Below are positions 1 through 64,000 of a stretch of 64,000 nt of DNA, piece by piece (positions within the stretch are counted from its first letter, which is position 1; every line of letters starts with the position of its first letter). The position numbers and the translations under genes were made by a program. The notes under the pieces were generated by a model. The model was not told the origin of the DNA, ran no database searches, and was given only the letters and a program-made list of their open reading frames with translations. The stretch is from Pyronema omphalodes. Its lineage: Eukaryota > Ascomycota > Pezizomycetes > Pezizales > Pyronemataceae. The stretch covers positions 224,179 to 288,178 of the forward strand of contig JAJJXM010000072.1 of NCBI GenBank assembly GCA_024516155.1, written 5' to 3'.

Positions 1-2949
1 TACCTCGATTTATTCAAGGAGGTCAACGCGAAGGAACTTCCCCCGCACCGACCCTACGACCACAAGATCCCACTGAAAGAGGGATTCGTTCCGCCCTTTG
101 GCCCGTTATACTCGCTGTCACGCAACGAGTTGCAGACGCTGAAAACATGGCTCGATGAGAATTTGGAGAAAGGATTTATACAACGCTCCCAATCACCAGC
201 CGCCTCGCCGATATTATTCGTGAAGAAATCAGACCGATCCCTCCGCCTGTGTGTCGACTACCGAAGACTGAATGAAGGTACCGAGAAGAACCGGTACCCG
301 CTGCCATTGATACAGGAAACGATGATGAATCTTTCCAAAGCTCAATACTTTACGACCCTTGATGTCCGCAGCGCTTATAATCTTATCAGAATGGCAGAAG
401 GCGAAGAATGGAAGACGGCCTTCCGCACACGGTACGGCCTGTTTGAATCGAAAGTGATGCCTTTTGGGCTCACCAACGCGCCTGCCGATTTCCAGGCATT
501 TATAAATGATGTCCTGAGACCATACCTAGACCAGTTTTGTACGGCATACTTGGACGATATCCTCGTATTCTCCGAAACAAAGCCCGATCACACCGCACAC
601 GTCCGAAAGATCTTGGAACGACTCAAGGAAGAAAAACTACACTTGAAGCCAGAGAAGTGTAAGTTTGCTAAGGCAGAAGTACAGTACCTGGGCTACAACA
701 TCGGCCGCGACGGCGCGCGCATGATGGACTCCAAAGTAGCCACAGTGAGAGATTGGAAGGAACCAACCAATTTGAAACAGGTCCAAGAGTTCCTGGGCTT
801 CGCGAATTTCTACCGAAGATTTATCAAAGACTACTCAAAAGTGGTCTCCCCGCTTACAGCTCTGACCAAAAAGAAAGATGGTAAAGCAATCCCCTTTGTC
901 TGGGGTAAAGATCAGCAGAGCGCCTTCGACCGACTGAAGGACGCATTTACATCAGCACCCATCCTCAAGCACTTCGACTACGAGAAACCGATTGTAGTAG
1001 GAACAGACGCATCTGACTATGTGTCCGCTGGAGTTTTATCACAATACGACGACGATAACGTGTTACACCCCGTCGCATTTTATTCCAAGAAGCATTCCCC
1101 GGCAGAATGCAACTACGAAATCTACGACAAGGAACTACTGGCAATAGTTCGTTGTTTTGAGGAATGGCGTCCCCACTTAGAGGGCTCCGCCTTCCCCATA
1201 AAAGTATTGACGGATCACAAGAATCTTGAATACTTTATGACGACAAAGCTGCTGAATAGACGACAAGCACGCTGGTCCGAGTTCCTGTCTCGGTTTAACT
1301 TTGTGATCACCTATCGACCGGGTACGTTGGGAGGAAAACCGGACGCCCTGACAAGAAGAGCCGCCGACCTCCCGGAAGAGGGAGACGAACGCATACTGGC
1401 GAACCAGCAAGCTGTTCTGAAGCCACAGAACTTTCAGTTATGCATGACCCCGCCAATGAAACTCGCACCTTCCGAAGTAGACCTCCTGTTCACAGAGGGC
1501 TACAAGACAGATTCATTCCCCAACCGAGTGTTGGAAATGCTGGAAGATGGCACACAAATCTGTAAGGACATATCGCTCGCCGATTGCTCCGTGTTAGAAA
1601 ACAGATTGTACTACCGAGATTGCCTCTATGTCCCCGCGCTGGATAAGCTACGATTGAAACTACTGCAAGATCACCACGACCCCCCCACCATGGGACACCC
1701 GGGCCGTGCGAAGACTTTCGAACTCCTCGCCAGGAATTATTACTGGCCCTCGATGAGAAAAGATGTGGACCAATTCGTCCGAAATTGCCACACCTGTAAA
1801 AGAACAAAGGCTACCCGCCACGCACCCTATGGAACCCTGAAGCCCCTACCGGTTCCGCACCACCCTTGGCAGAATATATCGGTGGATTTTGTTACTGGAC
1901 TACCGACATCAGAAGGCTTCGACGCAATATGTGCGATCGTTTGCCGACTAACGAAACAGCGGCACTTGGTGCCCTGCCATTCCACGATAGACGCAGAAGG
2001 CTTCGCGCAACTCTTCCTGGAAAATGTGTTCAAACTACACGGCCTGCCAGACACAGTAGTGTCCGACCGCGGTCCGCAATTTGTGGCCCATTTCTGGAAA
2101 CACTTGGCGAATTGCATGGGTATCGAAATTGCCATGAGTACGGCCTTTCATCCCCAAACCGACGGCCAAACAGAGAGAATTAACGCGGTTACGGAGCAAT
2201 ATCTCCGCGCTTACGTCTGTTATTTACAAGACGATTGGAAGAAATTTTTACCACTGGCAGAATTTGCTGCAAATAACCAAGTATCGGATACAACGTCGCT
2301 GTCTCCGTTCTACGCTATATATGGTCGACACCCCAAGTGCTCTTTTGAACTGGAAATCAGGACCGACAATCCTGAGGAAGTGAAAGCGAACGAGGTAGCG
2401 GAAAGGATGTCACACATCCATGACGTCTTACGTTCGGAAATGAAATACGCCCAAGCCCGCCACATAGAAGCCGCCGACAATTCCCGACTGCCCGCGCCTG
2501 TCTTCAAACCAGGAGACCTGGTATGGCTGGACGCCCGTAACCTGAGAACCCGCCGCCCCTCAAAGAAACTAGAAAATAAACACCTAGGCCCCTTCACCGT
2601 GTTACGACCTATTGGATCCCACGCCTATGAATTGGATATACCGGAGACCATGAAACACCACAGGACCTTCCCCGTGTCCCTACTAAACCCAGCCCCCTCG
2701 GACCCCCTCCCTGGCCAGATTATTCCACCGCCCCTACCGGTAGTAGTAGACGGCGAAGAAGAATGGTTCGTGGATGAAATTCTGGATAGCCGTTGGTCGA
2801 GAGGAAACCTACAGTACCTCGTCAAGTGGACCGGCCATGACTCTCCAACCTGGGAACCGGAAACGAACCTATCCGAAACTGAGGCCGCTGAGAGATTTCA
2901 CCAGTTATACCCAGACAAACCTTCTCCTCTCGTAGGAACTCGAGCCTAA
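1..2949 (+). CDS. Ty3-A Pol, C-terminal part (RT, RNase H, integrase, chromodomain), copy A1
   Basis: Reverse transcriptase, RNase H and integrase of a chromovirus, open in frame 1 from the first base and ending at TAA 2947-2949; the protease lies upstream of the window. Visible motifs are the RT catalytic box YLDDILVF near 548-571, RNase H TDASDY near 1003-1020, an HHCC zinc finger (HPGR, then NCHTC) between about 1690 and 1800, integrase motifs SVDF, SDRGPQF and QTDGQTER between about 1882 and 2175, and a C-terminal chromodomain (about 2755-2905). No stop or frameshift is present in the visible part, unlike copies A2 and A4. Two changes against sister copies are seen: Gly to Arg in the KSDGSL motif and Glu to Gly just before the RNase H aspartate. 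The protein would copy the element RNA to cDNA in particles and insert it in chromatin marked through the chromodomain (family knowledge). Confidence 0.93.
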   Translation, partial: YLDLFKEVNAKELPPHRPYDHKIPLKEGFVPPFGPLYSLSRNELQTLKTWLDENLEKGFIQRSQSPAASPILFVKKSDRSLRLCVDYRRLNEGTEKNRYPLPLIQETMMNLSKAQYFTTLDVRSAYNLIRMAEGEEWKTAFRTRYGLFESKVMPFGLTNAPADFQAFINDVLRPYLDQFCTAYLDDILVFSETKPDHTAHVRKILERLKEEKLHLKPEKCKFAKAEVQYLGYNIGRDGARMMDSKVATVRDWKEPTNLKQVQEFLGFANFYRRFIKDYSKVVSPLTALTKKKDGKAIPFVWGKDQQSAFDRLKDAFTSAPILKHFDYEKPIVVGTDASDYVSAGVLSQYDDDNVLHPVAFYSKKHSPAECNYEIYDKELLAIVRCFEEWRPHLEGSAFPIKVLTDHKNLEYFMTTKLLNRRQARWSEFLSRFNFVITYRPGTLGGKPDALTRRAADLPEEGDERILANQQAVLKPQNFQLCMTPPMKLAPSEVDLLFTEGYKTDSFPNRVLEMLEDGTQICKDISLADCSVLENRLYYRDCLYVPALDKLRLKLLQDHHDPPTMGHPGRAKTFELLARNYYWPSMRKDVDQFVRNCHTCKRTKATRHAPYGTLKPLPVPHHPWQNISVDFVTGLPTSEGFDAICAIVCRLTKQRHLVPCHSTIDAEGFAQLFLENVFKLHGLPDTVVSDRGPQFVAHFWKHLANCMGIEIAMSTAFHPQTDGQTERINAVTEQYLRAYVCYLQDDWKKFLPLAEFAANNQVSDTTSLSPFYAIYGRHPKCSFELEIRTDNPEEVKANEVAERMSHIHDVLRSEMKYAQARHIEAADNSRLPAPVFKPGDLVWLDARNLRTRRPSKKLENKHLGPFTVLRPIGSHAYELDIPETMKHHRTFPVSLLNPAPSDPLPGQIIPPPLPVVVDGEEEWFVDEILDSRWSRGNLQYLVKWTGHDSPTWEPETNLSETEAAERFHQLYPDKPSPLVGTRA

Positions 2950-2960
2950 CGGGGGGGTAC

Positions 2961-3492
2961 TGTCACGGCACACGGCTGACGAGCCGTTGTGTTGCGTCAT
3001 CATTGTGTTGTCGTGGTTGTTGATTGAGATCGTGCCGTTGTCTTGCCGTGTTGTGTTGCCGTTGTGTTGTTGTGTTGTTGTGTGTGCCGTGCCATGTTGA
3101 CTGAGAGAATGATTGATGATGGATGACGTACCACCAGCTGGAGAGCTGTGGCGTCGCAGTTGAATCGATGGAGAACGGAAGCTCGTGTAGCGATGATTGT
3201 ATGACGGCCCAGCAAGAGTGCTGGCCGCCCCTTTGTACATAAGGAGGCTTGCCTCCCCGTTGTCGAGATTCTCCATCGAACGTCTTGTGTCTTCTCCTGA
3301 CTCCTAATATAAGAATTCCTCTCCTAAGTCCTACGTCACTCTTGTCCTTGTCCCTGTCCCTGTTTAGTGTGCCGTCCGTCTGACGAGCACTTCGGTCCTT
3401 GTCCTGCCGTTCCCCGTTCCGGAACCTGCCTAGTCCCTCTTTCCGGTAGTGTTCAGTGTGTCCCTTGAACGTCCGTTCTCGTGTCCCTGACA
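2961..3492 (+). repeat. Ty3-A LTR shared by A1 and A2
   Basis: 532 bp, beginning TGTCACGGCACACGG and ending CCCTGACA. It follows the polypurine tract of A1 and is the only LTR before A2. It contains a TACATAAGG TATA-like box near 3236-3244 and, about 39 nt downstream, ATCGAACGT near 3275-3283, the predicted start of the transcript. The first 160 bases are rich in GTTGT/CAACA simple repeats. Confidence 0.9.
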
Positions 3493-3493
3493 A

Positions 3494-3889
3494 CACGAGA
3501 AGTTGGTTGGTGCCCCGCCCACCACCACGATGCACGAATTCGTCGAACAGTGTCAAAAATTGGACTCCCAATTAAGGGCACTTGAAAACCTCCGCAAGCT
3601 GCGTACCAACCGCGGCCAAGTTAAGACCACTACCACCGCCACCCCCACCACCAGTCGCCCCACCCCCGCTACCCAAGCCACCACCGCCTCCTCCAGCAAG
3701 CACACCCCGGCCCAGGGACCCCGTCAGAAACTGTCGGCACAGGAGCGCGCGACCCGCCTATCAGAAGGACGTTGCCTCTACTGCGGTGGCCTCGGCCACA
3801 TGGCTGCGTCGTGCCCCGCCAAGACGAATGTTAAAGTGGCGAGTGTGGAATTAGTGGATGCTGAAGAAGAAGTCTCGGGAAAAGAATAA
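3494..3889 (+). pseudogene. Ty3-A gag, 5'-truncated (copy A2)
   Basis: Carboxy-terminal 131 codons of Gag, open from the LTR junction and ending at TAA 3887-3889. It has the end of the capsid-like region, a Thr/Pro/Ala-rich linker and one CCHC knuckle (CLYCGGLGHMAASC, about 3773-3814). It has no start codon of its own and so cannot be expressed as in A4. The end reads SGKE-stop over a GGGAAAA slippery heptamer. Confidence 0.88.
3877..3883 (+). promoter_or_regulatory. Putative -1 ribosomal frameshift site GGGAAAA between gag and pol (A2)
   Basis: In the gag frame the bases read G GGA AAA followed by GAA TAA, the canonical X XXY YYZ pattern two codons before the gag stop. Pol is open in the -1 frame from 3865. 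The same heptamer in the same phase is present in A4, in both Ty3-B copies, in Ty3-D and in Ty3-E. Confidence 0.72.
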
Positions 3890-6800
3890 ACCAGCTGCAA
3901 GAAGATGGCTCTGCCGCTGGTGGGAATATCATTGCCGATACATTGCTATTATCGGGCGCAAGTTTTACTGGAAAGTTAGAATGCAAACACCTTGTCCTCT
4001 CCTGTTCCTTGTTTTCCAATAACCGCTCCGTGAAAACAGTAGCGCTCGTTGACTGCGGCGCCACTGGTATCGCCTTTGTTGACCGCAATTTCGCCCGCCA
4101 TCACAAACTCCCCCTAACCCCCCTATCCACCGCCCGAACGGTCGAAGTTATCGACGGCCGCCCCATATCCTCAGGAAAAATAACACACCTCGCCCAAGTA
4201 GAGTGTACCATCAATGGTCACTCGGAAACCCTTCCCATGTTTGTCACCAAGCTGGGTCACTACCCGGTGGTGTTGGGTATCCCCTGGTTGAAAAAACACG
4301 ATGTAACAATAAGCTTCAGTTCCAACACTGTAAGCTTCGACTCCGAATACTGCCTAAGGAACTGCACCCCGTTGCCTGTGAGCACAACCGGTGTCGAGGT
4401 GCTGGACTCGAGGCCCCCTCCCGCTGTCCACGAGCCCGACACAAACCCCTTGCCGGAGTTGGAAGACTCGGTCCCCGACCCCCCGGACGAACCCCCAATA
4501 GAGATCTCAAGTCTAACCATCACCGACTTCAAGGAAATGGTAGAAGACGAAAGCCTGACAGTGTTCTCGCTATCGTTGGACGAGATCACCGTCGCCCTAC
4601 AAGACAAGCCCCCCCTCACGGACGACGAACTGAAAGACATGATCCCCGAGGAGTATCATGACTACCTCGATTTATTCAAGGAGGTCAACGCGAAGGAACT
4701 TCCCCCGCACCGACCCTACGACCACAAGATCCCACTGAAAGAGGGATTCGTTCCGCCCTTTGGCCCGTTATACTCGCTGTCACGCAACGAGTTGCAGACG
4801 CTGAAAACATGGCTCGATGAGAATTTGGAGAAAGGATTTATACAACGCTCCCAATCACCAGCCGCCTCGCCGATATTATTGGTGAAAAAATCAGACGGAT
4901 CCCTACGCCTGTGTGTCGACTACCGAAGACTGAATGAAGGTACCGAGAAGAACCGGTACCCGCTGCCATTGATACAGGAAACGATGATGAATCTTTCCAA
5001 AGCTCAATACTTTACGACCCTTGATGTCCGCAGCGCTTATAACCTTATCAGAATGGCAGAGGGCGAAGAATGGAAGACGGCCTTCCGCACACGGTACGGC
5101 CTGTTTGAATCGAAAGTGATGCCCTTTGGGCTCACCAACGCGCCTGCCGATTTCCAGGCATTTATAAATGACGTCCTGAGACCATACCTAGACCAGTTTT
5201 GTACGGCATACTTGGATGATATCCTCGTATTCTCCGAAACAAAGTCCGATCACACCTCACACGTCCGAAAGATCTTGGAACGACTCAAACAAGAAAAACT
5301 GCACTTGAAGCCAGAGAAGTGTAAGTTTGCTAAGGCAGAAGTACAGTACCTGGGCTACAACATCGGCCGCGACGGCGCGCGTATGATGGATTCCAAAGTA
5401 GCCACAGTGAGAGATTGGAAGGAACCAACCAATTTGAAACAGGTTCAAGAGTTCCTAGGCTTCGAGAATTTCTACCGAAGATTTATCAAAGACTACTCCA
5501 AAGTGGTCTCCCCGCTGACGGCTCTGACCAAAACAAAGATGGTAAAGCAATCCCCTTTATCTGGGGTAAAGATCAGCAGAGCGCCTTCGACCGACTGAAG
5601 GATGCATTTACATCAGCACCGATTCTCAAGCATTTCGACTACGAGAAACCGATTGTAGTAGAAACAGACGCATCTGACTATGTGTCCGCTGGAGTTTTAT
5701 CACAATACGACGACGATAACGTGTTACACCCCGTCGCATTTTATTCCAAGAAGCATTCCCCGGCAGAATGCAACTACGAAATCTACGACAAAGAACTACT
5801 GGCAATAGTTCGTTGTTTTGAGGAATGGCGTCCCCACTTAGAGGGCTCCGCCTTCCCTATAAAAGTATTGACGGATCACAAGAATCTTGAATACTTCATG
5901 ACGACAAAGCTGCTGAATAGACGACAAGCACGCTGGTCCGAGTTCCTGTCTCGGTTTAACTTTGTGATCACCTATCGACCGGGAACGTTGGGAGGAAAAC
6001 CGGACGCCCTGACAAGAAGAGCCGCCGACCTCCCGGAAGAGGGAGACGAACGCATACTGGCGAACCAGCAAGCTGTTCTGAAGCCACAGAACTTTCAGTT
6101 ATGCATGACCCCGCCAATGAAACTCGCACCTTCCGAAGTAGACCTCCTGTTCACAGAGGGCTACAAGACAGATTCATTCCCCAACCGAGTGTTGGGAATG
6201 CTGGAAGATGGCACACAAATCTGTAAGGACATATCGCTCGCCGATTGCTCCGTGTTAGAAAACAGATTATACTACCGAGATTGCCTCTATGTCCCCGCGC
6301 TGGATAAGCTACGATTGAAACTACTGCAAGATCACCACGACCCCCCCACCATGGGACACCCGGGCCGTGCGAAGACTTTCGAACTCCTCGCCAGGAATCA
6401 TTACTGGCCCTCGATGAGAAAAGATGTGGACCAATTCGTCCGAAATTGCCACACCTGTAAAAGAACAAAGGCTACCCGCCACGCACCCTATGGAACCCTG
6501 AAGCCCCTACCGGTTCCGCACCACCCTTGGCAGAATATATCGGTGGATTTTGTTACTGGACTACCGACATCAGAAGGCTTCGACGCAATATGTGCCATCG
6601 TTTGCCGACTAACGAAACAGCGGCACTTAGTGCCCTGTCATTCCACGATAGACGCAGAAGGCTTCGCGCAACTCTTCCTGGAAAACGTATTCAAACTACA
6701 CGGCCTACCAGACACAGTAGTGTCCGACCGCGGTCCGCAATTTGTGGCCCATTTCTGGAAACACTTGGCGAATTGCATGGGTATCGAAATTGCCACGAGT

Positions 6801-7610
6801 ACGGCCTTTCATCCCCAAACCGACGGCCAAACAGAGAGAATTAACGCGGTTACGGAACAATATCTCCGCGCGTACGTCTGTTATTTACAAGACGATTGGA
6901 AGAAATTCTTACCACTGGCAGAATTTGCTGCAAATAACCAAGTATCGGATACAACGTCGCTGTCTCCGTTCTACGCTATATATGGTCGACACCCCAAGTG
7001 CTCTTTCGAACTGGAAATCAGGACCGACAATCCTGAGGAAGTGAAAGCGAACGAGGTAGCGGAAAGGATGTCACACATCCATGACGTCTTACGTTCGGAA
7101 ATGAAATACGCCCAAGCCCGCCACATAGAAGCCGCCGACAATTCCCGACTCCCCGCGCCGGTCTTCAAACCAGGAGACCTGGTATGGCTGGACGCCCGCA
7201 ACCTAAGAACCCGCCGCCCCTCAAAGAAACTAGAAAATAAACACCTAGGCCCCTTCACCGTGTTACGGCCTATTGGATCCCACGCCTATGAATTGGATAT
7301 ACCGGAGACCATGAAACACCACAGGACCTTCCCCGTGTCCCTACTAAACCCAGCCCCTTCGGACCCTCTCCCTGGCCAGATTATTCCACCGCCCCTACCG
7401 GTAGCAGTAGACGGCGAAGAAGAATGGTTCGTGGATGAAATTCTGGATAGCCGTTGGTCAAGAGGAAACCTGCAGTACCTCGTCAAGTGGACCGGCCATG
7501 ACTCTCCAACCTGGGAACCGGAAACGAACCTATCCGAAACTGAGGCCGCTGAGAGATTTCACCAGTTATACCCAGACAAACCTTTTCCTCTCGTAGGAAC
7601 TCGAGCCTAA
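3880..7610 (+). pseudogene. Ty3-A pol with one frameshift (copy A2)
   Basis: Full-length Pol region: retropepsin-like protease with DCGATG (about 4051-4068), RT with YLDDILVF (about 5210-5233), RNase H, HHCC and DDE integrase and chromodomain, ending at TAA 7608-7610. A one-base loss near 5535 (ACCAAAACAAAG against ACCAAAAAGAAAG in A1) splits the frame between RT and RNase H, so no full polyprotein is made. Otherwise it is close to identical to A1. Confidence 0.9.
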
Positions 7611-7621
7611 CGGGGGGGTAC

Positions 7622-8151
7622 TGTCATGGCACACGGCTGACGAGCCGTTGTGTTGCGTCATCATGTTGTCGTGGTTGTTGATTGACATCGTGCCGTTGTC
7701 TTGCCGTGTTGTGTTGCCGTTGTGTTGATCGTGTAGTTGTGTGTGCCGTGCCATGTTGACTGAGAGACTGATTGATGATGGATGACGTACCACGAGCTGG
7801 AGAGCTGTGGCGTCGCAGTTGAATCGATGGAGAACGGAAGCTCATGTAGCGATGATTGTATGACGGCCCAGCAAGAGTGCTGGCCGCCCCTTTGTACATA
7901 AGGAGGCTTGCCTCCCCGTTGTCGAGATTCTCCATCGAACGTCTTGTGTCTTCTCCTTGATCCTAATATAAGATTTCTTCTCCTAAGTCCTACGTCACTC
8001 TTGTCCTTGTCCCTGTCCCTGTTTAGTGTGCCGTCCGTCTGACGAGCACTTCGGTCCTTGCCCGGCCGTTCCCCGTTCCGGAACCTGCCTAGTCCCTCTT
8101 GCCGGTAGTGTTCAGTGTGTCCCTTGAACGTCCGTTCTCGTGTCCCTGACA
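7622..8151 (+). repeat. Ty3-A 3' LTR of copy A2
   Basis: 530 bp, TGTCATGGCACACGG to CCCTGACA, preceded by the polypurine tract CGGGGGGGTAC (7611-7621). It is very similar to the LTR at 2961-3492. The next base starts Ty3-E sequence on the other strand. Confidence 0.9.
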
Positions 8152-9797
8152 CTACGTCCCTTAACCTTTCCAGGAGCATGCAGACGTGTCTCCGATGCTC
8201 TGCCATATTATCCGAGTAAATCAATATGTTGTCGAGATAGGCGATGCAAAAGATGTCGAGGTAATCACTTAAGACTTCGTTCATCCATCGTTGAAACGAA
8301 GCTGGAGCATTTGTCAAGCCAAACGGCATCACCAAATGCTCGTATAGACCGGACATGGTACAGAACGCAGTTTTCCATTCATCTCCTGTGGCTATTCGGA
8401 GGTTATGGTATGCATCTCGCACATCCAACTTGGTATAGATCTTGGCGTTGGAAAGTCTATCCAACGCTTCCCCTATCAGCGGGAGTGGGGTGCGATCCTT
8501 GATTGTGATTTCGTTGAGTCGTCGGTAGTCGACGCATAACCGTAAGGTACCATCCTTTTTCTTAACGAAATGGATTGGGGCTCCCGCTGGAGACGTCGAC
8601 CGTCGGACCCAACCCCTCTTTTCATTCTCTTCCAAGTAATCCCACAACACTCGCAGGCGTTGCTTATCGAGGGCTCGCAGGGGTTCGAACAGCGGAATCT
8701 TTCCTTCCATCAAGGGGATCCGGTGGTCATGATGTCGGTGCGGAGGCAACCCTACCGCCTCTTTTTCCCTGAATACGGAGAGGTAACCTGCATATTCTGG
8801 TGGTATTATTCCTTCCAGGGAGTCATGTTTGTTCTTCCCCGCTCGGATTATGGTACTCGCGAGTGGCAATTGATTTGGCGGGAGCGGTTTCCCAGTTCCC
8901 GGGTTCTTTCTGGTTGGCTGGCGCAGTAGCGATTGATTTGGCGGGAGCGGCTTCCCAGTTCCCCGGTTCGTTCTGGTTGGCTAGCGCTTGCGGGGGTTGC
9001 CGCGAAGCGCACTGAGGCGAGTCGGGATCGACCCCGGTGGATTCCGCGCGCCTAGATCCCTGTACGCTTTCCATATCCTCGTCCTCCGACTCTTCCACTT
9101 CTTCTCCTTCTTCATCCTCTTCTATACTTTCTCCCCAGATCTCTTGGAAGCGAAGCTCATCTTCCTCATCCGTCTGGAGCATCTCTTCCGGCCCTTCCAT
9201 ACCATAGGCGTGCTCCGCTTCCTCATGTATCCGTCGATTATATTCTTTTCCTGCCCCCCGTTCCGACACGGTCGTGGCATGGGGCGAGGTAGGAAGGCAG
9301 TTGTTTCCGCATTTTTTGGAGTTGAAGACAATCCTTCCCTCCTTCCACCCGATGCTGGGATTGTGTTTCCGCAACCAAGGCACTCCCAGGATAATGGGTG
9401 CGTTGCCAATGGTAATACAGTGGAGCCTAATATCTTCCCTATGGTCGTTGATCACCATGGTCACCATGGCATCGTGGGTTACTGGGCCCCCATCCAATTC
9501 CCGTCCGTCTACAGCGAGAACATTTCGTGGGGTTAATTTTTTTGCGCAGGGCAATCCCTGCTGTCTCATATATTTTCGATCTATAAAATTCTCCGTGGCC
9601 CCGCAGTCGAACATGGCCGTTGTGTGGTATTCTTTCTTATTTCGTCCGATTAACTTCACTCGCAGGATAATCTTTTCGCTTCTTCCGTATGGGACTACAC
9701 TCGAGATTCTATCCGCCGGTCCTGCCGTCGTTGAACTGGTGGGCGACAGTTGCCCTAGGAATCCACCTTTTCCTCTTATTCCTGGGGACTCTGTTTT
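8152..9797 (-). pseudogene. Ty3-E pol fragment: protease and partial RT
   Basis: Starts in the -1 frame from the slippery site at 9800-9794. The protease has DCGATENF near 9605-9630. It is followed by an acidic, Glu-rich linker and a 63-bp in-frame tandem duplication. A frameshift near 8830-8870 breaks the link to the RT, which is open to 8152. The RT catalytic box reads YLDN instead of YLDD, so the enzyme would be dead. The RT stops after the palm domain at the junction with the A2 LTR. RNase H and integrase are absent. Confidence 0.85.
8866..8994 (-). repeat. 63-bp tandem duplication inside Ty3-E pol
   Basis: Two copies with a period of 63 bp (ATTGATTTGG at 8869 and 8932) differing at a few bases. 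The unit is 21 codons, and each copy encodes a NQxEPGNWExAPAKSIAT-like segment. It lies in the linker between protease and RT, the same place where Ty3-D has its acidic repeats. Confidence 0.8.
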
Positions 9798-10159
9798 CCC
9801 GACGTCTCACCGAGTCTCTCTTCTCCCAATGTAGTTTCCGCTGTTCTGAATAATTTCTTACTTGGGCACTTCGCAGCATAGTGTCCCACCTTCCCACAGT
9901 TAAAACATTCGTTGATCCGCTTCCGCCTATCTTCCTCCGTCCTATCCCTTGGTTTCGGTCGACGAGTGGAATCTAATTCCATTGGTTCGGGGTCTGAGAG
10001 TCGAGAGTCGTGTCCCTGCCCCTTAAGATGGGGGTGGTGATAGAATTGAGGTTCATATTGGGTCCTCAGGGTTCGGAAATTGAATAGTTGGTTGTCTAAT
10101 GCTATGGCCTTGTTGGCGAATTCCGTGAGATCCGTTGGTCGTTCGTCAAGGAGTGCCAA
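9776..10159 (-). pseudogene. Ty3-E gag, C-terminal part
   Basis: 127 codons ending at TAA 9778-9776. It contains the end of the capsid domain (FANKAIALDN), a basic linker and a CCHC knuckle (CFNCGKVGHYAAKC). The N-terminus is cut by the A3 LTR. GGGAAAA lies in frame at 9800-9794 (complement), five codons before the stop, exactly as in Ty3-D gag. Confidence 0.85.
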
Positions 10160-10160
10160 C

Positions 10161-10678
10161 TGTCAGGGAACTAGGAACGGACGTTCAAAGAACACACTGA
10201 ACAATACCGGCAAGGGGGACTAGGCGGGTTCCAGGAGGGGGAACGGAAAGACAAGGACCGAAGTGCACGGCAGACGGACGGCACACGAAACAGGGACAGG
10301 GACAAGGACAAGAATGACCTGGGACTGAAGGGAGAAGTCTTTATTAAGGACAAGGGAAAGACACAAGACGTTCGATGGAGAACTCAACGACGGGGAGGCA
10401 AGCCTCCTTATGTACAAAGGGGCGGCCAGCACTCTTGCTGGGCCGTCATCCAACATCGCTACATGAGAGCTTCCGTTCTCCATCAATTCACCTGCGACGC
10501 CACAGCTCTCCAGCTCATGGTACGTCATCCATCATCAATCAGTCTATCAATCACAACGGCACGGCACACACAACAACACAACACAACACGGCAAGACAAC
10601 GGCACGATGTCAACAACAACAACGACAACACAATGATGACGCAACAACACAACGGCTCGTCAGCCGTGTGCCGTGACA
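10161..10678 (-). repeat. Ty3-A LTR, 3' LTR of A3
   Basis: 518 bp. In element orientation it starts TGTCACGGCACACGG at 10678 and ends CCCTGACA at 10161, followed on the plus strand by the complement of the polypurine tract. It matches the LTR at 47729-48255 only roughly, with many substitutions and indels. Confidence 0.88.
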
Positions 10679-10703
10679 GTACCCCCCTTCTAGGCTCGAG
10701 TTC

Positions 10704-12986
10704 CTACGAGGGAGAAGGTTTGTCTGGGTATAACTGATGGAATTTCTCAGCGGCCTCAGTTTCGGATAGGTTCGTTTCCGGTTCCCAGGTTGGAGAGTCA
10801 TGGCCGGTCCACTTGACGAGGTACTGCAGGTTTCCTCTTGACCAACGGCTATCCAGAATTTCATCCACGAACCATTCTTCTTCGCCGTCTACTACTACCG
10901 GTAGGGGCGGTGGGATAATCTGACCAGGGAGGGGGTCCGAAGGGGCTGGGTTTAGTAGGGACACGGGGAAGGTCCTATGATGTTTCATTGTCTCCGGTAT
11001 ATCCAACTCATAGGCGTGGGATCCAATGGGCCGTATCACGGTGAAGGGGCCTAGGTGTTTGTTTTCTAGTTTCTTTGAGGGGCGGCGGGTTCTGAGGTTG
11101 CGGGCGTCCAGCCATACCAGGTCTCCTGGTTTGAAGACCGGCGCGGGGAGTCGGGAATTGTCGGCGGCTTCTATGTGGCGGGCTTGGGCGTATTTCATTT
11201 CAGAACGTAAGACGTCATGGATGTGCGACATCCTTTCCGCTACCTCGTTCGCTTTCACTTCTTCAGGATTGTCTGTCCTGATTTCCAATTCGAAGGAGCA
11301 TTTGGGGTGTCGGCCGTATACGGCGTAGAACGGGGACAGCGACGTTGTATCCGATACTTGGTTATTTGCAGCAAATTCTGCCAGTGGTAAAAATTTCTTC
11401 CAGTCGTCTTGTAGGTAACAGACGTACGCGCGGAGATATTGTTCCGTAACCGCATTGATTCTTTCTGTTTGGCCATCGGTCTGGGGTGGAAGGCCGTGCT
11501 CGTGGCAATCTCGATACCCATGCACTTTGCCAGGTGTTTCCAAAAGTGGGCAACAAATTGCGGGCCGCGGTCGGACACTACTGTGTCTGGCAGACCGTGA
11601 AGTTTGAATACGTTTCCCAGGAAGAGTTGCGCGAAACCTTCCGCGTCTATTGTGGAGCGACAGGGCACCAAGTGCCGCTGTTTCGTGAGTTGGCAAATGA
11701 TCGGACATATTGCGTCGAAGCCATCTGATATCGCGAGTCCAGTAACAAAGTCCACAGATATGTTCCGCCATGGGTGGTGCGGGACCGGCATGGGTTTCAA
11801 GGTTCCATAAGGTGCGTGGCGGGTTGCTTTCGTTCCTTTATAAATGTGGCAATTTGGGACGAATTGGTCCACATCTTTTGGCATCGAAGGCCAATAATAA
11901 TTTCTGGCGAGGAGTTCAAAAGTATTTGCACGGCCCGGGTGTCCCATGGTGGGGTGGTCATGGTGATCTTGTAGTAGTTTTAGTCGTAGTTTGTCCAGTG
12001 CAGGGACATAGAGACAGTCTCGATAGTACAATCTGTTTTGTAACGCGGAGCAGTCGGCGAGTGATATGTCCTTACAGATTTGTCTACTGTCTTCCAGCAT
12101 TCCCAACACTCGGTTTGGGAATGAATCTGTCTTGTAGCCCTCCTTAAACAGCAGGTCCACCTCGGAGGGTGCAAGTTTCATGGGCGGGGTCATGCACAGT
12201 TGGAGATTTTGTGGCTTTAGGACAGCTTGCTAATTCGCTAGTATATGTTCGTCTCCCTCTCCCGGGAGGTCGGCGGCTCGTCTTGTCAGGGCGTCCGGTT
12301 TTCCTCCCAACGTTCCCGGTCGATAGGTGATCACAAAGTTGAACCGAGACAGGAATTCGGACCAGCGTGCTTGTCGTCAGTTTAGTAGCTTTGTCGTCAT
12401 AAAGTATTCGAGATTCTTGTGGTCTGTCAATACTTGTAGAGGGAAGGCGGAGCCCTCCAAGTGGGGACGCCATTCCTCGAAACAACGAACTATTGCCAGT
12501 AGTTCTGTGTCATAGATCTCATAGTTGCATTCTGTCGGGGAATGCTTTGATGTAACACGTTATCGTCGTCGTATTGTGATAAAACTCCAGCAGACACATA
12601 GTCAGATGCGTCTGTTTCTACTACAATCGGTTTCTCGTAGTCGAAGTGCTTGAGAATCGGTGCTGATGTAAATGCGTCCTTCAGTCGGTCGAAGGCGCTT
12701 TGCTGATCTTTACCCCAGGTAAAGGGGATTGCTTTACCATCTTTCTTTTTGGTCAGAGCCGTTAGGGGGGAGACCACTTTTGAGTAGTCCTTGATAAATC
12801 GTCGGTAGAAGTTCGCGAAACCCAGGAACTCTTGGACCTGCTTCAAATTGGTTGCTTCCTTCCAATCTCTGAATGTCGCTACTTTGGAATCCATCATGCG
12901 AGCGCCGTCGCGGCTAATGTTGTAACCCAGGTACTGGACTTTGGCCTTAGCAAACTTACACTTCTCTGGTTTCAAGTGTAGTTTTT
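10704..12986 (-). pseudogene. Ty3-A pol, 3' half of A3 (RT end, RNase H, integrase, chromodomain)
   Basis: Decayed. RNase H and RT end are readable at 12975-12540, then a frameshift. A CAG to TAG change occurs just upstream of the integrase (near 12228). The integrase is readable at 12193-11490, then another frameshift, and the C-terminus with chromodomain is readable down to 10704. A one-base loss near the end gives an early TAG. The integrase zinc finger has lost a cysteine (CHTC reads CHIY), so the enzyme would be inactive even without the frameshifts. Confidence 0.9.
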
Positions 12987-13678
12987 TGTCACGGCTCGAG
13001 AATTATTACCTTCCCCCTCCTCGTCATTCATTCACCTCTTATCATTCGCTTCATTATCCAGCACTCGTTTGTTTATTTATTTCTATTATCCTTCGGTCTT
13101 CGATCATCACTCGTCACTCGCCTGGGTTAGGGTTGCGCTCAATTCCCAAATTGTCAAAAAGGTCACGTGACTTACCCCCAGGGTTAGGGGTCAGCTCGGA
13201 TCCCTTTTCAGAAATTCCATACCTACGGTCTACCGATCATCTTATCCGATTAGATAAGATCGGTCACGTGTTCTAATCAATAGTAGATCAGTATGCATGC
13301 GCACTGGTCTACTAATGTGCGCACACGTGACTAGGGCTAGGGCACGATCATCTTATCGATAAGATAAGATCTAGTCATGTGACCTTATCAGTATTGCACC
13401 ATCTTTCCAATCGCAGCTGATCTGGTTTCACGTGACTAGGGTTAGGGTTGCACCCGCACGCACACAAACTAGGGTTAGGTTTGTGACCGTACGCGCACAG
13501 CTAGGGTTAGGGTTACGGACACACGCGCACGATTAGGGTTACGGAAGCGCGCGCGTGACTACACTTAGGGTTACGCTAGCGCGCACGCGAAGCACGCTAC
13601 CGCGCACGCGAGTTACGCTATCGCGCACGCGAGATACGCTAACGAGCGCGCGACGAGGCTGTGCACGCAAACACGCTA
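12987..13678 (+). repeat. Ty3-B LTR fragment (first 692 bases)
   Basis: Plus-oriented TGTCACGGCTCGAG start, collinear with 26451-27142. It then flips without a spacer into a minus-oriented LTR, with only one base of overlap at the junction. It is the left remnant of the 5' LTR of B+. Confidence 0.9.
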
Positions 13679-14794
13679 TAGCTGACGGAGAACCTGAGGG
13701 CTCTTCTCAATTATTCACTCTTGAGTTCAATGGATATATCCTTATAATAACTTCAACGTTAGAAACTCTTAAGCTGTGTCTAGCATCAACTTAAAGACTT
13801 TCTGTGTTTAGAAGTTAAGGAAATAAACAAAGATTTCAAGGGACAAAGAGATCCAAAGACGGGGACGAGAACGAGGACGTAAACAAAGATTTTCGACAAA
13901 GTATTTGAATTTGTAAATAAACAAATAACTGTGTAAGGAGAAAAGAAAAACAAAATAAACAAACAAAGAAACAATCCTCTTATATACAATTTTTCCTCCT
14001 TACACGCCGAGCCACTACTTGCAGAATTTTCCCGAAAAATAACTAAATAAACAACGCGGTCGCGGTTGCGCGTTCTAGACGCGCTAACGCGTTCGTACCA
14101 AATTAGCGTGTTTGCGTGCACAGCCTCGTCGCGCGCTCGTTAGCGTATCTCGCGTGCGCGATAGCGTAACTCGTGTGCGCGGTAGCGTGCTTCGCGTGCG
14201 CGCTAGCGTAACCCTAAGCGTAGTCACGCGCGCGCTTCCGTAACCCTAATCGTGCGCGTGTGTCCGTAACCCTAACCCTAGCTGTGCGCGTACGGTCACA
14301 AACCTAACCCTAGTTTGTGTGCGTGCGGGTGCAACCCTAACCCTAGTCACGTGAAACCAGATCAGCTGCGATTGGAAAGATGGTGCAATACTGATAAGGT
14401 CACATGACTAGATCTTATCTTATCGATAAGATGATCGTGCCCTAGCCCTAGTCACGTGTGCGCACATTAGTAGACCAGTGCGCGTGCATACTGATCTACT
14501 ATTGATTAGAACACGTGACCGATCTTATCTAATCGGATAAGATGATCGGTAGACCGTAGGTATGGAATTTCCGAAAAGGGATCCGAGCTGACCCTAACCC
14601 TGGGGGTAAGTCACGTGACCTTTTTGACAATTTGGGAATTGAGCGCAACCCTAACCCAGGCGAGTGACGAGTGATGATCGAAGACCGAAGGATAATAGAA
14701 ATAAATAAACAAACGAGTGCTGGATAATGAAGCGAATGATAATAGGTGAATGAATGACGAGGAGGGGGAAGGTAATAATTCTCGAGCCGTGACA
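13679..14794 (-). repeat. Ty3-B LTR, 3' LTR of B-
   Basis: Minus orientation, TGTCACGG start at 14794. The last about 22 bases before the expected GTTACA end are missing at the left junction. It differs from the LTR at 19912-21051 by only about three changes that I can see (near 14173, 14390 and 14591), which points to a very recent insertion. Confidence 0.9.
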
Positions 14795-14833
14795 GGATCC
14801 CCCTTCTTGGACTGAGCTCCGGCGAAGTAACTT

Positions 14834-17800
14834 CTAAGATAAGTTGGGGAGGGGTCCCGGTTTATCGGGATACTTTTTATGAAAGTCGTCAACGGCTTTA
14901 CTGTCGGAATGGAGTTCGGCGGGTTCCCAATCGGGCATATCGTATCCAACCCATTTAAGCATATACTGAAGTTTCTTCCGGTGAATTCGGGAGTCGAGGA
15001 TAGCTTCGATGAAGTATTCGTCTTCACCGTCGATTTCCACCGGGGGTGGTGGGTCTGATTTTTGACCGGGGTAGGGGTCATTCGCAGCGGGTTCCAATAA
15101 GGAAACATGTTGAACGTTGTGACATTTCATTGTCGGAGGTAGTTCTAATCGATAGGCATAGGGGGATACTTTGGCGATAATCTTGAGGGGTCCGTAACGT
15201 TTGTTGTCTAGTTTCCGGGAGGGTCGACGGGTTTTCCAATTACGGGCATTCATCCATACCAGATCTCCGGGCTGATAATTCGGTGACGGGAGTCGATGTT
15301 TATCGGCATTCTCTTGATAACGTAGATTAGCTCTGTTGATCTCAGCTCGTAAATGATTATGGATTTCGGCGAGGGTTTTCGAAGTTGTGAGGGCCCGTCG
15401 ATCGTTTACATCGTTCGTAGCTGCTGGAAGTAAATCGAATTGACAACGGGGGTCGAATCCTTTATTGGCAAAGAACGGGGAAGTTCCCGTTGTCTCGGAT
15501 GCTTGGTTATTCGCAGCGAATTCCGCTAATGGTAACCAGTCAGCCCAATCGTCTTGAAGATAGTTGACGTGAGCTCGGAGGTATTGTTCCATAATGGCGT
15601 TCATTCGTTCTGTTTGGCCGTCCGTTTGGGGATGGAATGCTGTAGATAATCGAGGCTCGATTCCCAAACGTCGACAGAGATTCTTCCAAAACAAAGCAGC
15701 GAATTGGGGTCCTCGATCAGAGATAATGGTCAGAGGGAGTCCATGCAATCGAAAGATGTGGGTAATAAACAAAGACGATAATTCCTTTGCGTCGATGTCT
15801 GTTCGACAGGCAATCAAATGTCGTTCTTTGGTTAATCTATCCACAACTACCCAAATTGCATCACACCCATTGGACCACGGTAATCCTGTTACGAAGTCCA
15901 TTGATATGTCCTGCCAGGGTCTTTCTGGAATAGGTAGTGGACGTAGGATACCAAACGGGGCATGTCTGGTAGGTTTCGAACGTTGGCAGGTATGACAATT
16001 TCGAATATATCTTTCCACGTCTGTCCTCATCTGGGGCCACGTATAGGTTCTTGAGAGGTATTCTAATGTTTTAGATCTACCTGGGTGTCCAGGCGTAGGA
16101 GAGTCGTGGTGTTGTTGCATTAGGTGTAATCGTAGGGGTTCGTAATTCGGGACCCATAAACATCCCCGGTAGAATAAACGGTTATTGTTTACTGTACATT
16201 CAGCTAATGTAATGTCTTTACAATAACGAGTGTTATTGTTTAGCATTTCAATAACCTTAATGGGGAATGGGTCTTTCTCGTAGGCTTCCGTGAAGAGCTG
16301 GGATAAGGTGGGGTTTGTTTGTTGTGGGTCCGGTATTACGGTTCGTTGCGAATTCGTTATTGTTTGTTGATTACTGGGGGTAACAGCCGCAGCGTGAAGG
16401 ATATTCTCTGGCTTAATGATCGTTGTGTGGTTCTCTAGGGAGCGTTCATCCCCCTCTTTAGGCAGATCTCCGGATCGACGAGTCAGTGCGTCTGGTTTAC
16501 CGCCTGCGGTACCGGGGCGGTAAACAATCTTAAAATTAAACTGAGACAAGAACTGGGACCAACAGGCTTGACGGCGGTTCAAGAGCTTTGTCGAAGTGAA
16601 ATATTCCAGATTCTTATGATCTGACAGTACTCCAATGGGGTTAATAACAGATTGCAATTCGGGACGCCATTCTTCGAAGGCCCGGACGATAGCCATGAGT
16701 TCTTTATCGTATATCTCATAATTACATTCGGCGGGGGAATGTTTCTTCGAGAAGTAAGCAATAGGATGTAAGATTCCTTCATCATCATATTGAGAAAGAA
16801 CTCCGGCGGAGACATAATCAGAAGCATCGGTTTCGACAATAACATCCCGGTCTGGGTCGAAACGAGCCAAAACGGAGGCGGATGTAAATGTTGATTTCAA
16901 TTCCTGAAAGGCCTGTTGTTGGGATTCTGACCAGACGAAAGGAACTCCTTTACGTGTGAGTAACGTGAGAGGTTGGACTATTTTTGAATAGTTCTTAACG
17001 AAACGTCGATAGAAGTTTGCAAATCCCAAAAACGCTCTAACATCTTTGAGGTTCCGGGGAGATTCCCAATCTCGAACTGCAGTAATCTTCTCAGGGTCCA
17101 TCTTTATACCTTCTGTACTAATGATGAGTCCTAAGTACTTTACTTCCTTCTGGTGGAACTCGCATTTCTCTGGTTTGAGATGTAACCCTGCTTTTTCGAA
17201 TGCTTCGAGAATCAATTTAACATGTTGTTTATGTTCTTCGAGATTATCCGAATAGATCCGGGTGTCATCCAAATAGGCAGTACAGAATCGATCAAGGTAA
17301 GGTGCCAATACGTCGTTAATGAAGTTCTGAAACGTAGCAGGGGCATTGGTAAGTCCGAAGGGCATAACCAATGATTCGAATAATCCGTACCGGGTACGAA
17401 AAGCGGTTTTCCATTCTTCCCCATTTGCCATACGTATTAAGTTATACGCCCCCCTAATGTCGGGCTTAGTGAACCACTTAGCTCTTGAAAGGTTCATTAA
17501 GGTATCCTGCATCAGGGGAAGAGGGTAGCGATTCTTGATCGTTCCGGCGTTGATTCCACGATAATCGACCACCAAACGTAATGAACCATCGCCTTTCTTT
17601 ACGAAAAGAATGGGAGCGGCCGCTGGGGACGAGGAAGCACGGATGAAACCTTTGGTAAGGTTCTCATCTAACCAACGTTTCAATTCCTCCAACTCTGGAC
17701 GTGATAGGGAGTAAAGAGGACCGAAGGGAGGCTGAAAACCCTCGACGAGTGATATCTTGTCATCCGACGGTCGATGGGGCGGTAACTTATCGGCGTTGAC

Positions 17801-18559
17801 TTTTTCGAAGATTCCCAAGTACTGGTGATATTCGGGTGGTACAATAGTCTTAAGATCCGGTTCCTCTTTCTCTGGTTGAAGAGCTGTGGTGATTTCATTC
17901 AAAGATAAGGAGAATTGTTCGACTTTTCCGTAACGGTTGTTGGCATTGTTTACAATTCGTCGAAACGTCGTAGCTGAAATGGCACAGATCTTATTCTGTT
18001 GTTTCGGAGCAATACCCTTAACAGGGGTGGGTGTTAACGTGGTTCGGTGGGGGAGGCAGTTCGGTGATGAGAATTTGATATCGTTATCGGCGAAGTTTAT
18101 TGTAACATCGTGTTTGCGAAGCCATGGGATTCCTAAAACGAGGGGATAATGACCAAGCCGAGTAACGTAGGCAGTTAGTAATTCATGATGGTCTCCTATT
18201 GTACATTCGACTTCAACGTATTCGGTGATGTCTCCTGATTAAATAGGTCGTCCATCAATTACTTCGACCATTTTGGGGTTTTTCAATTGATAACGGGGGA
18301 AGTTGTGTTGGCGTGCGAAGTCTTCGTTCATGAAGGAAATTCCTGTGCATCCGCAGTCTACGAGAGCATGAGTATCGATCTTGGTATTGTGTTCAGTTAG
18401 TGTACATGGCACGACCAAATGATTCCCATCCAATTCGTTTTCTTGTTTACTTGACAAAGAACTAGCGGATACATAAACGATTTCCTGAGATGAAACGAAA
18501 GACGAGGCAGGGGCTGGTCCAACAACAGAGCCAACAGGCTGTTGATGGACTACTCTTTT
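14834..18559 (-). pseudogene. Ty3-B pol with one nonsense codon (copy B-)
   Basis: Collinear with the intact pol of B+ (coordinates sum to 41245). One C to A change makes TCA into TAA near 18240, within the protease domain (after DGRPI). Downstream the frame is open for 1022 codons with RT (YLDDTRIY), RNase H, integrase and chromodomain. About eight further amino-acid differences from B+ are visible. Only the stop explains loss of function. Confidence 0.93.
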
Positions 18560-19668
18560 CCCTGGTCGACGTCGGGGTTTGTTGGGATATCCAAAACCTC
18601 GGCGGCGGCTAGGCGAATCTTGCGGGAGTTGTTTGCTGCCAACGTAGAACATTCGTTCTTGAAATGATCGGCTGATCCACAATAAAGACAAAGTCCCTTA
18701 GCCATTCGTTCATCACGACGGCGTTGGTTCTGAGCCTTTTGGGAAGCTGATAGGTCCATGGGGGCCGATCCGTAATTACCACTATTGGTATTCGTTGGGT
18801 GGGACGTCGGGCGAGACGGCGTGGAGCTGGAACGACTGGGGACCGAAGAAACGTGCCGCTTTGTGGTGTTTGAATGAGCTCGAATTCTGTAATCTAGCTT
18901 CATACAAAGATCCACAAATTTGGTGAAGTTCTGAGGTTCTTCGGCTTGGTAAACAAGACTGGTCTGAAGGTCTCGAGAGAGTCCACGCTTCAGAGCAGCC
19001 TTCTTTGCGTTTTCGTCGTAATTCAAGATAGCCATTAATCGTTGGAATTCTGCGTAGTATTGGCTAAACTCACGGTTGCCCTGTTGAAGTTTATCCAATT
19101 CCGCAGATGCAGTACCAACTTGATCAGGATCTCCGAAGGCAGCTTCCAGAATTGTAATGAGAGCCTCAACGTCCTTAAGCTTAATCTTATCTGTAAGGAC
19201 GTAGGGTTGAATTTGATTCTGAGCGTTGCCTTTGAGATATCCATAAGTATAACGTAGCTTATGTTGATCGTCGGTAAAACGGGAGGAGTCTCCGGCGAGC
19301 TTGGATCTGACCTTCGAGATGAAGTTCAAGAGTTCCTTGCGTTCACCAGAGAACTCAGGTGGGTGAGGTAATTCGATGGGACGGGTATCCGGAAGGGGAC
19401 CGTTCTTCGTAAGGGCTTGTAGGAGTCGAAAGGAGGCGTTGGCGCTTTCGAGATCCCTTTCCAAATCGGTAATTCGTTGAGCGTAGAGGGAGTTGTCCTT
19501 TCGAGCTTCTGTGAGTTCGGCTCGGAGGTCGTCCCTAAGTTGACAGTCTCGTTCGTATTCTTTTACGGCGTTACGGACCAATTTGATCTTCGTAGGGTCC
19601 TGTTCGACCTCTAACCTTTCGGCTTCGTTGAGGTACAGGGCCACGACGACCTTGTTGTTTTGGTCCAT
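18550..19668 (-). CDS. Ty3-B Gag (copy B-)
   Basis: 372-residue Gag, ATG at 19668. Charged, coiled-coil-like N-terminus (about residues 15-75), capsid-like retrotransposon-gag domain (about 90-260, including PEFSGERKELLNF), Ser/Thr/Pro-rich linker, and a CCHC knuckle CLYCGSADHFKNEC near residue 325. It ends GKE-stop over the slippery GGGAAAA (complement of 18556-18562). It differs from the B+ protein by about six residues. It forms the virus-like particle and packages RNA (family knowledge). Confidence 0.92.
   Translation of the reverse strand: MDQNNKVVVALYLNEAERLEVEQDPTKIKLVRNAVKEYERDCQLRDDLRAELTEARKDNSLYAQRITDLERDLESANASFRLLQALTKNGPLPDTRPIELPHPPEFSGERKELLNFISKVRSKLAGDSSRFTDDQHKLRYTYGYLKGNAQNQIQPYVLTDKIKLKDVEALITILEAAFGDPDQVGTASAELDKLQQGNREFSQYYAEFQRLMAILNYDENAKKAALKRGLSRDLQTSLVYQAEEPQNFTKFVDLCMKLDYRIRAHSNTTKRHVSSVPSRSSSTPSRPTSHPTNTNSGNYGSAPMDLSASQKAQNQRRRDERMAKGLCLYCGSADHFKNECSTLAANNSRKIRLAAAEVLDIPTNPDVDQGKE
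18556..18562 (-). promoter_or_regulatory. Putative -1 frameshift site GGGAAAA (copy B-)
   Basis: Reads G GGA AAA GAG TAG in the gag frame on the minus strand, and pol is open in the -1 frame. It is the mirror of 22683-22689. Confidence 0.72.
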
Positions 19669-19677
19669 TTCGAGGGA

Positions 19678-19848
19678 TTAACGGAGGTGCCAGATGTTGG
19701 TTTCGTCGTTATATTGAATTCGAGTTGCTGCGTATTCGTTTCCGAGTTGTCGAGCAATTTCGATTTCGTCAAGGACGACGGGGTTTTCGAGGGAACGGAA
19801 GATCGGTAATAGATTGATGAATTCGTAGAACCAGAGGTTGTGGAGCAT
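19678..19848 (-). CDS. Small ORF upstream of Ty3-B gag (copy B-)
   Basis: 56 codons, ATG at 19848, stop TAA at 19680-19678, in the same frame as gag and only three codons before its ATG. It is identical in layout to the B+ copy (21397-21567). No match to a known family is recognised. See the B+ entry. Confidence 0.5.
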   Translation of the reverse strand: MLHNLWFYEFINLLPIFRSLENPVVLDEIEIARQLGNEYAATRIQYNDETNIWHLR

Positions 19849-19897
19849 GTAAAGCTTGTTGTAATCGAGAGTTGACGGTAGAGCCGGCAGGTCTTGA

Positions 19898-19909
19898 TTA
19901 CACAGTTAT
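19898..19909 (-). promoter_or_regulatory. Self-complementary primer-binding site of Ty3-B (copy B-)
   Basis: Two bases inside the 5' LTR boundary (19912) the element reads ATAACTGTGTAA, the exact complement of TTACACAGTTAT at 20181-20192 in the LTR, 43 nt downstream of the 3' base of a TATATAAG box (20235-20242). This is the geometry of Tf1-type self-priming. Confidence 0.75.
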
Positions 19910-19911
19910 GT

Positions 19912-21051
19912 TGTAACGGCGAACAAGGGAGAGATAGCTGACGGAGAACCTGAGGGCTCTTCTCAATTATTCACTCTTGAGTTCAATGGATATATCCTTA
20001 TAATAACTTCAACGTTAGAAACTCTTAAGCTGTGTCTAGCATCAACTTAAAGACTTTCTGTGTTTAGAAGTTAAGGAAATAAACAAAGATTTCAAGGGAC
20101 AAAGAGATCCAAAGACGGGGACGAGAACGAGGACGTAAACAAAGATTTTCGACAAAGTATTTGAATTTGTAAATAAACAAATAACTGTGTAAGGAGAAAA
20201 GAAAAACAAAATAAACAAACAAAGAAACAATCCTCTTATATACAATTTTTCCTCCTTACACGCCGAGCCACTACTTGCAGAATTTTCCCGAAAAATAACT
20301 AAATAAACAACGCGGTCGCGGTTGCGCGTTCTAGACGCGCTAACGCGTTCGTACCAAATTAGCGTGTTTGCGTGCACAGCCTCGTCGCGCGCTCGTTAGC
20401 GTATCTCGCGTGCGCGATAGCGTAACTCGCGTGCGCGGTAGCGTGCTTCGCGTGCGCGCTAGCGTAACCCTAAGCGTAGTCACGCGCGCGCTTCCGTAAC
20501 CCTAATCGTGCGCGTGTGTCCGTAACCCTAACCCTAGCTGTGCGCGTACGGTCACAAACCTAACCCTAGTTTGTGTGCGTGCGGGTGCAACCCTAACCCT
20601 AGTCACGTGAAACCAGATCAGCTGCGATTGGAAAGATGGTGCAACACTGATAAGGTCACATGACTAGATCTTATCTTATCGATAAGATGATCGTGCCCTA
20701 GCCCTAGTCACGTGTGCGCACATTAGTAGACCAGTGCGCGTGCATACTGATCTACTATTGATTAGAACACGTGACCGATCTTATCTAATCGGATAAGATG
20801 ATCGGTAGACCGTAGGTATGGAATTTCCGAAAAGGGATCCGAGCTGACCCCTAACCCTGGGGGTAAGTCACGTGACCTTTTTGACAATTTGGGAATTGAG
20901 CGCAACCCTAACCCAGGCGAGTGACGAGTGATGATCGAAGACCGAAGGATAATAGAAATAAATAAACAAACGAGTGCTGGATAATGAAGCGAATGATAAT
21001 AGGTGAATGAATGACGAGGAGGGGGAAGGTAATAATTCTCGAGCCGTGACA
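19912..21051 (-). repeat. Ty3-B LTR, full length, 5' LTR of B-
   Basis: 1140 bp, TGTCACGGCTCGAG (at 21051) to CGCCGTTACA (at 19912). U3 holds several TTAGGG and CTAGGG motifs, TCACGTGA boxes, two GATA-type palindromes and short GCGCACGCGA tandem units. A TATATAAG box lies at 20235-20242 and the predicted transcript start at 20192. Confidence 0.93.
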
Positions 21052-21333
21052 CTTACACAGTTATTTGTTTATTTACAAATTCAAATACTTTGTCGAAAAT
21101 CTTTGTTTACGTCCTCGTTCTCGTCCCCGTCTTTGGATCTCTTTGTCCCTTGAAATCTTTGTTTATTTCCTTAACTTCTAAACACAGAAAGTCTTTAAGT
21201 TGATGCTAGACACAGCTAAAGAGTTTCTAACGTTGAAGTTATTATAAGGATATATCCATTGAACTCAAGAGTGAATAATTGAGAAGAGCCCTCAGGTTCT
21301 CCGTCAGCTATCTCTCCCTTGTTCGCCGTTACA
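21052..21333 (+). repeat. Ty3-B R-U5 remnant, 5' end of B+
   Basis: 282 bp, collinear with LTR 27309-27590. It starts one base before TTACACAGTTAT, the predicted first base of the element RNA, directly after the end of the minus-oriented LTR. The 5' end of B+ therefore coincides with the predicted transcript start. Confidence 0.88.
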
Positions 21334-21335
21334 AC

Positions 21336-21347
21336 ATAACTGTGTAA
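21336..21347 (+). promoter_or_regulatory. Self-complementary primer-binding site of Ty3-B (copy B+)
   Basis: ATAACTGTGTAA begins two bases after the LTR end and is the perfect 12-nt complement of TTACACAGTTAT (21053-21064 and 27310-27321). No tRNA 3' end (complement of CCA) is seen at this position. Confidence 0.75.
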
Positions 21348-21396
21348 TCAAGACCTGCCGGCTCTACCGTCAACTCTCGATTACAACAAGCTTTAC

Positions 21397-21567
21397 ATGC
21401 TCCACAACCTCTGGTTCTACGAATTCATCAATCTATTACCGATCTTCCGTTCCCTCGAAAACCCCGTCGTCCTTGACGAAATCGAAATTGCTCGACAACT
21501 CGGAAACGAATACGCAGCAACTCGAATTCAATATAACGACGAAACCAACATCTGGCACCTCCGTTAA
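21397..21567 (+). CDS. Small ORF upstream of Ty3-B gag (copy B+)
   Basis: 56 codons (MLHNLWFYEF at the start, ETNIWHLR at the end), stop TAA at 21565-21567. It is in the gag frame and separated from the gag ATG by only nine bases. It could be a leader ORF controlling re-initiation, or its stop could be read through to give a longer Gag. I do not recognise the product. The two copies are almost identical, so selection cannot be tested inside this window. Confidence 0.5.
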   Translation: MLHNLWFYEFINLLPIFRSLENPVVLDEIEIARQLGNEYAATRIQYNDETNIWHLR

Positions 21568-21576
21568 TCCCTCGAA

Positions 21577-22695
21577 ATGGACCAAAACAACAAGGTCGTC
21601 GTGGCCCTGTACCTCAACGAAGCCGAAAGGTTAGAGGTCGAACAGGACCCTACGAAGATCAAATTGGTCCGTAACGCCGTAAAAGAATACGAACGAGACT
21701 GTCAACTTAGGGACGACCTCCGAGCCGAACTCACAGAAGCTCGAAAGGACAACTCCCTCTACACTCAACGAATTACCGATTTGGAAAGGGATCTCGAAAG
21801 CGCCAACGCCTCCGTTCGACTCCTACAAGCCCTTACGAAGAACGGTCCCCTTCCGAATACCCGTCCCATCGAATTACCTCACCCACCTGAGTTCTCTGGT
21901 GAACGCAAGGAACTCTTGAACTTCATCTCGAAGGTCAGATCCAAGCTCGCCGGAGACTCCTCCCGTTTTACCGACGATCAACATAAGCTACGTTATACTT
22001 ATGGATATCTCAAAGGCGACGCTCAGAATCAAATTCAACCCTACGTCCTTACAGATAAGATTAAGCTTAAGGACGTTGAGGCTCTCATTACAATTCTGGA
22101 AGCTGCCTTCGGAGATCCTGATCAAGTTGGTACTGCATCTGCGGAATTGGATAAACTTCAACAGGGCAACCGTGAGTTTAGCCAATACTACGCAGAATTC
22201 CAACGATTAATGGCTATCTTGAATTACGACGAAAACGCAAAGAAGGCTGCTCTGAAGCGTGGACTCTCTCGAGACCTTCAGACCAGTCTTGTTTACCAAG
22301 CCGAAGAACCTCAGAACTTCACCAAATTTGTGGATCTTTTTATGAAGCTAGATTACAGAATTCGAGCTCATTCAAACACCACAAAGCGGCACGTTTCTTC
22401 GGTCCCCAGTCGTTTCAGCTCCACGCCGTCTCGCCCGACGTCCCACCCAACGAATACCAATAGTGGTAATTACGGATCGGCCCCCATGGACCTATCAGCT
22501 TCCCAAAAGGCTCAGAACCAACGCCGTCGTGATGAACGAATGGCTAAGGGACTTTGTCTTTATTGTGGATCAGCCGATCATTTCAAGAACGAATGTTCTA
22601 CGTTGGCAGCAAACAACTCCCGCAAGATTCGCCTAGCCGCCGCCGAGGTTTTGGATATCCCAACAAACCCCGACGTCGACCAGGGAAAAGAGTAG
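21577..22695 (+). CDS. Ty3-B Gag (copy B+)
   Basis: Intact 372-residue Gag. The ATG follows the small ORF stop by nine bases. Domains: charged coiled-coil-like N-terminus, retrotransposon-gag capsid region (about residues 95-260), a Ser/Thr/Pro-rich segment, then one CCHC knuckle near residue 325. It ends with GGA AAA GAG TAG over the slippery site at 22683-22689. It is the structural protein of the intracellular particle. Confidence 0.94.
   Translation: MDQNNKVVVALYLNEAERLEVEQDPTKIKLVRNAVKEYERDCQLRDDLRAELTEARKDNSLYTQRITDLERDLESANASVRLLQALTKNGPLPNTRPIELPHPPEFSGERKELLNFISKVRSKLAGDSSRFTDDQHKLRYTYGYLKGDAQNQIQPYVLTDKIKLKDVEALITILEAAFGDPDQVGTASAELDKLQQGNREFSQYYAEFQRLMAILNYDENAKKAALKRGLSRDLQTSLVYQAEEPQNFTKFVDLFMKLDYRIRAHSNTTKRHVSSVPSRFSSTPSRPTSHPTNTNSGNYGSAPMDLSASQKAQNQRRRDERMAKGLCLYCGSADHFKNECSTLAANNSRKIRLAAAEVLDIPTNPDVDQGKE
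22683..22689 (+). promoter_or_regulatory. Putative -1 frameshift site GGGAAAA (copy B+)
   Basis: G GGA AAA in gag phase, one codon (GAG) before the TAG stop. Pol continues in the -1 frame as K-R-V-V-H-Q-Q without interruption for more than 1200 codons. Confidence 0.75.
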
Positions 22696-25600
22696 TCCAT
22701 CAACAGCCTGTTGGCTCTGTTGTTGGACCAGCCCCTGCCTCGTCTTTCGTTTCATCTCAGGAAATCGTTTATGTATCCGCTAGTTCTTTGTCAAGTAAAC
22801 AAGAAAACGAATTGGATGGGAATCATTTGGTCGTGCCATGTACACTAACTGAACACAATACCAAGATCGATACTCATGCTCTCGTAGACTGCGGATGCAC
22901 AGGAATTTCCTTCATGAACGAAGACTTCGCACGCCAACACAACTTCCCCCGTTATCAATTGAAAAACCCCAAAATGGTCGAAGTAATTGATGGACGACCT
23001 ATTTCATCAGGAGACATCACCGAATACGTTGAAGTCGAATGTACAATAGGAGACCATCATGAATTACTAACTGCCTACGTTACGCGGCTTGGTCATTATC
23101 CCCTCGTTTTAGGAATCCCATGGCTTCGCAAACACGATGTTACAATAAACTTCGCCGATAACGATATCAAATTCTCATCACCGAACTGCCTCCCCCACCG
23201 AACCACGTTAACACCCACCCCTGTTAAGGGTATTGCTCCGAAACAACAGAATAAGATCTGTGCCATTTCAGCTACGACGTTTCGACGAATTGTAAACAAT
23301 GCCAACAACCGTTACGGAAAAGTCGAACAATTCTCCTTATCTTTGAATGAAATCACCACAGCTCTTCAACCAGAGAAAGAGGAACCGGATCTTAAGACTA
23401 TTGTACCACCCGAATATCACCAGTACTTGGGAATCTTCGAAAAAGTCAACGCCGATAAGTTACCGCCCCATCGACCGTCGGATCACAAGATATCACTCGT
23501 CGAGGGTTTTCAGCCTCCCTTCGGTCCTCTTTACTCCCTATCACGTCCAGAGTTGGAGGAATTGAAACGTTGGTTAGATGAGAACCTTACCAAAGGTTTC
23601 ATCCGTGCTTCCTCGTCCCCAGCGGCCGCTCCCATTCTTTTCGTAAAGAAAGGCGATGGTTCATTACGTTTGGTGGTCGATTATCGTGGAATCAACGCCG
23701 GAACGATCAAGAATCGCTACCCTCTTCCCCTGATGCAGGATACCTTAATGAACCTTTCAAGAGCTAAGTGGTTCACTAAGCCCGACATTAGGGGGGCGTA
23801 TAACTTAATACGTATGGCAAATGGGGAAGAATGGAAAACCGCTTTTCGTACCCGGTACAGATTATTCGAATCATTGGTTATGCCCTTCGGACTTACCAAT
23901 GCCCCTGCTACGTTTCAGAACTTCATTAACGACGTATTGGCACCTTACCTTGATCGATTCTGTACTGCCTATTTGGATGACACCCGGATCTATTCGGATA
24001 ATCTCGAAGAACATAAACAACATGTTAAATTGATTCTCGAAGCATTCGAAAAAGCAGGGTTACATCTCAAACCAGAGAAATGCGAGTTCCACCAGAAGGA
24101 AGTAAAGTACTTAGGACTCATCATTAGTACAGAAGGTATAAAGATGGACCCTGAGAAGATTACTGCAGTTCGAGATTGGGAATCTCCCCGGAACCTCAAA
24201 GATGTTAGAGCGTTTTTGGGATTTGCAAACTTCTATCGACGTTTCGTTAAGAACTATTCAAAAATAGTCCAACCTCTCACGTTACTCACACGTAAAGGAG
24301 TTCCTTTCGTCTGGTCAGAATCCCAACAACAGGCCTTTCAGGAATTGAAATCAACATTTACATCCGCCTCCGTTTTGGCTCGTTTCGACCCAGACCGGGA
24401 TGTTATTGTCGAAACCGATGCTTCTGATTATGTCTCCGCCGGAGTTCTTTCTCAATATGATGATGAAGGAATCTTACATCCTATTGCTTACTTCTCGAAG
24501 AAACATTCCCCCGCCGAATGTAATTATGAGATATACGATAAAGAACTCATGGCTATCGTCCGGGCCTTCGAAGAATGGCGTCCCGAATTGCAATCTGTTA
24601 TTAACCCCATTGGAGTACTGTCAGATCATAAGAATCTGGAATATTTCACTTCGACAAAGCTCTTGAACCGCCGTCAAGCCTGTTGGTCCCAGTTCTTGTC
24701 TCAGTTTAATTTTAAGATTGTTTACCGCCCCGGTACCGCAGGCGGTAAACCAGACGCACTGACTCGTCGATCCGGAGATCTGCCTAAAGAGGGGGATGAA
24801 CGCTCCCTAGAGAACCACACAACGATCATTAAGCCAGAGAATATCCTTCACGCTGCGGCTGTTACCCCCAGTAATCAACAAACAATAACGAATTCGCAAC
24901 GAACCGTAATACCGGACCCACAACAAACAAACCCCACCTTATCCCAGCTCTTCACGGAAGCCTACGAGAAAGACCCATTCCCCATTAAGGTTATTGAAAT
25001 GCTAAACAATAACACTCGTTATTGTAAAGACATTACATTAGCTGAATGTACAGTAAACAATAACCGTTTATTCTACCGGGGATGTTTATGGGTCCCGAAT
25101 TACGAACCCCTACGATTACACCTAATGCAACAACACCACGACTCTCCTACGGCTGGACACCCAGGTAGATCTAAAACATTAGAATACCTCTCAAGAACCT
25201 ATACGTGGCCCCAGATGAGGACAGACGTGGAAAGATATATTCGAAATTGTCATACCTGCCAACGTTCGAAACCTACCAGACATGCCCCGTTTGGTATCCT
25301 ACGTCCACTACCTATTCCAGAAAGACCCTGGCAGGACATATCAATGGACTTCGTAACAGGATTACCGTGGTCCAATGGGTGTGATGCAATTTGGGTAGTT
25401 GTGGATAGATTAACCAAAGAACGACATTTGATTGCCTGTCGAACAGACATCGACGCAAAGGAATTATCGTCTTTGTTTATTACCCACATCTTTCGATTGC
25501 ATGGACTCCCTCTGACCATTATCTCTGATCGAGGACCCCAATTCGCTGCTTTGTTTTGGAAGAATCTCTGTCGACGTTTGGGAATCGAGCCTCGATTATC

Positions 25601-26411
25601 TACAGCATTCCATCCCCAAACGGACGGCCAAACAGAACGAATGAACGCCATTATGGAACAATACCTCCGAGCTCACGTCAACTATCTTCAAGACGATTGG
25701 GCTGACTGGTTACCATTAGCGGAATTCGCTGCGAATAACCAAGCATCCAAGACAACGGGAACTTCCCCGTTCTTTGCCAATAAAGGATTCGACCCCCGTT
25801 GTCAATTCGATTTACTTCCAGCAGCTACGAACGATGTAAACGATCGACGGGCCCTCACAACTTCGAAAACCCTCGCCGAAATCCATAATCATTTACGAGC
25901 TGAGATCAACAGAGCTAATCTACGTTATCAAGAGAATGCCGATAAACATCGACTCCCGTCACCGAATTATCAGCCCGGAGATCTGGTATGGATGAATGCC
26001 CGTAATTGGAAAACCCGTCGACCCTCCCGGAAACTAGACAACAAACGTTACGGACCCCTCAAGATTATCGCCAAAGTATCCCCCTATGCCTATCGATTAG
26101 AACTACCTCCGACAATGAAATGTCACAACGTTCAACATGTTTCCTTATTGGAACCCGCTGCGAATGACCCCTACCCCGGTCAACAATCAGACCCACCACC
26201 CCCGGTGGAAATCGACGGTGAAGACGAATACTTCATCGAAGCTATCCTCGACTCCCGAATTCACCGGAAGAAACTTCAGTATATGGTTAAATGGGTTGGA
26301 TACGATATGCCCGATTGGGAACCCGCCGAACTCCATTCCGACAGTAAAGCCGTTGACGACTTTCATAAAAAGTATGCCGATAAACCGGGACCCCTCCCCA
26401 ACTTATCTTAG
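22686..26411 (+). CDS. Ty3-B Pol, intact (protease, RT, RNase H, integrase, chromodomain)
   Basis: About 1240 codons after the frameshift, no stop. Protease active-site motif DCGCTG at about 22888-22905. RT from about 23520 with YLDD at 23969-23980. RNase H TDASDY at about 24415-24432. HHCC finger at about 25120-25265. Integrase D,D,E: MDF near 25342, SDRGPQF near 25525, QTDGQTER near 25617. Chromodomain about 26215-26380 (EDEYFIEAILDS, WVGYDMPDWEP). With intact Gag this copy could be active; its only obvious defect is the missing U3 at the 5' end. The RT box continues YLDDTRIY, unusual next to YLDDILIY in the other families, but keeps both aspartates. Confidence 0.95.
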   Translation, partial: KRVVHQQPVGSVVGPAPASSFVSSQEIVYVSASSLSSKQENELDGNHLVVPCTLTEHNTKIDTHALVDCGCTGISFMNEDFARQHNFPRYQLKNPKMVEVIDGRPISSGDITEYVEVECTIGDHHELLTAYVTRLGHYPLVLGIPWLRKHDVTINFADNDIKFSSPNCLPHRTTLTPTPVKGIAPKQQNKICAISATTFRRIVNNANNRYGKVEQFSLSLNEITTALQPEKEEPDLKTIVPPEYHQYLGIFEKVNADKLPPHRPSDHKISLVEGFQPPFGPLYSLSRPELEELKRWLDENLTKGFIRASSSPAAAPILFVKKGDGSLRLVVDYRGINAGTIKNRYPLPLMQDTLMNLSRAKWFTKPDIRGAYNLIRMANGEEWKTAFRTRYRLFESLVMPFGLTNAPATFQNFINDVLAPYLDRFCTAYLDDTRIYSDNLEEHKQHVKLILEAFEKAGLHLKPEKCEFHQKEVKYLGLIISTEGIKMDPEKITAVRDWESPRNLKDVRAFLGFANFYRRFVKNYSKIVQPLTLLTRKGVPFVWSESQQQAFQELKSTFTSASVLARFDPDRDVIVETDASDYVSAGVLSQYDDEGILHPIAYFSKKHSPAECNYEIYDKELMAIVRAFEEWRPELQSVINPIGVLSDHKNLEYFTSTKLLNRRQACWSQFLSQFNFKIVYRPGTAGGKPDALTRRSGDLPKEGDERSLENHTTIIKPENILHAAAVTPSNQQTITNSQRTVIPDPQQTNPTLSQLFTEAYEKDPFPIKVIEMLNNNTRYCKDITLAECTVNNNRLFYRGCLWVPNYEPLRLHLMQQHHDSPTAGHPGRSKTLEYLSRTYTWPQMRTDVERYIRNCHTCQRSKPTRHAPFGILRPLPIPERPWQDISMDFVTGLPWSNGCDAIWVVVDRLTKERHLIACRTDIDAKELSSLFITHIFRLHGLPLTIISDRGPQFAALFWKNLCRRLGIEPRLSTAFHPQTDGQTERMNAIMEQYLRAHVNYLQDDWADWLPLAEFAANNQASKTTGTSPFFANKGFDPRCQFDLLPAATNDVNDRRALTTSKTLAEIHNHLRAEINRANLRYQENADKHRLPSPNYQPGDLVWMNARNWKTRRPSRKLDNKRYGPLKIIAKVSPYAYRLELPPTMKCHNVQHVSLLEPAANDPYPGQQSDPPPPVEIDGEDEYFIEAILDSRIHRKKLQYMVKWVGYDMPDWEPAELHSDSKAVDDFHKKYADKPGPLPNLS

Positions 26412-26450
26412 AAGTTACTTCGCCGGAGCTCAGTCCAAGAAGGGGGATCC

Positions 26451-27590
26451 TGTCACGGCTCGAGAATTATTACCTTCCCCCTCCTCGTCATTCATTCACC
26501 TATTATCATTCGCTTCATTATCCAGCACTCGTTTGTTTATTTATTTCTATTATCCTTCGGTCTTCGATCATCACTCGTCACTCGCCTGGGTTAGGGTTGC
26601 GCTCAATTCCCAAATTGTCAAAAAGGTCACGTGACTTACCCCCAGGGTTAGGGGTCAGCTCGGATCCCTTTTCGGAAATTCCATACCTACGGTCTACCGA
26701 TCATCTTATCCGATTAGATAAGATCGGTCACGTGTTCTAATCAATAGTAGATCAGTATGCACGCGCACTGGTCTACTAATGTGCGCACACGTGACTAGGG
26801 CTAGGGCACGATCATCTTATCGATAAGATAAGATCTAGTCATGTGACCTTATCAGTATTGCACCATCTTTCCAATCGCAGCTGATCTGGTTTCACGTGAC
26901 TAGGGTTAGGGTTGCACCCGCACGCACACAAACTAGGGTTAGGTTTGTGACAGTACGCGCACAGCTAGGGTTAGGGTTACGGACACACGCGCACGATTAG
27001 GGTTACGGAAGCGCGCGCGTGACTACGCTTAGGGTTACGCTAGCGCGCACGCGAAGCACGCTACCGCGCACGCGAGTTACGCTATCGCGCACGCGAGATA
27101 CGCTAACGAGCGCGCGACGAGGCTGTGCACGCAAACACGCTAATTTGGTACGAACGCGTTAGCGCGTCTAGAACGCGCAACCGCGACCGCGCTGTTTATT
27201 TAGTTATTTTTCGGCAAGATTCTGCAAGTAGTGGCTCGGCGTGTAAGGAGGAAAAATTGTATATAAGAGGATTGTTTCTTTGTTTGTTTATTTTGTTTTT
27301 CTTTTCTCCTTACACAGTTATTTGTTTATTTACAAATTCAAATACTTTGTCGAAAATCTTTGTTTACGTTCTCGTTCTCGTCCCCGTCTTTGGATCTCTT
27401 TGTCCCTTGAAATCTTTGTTTATTTCCTTAACTTCTAAACACAGAAAGTCTTTAAGTTGATGCTAGACACAGCTTAAGAGTTTCTAACGTTGAAGTTATT
27501 ATATGGATATATCCATTGAACTCAAGAGTGAATAATTGAGAAGAGCCCTCAGGTTCTCCGTCAGCTATCTCTCCCTTGTTCGCCGTTACA
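26451..27590 (+). repeat. Ty3-B LTR, full length, 3' LTR of B+
   Basis: 1140 bp, preceded by the polypurine tract AAGAAGGGGGATCC (26437-26450). Six exact TTAGGG hexamers at 26591, 26648, 26906, 26971, 26997 and 27029, plus CTAGGG variants. CACGTG boxes near 26628, 26729, 26788 and 26894. TATATAAG at 27260-27267, and TTACACAG at 27310 as the predicted transcript start. Target duplication TTTTT follows at 27591-27595. Confidence 0.94.
27260..27321 (+). promoter_or_regulatory. Ty3-B core promoter: TATA box and predicted transcript start
   Basis: TATATAAGAGG at 27260-27270, a pyrimidine-rich stretch, then TTACACAGTTAT at 27310-27321. The last motif is complementary to the primer site just after the 5' LTR, which in self-priming elements marks the first bases of the RNA. 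The spacing of 50 nt suits a fungal Pol II start. Confidence 0.6.
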
Positions 27591-29009
27591 TTTTTCTTGT
27601 TTAAGTCGTTCCAAGATCTTCCGGACATGTGAGGTGTGATGGGGCTTTGTCTCAGAGAATACGAGGATATCATCCAAGTATGCCGTACAAAACTGGTCCA
27701 GATATGGTCGCAGTACATCATTGTTAAATGCCTGGAAATTGGCAGGCGCGTTGGTGAGCCCAAAGGGCATCACTTTTGACTCGAATAATCCGTACCCAGT
27801 GCGAAAAGCCGTTTTCCATTCCTCGCCTTCTGCCATTCTAATCAGGTTATAGACGCTGCGGACGTCTAGGGTTGTACAATATTGGGCTTTGGAAAGATTC
27901 ATCATCGTTTTCTGTATCAGTGGCAGCGGGTACCGATTCTTTTCGGTCCCTTCATTCAATCTTCGGTAATCCACGCATAGACGTAAGGATCCGTCTGATT
28001 TCTTCACATATAATATCGGCGAGGCGGCTGATGATTGGGAGCGTTGTATAAAACCTTTTTCCAAATTCTCATCTAGCCATGCTTTTAGCATCTGTGACTC
28101 GTTGCGTGATAACGAGTATAAGGGACCAAAGGGGGGAACGAATCCCTCTTTCAATGGGATCTTGTGGTTGTAGGGTCGGTGTGGGGGAAGTTCCTTCGCG
28201 TTGACTTCCTTGAACAGTTCGAGGTAGTCATGGTACTCTGCGGAGAGAATTTCCTTTAGTTCTTCATCCGTGAGGGCGGGCTTGTCTTCTAAGGCGATGG
28301 CGATTTCGTTCAGCGATAGCGAGAATACTGTCAGGTTTTCGTCTTGTACCATCTCTTTGAAATCGGAGATGGTCAGACTTGAGATCGCTATTGGAGGGTC
28401 GTTTGGCGGGTCGGGGACCGGTTTTTCCAGTTCCGGCATGGAGTTCGTGTCGGGCTCGTGGATGACGGGAGGGGCCCTCGAGTCCAGGACATTGCCACCG
28501 GTCGTGCTCACAGGTAACGGGGTGCAGTTCCTTAGGCAGTATTGTGAATTGAAGCTTACGGTGTTGGAGCTGAAACTTATTGTTACGTCGTGTTTCTTCT
28601 GCCAGGGGATGCCCAGCACCACTGGGTAGTGGCCTAACTTGGTGACGAACATGGGGAGGGTTTCCAAGTGACCATTGATGGTACACTCTACTTGGGCGAG
28701 GTGGGTGATTTTTCCTGATGATATAGGTCGGCTGTCAATGACTGCGACCGTTCGGGCTGTGGTTAGGGGGGTCAGAGGGAGTTTGTGATGGCGGGCGAAA
28801 TTGCGATCCACGAATACGAAGCCAGTGGCGCCGCAGTCAACGAGCGCTACTGTCTTCACGGAGCGGTTATTCGAGAACAAGGAGCAAGAGAGAACAAGAT
28901 GTTTCCATTCTAATTTGCCAGTAAAACTTGCGCCTGATAACAATAGTGTGTCTGCAATAATCTTCCTACCAGCGGCAGAGCCATCTTCCTGCGCCTGATT
29001 GAGTCTTTT
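27591..29009 (-). pseudogene. Ty3-A pol, 5' half of A3 (protease and RT)
   Basis: One open frame from about 29009 to the Ty3-B insertion at 27591. Protease with DCGATG near 28820-28850, and RT with YLDDILVF near 27660-27685. The insertion falls in the run of five A between the codons for QEK and LHLKPEKC, and the rest of RT resumes at 12986. GGGAAAA is kept (complement of 29006-29012), but the stop that should follow is changed. Confidence 0.9.
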
Positions 29010-30341
29010 CCCGAAACATCTTCTTCACTATTCAACAATTCAACACTCGCAACTTTGACATTAGTCTTGGCGGGGCACAAGGCTGCCATGTGGCGGAGGC
29101 CACCGCCGTAGAGGCAACGTCCTTCTGACCGGGGGGTAGCGCGTTCCTGTGCTGATAGTTTCTGACGGGGTTCCTGGGCAGGGGTTTGTTTGCTAGAGGA
29201 GGCGGTAGTTGATTGGGTAGCGGGGCGGGGCAGCTGGTGGCGGGGGTGGCGGCAGTGGTGGGTTTACCTTGGCCGCGGTTGGTGCGCAGCTTGCGGAGAT
29301 TCTCCAGGGCTCTCAACTGGGAGTCCAATTTTTGGCACTGTTCGACAAACTCGTGCATTGTAGTGGTGGGAGGGGCGCCAACGAACTTTTCATGCAACTC
29401 GAGGGATTGGCCGTTTCATGGAGCGTCCAGGGTATCGGCTTCATCCCAGCCCAATTCTGCGACCAGGCCGGAAAACTCTGCATAGTGATTTGAGAACTCG
29501 CGGTTGTTTTGTTGGAGATTCTGGAGTTTGCAACGAGCCGTTGCGCGCTCGTCCGGGTGTCCAAAGGTACGCTGCAAGATCCTAATGATGTCCTCGACGT
29601 CGGTTAGGGCCCAGCTGTTACCATTATCCTTGATATACGGAAGGATCTGGTCAAGGGCGCGTCCGCGGAGATGGCCCATGGCATAAGAGATTCGCTTGTG
29701 GGGGGTTGGGAAGCGTAATTCGTCGCTCACCAATTCAATACGAAGCAAGGAGACAAAACGGCGGAGGTCCTCCTTGTTGGACCCATCGAAGGTTGGTGGA
29801 TCCGAAATTTTATCTCCGGTGACGCGGATGCCAGGGGAGGCGAGTCACATATTGATGAGATCACGCTGGGAGGTGATCTCCTTTTCGTAGTATTGATTTT
29901 CGTTCGCATCTGCTTGTTCCTCGGGGGTTAAGAGGATTTCGGGGTCTTGGGGGGGGGGGGGGGGGTTGGGACTGGCGCAAGGAAAGCGGGGGCGGGAGCT
30001 GTGGCTGCGGCTGTGGTGGGGGGCGCGGCAGTTCATGGCGCTGTCTCTGGGCCGTTGGGGTAGACCTGAACGGACCCAGTCTGAATAACAACGGGGGGAA
30101 TGGGGGCAAGGGTGGGGGCTTGCGGAGCGCGGGAGGCGACAGGACTTGAAACTCAGGTGCTGGTGCGGGAGCCGGGGGTCTCTGTGAGGTCGTTTAATAT
30201 GTAGCCCGTGGGATCGTCTTGGGCGTCTAGGATTGATTGAGCGAGCTGCTTGGTGAACCTGTCCGGGTCGTGCCCGTCTGGAAACTGAGTCATGGAAGCA
30301 GCGTTGATGATTTGCTGCCAATGCCCTTCCTCCATGACTTT
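29010..30341 (-). pseudogene. Ty3-A gag of A3, multiply frameshifted
   Basis: Collinear with A4 gag but broken into several frames: 30341-30153 (EEGHWQQIINAA start), about 30150-29840, 29748-29416 and 29397-29032. A run of 17 G (29949-29965, poly-Pro region) probably caused one of the breaks. The first codons, the leader and the 5' LTR lie beyond Ty3-C at 47447-48255. Confidence 0.85.
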
Positions 30342-30454
30342 TGTGAACCTGGCTATTGAGGCTTTCAATAGAGAGGCTTATTCGATCAGTTTCGCTTTCG
30401 TTCGAAGGTATATAGCAATAGATATTTCCCAAGAAGCTAGGAAGTCAACTAATC
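30342..30454 (-). repeat. Ty3-C 3' LTR, distal piece
   Basis: Last 113 bases of the LTR in element orientation (ends GGTTCACA at 30342). The LTR continues at 32254 beyond LINE-a. It is almost identical to 39682-39794. Confidence 0.92.
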
Positions 30455-32241
30455 TGATCTTGTTTTATTGCGACTAGAGCTACTATGGCTATTGCGCTCC
30501 ACCTACTTCATGCCCATACCCTGCAACACCGCAGTTGCTCTGGGATACAACCACCCGCGCGACCTATAATACTATGTACAGGAGGTCCGGCTATGCCCAG
30601 GGTATTACAAACAAAAACAGAAACAAAAACAAAACACATAAACCCTACAAAGGAAACCTAAACTAGCCCTTTCAAAAACAAAAAACGAACAAAGGAAAAG
30701 CTACGATTTACGCGGGTCAAGTGGGGAGTTTGTCAAGTGTGGAAAGATATTTGTGCAGTCATTAGAGCTCGCGCTCCATAGACAAATCATTATCAGCGTC
30801 GGGGGCCTTGCCTTTCCCAGCCGGGAGAAGTTTGATCCGTACGGGGCAAAGAGGGTCGGTTGCTGGGTGAGCAGCATTGCAAAGAGCGCATTTCACAGGT
30901 GGGTGGTTGCAGGACTTTCCGGCGCGACAGGAGGGGACAGGGCATTGGTGGTCCTTGCTGCTGTGTGATTGGGCGCAGATGGCGCAGGTGGGTTTCTCCG
31001 CTTTGCAGAGGGAGGTGTGGTGGCCGTAAACCTGGCAGTTGCGGCATTGGGTGGTTGGTGTCCAGGAGAAGTATTCGGTAATCCGGCACTTACGATTACA
31101 GAGAAGGAGGGTGTTGGTGCCGATTTGGTTGAGGTTGACCATACCGCTAAGGGCGATCACCATGGTGGAGGCTTGTTTGTTGAGGCGGCGCTCATCTGGA
31201 ACTAGCCAGCGAGGTTCTTGCATGAGTTTGAGGGTGGGGTAGGTCGATTCGATAAGCTTTTTCACGCCTACACCATTGGCTGCGGTTGGGATGTTGTGGA
31301 CTAGGAATTTAGTCCAGCGGCTATTGTTGGTTCCGGATATTGGTTTCAGCCAGTGAATTCTGTTGAGGAGCATCTGCATATATGGTTCGTACGCAGAGGC
31401 CGGGGTGGTAGGGTTGGTCGTCAATACCAGTTTGTTGTGGTCATTGATCCTTGCAAGAGTGAGTGTGGGAAGAGGGATATCGTTGGCCATCAGTACGTCT
31501 TTGTTGAGGCACATCAACACGTTGGTGGCTTCTTTTTCTCGACTCCTAGTCAGTGTTGGGTTGTCCAGTGTGATGATAATCTCCCTTTCGATACGGGGGA
31601 GGGCTTTCGGGATGATGGGGGCCGGTGTTGGCTTCTTCTTTTTGCGCGACACGGTTGTGAATTGTTGATCCTTGCCTTCAACTGATGCGGAGACGCGTTC
31701 AGCCCAGGTAAGGTTGCCGGTGGTTGGTTTTTGTGGTTTGGGGGCGGCTGGGGTGGGGGCCCGAGTGGTGGACCTTCCTCTTGCGGTGGAGTCGCCAGGT
31801 GGCATGTGGGGTGCAGGGGTGGCGGTGAGTTGTCGGCGCGTACGGTTCAGCTCTGCCGTGATCGAGGCGACTTGTTTCTCGAGTTCGCGTATGCGGTTGG
31901 TGCTGGTGGCTTGGGAAGAAAGCAAGGCTTTCTCCATTCGCTCGACTTGTAGGGATAGCTGGAGGAGGAGTTGGCGGTCTGGTTCGGCAAGTGAAATGCC
32001 GGCGGTGGCCGGTCGTGGTTCATTATCGGCAGGTGGGATGGTGGGGCGTTTACGCGCTCCACTAGGTGTCGGTGTGGATCTTTCAGGGGACGGTGGAGGA
32101 GGGGACCCGACGTTAATGGTGTTCCTGAACCTGAAAGTGTCGAGACTGCGTTGAGACATGGTGGAGATGTTCTCAACAAGATAAAGAGAGGAGTCTGCGC
32201 AACTACAGACGAGGAGAAAGGGGAGCGAGCACTGGATCGAG
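30455..32241 (-). mobile_element. LINE-a, ORF1-only non-LTR retrotransposon
   Basis: 1.79-kb minus-strand insertion in the Ty3-C LTR, flanked by a 12-bp target duplication with one mismatch (AGTCAACTAATC at 30443-30454, AGTTAACTAATC at 32242-32253). It has an 82-base 5' UTR, ORF1, a TAATG stop-start overlap, and then only a short A/T-rich 3' region ending AATAAAACAAGATCA. The ORF2 coding region (endonuclease, RT) is absent, so movement needed enzymes supplied by another copy. The 305 bases at 30455-30759 hold the 3' region and no gene. Confidence 0.88.
30762..32159 (-). CDS. LINE-a ORF1 protein (Gag-like, zinc knuckles)
   Basis: 465 residues, ATG at 32159. Pro/Ser-rich N-terminus, a predicted coiled coil around residues 75-110 (VERMEKALLSSQ, then IRELEKQVASITAEL), a basic patch SRKKKKP near 180, then a globular region. 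A C-terminal Cys/His cluster of CCHC type follows (CRNCQVYGHHTSLC, CAICAQSHSSKDHQC and further CxxC pairs). This is the usual build of fungal Tad-clade ORF1 RNA-binding chaperones. The stop TAA overlaps the next ATG (TAATG), the usual LINE coupling, but the second ORF stops after nine codons. The ORF is intact. Confidence 0.85.
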   Translation of the reverse strand: MSQRSLDTFRFRNTINVGSPPPPSPERSTPTPSGARKRPTIPPADNEPRPATAGISLAEPDRQLLLQLSLQVERMEKALLSSQATSTNRIRELEKQVASITAELNRTRRQLTATPAPHMPPGDSTARGRSTTRAPTPAAPKPQKPTTGNLTWAERVSASVEGKDQQFTTVSRKKKKPTPAPIIPKALPRIEREIIITLDNPTLTRSREKEATNVLMCLNKDVLMANDIPLPTLTLARINDHNKLVLTTNPTTPASAYEPYMQMLLNRIHWLKPISGTNNSRWTKFLVHNIPTAANGVGVKKLIESTYPTLKLMQEPRWLVPDERRLNKQASTMVIALSGMVNLNQIGTNTLLLCNRKCRITEYFSWTPTTQCRNCQVYGHHTSLCKAEKPTCAICAQSHSSKDHQCPVPSCRAGKSCNHPPVKCALCNAAHPATDPLCPVRIKLLPAGKGKAPDADNDLSMEREL

Positions 32242-32253
32242 AGTTAACTAATC

Positions 32254-33495
32254 GATCACAGGCCGAATAAACTTAAGGGTCTCGTCCTGAGGTATTTGGT
32301 GTAGAAAGGTATAGTCGTAACAAGAGATCAAGTTGCTGATGCTGGAGGAGACGGTGGGAAGACTTAGGGTCTTTTATAGACTTTCGTCTACAAGTTCGCC
32401 CAGACTTCCCAAGGGAACCAACTTCCAAACTAAGCTTAGGAGATAAGACGTGAGTCAATGCTTTGACAAATCTGCTGATGGCTCGCATCATACTGCATGC
32501 GCAATTTTATTAATTGCTCACTTGCATGATAACCTCGTGTCAGATTAATCCTTGACATTCCTTGCCGTGCTACCACACCTTCCAATCAGGTATTGGGGTT
32601 AAGCGCCTAATGGAGGGTTACTCCACTTGAGCGCATAATGCAATGACTCCTCTGATAATGACGTGTGAGTCATATATCTTATGAGTCGTCTTGATCATAG
32701 ATCTCCCTAGAGAATCTCGATTGCGAGTGAAGGAATCTGACATCATAAGGCAGACTATGCCCTACCGGAGCGCACTGCCCCGTCACATTCCTGTGTGATG
32801 TCATTTGCCCCACCTGCGCGCACTTGCGCGCAGCCACACCCTGGTGTGTACGCAAACGCCGTCTTATCTTGTAGTTGGTAGTCATTGGCCTAAGGTCGCG
32901 TCATATCAGTTCCATCCAACAGTTTCCCTGAGTGGTGTTCCTTGCTGCAGGACGTCGTCTCATGCTAATGCAATCTTGACCCTTGTCCTGAGCTCCACTC
33001 CTGTTGGCTGACTAGACTCTGCCTTGATCCTTGGCCGACTATCCGCCCAACTCAGACCTCGGATGATCCTATTCGTCTGCCTTGCACTGTCCTGAGAATT
33101 CCCTTCTCTTGCAAGCCCTCTGGTAGCCGTGCTTGGTGGAACACGACATCAAGTATAAGGAGGTGTCCCTTCGCCGTTGTCTTCTGTCTCCATCAGCGTC
33201 GTCTGTAGTCTTCTCATGGGTAAGTCGACACCCATGAGGTAAGTTGTTCCTCGTTCCCATCCGTCTGTGATCCTCCCAAACTGACAGTGAATAACAGGTA
33301 GCGACGCCTCGGGCCGGGATCCTCGTGAGGTCCTTTCGGAAGGTCACGAATCACGTGACGTGGCTAGCTGGAGCTCCTCAGGGGGTTCCGGCCCGGGATA
33401 CTAACCTTATTATTCATTCTCCTGTCGAGTTTGCCATGTTCTCTAAATGTTATACATGTTACCTATTCTATACTCACACAATATAGGGTGTGACA
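32254..33495 (-). repeat. Ty3-C 3' LTR, main piece
   Basis: In element orientation it starts TGTCACACCCTATATTG at 33495 and continues at 30454. It contains TATAAAAG (complement of 32371-32378) and CCTTAAGTTTAT (complement of 32267-32278), the sequence complementary to the primer site. The polypurine tract AGGGGGGAGGTGG lies just outside. Confidence 0.92.
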
Positions 33496-33666
33496 CCACC
33501 TCCCCCCTGTTCAAGCTTCGTCCCGAAGCAAGTAGCTTATCATTCTGTGATCGCACCTCGCCGCAGCCAAGTGACTTAGTGATCATATATGGATGTAGTC
33601 CTCCAGCCCCTACATCCTACTACCAACTCGACCTAATGAAAACCTCGTGGGGAAAAACATTAAGCC

Positions 33667-36600
33667 TTAATCCTTGAGTCGGTAGTCCCTCGGAGAATCA
33701 GGGTACTTGAGATGAAACTCTCGTAACTTCTCCTGACCTCCTACTGAAAAGTTGTCGAATGGTTCTGCCGTCCAATCCTTTTTATTAGGCCAACCTAGCC
33801 ATTTAACAAGGTATAAGATTCGATTGCCAGATTTGTAGCTGCTCATTATTTCATCGATATCATATTCCTCGCTTCCCTCAACGTCGTCTGCTTCCCGTAA
33901 AATTTTGTTTGTATCAGGTGGAGCCCGAGTTCCTGCTCTAAAGGGCTCAAGTAGTGAGGTATGGAAGACGTTGTGTATCTTCCATTTCCGTGGGAGCGTG
34001 AGTTGTACTGCTGTTGGGGAGATGACTTTTTCGACTTGGAAGGGGCCATGTAGTCTATGGTCTAACTTCCTTGATGGGCGTCTTGTTCGTATGTTGCGTC
34101 CATCTAACATAACCAAGTCTCCTACTTGGTAATCTGGTGCCTCCTGCCGTTTCTGGTCTGCATATTTTTTCATACGTTCTTGTGTTTTCTGAAGCATTGA
34201 TTTGGCTCCTTCATGAATCGTATGCATCCAGTGGGCGTAGGCTTTGCTGGCTGGGTTGCGCACAGCAGTTGCCGAAGGGTTGCTCGTATTTGGGTAGAAC
34301 CGATAGTTGGCGTAAAAGGGTGAGAGTCCATTTGCGCTTGTGACTGAGTTGTTGTATACGAACTCAGCCATGGGTAAGAGATCAGCCCAGTCGTCCATTT
34401 CGTGATTAACAAAAGAGCGGAGGTATGCTTCAATTGTTTGATTAAGCCGTTCCGTTTGTCCATCTGTTTGTGGGTGGAAGGCTGTCGACATTCTTGGTTT
34501 AATTCCTAGGGTTCCAAGAAATGCTTTCCAGGTGGTGCTTGTGAACCTGGAGTCTCTGTCCGACACAATATCCTTGGGTAGGCCATGTAGTTTCCATATT
34601 TCCTTTGCGAAGATCCTGACAAGGTCTGCAGTTGTCTTGCCGTCTTTGTGTAAAGGAATGAAGTGTGCCATTTTTGTAAATCGATCAACTATAACCCATA
34701 GTTGATCACACCCATTTGATTCCGGAAGGTCGGTAATAAAATCCATAGCAATAGATTGCCATGGGGCATAAGTTAATTCCAAAGGTTGCAACATTCCATA
34801 TTTTTGGTGCCTAGCCGTCTTGTCCTTCTGACATTCCAAACAGCTCTGGACATATTCAATTATCTTTTCATCCATCTTCGGCCACCAAAAGTTTCTTCTT
34901 ATTAATTCAATGGTCTTATCCTGACCAAAGTGTCCTGCAATTTTCGAGTCGTGCTCTGATTCCAGTACCCCGTTGACTAAATCCTTTGGCACCCATAACT
35001 TCTCTTTCCGATAGATTATGCCATCTTCTATCGTTAGTGGATCCTTTATTTTGTTTGCTGCTTTTTTATAATTCTCGTCAAATTCTCCAGCCTCTTTAAC
35101 CATCTTTAAAAATTCACCAGACCATTTAACAGAAGGAATAGAATTAAGCCGTGCCGAGGAAACAATAAATGATGTTCCTTCGCCTCCACTGCTGATTGCT
35201 GAAATTGATGCAAAATGTTCTTTATGAAGGATAGTCGTAATCGGCTGATCCTCACCTCCCCCCTTTTCAGGGCGGAACTCCGGACGCCTTGACAAAGCAT
35301 CTGGCTTCCCATTCTTACTTCCAGGTCTGTAAAAAATCTTAAAGTCAATACCAGCAAGTTCTTGAGCCCACCTTGCTTGGCGACGATTGAGTACTTTAGT
35401 TGTGGTGAAGTACTCCAAGTTTTGATGGTCGCTGAACACTTGAACTGTATGCATTGCTCCTTCTAGGTATCTTCTCCATATCTTGAACGAATCCACAATA
35501 GCCAAAAGCTCCTTATCATGGATCTCGTAATTGATCTCAGCTGGAGTGAATTTCCTAGAATGGAAAGCAATGGGATGCAGCTTTCCGTCCTCTCCTTTCT
35601 GAGAAAGGACTGCGCCTAAGGCAAAGTCAGAAGCATCAGTCTCAACAATGCAAACCTTTTTAGGATCAAAATGACCCAATATTGGTGCCTTCGTAAACCT
35701 CTGCTTTAACTCATCAAATGCCAGTTCCATGGCAACAGTCCATTCCCACTTCTTTGGATCGCCCTTGGTAGATTCAGTAAGAGGACGACAAATTCTTGAA
35801 AAGTCCTTTATGAATCGGCGATAGAAGTTTGCAAATCCAAGAAAGCCTTGTGTCTCTTTCAAGGACTTAGGAGGTTCCCAAACCAGGACGGTTTCCACTT
35901 TATCCTTTGCCATCTCAATTCCCTTTTCGCTTATAATATACCCCAAAAATTCCACTTTGTTTGTCCCCCAAACACATTTTTCCGGAGATATTACCAGCCC
36001 ATTTTCTTCCAGTCTCTTTAAGACTCCTTTAACCAATTTATCATGTTCCTCCTCTGTTTCCGCGTAGATAAGAACATCATCAATGTAAGCAATCACTCCC
36101 TGATCCAACATGTCCCTAAAGATATGATTCATCATATCTTGGAATGTGGCCGGCGCATTGCTTAATCCAAAGGGCATAACCAAAAATTCATAAAGCCCAT
36201 ACCTGCATCTGAAGGCTGTCATCCATTCATCGCCTTCTTTAATCCTGATCAAGTGATATCCGTTCTTCAAGTCCATTTTCGTGAAGAACTTAGCTCCTCT
36301 TACTCTGTCTTGTAATTCAGACATAAGAGGGAGGGGGTAGCGGTTTGCTATTGTTATTTTGTTGATCCCCCTATAATCCACACAAAGCCGTAACCCTCGC
36401 CCATGGGGTTTTGGCACAAAGAGAATTGGTGCTGCGGCAGGGGATTTAGATGGTCGAATCTTGCCTGTCCTTAGCATCTCTTTTAGCCATTCTCTCAAAG
36501 TTTCCAGCTCGACTTCATTGAGCGCATAGACTGGTCCCCAAGGAGGAGTCTCTCCTTCCTTCAAGTCTATGGCGTGGTCGTAAGGCTTGTGTTCTGGAAG

Positions 36601-37365
36601 CTTGTCTGCTGCTTCCTTGGTCATGATGTTGATCCACTTACGGAATTTCTCAGGGACTTGTTGAAGTGCCTCTGATAATTCCTCCTTAGTGGCAACAGCT
36701 GAAATATGGCCTATAACTGAGGCCTCAGGATGGTCGAGTACGCGGCGGTCGACCTTGAGTGAAAATGTACTGGCCTGAGCCTTAGTACAATGTTCAATGC
36801 AACGTGTAGTAGTGAAGGAGATGTTATTGGTGTCTCCCCACATGTTGCAAGGTTGATGTCTGGCCATCCACCAATAAGGGAGGATGACATCGCAGTCGCT
36901 GTCAAGAGGGGCGACTTCGAAGGCTTCGGCTGCAAAGTGTCGTTTGTGTTGCAGCATAAACGGTACAGTGAAGAATTCTCCAGCTCCAGCAACTACCTCG
37001 TTATTGAAGTTGCGGATTTGAAGAGGCTTGTCTCTCTTCACAGTAGGGATTTTGTAAGTATGGACAAAACCTTGGTCCAATAGTGCTGAGGTGGAGCCTG
37101 TATCAAGGAGGACTCGCACCGTTCTGAATTTGTTCTTAGACCAAGTCAACACCATGTTGATAATTGGCCTTTTTCCATGATGGGGTTGAACCACAGCTTC
37201 CATTTTTGTTCCTTTGGAAGAGGTTCCTTTATCGGTTCGTCGAAGTTTTGTCTTGGTCGACTCCAAGCTGTCCAATATTTTCCTTTTTGTTCCTGAACAT
37301 ATGATATTTTCCGCGTCAGATATACATTCTCCCTCCTCAGGTGACGCAACCCTAGAGGACCTTAA
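33667..37365 (-). CDS. Ty3-C Pol, intact (protease, RT, RNase H, integrase, chromodomain)
   Basis: Open without interruption from the gag overlap to TAA 33669-33667, about 1230 codons. Protease with LLDTGSTSALLD (about 37114-37079; a true DTG, unlike DCG in families A, B and D). RT with YIDDVLIY (36090-36063 region). RNase H with ETDASDFALG (about 35645-35615). HHCC finger HFGQ...CLECQ (about 34950-34830). Integrase motifs MDF, SDRDSRF and QTDGQTER between about 34745 and 34435. Chromodomain (YDIDEIMSS, WLGWPNKKDW) about 33860-33735. It is made as a -1 fusion: the gag stop is crossed in the pol frame at 37365-37361. All catalytic residues I can check are present, so with the gag next to it this copy may be active. 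Confidence 0.94.
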   Translation of the reverse strand, partial: LRSSRVASPEEGECISDAENIICSGTKRKILDSLESTKTKLRRTDKGTSSKGTKMEAVVQPHHGKRPIINMVLTWSKNKFRTVRVLLDTGSTSALLDQGFVHTYKIPTVKRDKPLQIRNFNNEVVAGAGEFFTVPFMLQHKRHFAAEAFEVAPLDSDCDVILPYWWMARHQPCNMWGDTNNISFTTTRCIEHCTKAQASTFSLKVDRRVLDHPEASVIGHISAVATKEELSEALQQVPEKFRKWINIMTKEAADKLPEHKPYDHAIDLKEGETPPWGPVYALNEVELETLREWLKEMLRTGKIRPSKSPAAAPILFVPKPHGRGLRLCVDYRGINKITIANRYPLPLMSELQDRVRGAKFFTKMDLKNGYHLIRIKEGDEWMTAFRCRYGLYEFLVMPFGLSNAPATFQDMMNHIFRDMLDQGVIAYIDDVLIYAETEEEHDKLVKGVLKRLEENGLVISPEKCVWGTNKVEFLGYIISEKGIEMAKDKVETVLVWEPPKSLKETQGFLGFANFYRRFIKDFSRICRPLTESTKGDPKKWEWTVAMELAFDELKQRFTKAPILGHFDPKKVCIVETDASDFALGAVLSQKGEDGKLHPIAFHSRKFTPAEINYEIHDKELLAIVDSFKIWRRYLEGAMHTVQVFSDHQNLEYFTTTKVLNRRQARWAQELAGIDFKIFYRPGSKNGKPDALSRRPEFRPEKGGGEDQPITTILHKEHFASISAISSGGEGTSFIVSSARLNSIPSVKWSGEFLKMVKEAGEFDENYKKAANKIKDPLTIEDGIIYRKEKLWVPKDLVNGVLESEHDSKIAGHFGQDKTIELIRRNFWWPKMDEKIIEYVQSCLECQKDKTARHQKYGMLQPLELTYAPWQSIAMDFITDLPESNGCDQLWVIVDRFTKMAHFIPLHKDGKTTADLVRIFAKEIWKLHGLPKDIVSDRDSRFTSTTWKAFLGTLGIKPRMSTAFHPQTDGQTERLNQTIEAYLRSFVNHEMDDWADLLPMAEFVYNNSVTSANGLSPFYANYRFYPNTSNPSATAVRNPASKAYAHWMHTIHEGAKSMLQKTQERMKKYADQKRQEAPDYQVGDLVMLDGRNIRTRRPSRKLDHRLHGPFQVEKVISPTAVQLTLPRKWKIHNVFHTSLLEPFRAGTRAPPDTNKILREADDVEGSEEYDIDEIMSSYKSGNRILYLVKWLGWPNKKDWTAEPFDNFSVGGQEKLREFHLKYPDSPRDYRLKD

Positions 37366-37368
37366 AAA
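37362..37368 (-). promoter_or_regulatory. gag-pol -1 overlap with T5 run (Ty3-C)
   Basis: The gag frame ends GAT TTT TAA, and the pol frame reads TTT TTA AGG. Slippage of the P-site codon by one base on the T5 run, with the stop in the A site, would join the frames. The site differs from the GGGAAAA used by the other families. Confidence 0.5.
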
Positions 37369-39554
37369 TCCGACTCCTCATCATTTTGCTCAATCGCCCA
37401 AATCCTAGGCTGAGCATATCCCATTATCTCATCGTCGTCATCCTGCTGCACTGCTGCGGTCTTTGTCTTTTTATTTTCTTTGGGCTTCTCCTGCCCTTTG
37501 TTTCCTTCATCATCATCGTCTCTCTTCCTCTTGCCAGAGGAAGCAACCTTTCCTTCGCCAGAGAGCTCTGTTCCCCCAACTGTCTTCTTTGCATAACAAT
37601 CGAACATTTTATGTCCAGATCTTCCGCACCTCCAACAGTCAGCCTTACCTTTTTTATGTTTATCGATTTCGCTCTGAGGAACATTCTGCAGAGCCTCCCT
37701 CCCTGACGCAAAGATGGACTTCTTGTCCTTTTTTCCAGAAAAAACCTTTTTCTCCTTTTTATCCTTGAACCTATCCTTGTGCTGCACCTCCTTAGGGCGC
37801 ACAGTTTCCTTGTTCTTCCCTTTATCTCTATGGCGGTCCTCCCGCACTTCCAAAGTCTTTTTCTTATGACCTTTTAATTCTTCATCCAAATTTTCAACAA
37901 CGTGAGCAGCTTCTTTGACTGCATCAATCATTGCTTCATCGTCAGTTGGGATTCCCCCAACTCTCTGATATACCATCTTCTTAATGGCCGGTGTCATGGC
38001 CTCCCAAATCACATTCCTATACATAGGACCAATTGCTCCCACACGCATATTAAGGTCCTCCAACTTGGTGATATAGTCATCGACGTCTCCCTCATACTGG
38101 AGCTCCGTTATCCTTTTAACGTCCTTCTGGGCCTCTCGCTTATCCTCAAATCTGGTTTCGATTGAACTTGAGAAAGCTTGCCATGTATCCTTAAGTCCTT
38201 GTCTCTGAATGGACTTTCGGCGTTCCTGGTGCCAACTTAACGCCTTGTGCGTAAGTAAGCTTCCAACCCATTTAACCTGATCGTCCTCATCCGGAAAGGC
38301 CTTGGCGTATGTTGCGATGTAATCTTGAACAGACATCCACCAAGCCCTAAACAAATTTTTATCCTTTCCAGAAAAATATTGAGGAGCCTTCATTTCTGGC
38401 ATTTTGGGTCTCCTCGGCTCGTTGACTCCAGATTGCTGCAATTTATTAACAAGTGATTCTAAGAATGCCTCCGTTGCATTCTTTGTTTCCGGGTTCTTTT
38501 GTTTTGCCTTTTCCTTACGCTCCTGGCGCTTTCTCTCCAAGGCTTTTCTGATGTATTCATCATCTGAATCTTCGTCGTCAGAAGGGTCAGATGGTGGTGG
38601 TGGAGGTGGTGGGAGTCCTCCTCCTGGTGGTCTGCTTCCTCTACCACCATTCCTGCCGCCATTTCCAAGGGATCCATCCACTGATGGAGGCAAGGGGACT
38701 TCTGGTGCTCTGCCAAGAGAGGGGGGTCTGGGAGTCATCTCCTCATGCATAGCCTCGGTTAAACATTTAGCATCGAAATGCTCCTTCTTCTGGATCTTTG
38801 ACATAACAAGGTCAATAACCTTGTTTACCAACTCCAATTTCTCTTCCTCCGTCTGTTCATAATAGTCCAGTAGTCGCTGCTGATGCATCTCTTCAGCCTT
38901 AGACAGAGCTGCGATCCGTCTATCCCTTTGCTCGTCGTCCTGCTTCCTTATGGCGTCCTGTGTATTCTTCTCAACTGCCCATTCCTCAATTTCTTTATTA
39001 ATTTCGAGTTGCCTCTGGGCGAAGGCCTCAAGGATAGCATTTGTCGTTTCAATGCCCTGGTTAAGTCTGTCTGCTGCTGCCTGCTGAGCTGCCTCCTTTG
39101 CTTGTGCATCCGTGGCAAGATTGCCAATGGTCCTCCAAACTTGGCCCGCAAAATCATTGCTAGCCTGGACGAGTCGAGTGACGGTTTGAAGGTTTACCTC
39201 TTGGTCCAGGTCACCTTTCTTTGCCAAGGTGTCGTACGCCTTTTGCATTCCCTGGGCCATCTCTTGGTAAAGCCCTTTTACCCGCTGTAACTCATCGTTC
39301 ATAGCAGCCCCAGATCCGACTGCCTCAACCGACCTCTTGATGTCCTCCTCATTGGCGTTCATTCTTTCCATCATTAGAATAACCCAGTCAGGGACTTCTC
39401 CCAGATGGAGGGTAGTTCCATGGTGAACTCTAGGAGCTCCAACCGCAGTAACTTCCTCCCAAGAGCGAGGGCGGGTGATGCTGACGGTATCGCCCATTGG
39501 AGCATCAAGTCCATCGTCGTGACGGGCAGTGCCGGTGATTCTTCGAGCGGCCAT
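37362..39554 (-). CDS. Ty3-C Gag, large
   Basis: 730 residues, ATG at 39554 after a leader of about 127 bases. It is about twice the size of Ty3-B Gag. The N-terminal half is mostly helical and charged with coiled-coil character (about residues 65-260), followed by a Gly/Pro-rich stretch with eight consecutive prolines. Then come a capsid-like retrotransposon-gag domain (about 385-560: PQYFSGKDKNLFRAWW), a very basic Lys/Asp/Glu-rich region and one CCHC knuckle, CWRCGRSGHKMFDC (about 640). The truncated plus-strand copy at 55379 shares the N-terminus. It forms the particle shell and binds RNA (family knowledge). Confidence 0.93.
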   Translation of the reverse strand: MAARRITGTARHDDGLDAPMGDTVSITRPRSWEEVTAVGAPRVHHGTTLHLGEVPDWVILMMERMNANEEDIKRSVEAVGSGAAMNDELQRVKGLYQEMAQGMQKAYDTLAKKGDLDQEVNLQTVTRLVQASNDFAGQVWRTIGNLATDAQAKEAAQQAAADRLNQGIETTNAILEAFAQRQLEINKEIEEWAVEKNTQDAIRKQDDEQRDRRIAALSKAEEMHQQRLLDYYEQTEEEKLELVNKVIDLVMSKIQKKEHFDAKCLTEAMHEEMTPRPPSLGRAPEVPLPPSVDGSLGNGGRNGGRGSRPPGGGLPPPPPPPSDPSDDEDSDDEYIRKALERKRQERKEKAKQKNPETKNATEAFLESLVNKLQQSGVNEPRRPKMPEMKAPQYFSGKDKNLFRAWWMSVQDYIATYAKAFPDEDDQVKWVGSLLTHKALSWHQERRKSIQRQGLKDTWQAFSSSIETRFEDKREAQKDVKRITELQYEGDVDDYITKLEDLNMRVGAIGPMYRNVIWEAMTPAIKKMVYQRVGGIPTDDEAMIDAVKEAAHVVENLDEELKGHKKKTLEVREDRHRDKGKNKETVRPKEVQHKDRFKDKKEKKVFSGKKDKKSIFASGREALQNVPQSEIDKHKKGKADCWRCGRSGHKMFDCYAKKTVGGTELSGEGKVASSGKRKRDDDDEGNKGQEKPKENKKTKTAAVQQDDDDEIMGYAQPRIWAIEQNDEESDF

Positions 39555-39667
39555 TGTTGGTTGAATGTTTTTCTTTGTAGTTTTTTGTAGGAGGATCTTT
39601 TGGTGTCGTCTTGCCCTAGAAGAGGGTCTTCCGTATACGTGTCGAAAAGTAAACTTAGTAGCTTGAG

Positions 39668-39679
39668 CCTTAAGTTTAT
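39668..39679 (-). promoter_or_regulatory. Self-complementary primer-binding site of Ty3-C
   Basis: In element orientation, ATAAACTTAAGG begins two bases after the 5' LTR and is a perfect 12-nt complement of CCTTAAGTTTAT in the LTR (complement of 46218-46229 and of 32267-32278). The TATAAAAG box lies about 100 nt upstream, longer than in the other families. Confidence 0.7.
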
Positions 39680-39681
39680 AG

Positions 39682-39809
39682 TGTGAACCTGGCTATTGAG
39701 GCTTTCAATAGAGAGGCTTATTCGATCAGTTTCGCTTTCGTTCGAAGGTATATAGCAATAGATATTTCCCAAGAAGCTAGGAAGTCAACTAATCGATCAC
39801 AGGCCAAAT
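39682..39809 (-). repeat. Ty3-C 5' LTR, distal piece
   Basis: Last 128 bases of the 5' LTR (GGTTCACA end at 39682). It is cut by A4, whose target duplication reads CAAAT here (39805-39809) and CGAAT on the other side (46215-46219). The uninterrupted 3' LTR reads CGAAT. Confidence 0.92.
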
Positions 39810-40338
39810 TGTCAGGAACCAGTGAACGGACGTTCAAGGGACACACTGAACACTACCGGCAAGAGGGACTAGGCAGGTTCCGGGACGGGGAACGGCAGGA
39901 CAAGGACCGAAGTGCTCGTCAGACGGACGGCACACTAAACAGGGACAGGGACAAGGACAAGAGTGACGTAGGACTTAGGAGAAGAGATCTTATATTAGGA
40001 GCAAGGAGAAGAAACAAGACGTTCGATGGAGAATCTCGACAACGGGGAGGCAAGCCTCCTTATGTACAAAGGGGCGGCCAGCACTCTTGCTGGGCCGTCA
40101 TACAATCATCGCTACATGAGCTTCCGTTCTCCATCAATTCACCTGCGACGCCACAGCTCTCCAGCTCGTGGTACGTCATCCATCATCAATCATTCTCTCA
40201 GTCACAATGGCACGGCACACATAACAACACAACAACACAACGGCAACACAACACGGCAAGACAACGGCACGATGTCAATCAACAACCACGACAACATGAT
40301 GACGCAACACAACGGCTCGTCAGCCGTGTGCCGTGACA
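39810..40338 (-). repeat. Ty3-A 3' LTR of A4
   Basis: 529 bp, TGTCACGG at 40338 to CCTGACA at 39810 in element orientation. Confidence 0.94.
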
Positions 40339-40349
40339 GTACCCCCCCG

Positions 40350-43300
40350 TTAGGCTCGAGTTCCTACGAGAGGAGAAGGTTTGTCTGGGTATAACTGGTG
40401 AAATCTTTCAGCGGCCTCAGTTTCGGATAGGTTCGTTTCCGGTTTCCAGGTTGGAGAGTCATGGCCGGTCCACTTGACGAGGTACTGCAAGTTTCCTCTT
40501 GACCAACGGCTATCCAGAATTTCATCCACGAACCATTCTTCTTCGCCGTCTACTACTACCGGTAGGGGCGGTGGAATAATCTGGCCAGGGAGGGGGTCCG
40601 AAGGGGCTGGGTTTAGTAGGGACACGGGGAAGGTCCTGTGGTGTTTCATGGTCTCCGGTATATCCAATTCGTAGGCGTGGGATCCAACAGGCCGTAACAC
40701 GGTGAAGGGGCCTAGGTGTTTGTTTTCTAGTTTCTTTGAGGGGCGGCGGGTTCTTAGGTTGCGGGCGTCCAGCCATACCAGGTCTCCTGGTTTGAAGACC
40801 GGCGCGGGGAGTCGGGAATTGTCGGCGGCTTCTATGTGGCGGGCTTGGGCGTATTTCATTTCCGAACGTAAGACGTCATGGATGTGTGACATCCTTTCCG
40901 CTACCTCGTTCGCTTTCCCTTCTTCAGGATTGTCGGTCCTGATTTCCAGTTCGAAAGAGCACTTGGGGTGTCGACCATATATAGCGTAGAACGGAGACAG
41001 CGACGTTGTATCCGATACTTGGTTGTTTGCAGCAAATTCTGCCAGTGGTAAAAATTTCTTCCAATCGTCTTGTAAATAACAGACGTACGCGCGGAGATAT
41101 TGCTCCGTAACCGCGTTAATTCTCTCTGTTTGGCCGTCGGTTTGGGGATGAAAGGCCGTACTCGTGGCAATTTCGATACCCATGCAATTTGCCAAGTGTT
41201 TCCAGAAATGGGCCACAAATTGCGGACCGCGGTCGGACACTACTGTGTCTGGCAGGCCGTGTAGTTTGAATACGTTTCCAGGAAGAGTTGCGCGAAGCCT
41301 TCTGCGTCTATCGTGGAATGACAGGGCACTAAGTGCCGCTGTTTCGTTAGTCGGCAAACGATCGCACATATTGCGTCGAAGCCTTCTGATGTCGGTAGTC
41401 CAGTAACAAAATCCACCGATATATTCTGCCAAGGGTGGTGCGGAACCGGTAGGGGCTTCAGGGTTCCATAGGGTGCGTGGCGGGTGGCCTTTGTTCTTTT
41501 ACAGGTGTGGCAATTTCGGACGAATTGGTCCACATCTTTTCTCATCGAGGGCCAGTAATAATTCCTGGCGAGGAGTTCGAAAGTCTTCGCACGGCCCGGG
41601 TGTCCCATGGTGGGGGGGTCGTGGTGATCTTGCAGTAGTTTCAATCGTAGTTTATCCAGCGCGGGGACATAGAGGCAATCTCCGTAGTACAATCTGTTTT
41701 CCAACACGGAGCAATCGGCGAGCGATATGTCCTTACAGATTTTTGTGCCATCTTCCAGCATTCCCAACACTCGGTCGAGGAATGAATCTGTCTTGTAGCC
41801 CTCTGTGAACAGGAGGTCTACTTCGGAAGGTGCGAGTTTCATTGGCGGGGTCATGCATAACTGAAAGTTCTGTGGCTTCAAAACAGCTTGCTGGTTCGAC
41901 AGTATGCGTTCGTCTCCCTCTTCCGGGAGGTCGGCGGCTCTTCTTGTCAGGGCGTCCGGTTTTCCTCCCAACGTTCCCGGTCGATAGGTGATCACAAAGT
42001 TAAACCGAGACCGGAACTCGGACCAGCATGCTTGTCGTCTATTCAGCAGCTTTGTCGTCATGAAGTATTCAAGATTCTTGTGATCCGTCAATACTTTTAT
42101 AGGGAAGGCGGAGCCCTTTAAGTGGGGACGCCATTCCTCAAAACAACGAACTATTGCCAGTAGTTCTTTGTCGTAGATTTCGTAGTTGCATTCTGCCGGG
42201 GAATGCTTCTTGGAATAAAATGCGACGGGGTGTAACACGTTATCGTCGTCGTATTGTGATAAAACTCCAGCGGACACATAGTCAGATGCGTCTGTTTCTA
42301 CTACAATCGGTTTCTCGTAGTCGAAATGCTTGACAATCGGTGCTGATGTAAATGCATCCTTCAGTCGGTCGAAGGCGCTTTGCTGATCGTTACCCCAGGT
42401 AAAGGGGATTGCTTTACCATCTTTCTTTTTGGTCAGGGCCGTCAGGGGGGAGACCACTTTCGAGTAGTCTTTGATAAATCTTCGATAGAAATTCGCGAAG
42501 CCCAGGAACTCTTGGACCTGTTTCAAATTGGTTGGTTCCTTCCAATCTCTCACTGTGGCTACTTTGGAATCCATCATGCGCGCGCCGTCGCGGCCGATGT
42601 TGTAGCCCAGGTACTGTACTTCTGCCTTAGCAAACTTACACTTCTCTGGCTTCAAGTGCAGTTTTTCTTGTTTGAGTCGTTCCAAGATCTTTCGGACGTG
42701 TGCGGTGTGATCGGACTTTGTTTCGGAGAATACGAGGATATCGTCCAAGTATGCCGTACAAAACTGGTCTAGGTATGGTCTCAGGACATCATTTATAAAT
42801 GCCTGGAAATCGGCAGGCGCGTTGGTGAGCCCAAAGGGCATCACTTTCGATTCAAACAGGCCGTACCGTGTGCGGAAGGCCGTCTTCCATTCTTCGCCCT
42901 CTGCCATTCTGATAAGGTTATAAGCGCTGCTGACATCAAGGGTCGTAAAGTATTGAGCTTTGGAAAGATTCATCATCGTTTCCTGTATCAATGGCAGCGG
43001 GTACCGGTTCTTCTCGGTACCTTCATTCAGTCTTCGGTAGTCGACACACAGGCGTAGGGATCCGTCTGATTTTTTCACGAATAATATCGGCGAGGCGGCT
43101 GGTGATTGGGAGCGTTGTATAAATCCTTTCTCCAAATTCTCATCGAGCCATGTTTTCAGCGTCTGCAACTCGTTGCGTGACAGCGAGTATAACGGGCCAA
43201 AGGGCTCAACGAATCCCTCTTTCAGTGGGATCTTGTGGTCGTAGGGTCGGTGCGGGGGAAGTTCCTTCGCGTTGACCTCCTTGAATAAATCGAGGTAGTC

Positions 43301-44080
43301 ATGATACTCCTCGGGGATCATGTCTTTCAGTTCGTCGTCCGTCAGGGGGGGCTTGTCTTGTAGGGCGACGGTCATCTCGTCCAACGATAGCGAGAACACT
43401 GTCAGGCTTTCGTCTTCTACCATTTCCTTGAAGTCGGTGATGGTTAGACTTGAGATCTCTATTGGGGGTTCGTCCGGGGGGTCGGGGACCGAGTCTTCCA
43501 ACTCCGGCAAGGGGTTTGTGTCGGGCTCGTGGACAGCGGGAGGGGGCCTCGAGTCCAGGACCTCGACACCGGTTGTGCTCACAGGCAACGGGGTGCAGTT
43601 CCTTAGGCAGTATTCGGAGTAGAAGCTTACAGTGTTGGAACTGAAGCTTATTGTTACATCGTGTTTTTTCAACCAGGGGATACCCAACACCACCGGGTAG
43701 TGACCCAGCTTGGTGACAAACATGGGAAGGGTTTCCGAGTGACCATTGATGGTACACTCTACTTGGGCGAGGTGTGTTATTTTTCCTGAGGATATGGGGC
43801 GGCCGTCGATAACTTCGACCGTTCGGGCGGTGGATAGGGGGGTTAGGGGGAGTTTGTGATGGCGGGCGAAATTGCGGTCAACAAAGGCGATACCAGTGGC
43901 GCCGCAGTCAACGAGCGCTACTGTTTTCACGGAGCGGTTATTGGAAAACAAGGAACAGGAGAGGACAAGGTGTTTGCATTCTAACTTTCCAGTAAAACTT
44001 GCGCCCGATAATAGCAATGTATCAGCAATAATATTCCCACCAGCGGCAGAGCCATCTTCTTGCAGCTGGTTTATTCTTTT
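40350..44080 (-). pseudogene. Ty3-A pol with one frameshift (copy A4)
   Basis: Continuous from the slippery site to the integrase core, then a lost A in a run of four near 41278 (TTCCTGGAAACG against TTCCTGGAAAACG in A2) shifts the frame between the first and second catalytic aspartates of the integrase. The rest, with integrase C-terminus and chromodomain, is open to 40350. Protease DCGATG lies near 43900-43925, RT YLDDILVF near 42735-42760, RNase H TDASDY near 42270-42290. Protease, RT and RNase H could still be made; integrase could not. Confidence 0.93.
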
Positions 44081-45417
44081 CCCGACACCTCTTCTTCAGC
44101 ATCCACTAATTCCACTCTCGCCACTTTAACATTCGTCTTGGCGGGGCACGACGCAGCCATGTGGCCGTGGCCACCGCAGTAGAGGTAACGTCCTTCTGAT
44201 AGGCGGGTCGCGCGCTCCTGTGCCGACAGTTTCTGACGGGGTCCCTGGGCCGGGGTTTGCTTGCTGGAGGAGGCGGTGGTGGTTTGGGTAGCGGGGGTGG
44301 GGCGACTGGTGGCGGGGGTGGCGGTGGTAGTGGGTTTAACTTGGCCGCGGTTGGTACGCAGCTTGCGGAGGTTTTCAAGTGCTCTTAATTGGGAGTCCAA
44401 TTTTTGGCACTGTTCGACGAATTCGTGCATCGTGGTGGTGGGCGGGGCACCAACCAACTTCTCGTGCAGCTCGAGGGACAGGCCGTTACGCAGGGCATCC
44501 ATGGTGGCGGCTTCGTCCCAGCCTAACTCTGCGACTAGGCGGGAGAACTCTGCATAGTAGTCCGAAAATTCGCGGTTGTTTTGTCGGAGATTCTGTAGTT
44601 TGAAACGAGCCGTTGCGCGCTCGTCCGGGTCTCCAAAGGTACGCTGTAAAATTTTAATGACGTCCTCGACGTCGTCGAGAGCCCAGCGGTTGCCATTTTC
44701 CTTGCTATAAGGAAGAATCTGATCCAGGGCGCGTCCGCGGAGGCGGCCCATGGCGTAAGAAATCCGTTTATGGGGGGTCAGGAAACGTAGTTCGTCGCGC
44801 ACTAACTTGATGCGGAGCAAGGAGACAAAGCGGCGGAGGTCCTCCCTGTTGGACCTGTCGAAGGTTGGCGGATCCGAGATTTTGTCTCCGGTCACGCGGA
44901 TGCCGGGGGAGGCAAGTAGCGCGTTGATGAGTTCTCGCTGGCGGGTGAGCTCTTTCTCGTAGTAGTGGATTTCATTCGTATCGGCTTGTTCCTCCAGGGT
45001 TAGGAGGATCTCGGGGTCTCGGGGGGGGGGTCTTGGGATTGGTGCGATTATCGCGGGGGCGGGGGCTGCGGCTGCGGCTGTGGTAGGGGGTGCGGCGGCT
45101 CGCGGTGCTGGTTCTGGGCCGTTCGGGTAGACCTGGACGGAGCCAGTCTGGATCACGACAGGGGGAATGGGGGCAGGGGTGGGAGCTTCCGGAGCGCGGG
45201 AGGCAACAGGGCTGGATACCCGAGTGCTGTTACGGGAGCCGGGGGTTTCCGCGAGGTCGTTTAAGAGATAACCCGCGGGGTGGTCCTGAGCGTCTAAGAT
45301 GGATTGTGCGAGTTGTTTGGTAAAGGTGAGCGGTTCATGGCCGTCAGGGAACTGGGTCATGGCGGCGGCGTTCACAATTTGCTGCCAGTGTCCTTCGTCA
45401 ATAAGTTTAATATGCAT
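44071..45417 (-). CDS. Ty3-A Gag (copy A4)
   Basis: 448 residues from ATG 45417 (MHIKLIDEGHW). The frame is open further upstream but has no ATG there. Pro/Ala-rich segment at about residues 60-145, helical linker, capsid-like domain (about 165-330: DPPTFDRSNREDLRRF), Thr/Pro-rich linker, CCHC-type knuckle near 425 (YCGGHGHMAASC, in which the first cysteine of A2 CLYC reads tyrosine, YLYC, so the knuckle is damaged in A4). It ends SGKE-stop with the slippery site at 44083-44077. The start overlaps the end of the upstream 80-codon ORF by 11 bases. Confidence 0.88.
   Translation of the reverse strand: MHIKLIDEGHWQQIVNAAAMTQFPDGHEPLTFTKQLAQSILDAQDHPAGYLLNDLAETPGSRNSTRVSSPVASRAPEAPTPAPIPPVVIQTGSVQVYPNGPEPAPRAAAPPTTAAAAAPAPAIIAPIPRPPPRDPEILLTLEEQADTNEIHYYEKELTRQRELINALLASPGIRVTGDKISDPPTFDRSNREDLRRFVSLLRIKLVRDELRFLTPHKRISYAMGRLRGRALDQILPYSKENGNRWALDDVEDVIKILQRTFGDPDERATARFKLQNLRQNNREFSDYYAEFSRLVAELGWDEAATMDALRNGLSLELHEKLVGAPPTTTMHEFVEQCQKLDSQLRALENLRKLRTNRGQVKPTTTATPATSRPTPATQTTTASSSKQTPAQGPRQKLSAQERATRLSEGRYLYCGGHGHMAASCPAKTNVKVARVELVDAEEEVSGKE
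44077..44083 (-). promoter_or_regulatory. Putative -1 frameshift site GGGAAAA (A4)
   Basis: G GGA AAA GAA TAA in gag phase on the minus strand, with pol in the -1 frame. Confidence 0.72.
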
Positions 45418-45649
45418 TCTGGCGGGCTCTGAGGATTGGCTTGAGTCTGATGGTGCGGCGGATGTGCTCCTGATAAGTATAGTCCTGGAGTTGCCAGCGG
45501 ACCACAAGGTAGCAGTTATTTTCTGCTCGTCGGATGGTTCTTCGCACTGCGCCAGCGAATCTGTCGGGGATCCCAAAGGTTTCGTGTAAGGTGTGCGTTT
45601 CAAGAGCTTGTTTTAGTGCGTAGGTCCAGGCAGAACCGGTGCGGTTCAT
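45407..45649 (-). CDS. 80-codon ORF upstream of Ty3-A gag (A4)
   Basis: ATG at 45649, about 37 bases after the LTR; stop TAA at 45409-45407. It overlaps the gag ATG (45417-45415) by 11 bases, with gag in the +1 frame relative to it. The product is basic, with motifs RFAGAVRRTIRRAE and RLKPILRARQ. A3 keeps the same frame at 47450-47690, with about fifty base differences but only about thirteen residue changes over 69 codons, which argues for a real protein. It may be a separate small protein, or the true N-terminus of Gag joined by a +1 shift. I do not recognise it. Confidence 0.6.
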   Translation of the reverse strand: MNRTGSAWTYALKQALETHTLHETFGIPDRFAGAVRRTIRRAENNCYLVVRWQLQDYTYQEHIRRTIRLKPILRARQNAY

Positions 45650-45674
45650 GCGTGTCGGTTGAATGTATTAATCG

Positions 45675-45683
45675 ATCGAACGT
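45675..45683 (-). promoter_or_regulatory. Self-complementary primer-binding site of Ty3-A (A4)
   Basis: ACGTTCGAT in element orientation, two bases after the 5' LTR, complementary over 9 nt to ATCGAACGT in the LTR (complement of 45895-45903). A TACATAAGG box (complement of 45934-45942) lies about 39 nt upstream of that site. Confidence 0.6.
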
Positions 45684-45685
45684 AA

Positions 45686-46214
45686 TGTCAGGAACCAGTG
45701 AACGGACGTTCAAGGGACACACTGAACACTACCGGCAAGAGGGACTAGGCAGGTTCCGGGACGGGGAACGGCAGGACAAGGACCGAAGTGCTCGTCAGAC
45801 GGACGGCACACTAAACAGGGACAGGGACAAGGACAAGAGTGACGTAGGACTTAGGAGAAGAGATCTTATATTAGGAGCAAGGAGAAGACACAAGACGTTC
45901 GATGGAGAATCTCGACAACGGGGAGGCAAGCCTCCTTATGTACAAAGGGGCGGCCAGCACTCTTGCTGGGCCGTCATACAATCATCGCTACATGAGCTTC
46001 CGTTCTCCATCAATTCACCTGCGACGCCACAGCTCTCCAGCTCGTGGTACGTCATCCATCATCAATCATTCTCTCAGTCACAATGGCACGGCACAAATAA
46101 CAACACAACAACACAACGGCAACACAACACGGCAAGACAACGGCACGATGTCAATCAACAACCACGACAACATGATGACGCAACACAACGGCTCGTCAGC
46201 CGTGTGCCGTGACA
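45686..46214 (-). repeat. Ty3-A 5' LTR of A4
   Basis: 529 bp; it differs from 39810-40338 at about two positions. Predicted R-U5 is 45686-45903. Confidence 0.94.
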
Positions 46215-46219
46215 CGAAT

Positions 46220-47446
46220 AAACTTAAGGGTCTCGTCCTGAGGTATTTGGTGTAGAAAGGTATAGTCGTAACAAGAGATCAGGTTGCTGATGCTGGAGGA
46301 GACGGTGGGAAGACTTAGGGTCTTTTATAGACTTTCGTCTACAAGTTCGCCCAGACTTCCCAAGGGAACCAACTTCCAAACTAAGCTTAGGAGATAAGAC
46401 GTGAGTCAATGCTTTGACAAATCTGCTGATGGCTCGCATCATACTGCATGCGCAATTTTATTAATTGCTCACTTGCATGATGACCTCGTGTCAGATTAAT
46501 CCTTGACATTCCTTGCCGTGCTACCACACCTTCCAATCAGGTATTGGGGTTAAGCGCCTAATGGAGGGTTACTCCACTTGAGCGCATAATGCAATGACTC
46601 CTCTGATAATGACGTGTGAGTCATATATCTTATGAGTCGTCTTGATCATAGATCTCCCTAGAGAATCTCGATTGCGAGTGAAGGAATCTGACATCATAAG
46701 GCAGACTATGCCCTACCGGAGCGCACTGCCCCGTCACATTCCTGTGTGATGTCATTTGCCCCACCTGCGCGCACTTGCGCGCAGCCACACCCTGGTGTGT
46801 ACGCAAACGCCGTCTTATCTTGTAGTTGGTAGTCATTGGCCTAAGGTCGCGTCATATCAGTTCCATCCAACAGTTTCCCTGAGTGGTGTTCCTTGCTGCA
46901 GGACGTCGTCTCATGCTAATGCAATCTTGACCCTTGTCCTGAGCTCCACTCCTGTTGGCTGACTAGACTCTGCCTTGATCCTTGGCCGACTATCCGCCCA
47001 ACTCAGACCTCGGATGATCCTATTCGTCTGCCTTGCACTGTCCTGAGAATTCCCTTCTCTTGCAAGCCCTCTGGTAGCCGTGCTTGGTGGAACACGACCT
47101 CAAGTATAAGGAGGTGTCCCTTCGCCGTCGTCTTCTGTCTCCATCAGCGTCGTCTGTAGTCTTCTCATGGGTAAGTCGACACCCATGAGGTAAGTTGTTC
47201 CTCGTTCCCATCCATCTGTGATCCTCCCAAACTGACAGTAAATAACAGGTAGCGACGCCTCGGGCCGGGATCCTCGTGAGGTCCTTTCGGAAAGTCACGA
47301 ATCACGTGACGTGGCTAGCTGGAGCTCCTCAGGGGGTTCCGGCCCGGGATACTAACCTTATTATTCATTCTCCTGTCGAGTTTGCCATGTTCTCTAAATG
47401 TTATACATGTTACCTATTCTATACTCACACAATATAGGGTGTGACA
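46220..47446 (-). repeat. Ty3-C 5' LTR, main piece
   Basis: 1227 bases, starting TGTCACACCC at 47446 in element orientation, cut at 46220 by the A4 insertion within the first dozen bases of the predicted R region. The target duplication ACTTT of the whole Ty3-C element follows at 47447-47451. Confidence 0.92.
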
Positions 47447-47728
47447 ACTTTAACGTGCATGTTGGCGGGCTCGGAGGATCGGCTTAAGTCGGATGGTGTG
47501 ACGGACATACTCTTGGTAAGTATAATCCTGGAGTTCCCAGCGGTCCACAAGGTAGCAGTGATCTTCTGCTCTTCGGATGGCTCGTCGAACTGCGCCAGCG
47601 AATCGAATACATATTCCGAAGGTCTCGGTTAGTGTATGAGTCTCTAGGGCTTGTTTCAAGGCGTGTGTTCAAGCAGAACCGGTTGGGTTCATGCGTGTTG
47701 GTCGAATGAATATTCAGATCGAACGTAA
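47447..47728 (-). pseudogene. Ty3-A leader with upstream ORF and gag start of A3
   Basis: Holds the gag ATG (47460-47458) with four codons before the Ty3-C insertion, and the upstream ORF. That ORF has the same frame and length as in A4 but carries TGG to TGA at codon 10, so only the part from KQALETHTL on is open. The overlap of the ORF stop with the gag ATG is preserved. Confidence 0.75.
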
Positions 47729-48255
47729 TGTCAGGGAACTAAGAACGGACGTTCGAAAAACAAACTGAACACAACCGGGCAGGGGGGGACTAGGCGGTTT
47801 CCGGGATACGGGAACGGAAGGTCAAGAACCGAAGTGCACGACAGGCGGTCGGCACAACAGACAAGGACAGGGACAAGGACAAGAATGATGAGACTCGAGA
47901 AGAGGAGTCTTCTTAAAGGACAAGGGAAAGACACAAGACTTTCGATGGAGAACTCAACGACGGGGAGGCAAGCCTCCTTATGTACAAAGGGCAGCCAGCA
48001 CTCTTGCTCGGCCGTCATTTAACATCGCTACATGAACAGCTTCCGTTTTCCATCATTTCACCTGCGACGCCACAGCTTCTACAGCTCGTGGTACGTCATC
48101 CATCATCAGTCAATTTGTCATCAACAACTGCACAGCACACACAACAACAAAATGACAACACAACACGGCAAGACGACGGCACGACGGCAACAACAACTAC
48201 GACAACACAATGGTGACGCAACAACACAACGGCTTGTCAGCCGTGTGCCCTGACA
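47729..48255 (-). repeat. Ty3-A 5' LTR of A3
   Basis: 527 bp, ends TGTCAGGG at 47729 and CCCTGACA at 48255 on the plus strand. It is strongly diverged from 10161-10678, and the predicted transcript start ACGTTCGAT reads ACTTTCGAT here. LINE-b sequence begins at the next base. Confidence 0.88.
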
Positions 48256-51200
48256 GATTTCAACGCTCACAGCAAGGGTGGAACACCCTATGCGAGCGAC
48301 CACTCCATCATCAGTTCTTGGAAGGTCTGATGGACTCTTTCGATCTTCGCTATGTCGGTGATGGGAAAGAAACCCACACCCAAACGGGCCAGATCCGACA
48401 CAGCGTGATCGACTTAGTCCTGACGACTATGGACCTCGAAGCTCACGTGGCTGCGAAGCTCCTCGACGAGTCGAACCACTCTACAACGTCCGATCATGAG
48501 GCGCTGATCTGGAAAGTAGATTCGGTGACGGTCCCTGAGGACTTCGACGCCCTGACCAGAGGCTGGGCGGTAGGAGAATGGCTGGAGAGTCACGACGGAG
48601 CACAGAAAGCGGCTTCAGATTATCGCCATCGAATAGAACGCAGGCCGCTCCTGTCTGATCACTGCTCCGAGAACAACGTCGAGGAAGAGGTGGTTTGGGT
48701 TCGTCAACAGTTGGTAGACATTCTAAACACTCATGCTAGAGAGATCCGGATTACCGCTCGCTCAAAAACGTGGTGGCACCCCGATGTGAAGGCTGCACGC
48801 AGCGAGTATGGTCGGAAACGGAGAGCAGCTAAGCGAGGCCAGTGTACGCTAGAGGAGGAACACCGCTTACGCAATGCCTACCTCAGCACCCAGCGCCGCT
48901 ACAAACGAGAGTGTTGGGTTTCGTTTCTAGAGGGAGCCAACGGGGAAGAGGTCTGGAAAGTCCTTCGTGCAACCAAGCCGCGAAATGCTGCGGTAGCCGG
49001 GTCACCCGAGGACGAACAGGGCAATCAGGCTGATGAGGAGGACGCCAAACGTCGGATGCTCGCTGACGTTTCCTTTCCCCCCCCGAATCCATACTCAGGT
49101 CACAATGGTAATTCAGGTGCCCCAGGACGCGGTTTCCACCGAGTGACCCAAGAACTGGTCTCCGATTCGATCCACGGTCAGAGCAATTCCAAAGCTCCTG
49201 GTGACGACGGGTTAGGCGTGCCCATCATCAAGGCACTGATGAGATGGGACCCTGAACGGGTGACCTCCATCGTTTATCATTGCGTACGGCTAGGATTCCA
49301 CCCAGCTGACTGGAAAACTGCGAAAGGAGTCTGTATTGCAAAACCGGGAAAGGCTTCTTACCGCAAAGCAAAAAGCTTCCGAATCATCTCCTTATTGAGC
49401 TGTCTGGGAAAGCTGGTTGAAAAGGTCATTGCCACCCTCATCACGGAGGAAGCCAAGATGTTAAACGTCTTTCACGCAGGACAATTTGGTGGAAGAAGAG
49501 GCTGCTCCGCCGTCGACGCCGCAGCTGTCATGATGGAATCGGTTGAATTCGCGTGGGAAAGGCAGAAAATTGCGGGAGCTTTAATGATGGACGTCCAAGG
49601 GGCCTTCCCCACTGTTAATCGGGATTGTCTCATGCGAAAAATGCGGCGAGCAGGCATGGATGAGTGTTATGTTATGTGGGTATCATCGTTTATGAGCGAC
49701 CATAGGGTTGAAATATCACTCGGTGGCGAATCGGGAACACCTATCGAAACAAACACCGGCCTCCCCCAGGGATACTCCGTGTCTCCAGTCCTCTTCCTGA
49801 TCTACATAGCTGACCTCGCCGACTATGTCGAATCCAGAGTGCCTGACGCCACTGGCCTGTCGTTTGTCGATAACGTGACCTGGATCGTGACCGGCGAATC
49901 TGCTTGTCAGGTCTCCGACAAGCTTGAGCGATGCGCCAACGCATGCTCCTGGTGGGCCTCTACCAACACTATGGTATTTGAAAAGGAAAAGACGGAGGCC
50001 ATTCTCTTTTCTTGATGAAGAGGAGAGGCTAACCCCGACGATGTCACAGTCTCGGTGGGCCCTCACCAGATCCCTTTCGCCTCCACAGCCATTCCTTGGC
50101 TCGGCTTTTGGCTCGACCCGAAGCTCACCCTTAACCACCATCACCAAAAGTGGTTACCCAAAGCCAGACAACAGCATGCTCGTCTTGCGAGGCTTTGTCA
50201 TGCCCAGGGACTTCCTCCGGGCAGCAAAGCCAATCTGCAGAAAGCGGTTGTTCAGTCGGTAGCTATGTACGGCGCTGAGATCAACGCAGTCCGACGCCTA
50301 AATGGCAAGAGCTCGGGACGCACTGCTCGTTTACAACTGCTGATCAACAAACAGGCGCAAGCAGTCACGGGTTGCTTCAAGACTACTCCACTCGGCTTCT
50401 TCATGGCTGAAAGCGCCGTGCGTCCAGCAGAAGCACTCATCAAGGGCCGAGAAGCAAAATTTTGATCACAACTTCTCACTCGTCCCCGCCCCGCCCCCCT
50501 CCCGACCGGCGCCCAACCATCCCCAACCACTGCGGCTATCACTCGGTTATACAAACGTACGGAAAAGGCGTGCGGTTCCGGAGCAGTCAAAAAAGTGACG
50601 ATTCCCGACCGCTTCCGTTGCTTCCCCATGGTTATTCACACAGGGCTGAAGCTGAGACTTTTGCCCGGAACTGGAAAGATCTCACATCCACGACATGCAT
50701 CTGGACAGATGGATCTCGAATGGAGGGTCATACGAGAGCGGGGGTGGTCCGCTACATCAATGGTGCCTTTCGTTCTTCCCAGCACTACTTAGGCCGTCAT
50801 ACAGAGGTCTTTCACGCTGAGCTTTACGCCATCTGGCAAGGTCTCAAGGAGTTCCACTCCAACCACTTTTGGGACCCCAACTCAAACACCAAAGCGATCG
50901 TTTTCTCAGACGCCCATGCTGCCCTCAAGCGTCCGGAGACTGATACACCCGGCCCTGGCAAAGAGCTCGCCAAACTTGTCTCGCTCGAAGCCTACGACCT
51001 ACTGTCCGATTCCGGTATTGACATGGAATTCCATTGGATTCCGGGTCACAGCGATATCCCCGAAAACGAAGAGGCGGACCGAGTAGCGAAGGAAGCGTCA
51101 AAGCATCCATGTGACTCCCTTATGCTCACACGGTGTGAAGACCCGGTGTGTGCTGTCCCAGCCTGGGCGTCCCTGGCGCACCTCAACCGGAACACGACGG

Positions 51201-51682
51201 AAACAACTTCGACCATCACTCGTCGAAGGATCAGGCAACAAACAGCGAACAGCCATTCCTTCCGCCCCCGCCAAAAATGGGGAATCCGCCCCGAGCTGGT
51301 CTCCCTCCCCAAACGTAGAGCAGCTGTGTCCCTCCAGGTTGCTTCAGGCCACGCTCTCATCGGCACCCATCTGGTGCGCTTGAAGAAAAAGGAATCGGAC
51401 CGCTGCTGGTGGTGCCAGTCGGACAAAGGACAAACCAGAGGCCATCTCTTCGGAGAATGCCCCCGCAGGCATAAGGAATTCAAGGTGTCGAAAGAGGAGA
51501 TTGAGAGAATAAGGGGACGAACGGGGAGGCGGAGAGGAAGGCTGAAGGTGGTGGATTTTTTTAGGGACGATCGACTCACGAAAGTGATCTTGGGATTTTC
51601 AGAAGATAACTATAGGCACGGCTGGGTGGGCCAGGTGTTTGGAGGGCGAATTATAAATGTTTTCATTACTTTTCCTTTTTGA
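48256..51682 (+). pseudogene. LINE-b ORF2: endonuclease end, reverse transcriptase, RNase H
   Basis: Starts at DFNAH of the APE-type endonuclease with a one-base frameshift within about 20 bases. The RT is open to 50015 (SKAPGDDGL, RIISLLSCLGKLVEK, GRRGCSAVDA, DVQGAFPTV, GLPQGYSVSPVLF). The catalytic box reads FVDN instead of FVDD. The frame is closed by two consecutive TGA codons (50013-50018) where CGA CGA is expected, then stays open in the same frame to about 50465. A frameshift leads to the last part (to 51682) with RNase H (WTDGSR, ELYAIW, FSDAHAA, EEADRVAKEA) and a CCHC knuckle (CWWCQ...HLFGEC). Dead. Confidence 0.9.
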
Positions 51683-51955
51683 TGCTGATGCTTTTTTCTT
51701 TTTTCTTTGTGGTCAAGGGGGAATTCGTCAGCGATACGGGGGGCTGTACAGGCTTCGGCTGGGGTTAGGGATTTTTTGCTTCTTTTTACGTTTGTTTCTT
51801 TCTTTACTTATCTTTTTAGGGGACGTCACGGGGTGCAGGAGATTGGGGAGCCTCTTCTGGTGGTCTCGGCCACAGAGACAGGAAAAACGGATTTAGTTTC
51901 CCGCATAGGCCTTAAAGGCCTCGAACGGTGTATGATTAAAATCAAATCAAATCAA
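51683..51955 (+). other. LINE-b 3' untranslated region and tail
   Basis: T-rich tracts, then a small hairpin with GGCCTTAAAGGCC (51919-51931) just before the AAATC-type tail (51938-51955). Fungal LINEs often end in short A-rich repeats that the RT uses for priming (family knowledge). No gene. Confidence 0.6.
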
Positions 51956-51992
51956 GTTCATCATATCTTCCTCAAGTCGGACCAGCCTTCAT

Positions 51993-52376
51993 GTGTCACA
52001 CCCTATATTGTCTGAGTATAGAATAGGTAACATGTATAACATTTAGAGGACATGGCAAACTCGACAGGAGAATGAATAATAAGGTTGGTATCCCGGGCCG
52101 GAACCCCCTGAGGAGCTCCAGCTAGCCACGTCACGTGATTCATGACTTTCCGAAAGGACCTCATGAGGATCCCGGCCCGAGGTGTCGCTACCTGTTATTC
52201 ACTGTCAGTTTGGGAGGATGACAGATGGATGGGAACGAGCAACAACTTACCTCATGGGTGTCGACTTACCCATGAAAAACTACAGACGACGCTGATGGAG
52301 ACCGAAGACAACGGCGAAGGGACACATCCTTCTACTTGAGGATGTGTTCCACCAAGCACGGCTACCAGAGGGCTTG
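51993..52376 (+). repeat. Ty3-C LTR fragment (plus), first part
   Basis: Starts TGTCACACCCTATATTG and runs collinear with the Ty3-C LTR up to CCAGAGGGCTTG, where a minus-oriented solo LTR of the same family is inserted. It continues at 53777. Confidence 0.88.
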
Positions 52377-53776
52377 TGTGAACCTGGGTATTGAGGCTTT
52401 TAATACAGAGGTTCGTCCGATCAGTTCTGCTTCGTCGAAAGGTATTCAACTAAGAGATTTTTCTCAAGAAGCCAGGGAGTTAACTGATCGATCACAGGCC
52501 GAATAAACTTAAGGGTCTCTCTTGAGGTAACTGGTGTAGATAGGTAACGTCGTAGGTAGAGATGAGGTTGCTGATGCTGGAGGAGGCGCTGGGAAGACTT
52601 GGGGTTTTTGATAGACTTTCGTCTACATGTCCGCCCAGACTTCCTGAGGGAACCAACTTCCAAACTGAGCTTAGGAGATAAGACGTGAGTCGATTCTTTG
52701 ACAAATCTGCTGATGGCTCGCATCATGCTGCATGCGCTGCATGTGCAATTATCTGCTGATGGCTCGCATCATGCTGCATGCGCAATTATATTAATTGCTC
52801 ACTTGCATGATGACCGTCGTGTCAGATTGATCCTTGACATTCTTCGCGGTGCTACCACACCTTCCAATCAGGTATTGCGGTTAAGCGCCTGGTGGAGGGT
52901 TACTCCACTTAAGCGCATAATGCGATGACTCTTCTGATAATGACATGTGAGTCATATATGTTATGAGTCGTCATGATCATAGATCTCCCTAGAGAATCTC
53001 GACAGCGAGTGAAGGAATCTGACATCATAAGGCAGACTATGACTTACCGGAGCGCACTGCCCCGTCACATTCCTGGGTGATGTCATGACTGCCCCACATG
53101 CGCGCACTTGCGCGCAGCCATACCCTGGTGTGTACGCAAACACCGCCTTATCTTGCAGTTGGTAGTCATTGGCCTAAGGTCGCGTCATATCAGCTCCACA
53201 CAACGGTTTCCCGGAGTGGTGTTCCTTGCTGCAGGATGTCGTATCATGCTAACGCAGTCTTGACCCTTGTCCAGAGCTCCACTCCTGTTGGCTGACTAGA
53301 CTCTGCCTGGTGCCCTGGCCGACTATCCGCCCAACTCAGACTTCGGACGATCCCATTTGTCTGCCTTGTATCCTCATGAGAATTCCCTTCTGTTGCAAGC
53401 CCTCTGGTAGCCGTGCTTGGTGAGATAAACCTTAAGTATAAGGAGATCTCCCTTCGCCGTCGTCTTCTGTCTCCATCATATCGTCTGTAGTTTTCTCATG
53501 GGTAAGTGGACACCCTGAGGTAAGTTGTTCCTCGTTCCCATCCATCTGTGATTTTCCCAAACTGACAGTGAATAACAGGTAGCAATGCCTTGGGCCGGAA
53601 TCCTCGTGAGGTGCTTTCTGAAAGTCACGAATCACATGACGTGGCTAGCTGGAGCTCCTCAGGGGGTTCCGGCCCGGGATACTAACCTTATTATTCATTC
53701 TCCTGTACAGTTTGCCATGTTCTCATAATGTTATACATGTTACCTATTCTGTACTCACACAATATAGGGTGTGATA
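52377..53776 (-). repeat. Ty3-C solo LTR inserted in another Ty3-C LTR
   Basis: About 1400 bp, minus orientation, GGTTCACA end at 52377, start mutated to TATCACACC at 53776. Flanked by GCTTG (left) and CCTTG (right), a 5-bp target duplication with one mismatch. No internal sequence, so the element was lost by LTR recombination. It is more diverged than the LTRs of the intact Ty3-C and contains a 46-bp tandem duplication. Confidence 0.88.
52705..52796. repeat. 46-bp tandem duplication in the Ty3-C solo LTR
   Basis: ATCTGCTGATGGCTCGCATC occurs at 52705 and again at 52751, each followed by ATGCTGCATGCG. The other Ty3-C LTRs have one copy, which explains most of the extra length of this LTR. Confidence 0.85.
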
Positions 53777-53854
53777 CCTTGCAAGAAAAAGGGATTCTCA
53801 TGAGAATGCAGGGGGGACAAATGGGATCATCCGAAGTCTGAGTTGGTCGGATAG
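53777..53854 (+). repeat. Ty3-C LTR fragment (plus), second part
   Basis: Continues the fragment that ends at 52376 (CTTGCAAGAAAAAGGGATTCTCATGAG region) up to GGTCGGATAG, where the Ty3-D LTR begins. Confidence 0.85.
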
Positions 53855-54441
53855 TGTCACGAATCGCTAAGGATATGCTTCTGGGGGGAATTGTGACCAC
53901 AGCCGGGCTGTGGTTCATGGGCGTGACATTGGGGATGGCATATGTCACGGTTAGGGTTTAGGCGAGGAGGTGGAGCTAGGGTTAGGCGAGAGGGAGGAGT
54001 CAGGGTTTAGGCGAGGGACAAGGGGGTAAGTTCGGGATGGAACGAGGAGGGTTTCCTCTATGTGTGGAATACGGTTTTGTATTATGTTTTGGTTATGTTT
54101 TGTATCATGTTTTGGTTATGCTTTGTATCATGTTTTGCTTATGTTTTGTTTGCGATTTGTATATGTTTTAGTTAGGTTTGGAAGCCACGGTGGAATGAAG
54201 GGTGTCTCATGATGGATGGAATATCTGCGGGACAGATAAGTTGGGGAATCACATGAGCACAGGAACGAAGGTATATAAGGGGACATTTGTATTTCATTAG
54301 TTTAGTACGCAATCAATTTTCTATCTACACAATCCTATCTACACGCTGAAGTCCTATCATCCGACCCGTGAACACAAACCCAGCCTATTGCAACCGACTG
54401 CCCATCCCACCTACTTACCCATCCCGAATACTCACCCATTC
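53855..54441 (+). repeat. Ty3-D LTR, truncated at its 3' end
   Basis: TGTCACGAATCGC start, collinear with 62962 onward but diverged, cut at 54441 by a Ty3-A LTR. It keeps the TATATAAGG box and the ACGCAATCAA start signal. Its first 107 bases keep an open frame for the membrane tail of the Ty3-D third ORF, ending in TAG instead of TAA. Confidence 0.9.
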
Positions 54442-54970
54442 TGCCAGGGAACCCAGAACGGACGTTCGAAGAACACGCTGAACACTACCGGGCAGGGGTG
54501 GACTAGGCGGGTTCCGGGATACGGAGACGGAAGGACAAGAACCGAAGTGCACAACAGGCGGCCGGCACACTACACAAGGACAGGAACAAGGACAAGAATG
54601 ACCTGAGTCTTGAGATGAGGAATCTTATGAAAGGACGAGGGAAAGGCACAAGACGTTCGATGGAGAACTTAACAACGGGGAGGCAAGCCTCCTTATGTAC
54701 AAAGGGCGGCCAGCACTCTTGCTGGGCCGTCATCCAACATCGCTACATGAACAGCTTCCAGTCTCCATCATTTTACCTGTGACGCCACAGCTTCTACAGC
54801 TTGTGGTACGTCATCCATCATCAGTCAATCAATCATCAACAAGGGCACGGCACACACAACAACACAACGACAACACAACACAGCACCACAACGGCACGAC
54901 GGCAACAACAACAACGACAACACAATGTTGACCCAACAACACAACGGCTCGTCAGCCGTGTGCCGTGACA
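54442..54970 (-). repeat. Ty3-A LTR, solo
   Basis: 529 bp, minus orientation; the terminal TGTCAGG reads TGCCAGG at 54442. It is flanked by Ty3-D LTR on the left and Ty3-C LTR on the right, and the flanking 5-mers (CATTC, TTGGT) do not match, so it marks a recombination or deletion junction and not a clean insertion. Confidence 0.88.
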
Positions 54971-55251
54971 TTGGTTCCCTTGGGAAGTCTAGGCAAACAT
55001 GTAGACGGAATTCTATAAAAGACCCTAAGTCTTCCCACCGTCTCCTCCAGCATCAGCAACTTGATCTCTGGTTACGACGATTACCTTTCTACACCAATAC
55101 CTCAGGATAAGATCCTTAAGTTTTTTCGGCCTGTGATCGATCTGTTTACTTCCTAGCTCTTGGGAAAACTCTATTTGTTGGATGTCTTTCAGACGAAGCG
55201 AAAACTGATTGGAAAGCCTCTGTATTGAAAGCCTCAATACCAAGGTTCACA
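54971..55251 (+). repeat. Ty3-C LTR fragment (plus), 3' end
   Basis: TTGGTTCCCTTGGG to GGTTCACA, with a TATAAAAG box near 55014 and CCTTAAGTTT near 55110. It is followed by the primer site CTAAACTTAAGG (55254-55265), complementary to the latter over ten bases, and a leader of about 115 bases. Confidence 0.88.
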
Positions 55252-55912
55252 CACTAAACTTAAGGCTCAAGCTACTAAGTTTACTTATCAACACAAATAC
55301 GGAAGACCCTCTTCTATGGCAAGATGACACCAAAAGATCCTCCACGAAAGAACTACAAAGAAATACATTCAATCAACAATGTCGGCACGAAGAATCACTG
55401 CTCACGACGACGGACTTGATGCTCCTATGGGTGATACCGTCAGCATTACTCGCCCTCGCTCCTGGGAGGAAGTTACTTCTGTTGGAGCGCCTAGGGTCCA
55501 CCATGGCACTACCCTCCACTTGGGAGAAGTCCATGAATGGGTTATTCTCATGATGGAAAGAATGAATGCAAATGAGGAGGACATCAAGAGGTTGATTGAG
55601 GCAGTCGGATCTGGGGCTGCCATGAACGAGGAATTGCAGAGAGTCAAGGGGCTTTACCAGGAAATGGCCCAGGGTATGCAAAAGGCCTACGACACCTTGG
55701 CCAAGAAGGGAAACCTGGACCGAGAGGTCAACTTAGAGACTGTTACCCGCCTTGTTCAGGCCAGCAACGACTTTGCTGGACAAGTTTGGAGGACTATTGG
55801 CAATCTTGCCACAGACGCACAAGCGAAGGAGGCAGCTCAACAAGCAGCTGCAGATAGACTTAACCAGGGCATTCAGATGACAAATGCTATCCTTGAGGCC
55901 TTTGCCCAGACG

Positions 55913-56659
55913 TGTCACGAACCGCTAGGGATATGCTTCTGGGACGGATTGTAACCACAGCTGGGCTGTGGTTCGTGGGTGTGACGCTGGGGATGGCGTA
56001 CGTCACAGTTAGGGTTTAAGCGAAGAGGTGGAGCTAGGGCTAGGCGAGAAGAGTTAGGGTTAAGCGAGGGACAAGGGGGTAAGTGCGGGGTGGAACGAGG
56101 AGGGTTTCCTCGAGGTTTGGAATATGTTTTGCTTATGTTTTGTATTGTGTTTTGCTTATGTTTTGTATTATGTTTTGGTTATGTTTTGTATTATGTTTTG
56201 GTTTATGTTTGTATTGTGTTTTAGTTAGGTTTTGGGAGTCACGGTGGAGCGAAGGGTGTCTCATGATGGATGGAATATCTGCGGGTCAGATAAGTTGGGA
56301 AATCACATGAGCACAGGGACAAAGGTATATAAGGGGACATTTGTATTTCATTAGTCTAGTACGCAATCAATTATCTATTTACACAATCCTATCTACACAC
56401 TGCAGTTCTATCATCTAAACCGTGACCGCAAACCCAGCCCATCCCAACATACTTACCCATCCCGAATACCCACCTATCCCCCCACCCAGATCCCCATCCG
56501 ACGATTCTATCAGAGGCAACGCTGCAGGGACATCCTGTGTACAAGGTAAGTACTGCCTGAGCCCGTGACTAACTCACCTAGAAGTCCAGAGCCGAACCCG
56601 ATTGCATAGCAATCCGACGGTTGTATCGCCTGTCGGCCGTGTGTAGCCGGATTTTGACA
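55913..56659 (+). repeat. Ty3-D 5' LTR
   Basis: 747 bp, TGTCACGAACCGC to GGATTTTGACA. U3 has several TTAGGG-like motifs directly after the ORF3-tail frame, then ATGTTTTGTATT-type tandem repeats. TATATAAGG is at 56326 and ACGCAATCAA at 56361-56370. Confidence 0.95.
56326..56370 (+). promoter_or_regulatory. Ty3-D core promoter: TATA box and predicted transcript start
   Basis: TATATAAGG at 56326-56334 lies 35 bases upstream of ACGCAATCAA (56361-56370), the bases complementary to the primer site. If that motif is the RNA 5' end, R-U5 is 299 bases. The same pair is at 63375 and 63410 in the 3' LTR. Confidence 0.65.
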
Positions 56660-56660
56660 T

Positions 56661-56670
56661 TTGATTGCGT
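56661..56670 (+). promoter_or_regulatory. Self-complementary primer-binding site of Ty3-D
   Basis: TTGATTGCGT, one base after the LTR, is the perfect 10-nt complement of ACGCAATCAA at 56361-56370. Confidence 0.7.
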
Positions 56671-56752
56671 CCTCCGAACGACACCCGATACAACTAAGGA
56701 AGCACGAAGGGCTTCAACCACAACTAAGAAAAAATAAGAAACAACCAATACC

Positions 56753-57835
56753 GTGGATCCGTTCCGATTGCAGGAGCTGAGCGAGGTTATCGAAAGGAAA
56801 GCCACCGGTCCAGCGAGCCCAGTAACCCCCGAACACCGATCCCGCCCACAGACTCCGGATTCACCGGGACCAGCACAGATTCCCGAGGACATAGCCTCCA
56901 TAATGGCCTCTCAACAGGGAACGAGCGGTATGACGCCACCCTCGGTCGTGATGACCCATGAGCAGCTTCAACAACTGTTCCAACAACTCACCTATCGACC
57001 CTCTCCGACCAGTAATCCCAAGGTCGAGGATCCCGAACTCTATCACGGCGAGAGGACGAAGCTTCGGGCTTTCCTAACTCAGTGCGAGCTGAAGTTCAAC
57101 TGTGAACCGAACAGGTTCGACAGTGATATTAAAAAGGTTAATTACGCCAGTTCGCGGTGCCGGGGAAATGCGTGGTCATGGATTGAACCCTCCATCGAGA
57201 GGGGGAGGAGCACGTACACCACCTGGGAGGCATTCAAGACTGCCGTCTCGAGAGCATTTGGAGAGGCGGATTCAAGGGAAGTAGCGAGGAGGAAATTCAA
57301 AAATGTCCGTCAGGGAAATCGGTCCGCCGCAGCGTATTGGGCCGAGTTCCAGAGAATCATCGCGGATCTGCGTTACAACGACGAAATCTACATTGATCAG
57401 TTCAGGGATGGACTTCATGTGGACGTACAAAGGCAACTCGCCATCCTCGAGACCGGTCCGACGAAGATAATCGATTTCGCAAACAAAGCAATTGCATTGG
57501 ACAACCGGCTGTTCAATTTCCGGACCCTGCGAAACCGATTCGAACCTCAGTACCAGAATTTCCATCCGAGGAACGGCCACCAGGGATCGACCTTCTCGGA
57601 ACCCGAGCCGATGGAACTGGATGCCACTCGGAGGGGCAGGCCTAGGGATAGGACCGAGGAAGAGAAACGACGAAAAAACAACGAGTGTTTCAACTGCGGG
57701 AAAACGGGCCACTATGCCGCCAAATGCCCCCACAAGAAACCAATGGGGGAACGACGAACGTACCGGGCGGCAGAAGCCAACATCGATGAGGAACAAGTCG
57801 AAGAAAGAGCGGGAAAAGAGGATCCCAAGGAGTAA
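56753..57835 (+). CDS. Ty3-D Gag
   Basis: 360 residues if started at GTG 56753, which sits in a good context (ATACCGTGG). A TAA lies 18 bases upstream in frame, and the first ATG is not reached until about 56902, so either the ATG mutated to GTG or a non-AUG start is used. The N-terminus is Pro-rich. The capsid-like domain runs about 90-240 (DPELYHGERTKLRAFL, AAYWAEFQRI). A basic linker follows, then the CCHC knuckle CFNCGKTGHYAAKC near 310. It ends AGKEDPKE-stop with the slippery site six codons upstream of the stop. Confidence 0.9.
   Translation: MDPFRLQELSEVIERKATGPASPVTPEHRSRPQTPDSPGPAQIPEDIASIMASQQGTSGMTPPSVVMTHEQLQQLFQQLTYRPSPTSNPKVEDPELYHGERTKLRAFLTQCELKFNCEPNRFDSDIKKVNYASSRCRGNAWSWIEPSIERGRSTYTTWEAFKTAVSRAFGEADSREVARRKFKNVRQGNRSAAAYWAEFQRIIADLRYNDEIYIDQFRDGLHVDVQRQLAILETGPTKIIDFANKAIALDNRLFNFRTLRNRFEPQYQNFHPRNGHQGSTFSEPEPMELDATRRGRPRDRTEEEKRRKNNECFNCGKTGHYAAKCPHKKPMGERRTYRAAEANIDEEQVEERAGKEDPKE
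57811..57817 (+). promoter_or_regulatory. Putative -1 frameshift site GGGAAAA (Ty3-D)
   Basis: G GGA AAA in gag phase. The -1 frame is open from here into pol. Confidence 0.72.
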
Positions 57836-60800
57836 AAAAACAAGGTGGACTTCTGGGGACGAAGAGTTTCGCCGAACCAGACAATCCGGAACCAGCCTAC
57901 ATGATATCGAGCGTAGGGCCATACCGGCGAGATGAAAAGATCATATTGAAAGTAGTAATAAAAGGAAAAGATAATCGAGAACACACCACGACGGCCATGG
58001 TGGACTGTGGAGCGACGGAGAACTTCATCGATAAGGAATATGCGGAAAAGGTGGGGATTCCGTTGAAAAAGAAGGACGTCCCACGAAGGGTGTTGGCAGT
58101 GGACGGACGAGAGATAGCTAGTGGGCCAGTCACCCACGAAGCTATGGTAAGATTACAGATCAACAACCATCAGGAGGATATTCGGCTGCATTGTATCACG
58201 ATTGGAAACTCACCTATCATTGTGGGACTTCCATGGCTCCGAACGCACAACCCCAGTATGGACTGGAACGAGGGAAGAGTTACGTTCGACTCGGCGCGTT
58301 GCGCTAAGAGGTGCCTAGGGACCTCGACCTCACCTCACGCGACCACGGTAACGGAAAACGACGCTATTCAGCAATATCGACTGGACACTGCGCAGGCCGC
58401 AGCCAGGGAAGAAAGAATATGCGAAGCAAGTTGGGAAGAAAGGAAGGAAACCTGGGGAAGTAGAACGAGGAAAAAGGAACAAGAAGCGGCGCCGTGGCGA
58501 AGAAGGATCGGAAAGGACCAGGAAAGAGAGGGGGAAGAGGAGCAACAAGGAAGGGTCCAAGTCGGGGCACAAGATGATCTCCTTCGAAGGGAGTTCGAGG
58601 AGGACATGGGAAAGGACGAAGAAGAAGAGGAGCTACAAGGAACCTGGGAAGACGGACAAGGTGATCCTCTTCAAATAAGGGTCGAGAAGGACCAGGAGGA
58701 GGAGGAACGAAAAGAGATCGAAGGTAGCGAACAAAACGATCCTTTTCGAATGCAGACTGAGGAAAAGGACGGGAAAAAGGAGGAATGGAAAGAGTCCCGG
58801 GATGCTGCACAAAACGATCCTTTTCGAATGCAGCCCGAAGGGAAAGAAGAAAAGGAGGAACGGAAACGGACCCGGGGAACTGCACAGAACGACCCTTTTC
58901 GAATGCAGCCCAAGGAAGGGGAAGAAATAAAGGAGGAACGGAAACGGATCCGGGATGGTGCAGAAAAGGATCCTTTTCGAATGCAGGCCGATGGAAACGA
59001 GGAAGATGGGGAAGATGAGGAGGAATCGGAAGGAAACTTTGACTGGATCGCTTACGCCGCTATGGGATCGCTACAGGATGAGCAGTATGGCTCCGTTCGG
59101 GAACCCGTATCCCAGGGTTCAGCCAAACAGCAGGAACCGACCCCGCGTTCGGCTGGTGACATTGTTCCGGTCGAATATCACGACTTCTTGCATGTATTCG
59201 ATAAGGAAGAAGTGTCGGGACGACCCCCACACCGCCATCACGACCATCGGATTCCGTTGGTGAAGGGGGGGGTTCCACCATTCGAACCCCTTCGAGCATT
59301 GGACGAGGGAAGGTTGAAGACGTTAAGAGAATACTTGGACACGAGCCTGGAGAAGGGACGGATACGCCGCTCGACATCACCGGCGGGGGCCCCGATTCAT
59401 TTTGTGAAGAAGAAGGATGGCACAGTAAGACTCTGTGTGGATTATCGGGGGCTTAACGAGATCACAGTAAAAGATAGAACACCTCTACCGTTGATAGGGG
59501 AAGCGTTGAATCGACTATCCAACGCAAAGATATACACGAAACTCGACGTACGGGACGCCTATCATAACCTGCGAATCGCAAAGGGGGACGAATGGAAGAC
59601 CGCTTTTCGGACGAAATATGGTCTTTTTGAATATTTGGTCATGCCATTCGGTCTTACCAACGCTCCAGCATCCTTTCAGAGGTGGATGAACGAGGTCCTC
59701 AGCGACTATCTAGACATCTTCTGTCTGGCATACCTCGACGACATCCTCATCTACTCGGATGATCTGCAGCAACACCAACAACATGTGAGAAAGGTTTTGG
59801 AACGGGTGGATAAGGTAAAGTTGAGGCTCAAGGCCTCAAAATGCGAGTTTCACACCACCGAGACGGAGTACTTGGGATATATCATCTCACCAACGGGGAT
59901 AAGGATGGATCCGGAGAAGGTAAGAGCAGTGGCAGAATGGAGGGAACCGACAAACGTAAAGGGAATCCAGAGTTTCATAGGATTCGCCAACTTCTATAGG
60001 AGGTTTATCCGGGATTTTAGCAAGATTACGGCGCCTCTTACAAAACTGACGAGGAAGGATGTAACATGGAAATGGGACGACGCGGCTAAATCAGCATTCG
60101 AACAGCTGAAACGGGCAATGATTTCTGAACCCATCCTACGACATTTTGACCCCACAAAACCCTTAACCCTGGAGACAGATGCGTCGGATTACGCCATCGG
60201 AGCAGTCTGCTCGCAGCCGGACGACCAAGGCATCCTACATCCCTTGGGATATTTCTTGCGCAAACTGAAGGACCCGGAATTAAATTACGATATACACGAT
60301 AAAGAACTCCTCGCCATAGTTGAAGGCCTAAATAAATGGGGTACCTACTGCAAGAATACTCGACACAAGATTACTATATTGACGGACCATAAAAATTTGG
60401 AATATTGGACTACAAAAAAAGACCTAGACCTACGGCAGGCAAGGTGGGCGGAAATGTTGGCGAATTACGACTTCGCAATAACGTATCGACCCGGCAAACT
60501 GGCGGGAAAGCCCGACATCCTATCGAGAGAATCAGGAGATTCTCCCTGGGAAGGGGAGCTGAAACACAGGCAGAACAGGGAACGAGTTCTTTTGCCGCCG
60601 CAGACCTTCTGGATCAACTCTGCCGAGGTCATGGAAATACAGGTCGACGAGGAATTGTTAAAAGAAATCCAACAGAAAACAAGGGAGGATCAGGAGATAC
60701 AGGAGATATTAAGGAAATTACGAACTGGGGAGAAGATAGACCGGAAGGTGGCATTGGGACTTTGCGAAGAACGAGAGGGGCTGTTGCTGTATGAGGGGTT

Positions 60801-62124
60801 GATATGGGTACCAGACGACCACGAGTTGCGGCTACGGCTCCTACATGACCACCATGATGCACTCGTTGCGGGACACCCAGGGCGGGCGAGGACCTTGGAG
60901 CTAATCAGTAGGAATTATTATTGGCCTCAGCAACGCCAATATGTCAACCGATACGTAGACCACTGCGATACCTGCAAGAGGATTAAGCCAGTTAGGCACG
61001 CTCCTTTCGGGCTCCTGAAGCCCTTACAGCCACCATCGAGGCCGTGGGATTCGGTGTCCATGGATTTTATCACTGGACTGCCGTCAAGAGGAGGAAACAA
61101 CGCCCTATGGGTAATTGTGGATCGGTTCACGAAGATGGCTCACTTCGTGGCCTGTGCGGATACGATGGGGCCGAAGGAACTGGCGGATGGATTCCTGAGG
61201 CATGTGGTCAGGGCCCACGGACTTCCTAACGATATCGTCTCCGACCGCGGGTCTCTATTCACCTCGACGTTTTGGAAGCGAGTGATGGGGGCAATGGGGA
61301 CGTCAAGGAAGCTCAGCACCGCATTCCACCCCGAGACCGACGGACAGACCGAACGCACGAACGCCACCCTCGAACAGTACCTGCGGGCGTACTGCAATTA
61401 CCAGCAGGACGACTGGGAAAAGCTACTCCCAATGGCGGAGTTTTGCTATAACAACACTCAATCCGAGACAACAAAGGTAACCCCCTTTTTCGCGAATTAT
61501 GGGTATCATCCGCGGTTCGCACCCAGCCTAGGAAAAATAGAAGGAGGATTCCCGGAGGTGGCGGAATACGTCTCAGCCCTCACCAACCTCCACCGGGAAC
61601 TACAGGCAGAAATCGGATATGCACAGGCTGCCCAGGCAGAACAGGCAAATCGGAAGAGACACCCGGATCCCGTACTCAGGGAGGGGGATAGGGTGTGGTT
61701 GCGGAGGAAAAACGTGAAGACAACTCGCCCATCCAGCAAGTTGGATTACAAGCTGATGGGACCATACACCATCCTTGAGCGAGTGGGGACAAGAGCGTAT
61801 AAATTGGATCTCCCCGCCAGTGTGAAAATACACCCCGTATTCCACATCTCATTGCTCGAGCTGGCTCAACCCACCCTTACACCAATCCCCGGGCACGTCC
61901 AACCTCCTCCCCCACCAATTGTTATTGAGGACGAAGAGGAATGGGAAGTGGAGGAGATAGTCGATTCCCGCTATCATCGAAACCGACTCCAGTATCGTGT
62001 ACGTTGGACGGAATTCCCTGATCCCGACCGAACTTGGTACCCATCGGAGAACTTCACGAATTCCCCCGACGCTATCCGACGATTTCACACCACCTACCCA
62101 AGAAAACCGGCCCCAAGGTTGTAA
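57814..62124 (+). CDS. Ty3-D Pol, intact (protease, acidic repeats, RT, RNase H, integrase, chromodomain)
   Basis: About 1436 codons in the -1 frame, TAA at 62122-62124. Protease DCGATENF near 58002-58025. A long acidic linker (about 58360-59050) holds six imperfect repeats of 25 or 26 residues marked by NDPFRMQ. RT YLDDILIYSDD near 59730-59760. RNase H TDASDYAIG near 60175-60200. HHCC finger (HPGR near 60875; HCDTC near 60962). Integrase MDF near 61060, SDRGSLF near 61240, ETDGQTER near 61333. Chromodomain about 61930-62090 (EEEWEVEEIVDS, YRVRW). All key residues are present. An ATG exists at 57901, but the frame is open upstream to the slippery site, so a Gag-Pol fusion is the likely product. 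Confidence 0.94.
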   Translation, partial: KRGSQGVKKQGGLLGTKSFAEPDNPEPAYMISSVGPYRRDEKIILKVVIKGKDNREHTTTAMVDCGATENFIDKEYAEKVGIPLKKKDVPRRVLAVDGREIASGPVTHEAMVRLQINNHQEDIRLHCITIGNSPIIVGLPWLRTHNPSMDWNEGRVTFDSARCAKRCLGTSTSPHATTVTENDAIQQYRLDTAQAAAREERICEASWEERKETWGSRTRKKEQEAAPWRRRIGKDQEREGEEEQQGRVQVGAQDDLLRREFEEDMGKDEEEEELQGTWEDGQGDPLQIRVEKDQEEEERKEIEGSEQNDPFRMQTEEKDGKKEEWKESRDAAQNDPFRMQPEGKEEKEERKRTRGTAQNDPFRMQPKEGEEIKEERKRIRDGAEKDPFRMQADGNEEDGEDEEESEGNFDWIAYAAMGSLQDEQYGSVREPVSQGSAKQQEPTPRSAGDIVPVEYHDFLHVFDKEEVSGRPPHRHHDHRIPLVKGGVPPFEPLRALDEGRLKTLREYLDTSLEKGRIRRSTSPAGAPIHFVKKKDGTVRLCVDYRGLNEITVKDRTPLPLIGEALNRLSNAKIYTKLDVRDAYHNLRIAKGDEWKTAFRTKYGLFEYLVMPFGLTNAPASFQRWMNEVLSDYLDIFCLAYLDDILIYSDDLQQHQQHVRKVLERVDKVKLRLKASKCEFHTTETEYLGYIISPTGIRMDPEKVRAVAEWREPTNVKGIQSFIGFANFYRRFIRDFSKITAPLTKLTRKDVTWKWDDAAKSAFEQLKRAMISEPILRHFDPTKPLTLETDASDYAIGAVCSQPDDQGILHPLGYFLRKLKDPELNYDIHDKELLAIVEGLNKWGTYCKNTRHKITILTDHKNLEYWTTKKDLDLRQARWAEMLANYDFAITYRPGKLAGKPDILSRESGDSPWEGELKHRQNRERVLLPPQTFWINSAEVMEIQVDEELLKEIQQKTREDQEIQEILRKLRTGEKIDRKVALGLCEEREGLLLYEGLIWVPDDHELRLRLLHDHHDALVAGHPGRARTLELISRNYYWPQQRQYVNRYVDHCDTCKRIKPVRHAPFGLLKPLQPPSRPWDSVSMDFITGLPSRGGNNALWVIVDRFTKMAHFVACADTMGPKELADGFLRHVVRAHGLPNDIVSDRGSLFTSTFWKRVMGAMGTSRKLSTAFHPETDGQTERTNATLEQYLRAYCNYQQDDWEKLLPMAEFCYNNTQSETTKVTPFFANYGYHPRFAPSLGKIEGGFPEVAEYVSALTNLHRELQAEIGYAQAAQAEQANRKRHPDPVLREGDRVWLRRKNVKTTRPSSKLDYKLMGPYTILERVGTRAYKLDLPASVKIHPVFHISLLELAQPTLTPIPGHVQPPPPPIVIEDEEEWEVEEIVDSRYHRNRLQYRVRWTEFPDPDRTWYPSENFTNSPDAIRRFHTTYPRKPAPRL
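58567..59036 (+). repeat. Minisatellite in Ty3-D pol encoding acidic repeats
   Basis: Six units beginning with variants of GCACAAAACGATCCTTTTCG at about 58567, 58654, 58729, 58807, 58882 and 58960, mostly 75 or 78 bases apart. They encode NDPFRMQ followed by 15-20 Glu/Lys/Arg-rich residues. All length changes keep the frame. Confidence 0.85.
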
Positions 62125-62129
62125 AAACC

Positions 62130-63068
62130 ATGGCTAGCCCCATAAAACCCGAGAACGACCAACAATCCGGCGGCTGGTACCGCCAGGATGCCCCATCACC
62201 GACAACCACGTATCCCCCACACGATGTCCAACACTGGACCTTTTGTTACGACGACTACTGCGCCACACATCGACAATCGAAAGAAAACTACAACTATTTT
62301 CCAACCGCTGGGCGGAAAGGAACCAACGAATACAACTGCGGACGGACACACGATCCCGAGTTAGAGGCTGTGATCAGGAGGAAACATCTGGACGTTCGGA
62401 AGGCCTGTCGGGCCTGGCAGCGAGGGAAGAGGGTCTGCTACGACTGTGGGTTTCTGGTTAACATGGACGGCCATGAAGCCAGATGCGGCGCCACAGGGCC
62501 TGCCCGCTCCACGACAACTCCCGCTCCGACACCGGATGAACCGACCCCCGTCCCGGAGAAAGACCAGCAGCACCCCAACGGGGAACAGCCACCAACAGCA
62601 CCCGAGCTGGCCTCGGAAACCTCGAGCGAGACTTTGATGGAGAAGAGGTACGTCCCTGTCTACCTCATGTCTCCGAACAGGGACCCCGAACGACTCGCAA
62701 TAAACCTCTCCTTCTACGGACCACCCACTGGAAAGGAAGAGGTGCCACCGCCGACCCACACCCCACCGCCATTCGAGGGGTCCTCGTTGCCGGAGCACTC
62801 CAGCACTGGTTTCGGAGGAGACTCTGCCCGCCTCCAACGACTATCCGGCAGATGCCGCCGCCAGAACCGCAATCGCCGTCGGCAGCGACAACCCCGACCT
62901 CGTCCCCATGGGGAACCTCAGACAAGCCTCGTCGGAGTCTCGGCCTGGAGGGGGGAGCTACTGTCACGAACCGCTAGGGATATGCTTCTGGGAGGGATTG
63001 CAACCACAGCTGGGCTGTGGTTCGTGGGTGTGACGCTGGGGATGGCGTACGTCACAGTTAGGGTTTAA
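62130..63068 (+). CDS. Ty3-D ORF3, zinc-finger protein with LTR-encoded membrane tail
   Basis: 312 residues, ATG at 62130 in a strong context (AAACCATGG), five bases after the pol stop. An upstream in-frame extension into pol has no ATG. The N-terminal third has Cys/His-rich sequence: C39, C44 and H47, C70, then C103-x2-C106-x8-H115-x3-C119. The middle is Pro/Thr/Glu-rich, followed by an Arg/Gln-rich stretch (about 255-275). A 25-residue hydrophobic segment (about 285-309) precedes a short VRV end. From residue 279 on the protein is encoded by the 3' LTR (62962-63068), and the codons before it span the polypurine tract. Position and tail recall env-type third ORFs, but there is no signal peptide or furin-like site and I see no homology, so a tail-anchored membrane protein is the safer description. 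The LTR-encoded part is conserved in the diverged LTR at 53855. Confidence 0.82.
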   Translation: MASPIKPENDQQSGGWYRQDAPSPTTTYPPHDVQHWTFCYDDYCATHRQSKENYNYFPTAGRKGTNEYNCGRTHDPELEAVIRRKHLDVRKACRAWQRGKRVCYDCGFLVNMDGHEARCGATGPARSTTTPAPTPDEPTPVPEKDQQHPNGEQPPTAPELASETSSETLMEKRYVPVYLMSPNRDPERLAINLSFYGPPTGKEEVPPPTHTPPPFEGSSLPEHSSTGFGGDSARLQRLSGRCRRQNRNRRRQRQPRPRPHGEPQTSLVGVSAWRGELLSRTARDMLLGGIATTAGLWFVGVTLGMAYVTVRV

Positions 63069-63708
63069 GCGAAGAGGTGGAGCTAGGGCTAGGCGAGAAG
63101 AGTTAGGGTTAAGCGAGGGAAAAGGGGGTAAGTGCGGGGTGGAACGAGGAGGGTTTCCTCGAGGTTTGGAATATGTTTTGCTTATGTTTTGTATTGTGTT
63201 TTGCTTATGTTTTGTATTATGTTTTGGTTATGTTTTGTATTATGTTTTGGTTTATGTTTGTATTGTGTTTTAGTTAGGTTTTGGGAGTCACGGTGGAGCG
63301 AAGGGTGTCTCATGATGGATGGAATATCTGCGGGTCAGATAAGTTGGGAAATCACATGAGCACAGGGACAAAGGTATATAAGGGGACATTTGTATTTCAT
63401 TAGTCTAGTACGCAATCAATTATCTATTTACACAATCCTATCTACACACTGCAGTTCTATCATCTAAACCGTGACCGCAAACCCAGCCCATCCCAACATA
63501 CTTACCCATCCCGAATACCCACCTATCCCCCTACCCAGATCCCCATCCGACGATTCTATCAGAGGCAACGCTGCAGGGACATCCTGTGTACAAGGTAAGT
63601 ACTGCCTGAGCCCGTGACTAACTCACCTAGAAGTCCAGAGCCGAACACGATTGCATAGCAATCCGATGGTTGTATCGCCTGTCGGCCGTGTGTAGCCGGA
63701 TTTTGACA
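62962..63708 (+). repeat. Ty3-D 3' LTR
   Basis: 747 bp, preceded by the polypurine tract GGAGGGGGGAGCTAC (62947-62961). It differs from the 5' LTR by six substitutions and no indel. Its first 107 bases are the end of ORF3. The target duplication AGACG follows. Confidence 0.95.
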
Positions 63709-63857
63709 AGACGCAACTGAAAAGCAACAAAGAAATTGAAGAATGGGCATTTGAGAAGAGCACACAGGATGCCATTAGAAAACAGGATGATGAGCAAAGG
63801 GATGGGAGGATTGCAGCTCTTTCCAGAGCTGAAGAGGTGCACCAGCAACGTCTGCTG

Positions 63858-64000
63858 GGTTAGGGTTAGGGTTAGGGTTAGGGTTAGGGTTAGGGTTAGG
63901 GTTAGGGTTAGGGTTAGGGTTAGGGTTAGGGTTAGGGTTAGGGTTAGGGTTAGGGTTAGGGTTAGGGTTAGGGTTAGGGTTAGGGTTAGGGTTAGGTTAG
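63858..64000 (+). repeat. Telomere, (TTAGGG)n
   Basis: About 23 to 24 TTAGGG units, with one short unit (TTAGG) near the very end. Orientation is right for a chromosome end on the right. It begins directly in the coding sequence of Ty3-C gag (CTGCTGG then GTTAGGG) without any subtelomeric repeat between. Confidence 0.95.

Follow-up and report, generated by a model that had tools for sequence, protein, structure and literature searches.

The window analysed here, a 64,000-nt stretch of Pyronema omphalodes DNA, is a contig end that terminates in TTAGGG telomere repeats. It contains Ty3-D, a Ty3/gypsy chromovirus whose two LTRs are 99.2% identical and differ by six substitutions (Table 1). Ty3-D is a young insertion. 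Its pol frame carries the Pfam domains in the order PR-RT-RH-IN, followed by a C-terminal chromodomain (PF00385, 7.3e-11), as is typical of chromoviruses. The LTRs have the TG..CA ends of Metaviridae, and matching 5-bp target-site duplications were found in 16 of the 18 Ty3-D elements with both LTRs; at 3 of 21 Ty3-D loci, a second full LTR was absent from the examined stretch. Downstream of gag and pol lies a third frame, ORF3, described in the initial annotation as an intact 312-codon ORF between pol and the 3' LTR. We find it open from its ATG to the stop.

Several minor features accompany this layout. The element sits inside another ORF (55379-55954), which runs on into the 5' LTR, and the N-terminal part of pol holds four tandem repeats of 75-78 nt (58684-58992). 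In two other Ty3-D copies, L035 and L048, gag and pol form one open frame (1795 and 1787 codons) rather than two. By eye, no intron-like LTR block was seen in a second family (family B, below); the Ty3-D LTR has one at 56546-56581 (GTAAGT ... CTAAC ... CTAG) with a possible splice donor.

Table 1. Features of Ty3-D and of the related diverged LTR in the window
Feature	Position	Strand	Description
Target-site duplication AGACG	left 55908-55912, right 63709-63713	+	5 bp
5' LTR of Ty3-D	55913-56659	+	747 bp, TGTCA...TGACA
10-nt block ACGCAATCAA	56361-56370	+	downstream of TATA-like box; complements primer-site region
Primer-site region TTTGATTGCGTCC	56660-56672	+	identical in family B
gag frame	56738-57835	+	capsid domain, CCHC zinc knuckle
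pol frame	57790-62124	+	protease, RT, RNase H, integrase, chromodomain
GGGAAAA heptamer	57811-57817	+	-1 frameshift phase, gag/pol overlap; also in family B
ORF3	62130-63068	+	312 aa; ATG 5 nt past pol stop, TAAAAACCATGG
WCCH-type motif W36-C39-C44-H47 of ORF3	62235-62270	+	
CxxC-x8-HxxxC core of ORF3, residues 103-119	62436-62486	+	
Polypurine tract, read through by ORF3	about 62947-62957	+	
3' LTR of Ty3-D	62962-63708	+	747 bp
LTR-encoded C-terminal ORF3 tail incl. stop codon	62962-63068	+	
Predicted membrane helix of ORF3, residues 285-303	62982-63038	+	
Homologous open tail in diverged LTR	53855-53961	+	86.5% identity in tail

The tail of ORF3 lies in the LTR

The initial annotation had placed the last 34 codons of ORF3 in the LTR and the codons before them across the polypurine tract. 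This arrangement is borne out: 104 coding nucleotides and the stop codon lie past 62962, the stop ends 107 nt into the 3' LTR, and the LTR supplies the last 34-35 residues. A diverged LTR at 53855, 83% identical to that of Ty3-D by BLAST over 599 columns, had been said to keep this tail open through mostly silent changes and without indels. Over 34 codons, 4 of the changes between the two tails are indeed nonsynonymous and 10 synonymous (dN/dS 0.117, Fisher p 2.8e-4), and the first indel between the LTRs occurs at LTR position 139, about 30 nt past the stop. In the other two frames of the 53855 tail only 2.5-3 of the 14 changes are silent, and each is interrupted by stops at two codon positions. 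As a check for chance, overlapping 102-nt windows with at least six differences were taken from both strands of the remaining alignment with the 53855 LTR. A ratio as low was found in 10 of these 178 windows, none of the 10 being open. Three further old copies give tail dN/dS values of 0.13-0.17, although they are mutually non-independent and two lack a stop at that place; the old copy L055, with its frame broken near the end, was excluded. Against constraint on the tail, private LTR variants reach 0.20 per site there, roughly double the 0.10 outside it, and 1 of 20 distinct LTR indels falls within the first 107 nt.

Selection among Ty3-D copies

A search of the 60.8 Mb genome (232 contigs) with ORF3 returned at least 183 matches. 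Among the matches listed, 40 are near-complete Ty3-D copies of ORF3, including the analysed one, with identities of 82-100%; internal stops occur in 7 of them, and 33 are free of stops. At 19 of 21 Ty3-D loci ORF3 is open over 348 codons from stop to stop, in a set that was chosen by ORF3 score and therefore over-represents intact frames. Half of the 18 elements with both LTRs (9/18) show at most one LTR substitution, indicating that these insertions are recent.

The best 30 of the 40 near-complete copies align without gaps, and 28 of these 30 have no internal stop, broken copies being under-represented by this choice. We compared nonsynonymous (N) and synonymous (S) variants shared by at least two copies with those private to one copy, scoring stops as N. 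In the zinc region (residues 30-125), shared variants number 3N/15S against 23N/8S for private ones (p=1.2e-4). The tail (residues 279-312) gives 0N/4S shared and 5N/8S private, in small counts, and the linker (residues 126-262) gives 20N/16S and 32N/19S. Since shared variants have probably been replicated, 3N/15S and 0N/4S are the sign expected of purifying selection in the zinc region and the tail, while the linker appears loosely constrained.

A second family with the same layout

ORF3 of a second family, family B, occurs in at least 54 places in the genome at 41-45% identity to that of Ty3-D, and a search with P0016 lists further places of this type. The layout of family B is that of one fully read element, L051, which has LTRs of 794 bp (99.6% identical) and, besides gag and pol, an ORF3 of 349 aa. 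Here the ATG of ORF3 overlaps the pol stop (TAATGG), and the frame ends 104 nt inside the LTR. Amino-acid identity between the families is 74% in gag, 69% in pol, 42% in ORF3 and 45% in the LTR tail. The tails align ungapped with 15 of 33 residues identical, whereas 20,000 shuffles gave a mean of 2.9 and a maximum of 11; silent sites are near saturation (pS 0.72 vs pN 0.38, p=0.0036). When the LTRs themselves were compared by BLAST, the one clear match covered 38 columns that surround the self-priming site. Tail variants within family B (3N/2S, and 4N/1S in a copy with an interrupted tail) are too few to show constraint. The element L051 is flanked by a 22-bp direct repeat (90-111 and 7749-7770), longer than the usual target duplication, and its pol holds a 63-nt repeat unlike the repeats in Ty3-D pol.

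These comparisons bear on whether the tail is kept only for cis-acting signals in U3, such as integrase ends or an enhancer, with its frame open by chance. Synonymous sites just upstream, in codons 263-277 over the polypurine tract, are conserved between the families (pS 0.16), which favours this explanation. However, third positions account for 9 of the 14 changes that separate the tail from the 53855 LTR, the tail is not better conserved as DNA in that comparison (identity 0.865) than the remaining LTR (0.883), and the residues persist between families despite the near-saturation of silent sites. We regard this explanation as very improbable. The claim of selection on the protein, including its LTR-coded part, is backed by many copies and by the second family. 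Judged from the sequences, ORF3 is a real third gene under selection, and part of the LTR is protein-coding.

Relatives of ORF3 and its association with pol

Protein searches for relatives of ORF3 returned 12, 37 and 33 matches, the latter two after scoring only the best 7996 and 7997 candidates, respectively. Pyronema domesticum is the only named organism among the relatives listed; the others are JGI proteins. The hydrophobic tail is kept in all 18 relatives that reach the C-terminus, 17 of them aligned and one (P0038) inspected by eye. Of the 37 aligned relatives, 20 stop short of the tail, being fragments or having differing ends (P0020, P0027). Outside this alignment stand P0012, P0037, whose C-terminal end differs, and P0038-P0043. 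In the JGI proteins P0042 and P0043 the tail is joined, by eye, to unrelated upstream sequence, and the likeness begins at the serine after the first two LTR bases of family B. The simplest reading of a junction at the LTR start is that an LTR inserted in or beside another frame, the tail being LTR-coded there too.

The association of ORF3 with pol was assessed at 144 usable pol 3' ends among the matches listed, after dropping 4 of 148 that did not reach the pol C-terminus. All 46 Ty3-D-like pol ends, with at least 83% identity, are followed by an ORF3 protein match; a lack of ORF3 in other family members had been named as a refuting outcome. Among the matches listed, such a protein match also follows 62 of 68 pol ends at 70-82% identity, which are second-family-like, but only 3 of 30 at 60-69%. 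Of the latter three, C210 (pol 62%) contains a segment that matches P0003 at 42% identity. Six further pol ends, three in each of these identity classes, are followed about 114 nt downstream by a match to the WCCH motif only. After the remaining 24 of the 30 pol ends at 60-69% identity we found no recognisable ORF3 among the matches listed; there it may be absent or diverged past recognition.

Features of the ORF3 protein

The CxxC-x8-HxxxC core named in the initial annotation keeps its four ligands in 30-33 of 31-34 aligned proteins. The conserved positions of ORF3 are W36, C39, C44, H47, C70, H74, C93, C103, C106, H115 and C119, each retained in 15-33 of 18-34 rows of the alignment. The hydrophobic C-terminal segment was likewise recovered, the 19-residue Kyte-Doolittle window reaching 1.67 at residue 285, with 0.11 as the next best value elsewhere. 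In all 17 aligned sequences that reach the C-terminus, the most hydrophobic 19-aa window ends 8-9 residues before it, and the hydrophobicity of the tail is moderate (1.47-2.33). The segment is non-amphipathic in all five sequences checked. Its unweighted Hessa-scale sum is above 0 in 12 of 17, which, like the moderate hydrophobicity, speaks against a membrane anchor. The hallmarks of a tail anchor, a single helix at most about 30 residues from the C-terminus and no hydrophobic N-terminus, were found in 17 of 17, out of the 37 aligned.

The AlphaFold model of the family B ORF3, built from 37 sequences, has a mean pLDDT of 58.9 and is confident only at residues ~81-129, where two helices precede a beta-beta-alpha core, and 318-348, the C-terminal helix. 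The Ty3-D model is weaker (mean pLDDT 48.6), with the C-terminal helix again predicted; block means of pLDDT in this helix are 76-96. A tail-anchored zinc-binding protein fits both the helical tail and the set of conserved Cys and His residues, and from these we infer that the protein would bind zinc and insert into a membrane.

The residues W36, C39, C44 and H47 resemble the WCCH motif (PF03716), which Pfam lists in retrotransposons and geminiviruses. Single ORF3 proteins score 12.8 and, for family B, 17.5 bits against the curated cut-off of 22.4. In a genome search the scores are about 22 bits, and 89 of 105 matches were marked as exceeding the cut-off; 6 did so individually, the others only jointly with frame neighbours. 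ORF3 might counter host genome defence, such as RNA silencing or methylation, through this motif, membrane placement being secondary. The combination of a fast-changing linker, a conserved Cys/His part and a WCCH-type motif would suit such a role, but the match is borderline and the conservation of the tail would be left unexplained. We consider this reading unlikely.

The position of ORF3 after pol, where env would stand, and its C-terminal hydrophobic helix invite comparison with envelope proteins, and the initial annotation had proposed envelope-like transfer. Hydropathy reveals no hydrophobic N-terminus that could act as a signal peptide, ORF3 matches no Env family in Pfam, and a PDB sequence search gave 0 matches at E<=1. 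Foldseek against PDB returned no match at E<=0.001 for either ORF3 model, both of low confidence, and the weak family B model had none at that threshold in a viral library; with such models, a fold could be overlooked. A scan of viral contigs with ORF3 gave seven pattern matches, none related. The conserved part of ORF3 is, moreover, its Cys/His region. It is therefore improbable in our view that ORF3 is an envelope-like or fusogenic protein serving the passage of particles from cell to cell or between hyphae, and of all parts of the finding the envelope idea has the least support. The overall interpretation stands as to protein-level selection, tail included, and finds no specific support as to its envelope-like part; roles in particle release and membrane anchoring are possible. 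In its features ORF3 resembles a membrane-tethered accessory protein more than it does a retroviral envelope.

Expression of ORF3 and a proposed role

In L051 the GGGAAAA heptamer of the gag/pol overlap lies at 2038-2044, in -1 frameshift phase. We set aside a -1 frameshift as the route from pol into ORF3, the family B frames overlapping by only ~18 nt with no heptamer there by eye. The start of ORF3 5 nt past the pol stop, or overlapping it, suggests termination-reinitiation. Stop-restart translation has precedents in SART1 and in victoriviruses.

The reading that we consider probable is a tail-anchored zinc-binding accessory protein, translated by stop-restart after pol from a third gene that is under selection and whose tail the LTR encodes. 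The sequence itself shows that ORF3 stands directly after pol and that its coding stretch takes in the polypurine tract and some 104 nt at the start of the LTR. Under the proposal, low-level translation from genomic RNA would come from termination-reinitiation at the pol stop, at TAATG in family B and, in Ty3-D, across a gap of 5 nt to an ATG in good context. A zinc-binding N-terminal part would then remain in the cytosol, held on a host membrane by the C-terminal tail anchor. More tentatively, and with clearly less than even confidence, we suggest, as the most likely role, that the protein is an accessory tether bringing element RNA, Gag particles or the pre-integration complex to an ER or nuclear-envelope membrane of the same cell, and not an entry glycoprotein.

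Comparison with known systems

In plant CRM group A chromoviruses, coding sequence is described as running into the 3' LTR (PMC3059260). In the available part of that account, the LTR-coded portion is the end of the polyprotein with its CR motif, whereas in Ty3-D it belongs to a third ORF, distinct from pol, whose product has a hydrophobic helix; the gag-pol of Ty3-D itself stays outside the 3' LTR, the pol stop preceding ORF3. The CR motif is termed there a putative targeting domain (PMC3059260), and ORF3 could by analogy be an integration or nuclear-targeting factor, for example one docking at the nuclear periphery and subtelomeres. The analysed copy adjoins telomere repeats, and 8 of 23 Ty3-D copies lie within 25 kb of a contig end against 2.2 expected (contigs over 250 kb), a count confounded by assembly breaks at repeats, as contig ends collect repeats for assembly reasons. 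With a chromodomain already present in pol, we think a targeting factor unlikely.

A review of plant elements treats additional ORFs after pol and gives the antisense ORF of Boty as a fungal case (PMC7264820). By their description they are, like ORF3, extra genes at the env position in most copies of a family; the plant sense ORFs are termed env-like, that of Boty is antisense, and the passages concerned describe none as LTR-coded (PMC7264820). Some ORF3s of bdelloid rotifer LTR-retrotransposons resemble that of Ty3-D, again by description only, in being short, having transmembrane segments and cysteines and occupying the env position (PMC5408684). Their host is an animal, and neither a zinc core nor an LTR-coded tail is described in the part of that account available (PMC5408684). 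The figure legend of a fungal survey mentions LTR elements with an additional ORF of unknown function, which by description share with Ty3-D a fungal host and an extra ORF (PMC2864245). None of the open-licence papers listed, most of them covered at the level of titles and the starts of abstracts, was recognisable as describing the ORF3 gene. Retroviral nef and MMTV sag are accessory genes running into or within U3 of the 3' LTR; unlike ORF3, these unrelated proteins belong to vertebrate retroviruses with env. Additional ORFs and coding into the LTR are known already; a third gene with an LTR-coded tail is a new form of these.

ORF3 is a well-supported sense-strand third gene of fungal Ty3 elements: two families of a single genome carry it, and it recurs among proteins from other sources, including Pyronema. 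An LTR stretch can be under protein-level selection on top of cis constraint. For such families, dating, LTR trees and the comparison of solo LTRs, like other methods in which LTRs count as non-coding, therefore call for caution. Should the membrane anchor prove real, a fungus would offer a way to test how retrotransposons become membrane-associated. We give little credence to the further idea that a membrane-active third protein with an LTR-written anchor evolved independently in fungal chromoviruses, so that particles join membranes and pass between hyphae; if true, it would be a step towards a retrovirus inside fungi.

Priming signals

The block ACGCAATCAA lies at position 449 of the Ty3-D LTR, and its L051 counterpart at LTR position 589; in both families it follows a TATA-like box. 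All 18 Ty3-D 5' LTRs tested carry the 10-nt primer-complementary block, as does the family B element; when primer regions were shuffled, a 10-nt complement arose in 11 of 2000. In the self-priming Tf1/sushi elements, the primer site complements a block near the transcript start. Tf1 is not known to have an ORF3. Ty3-D and family B carry what appears to be a self-priming signature of this type. If the block marks the RNA start, as it would in Tf1-type self-priming, U3 contains the tail-coding stretch, which the RNA then carries only at its 3' end.
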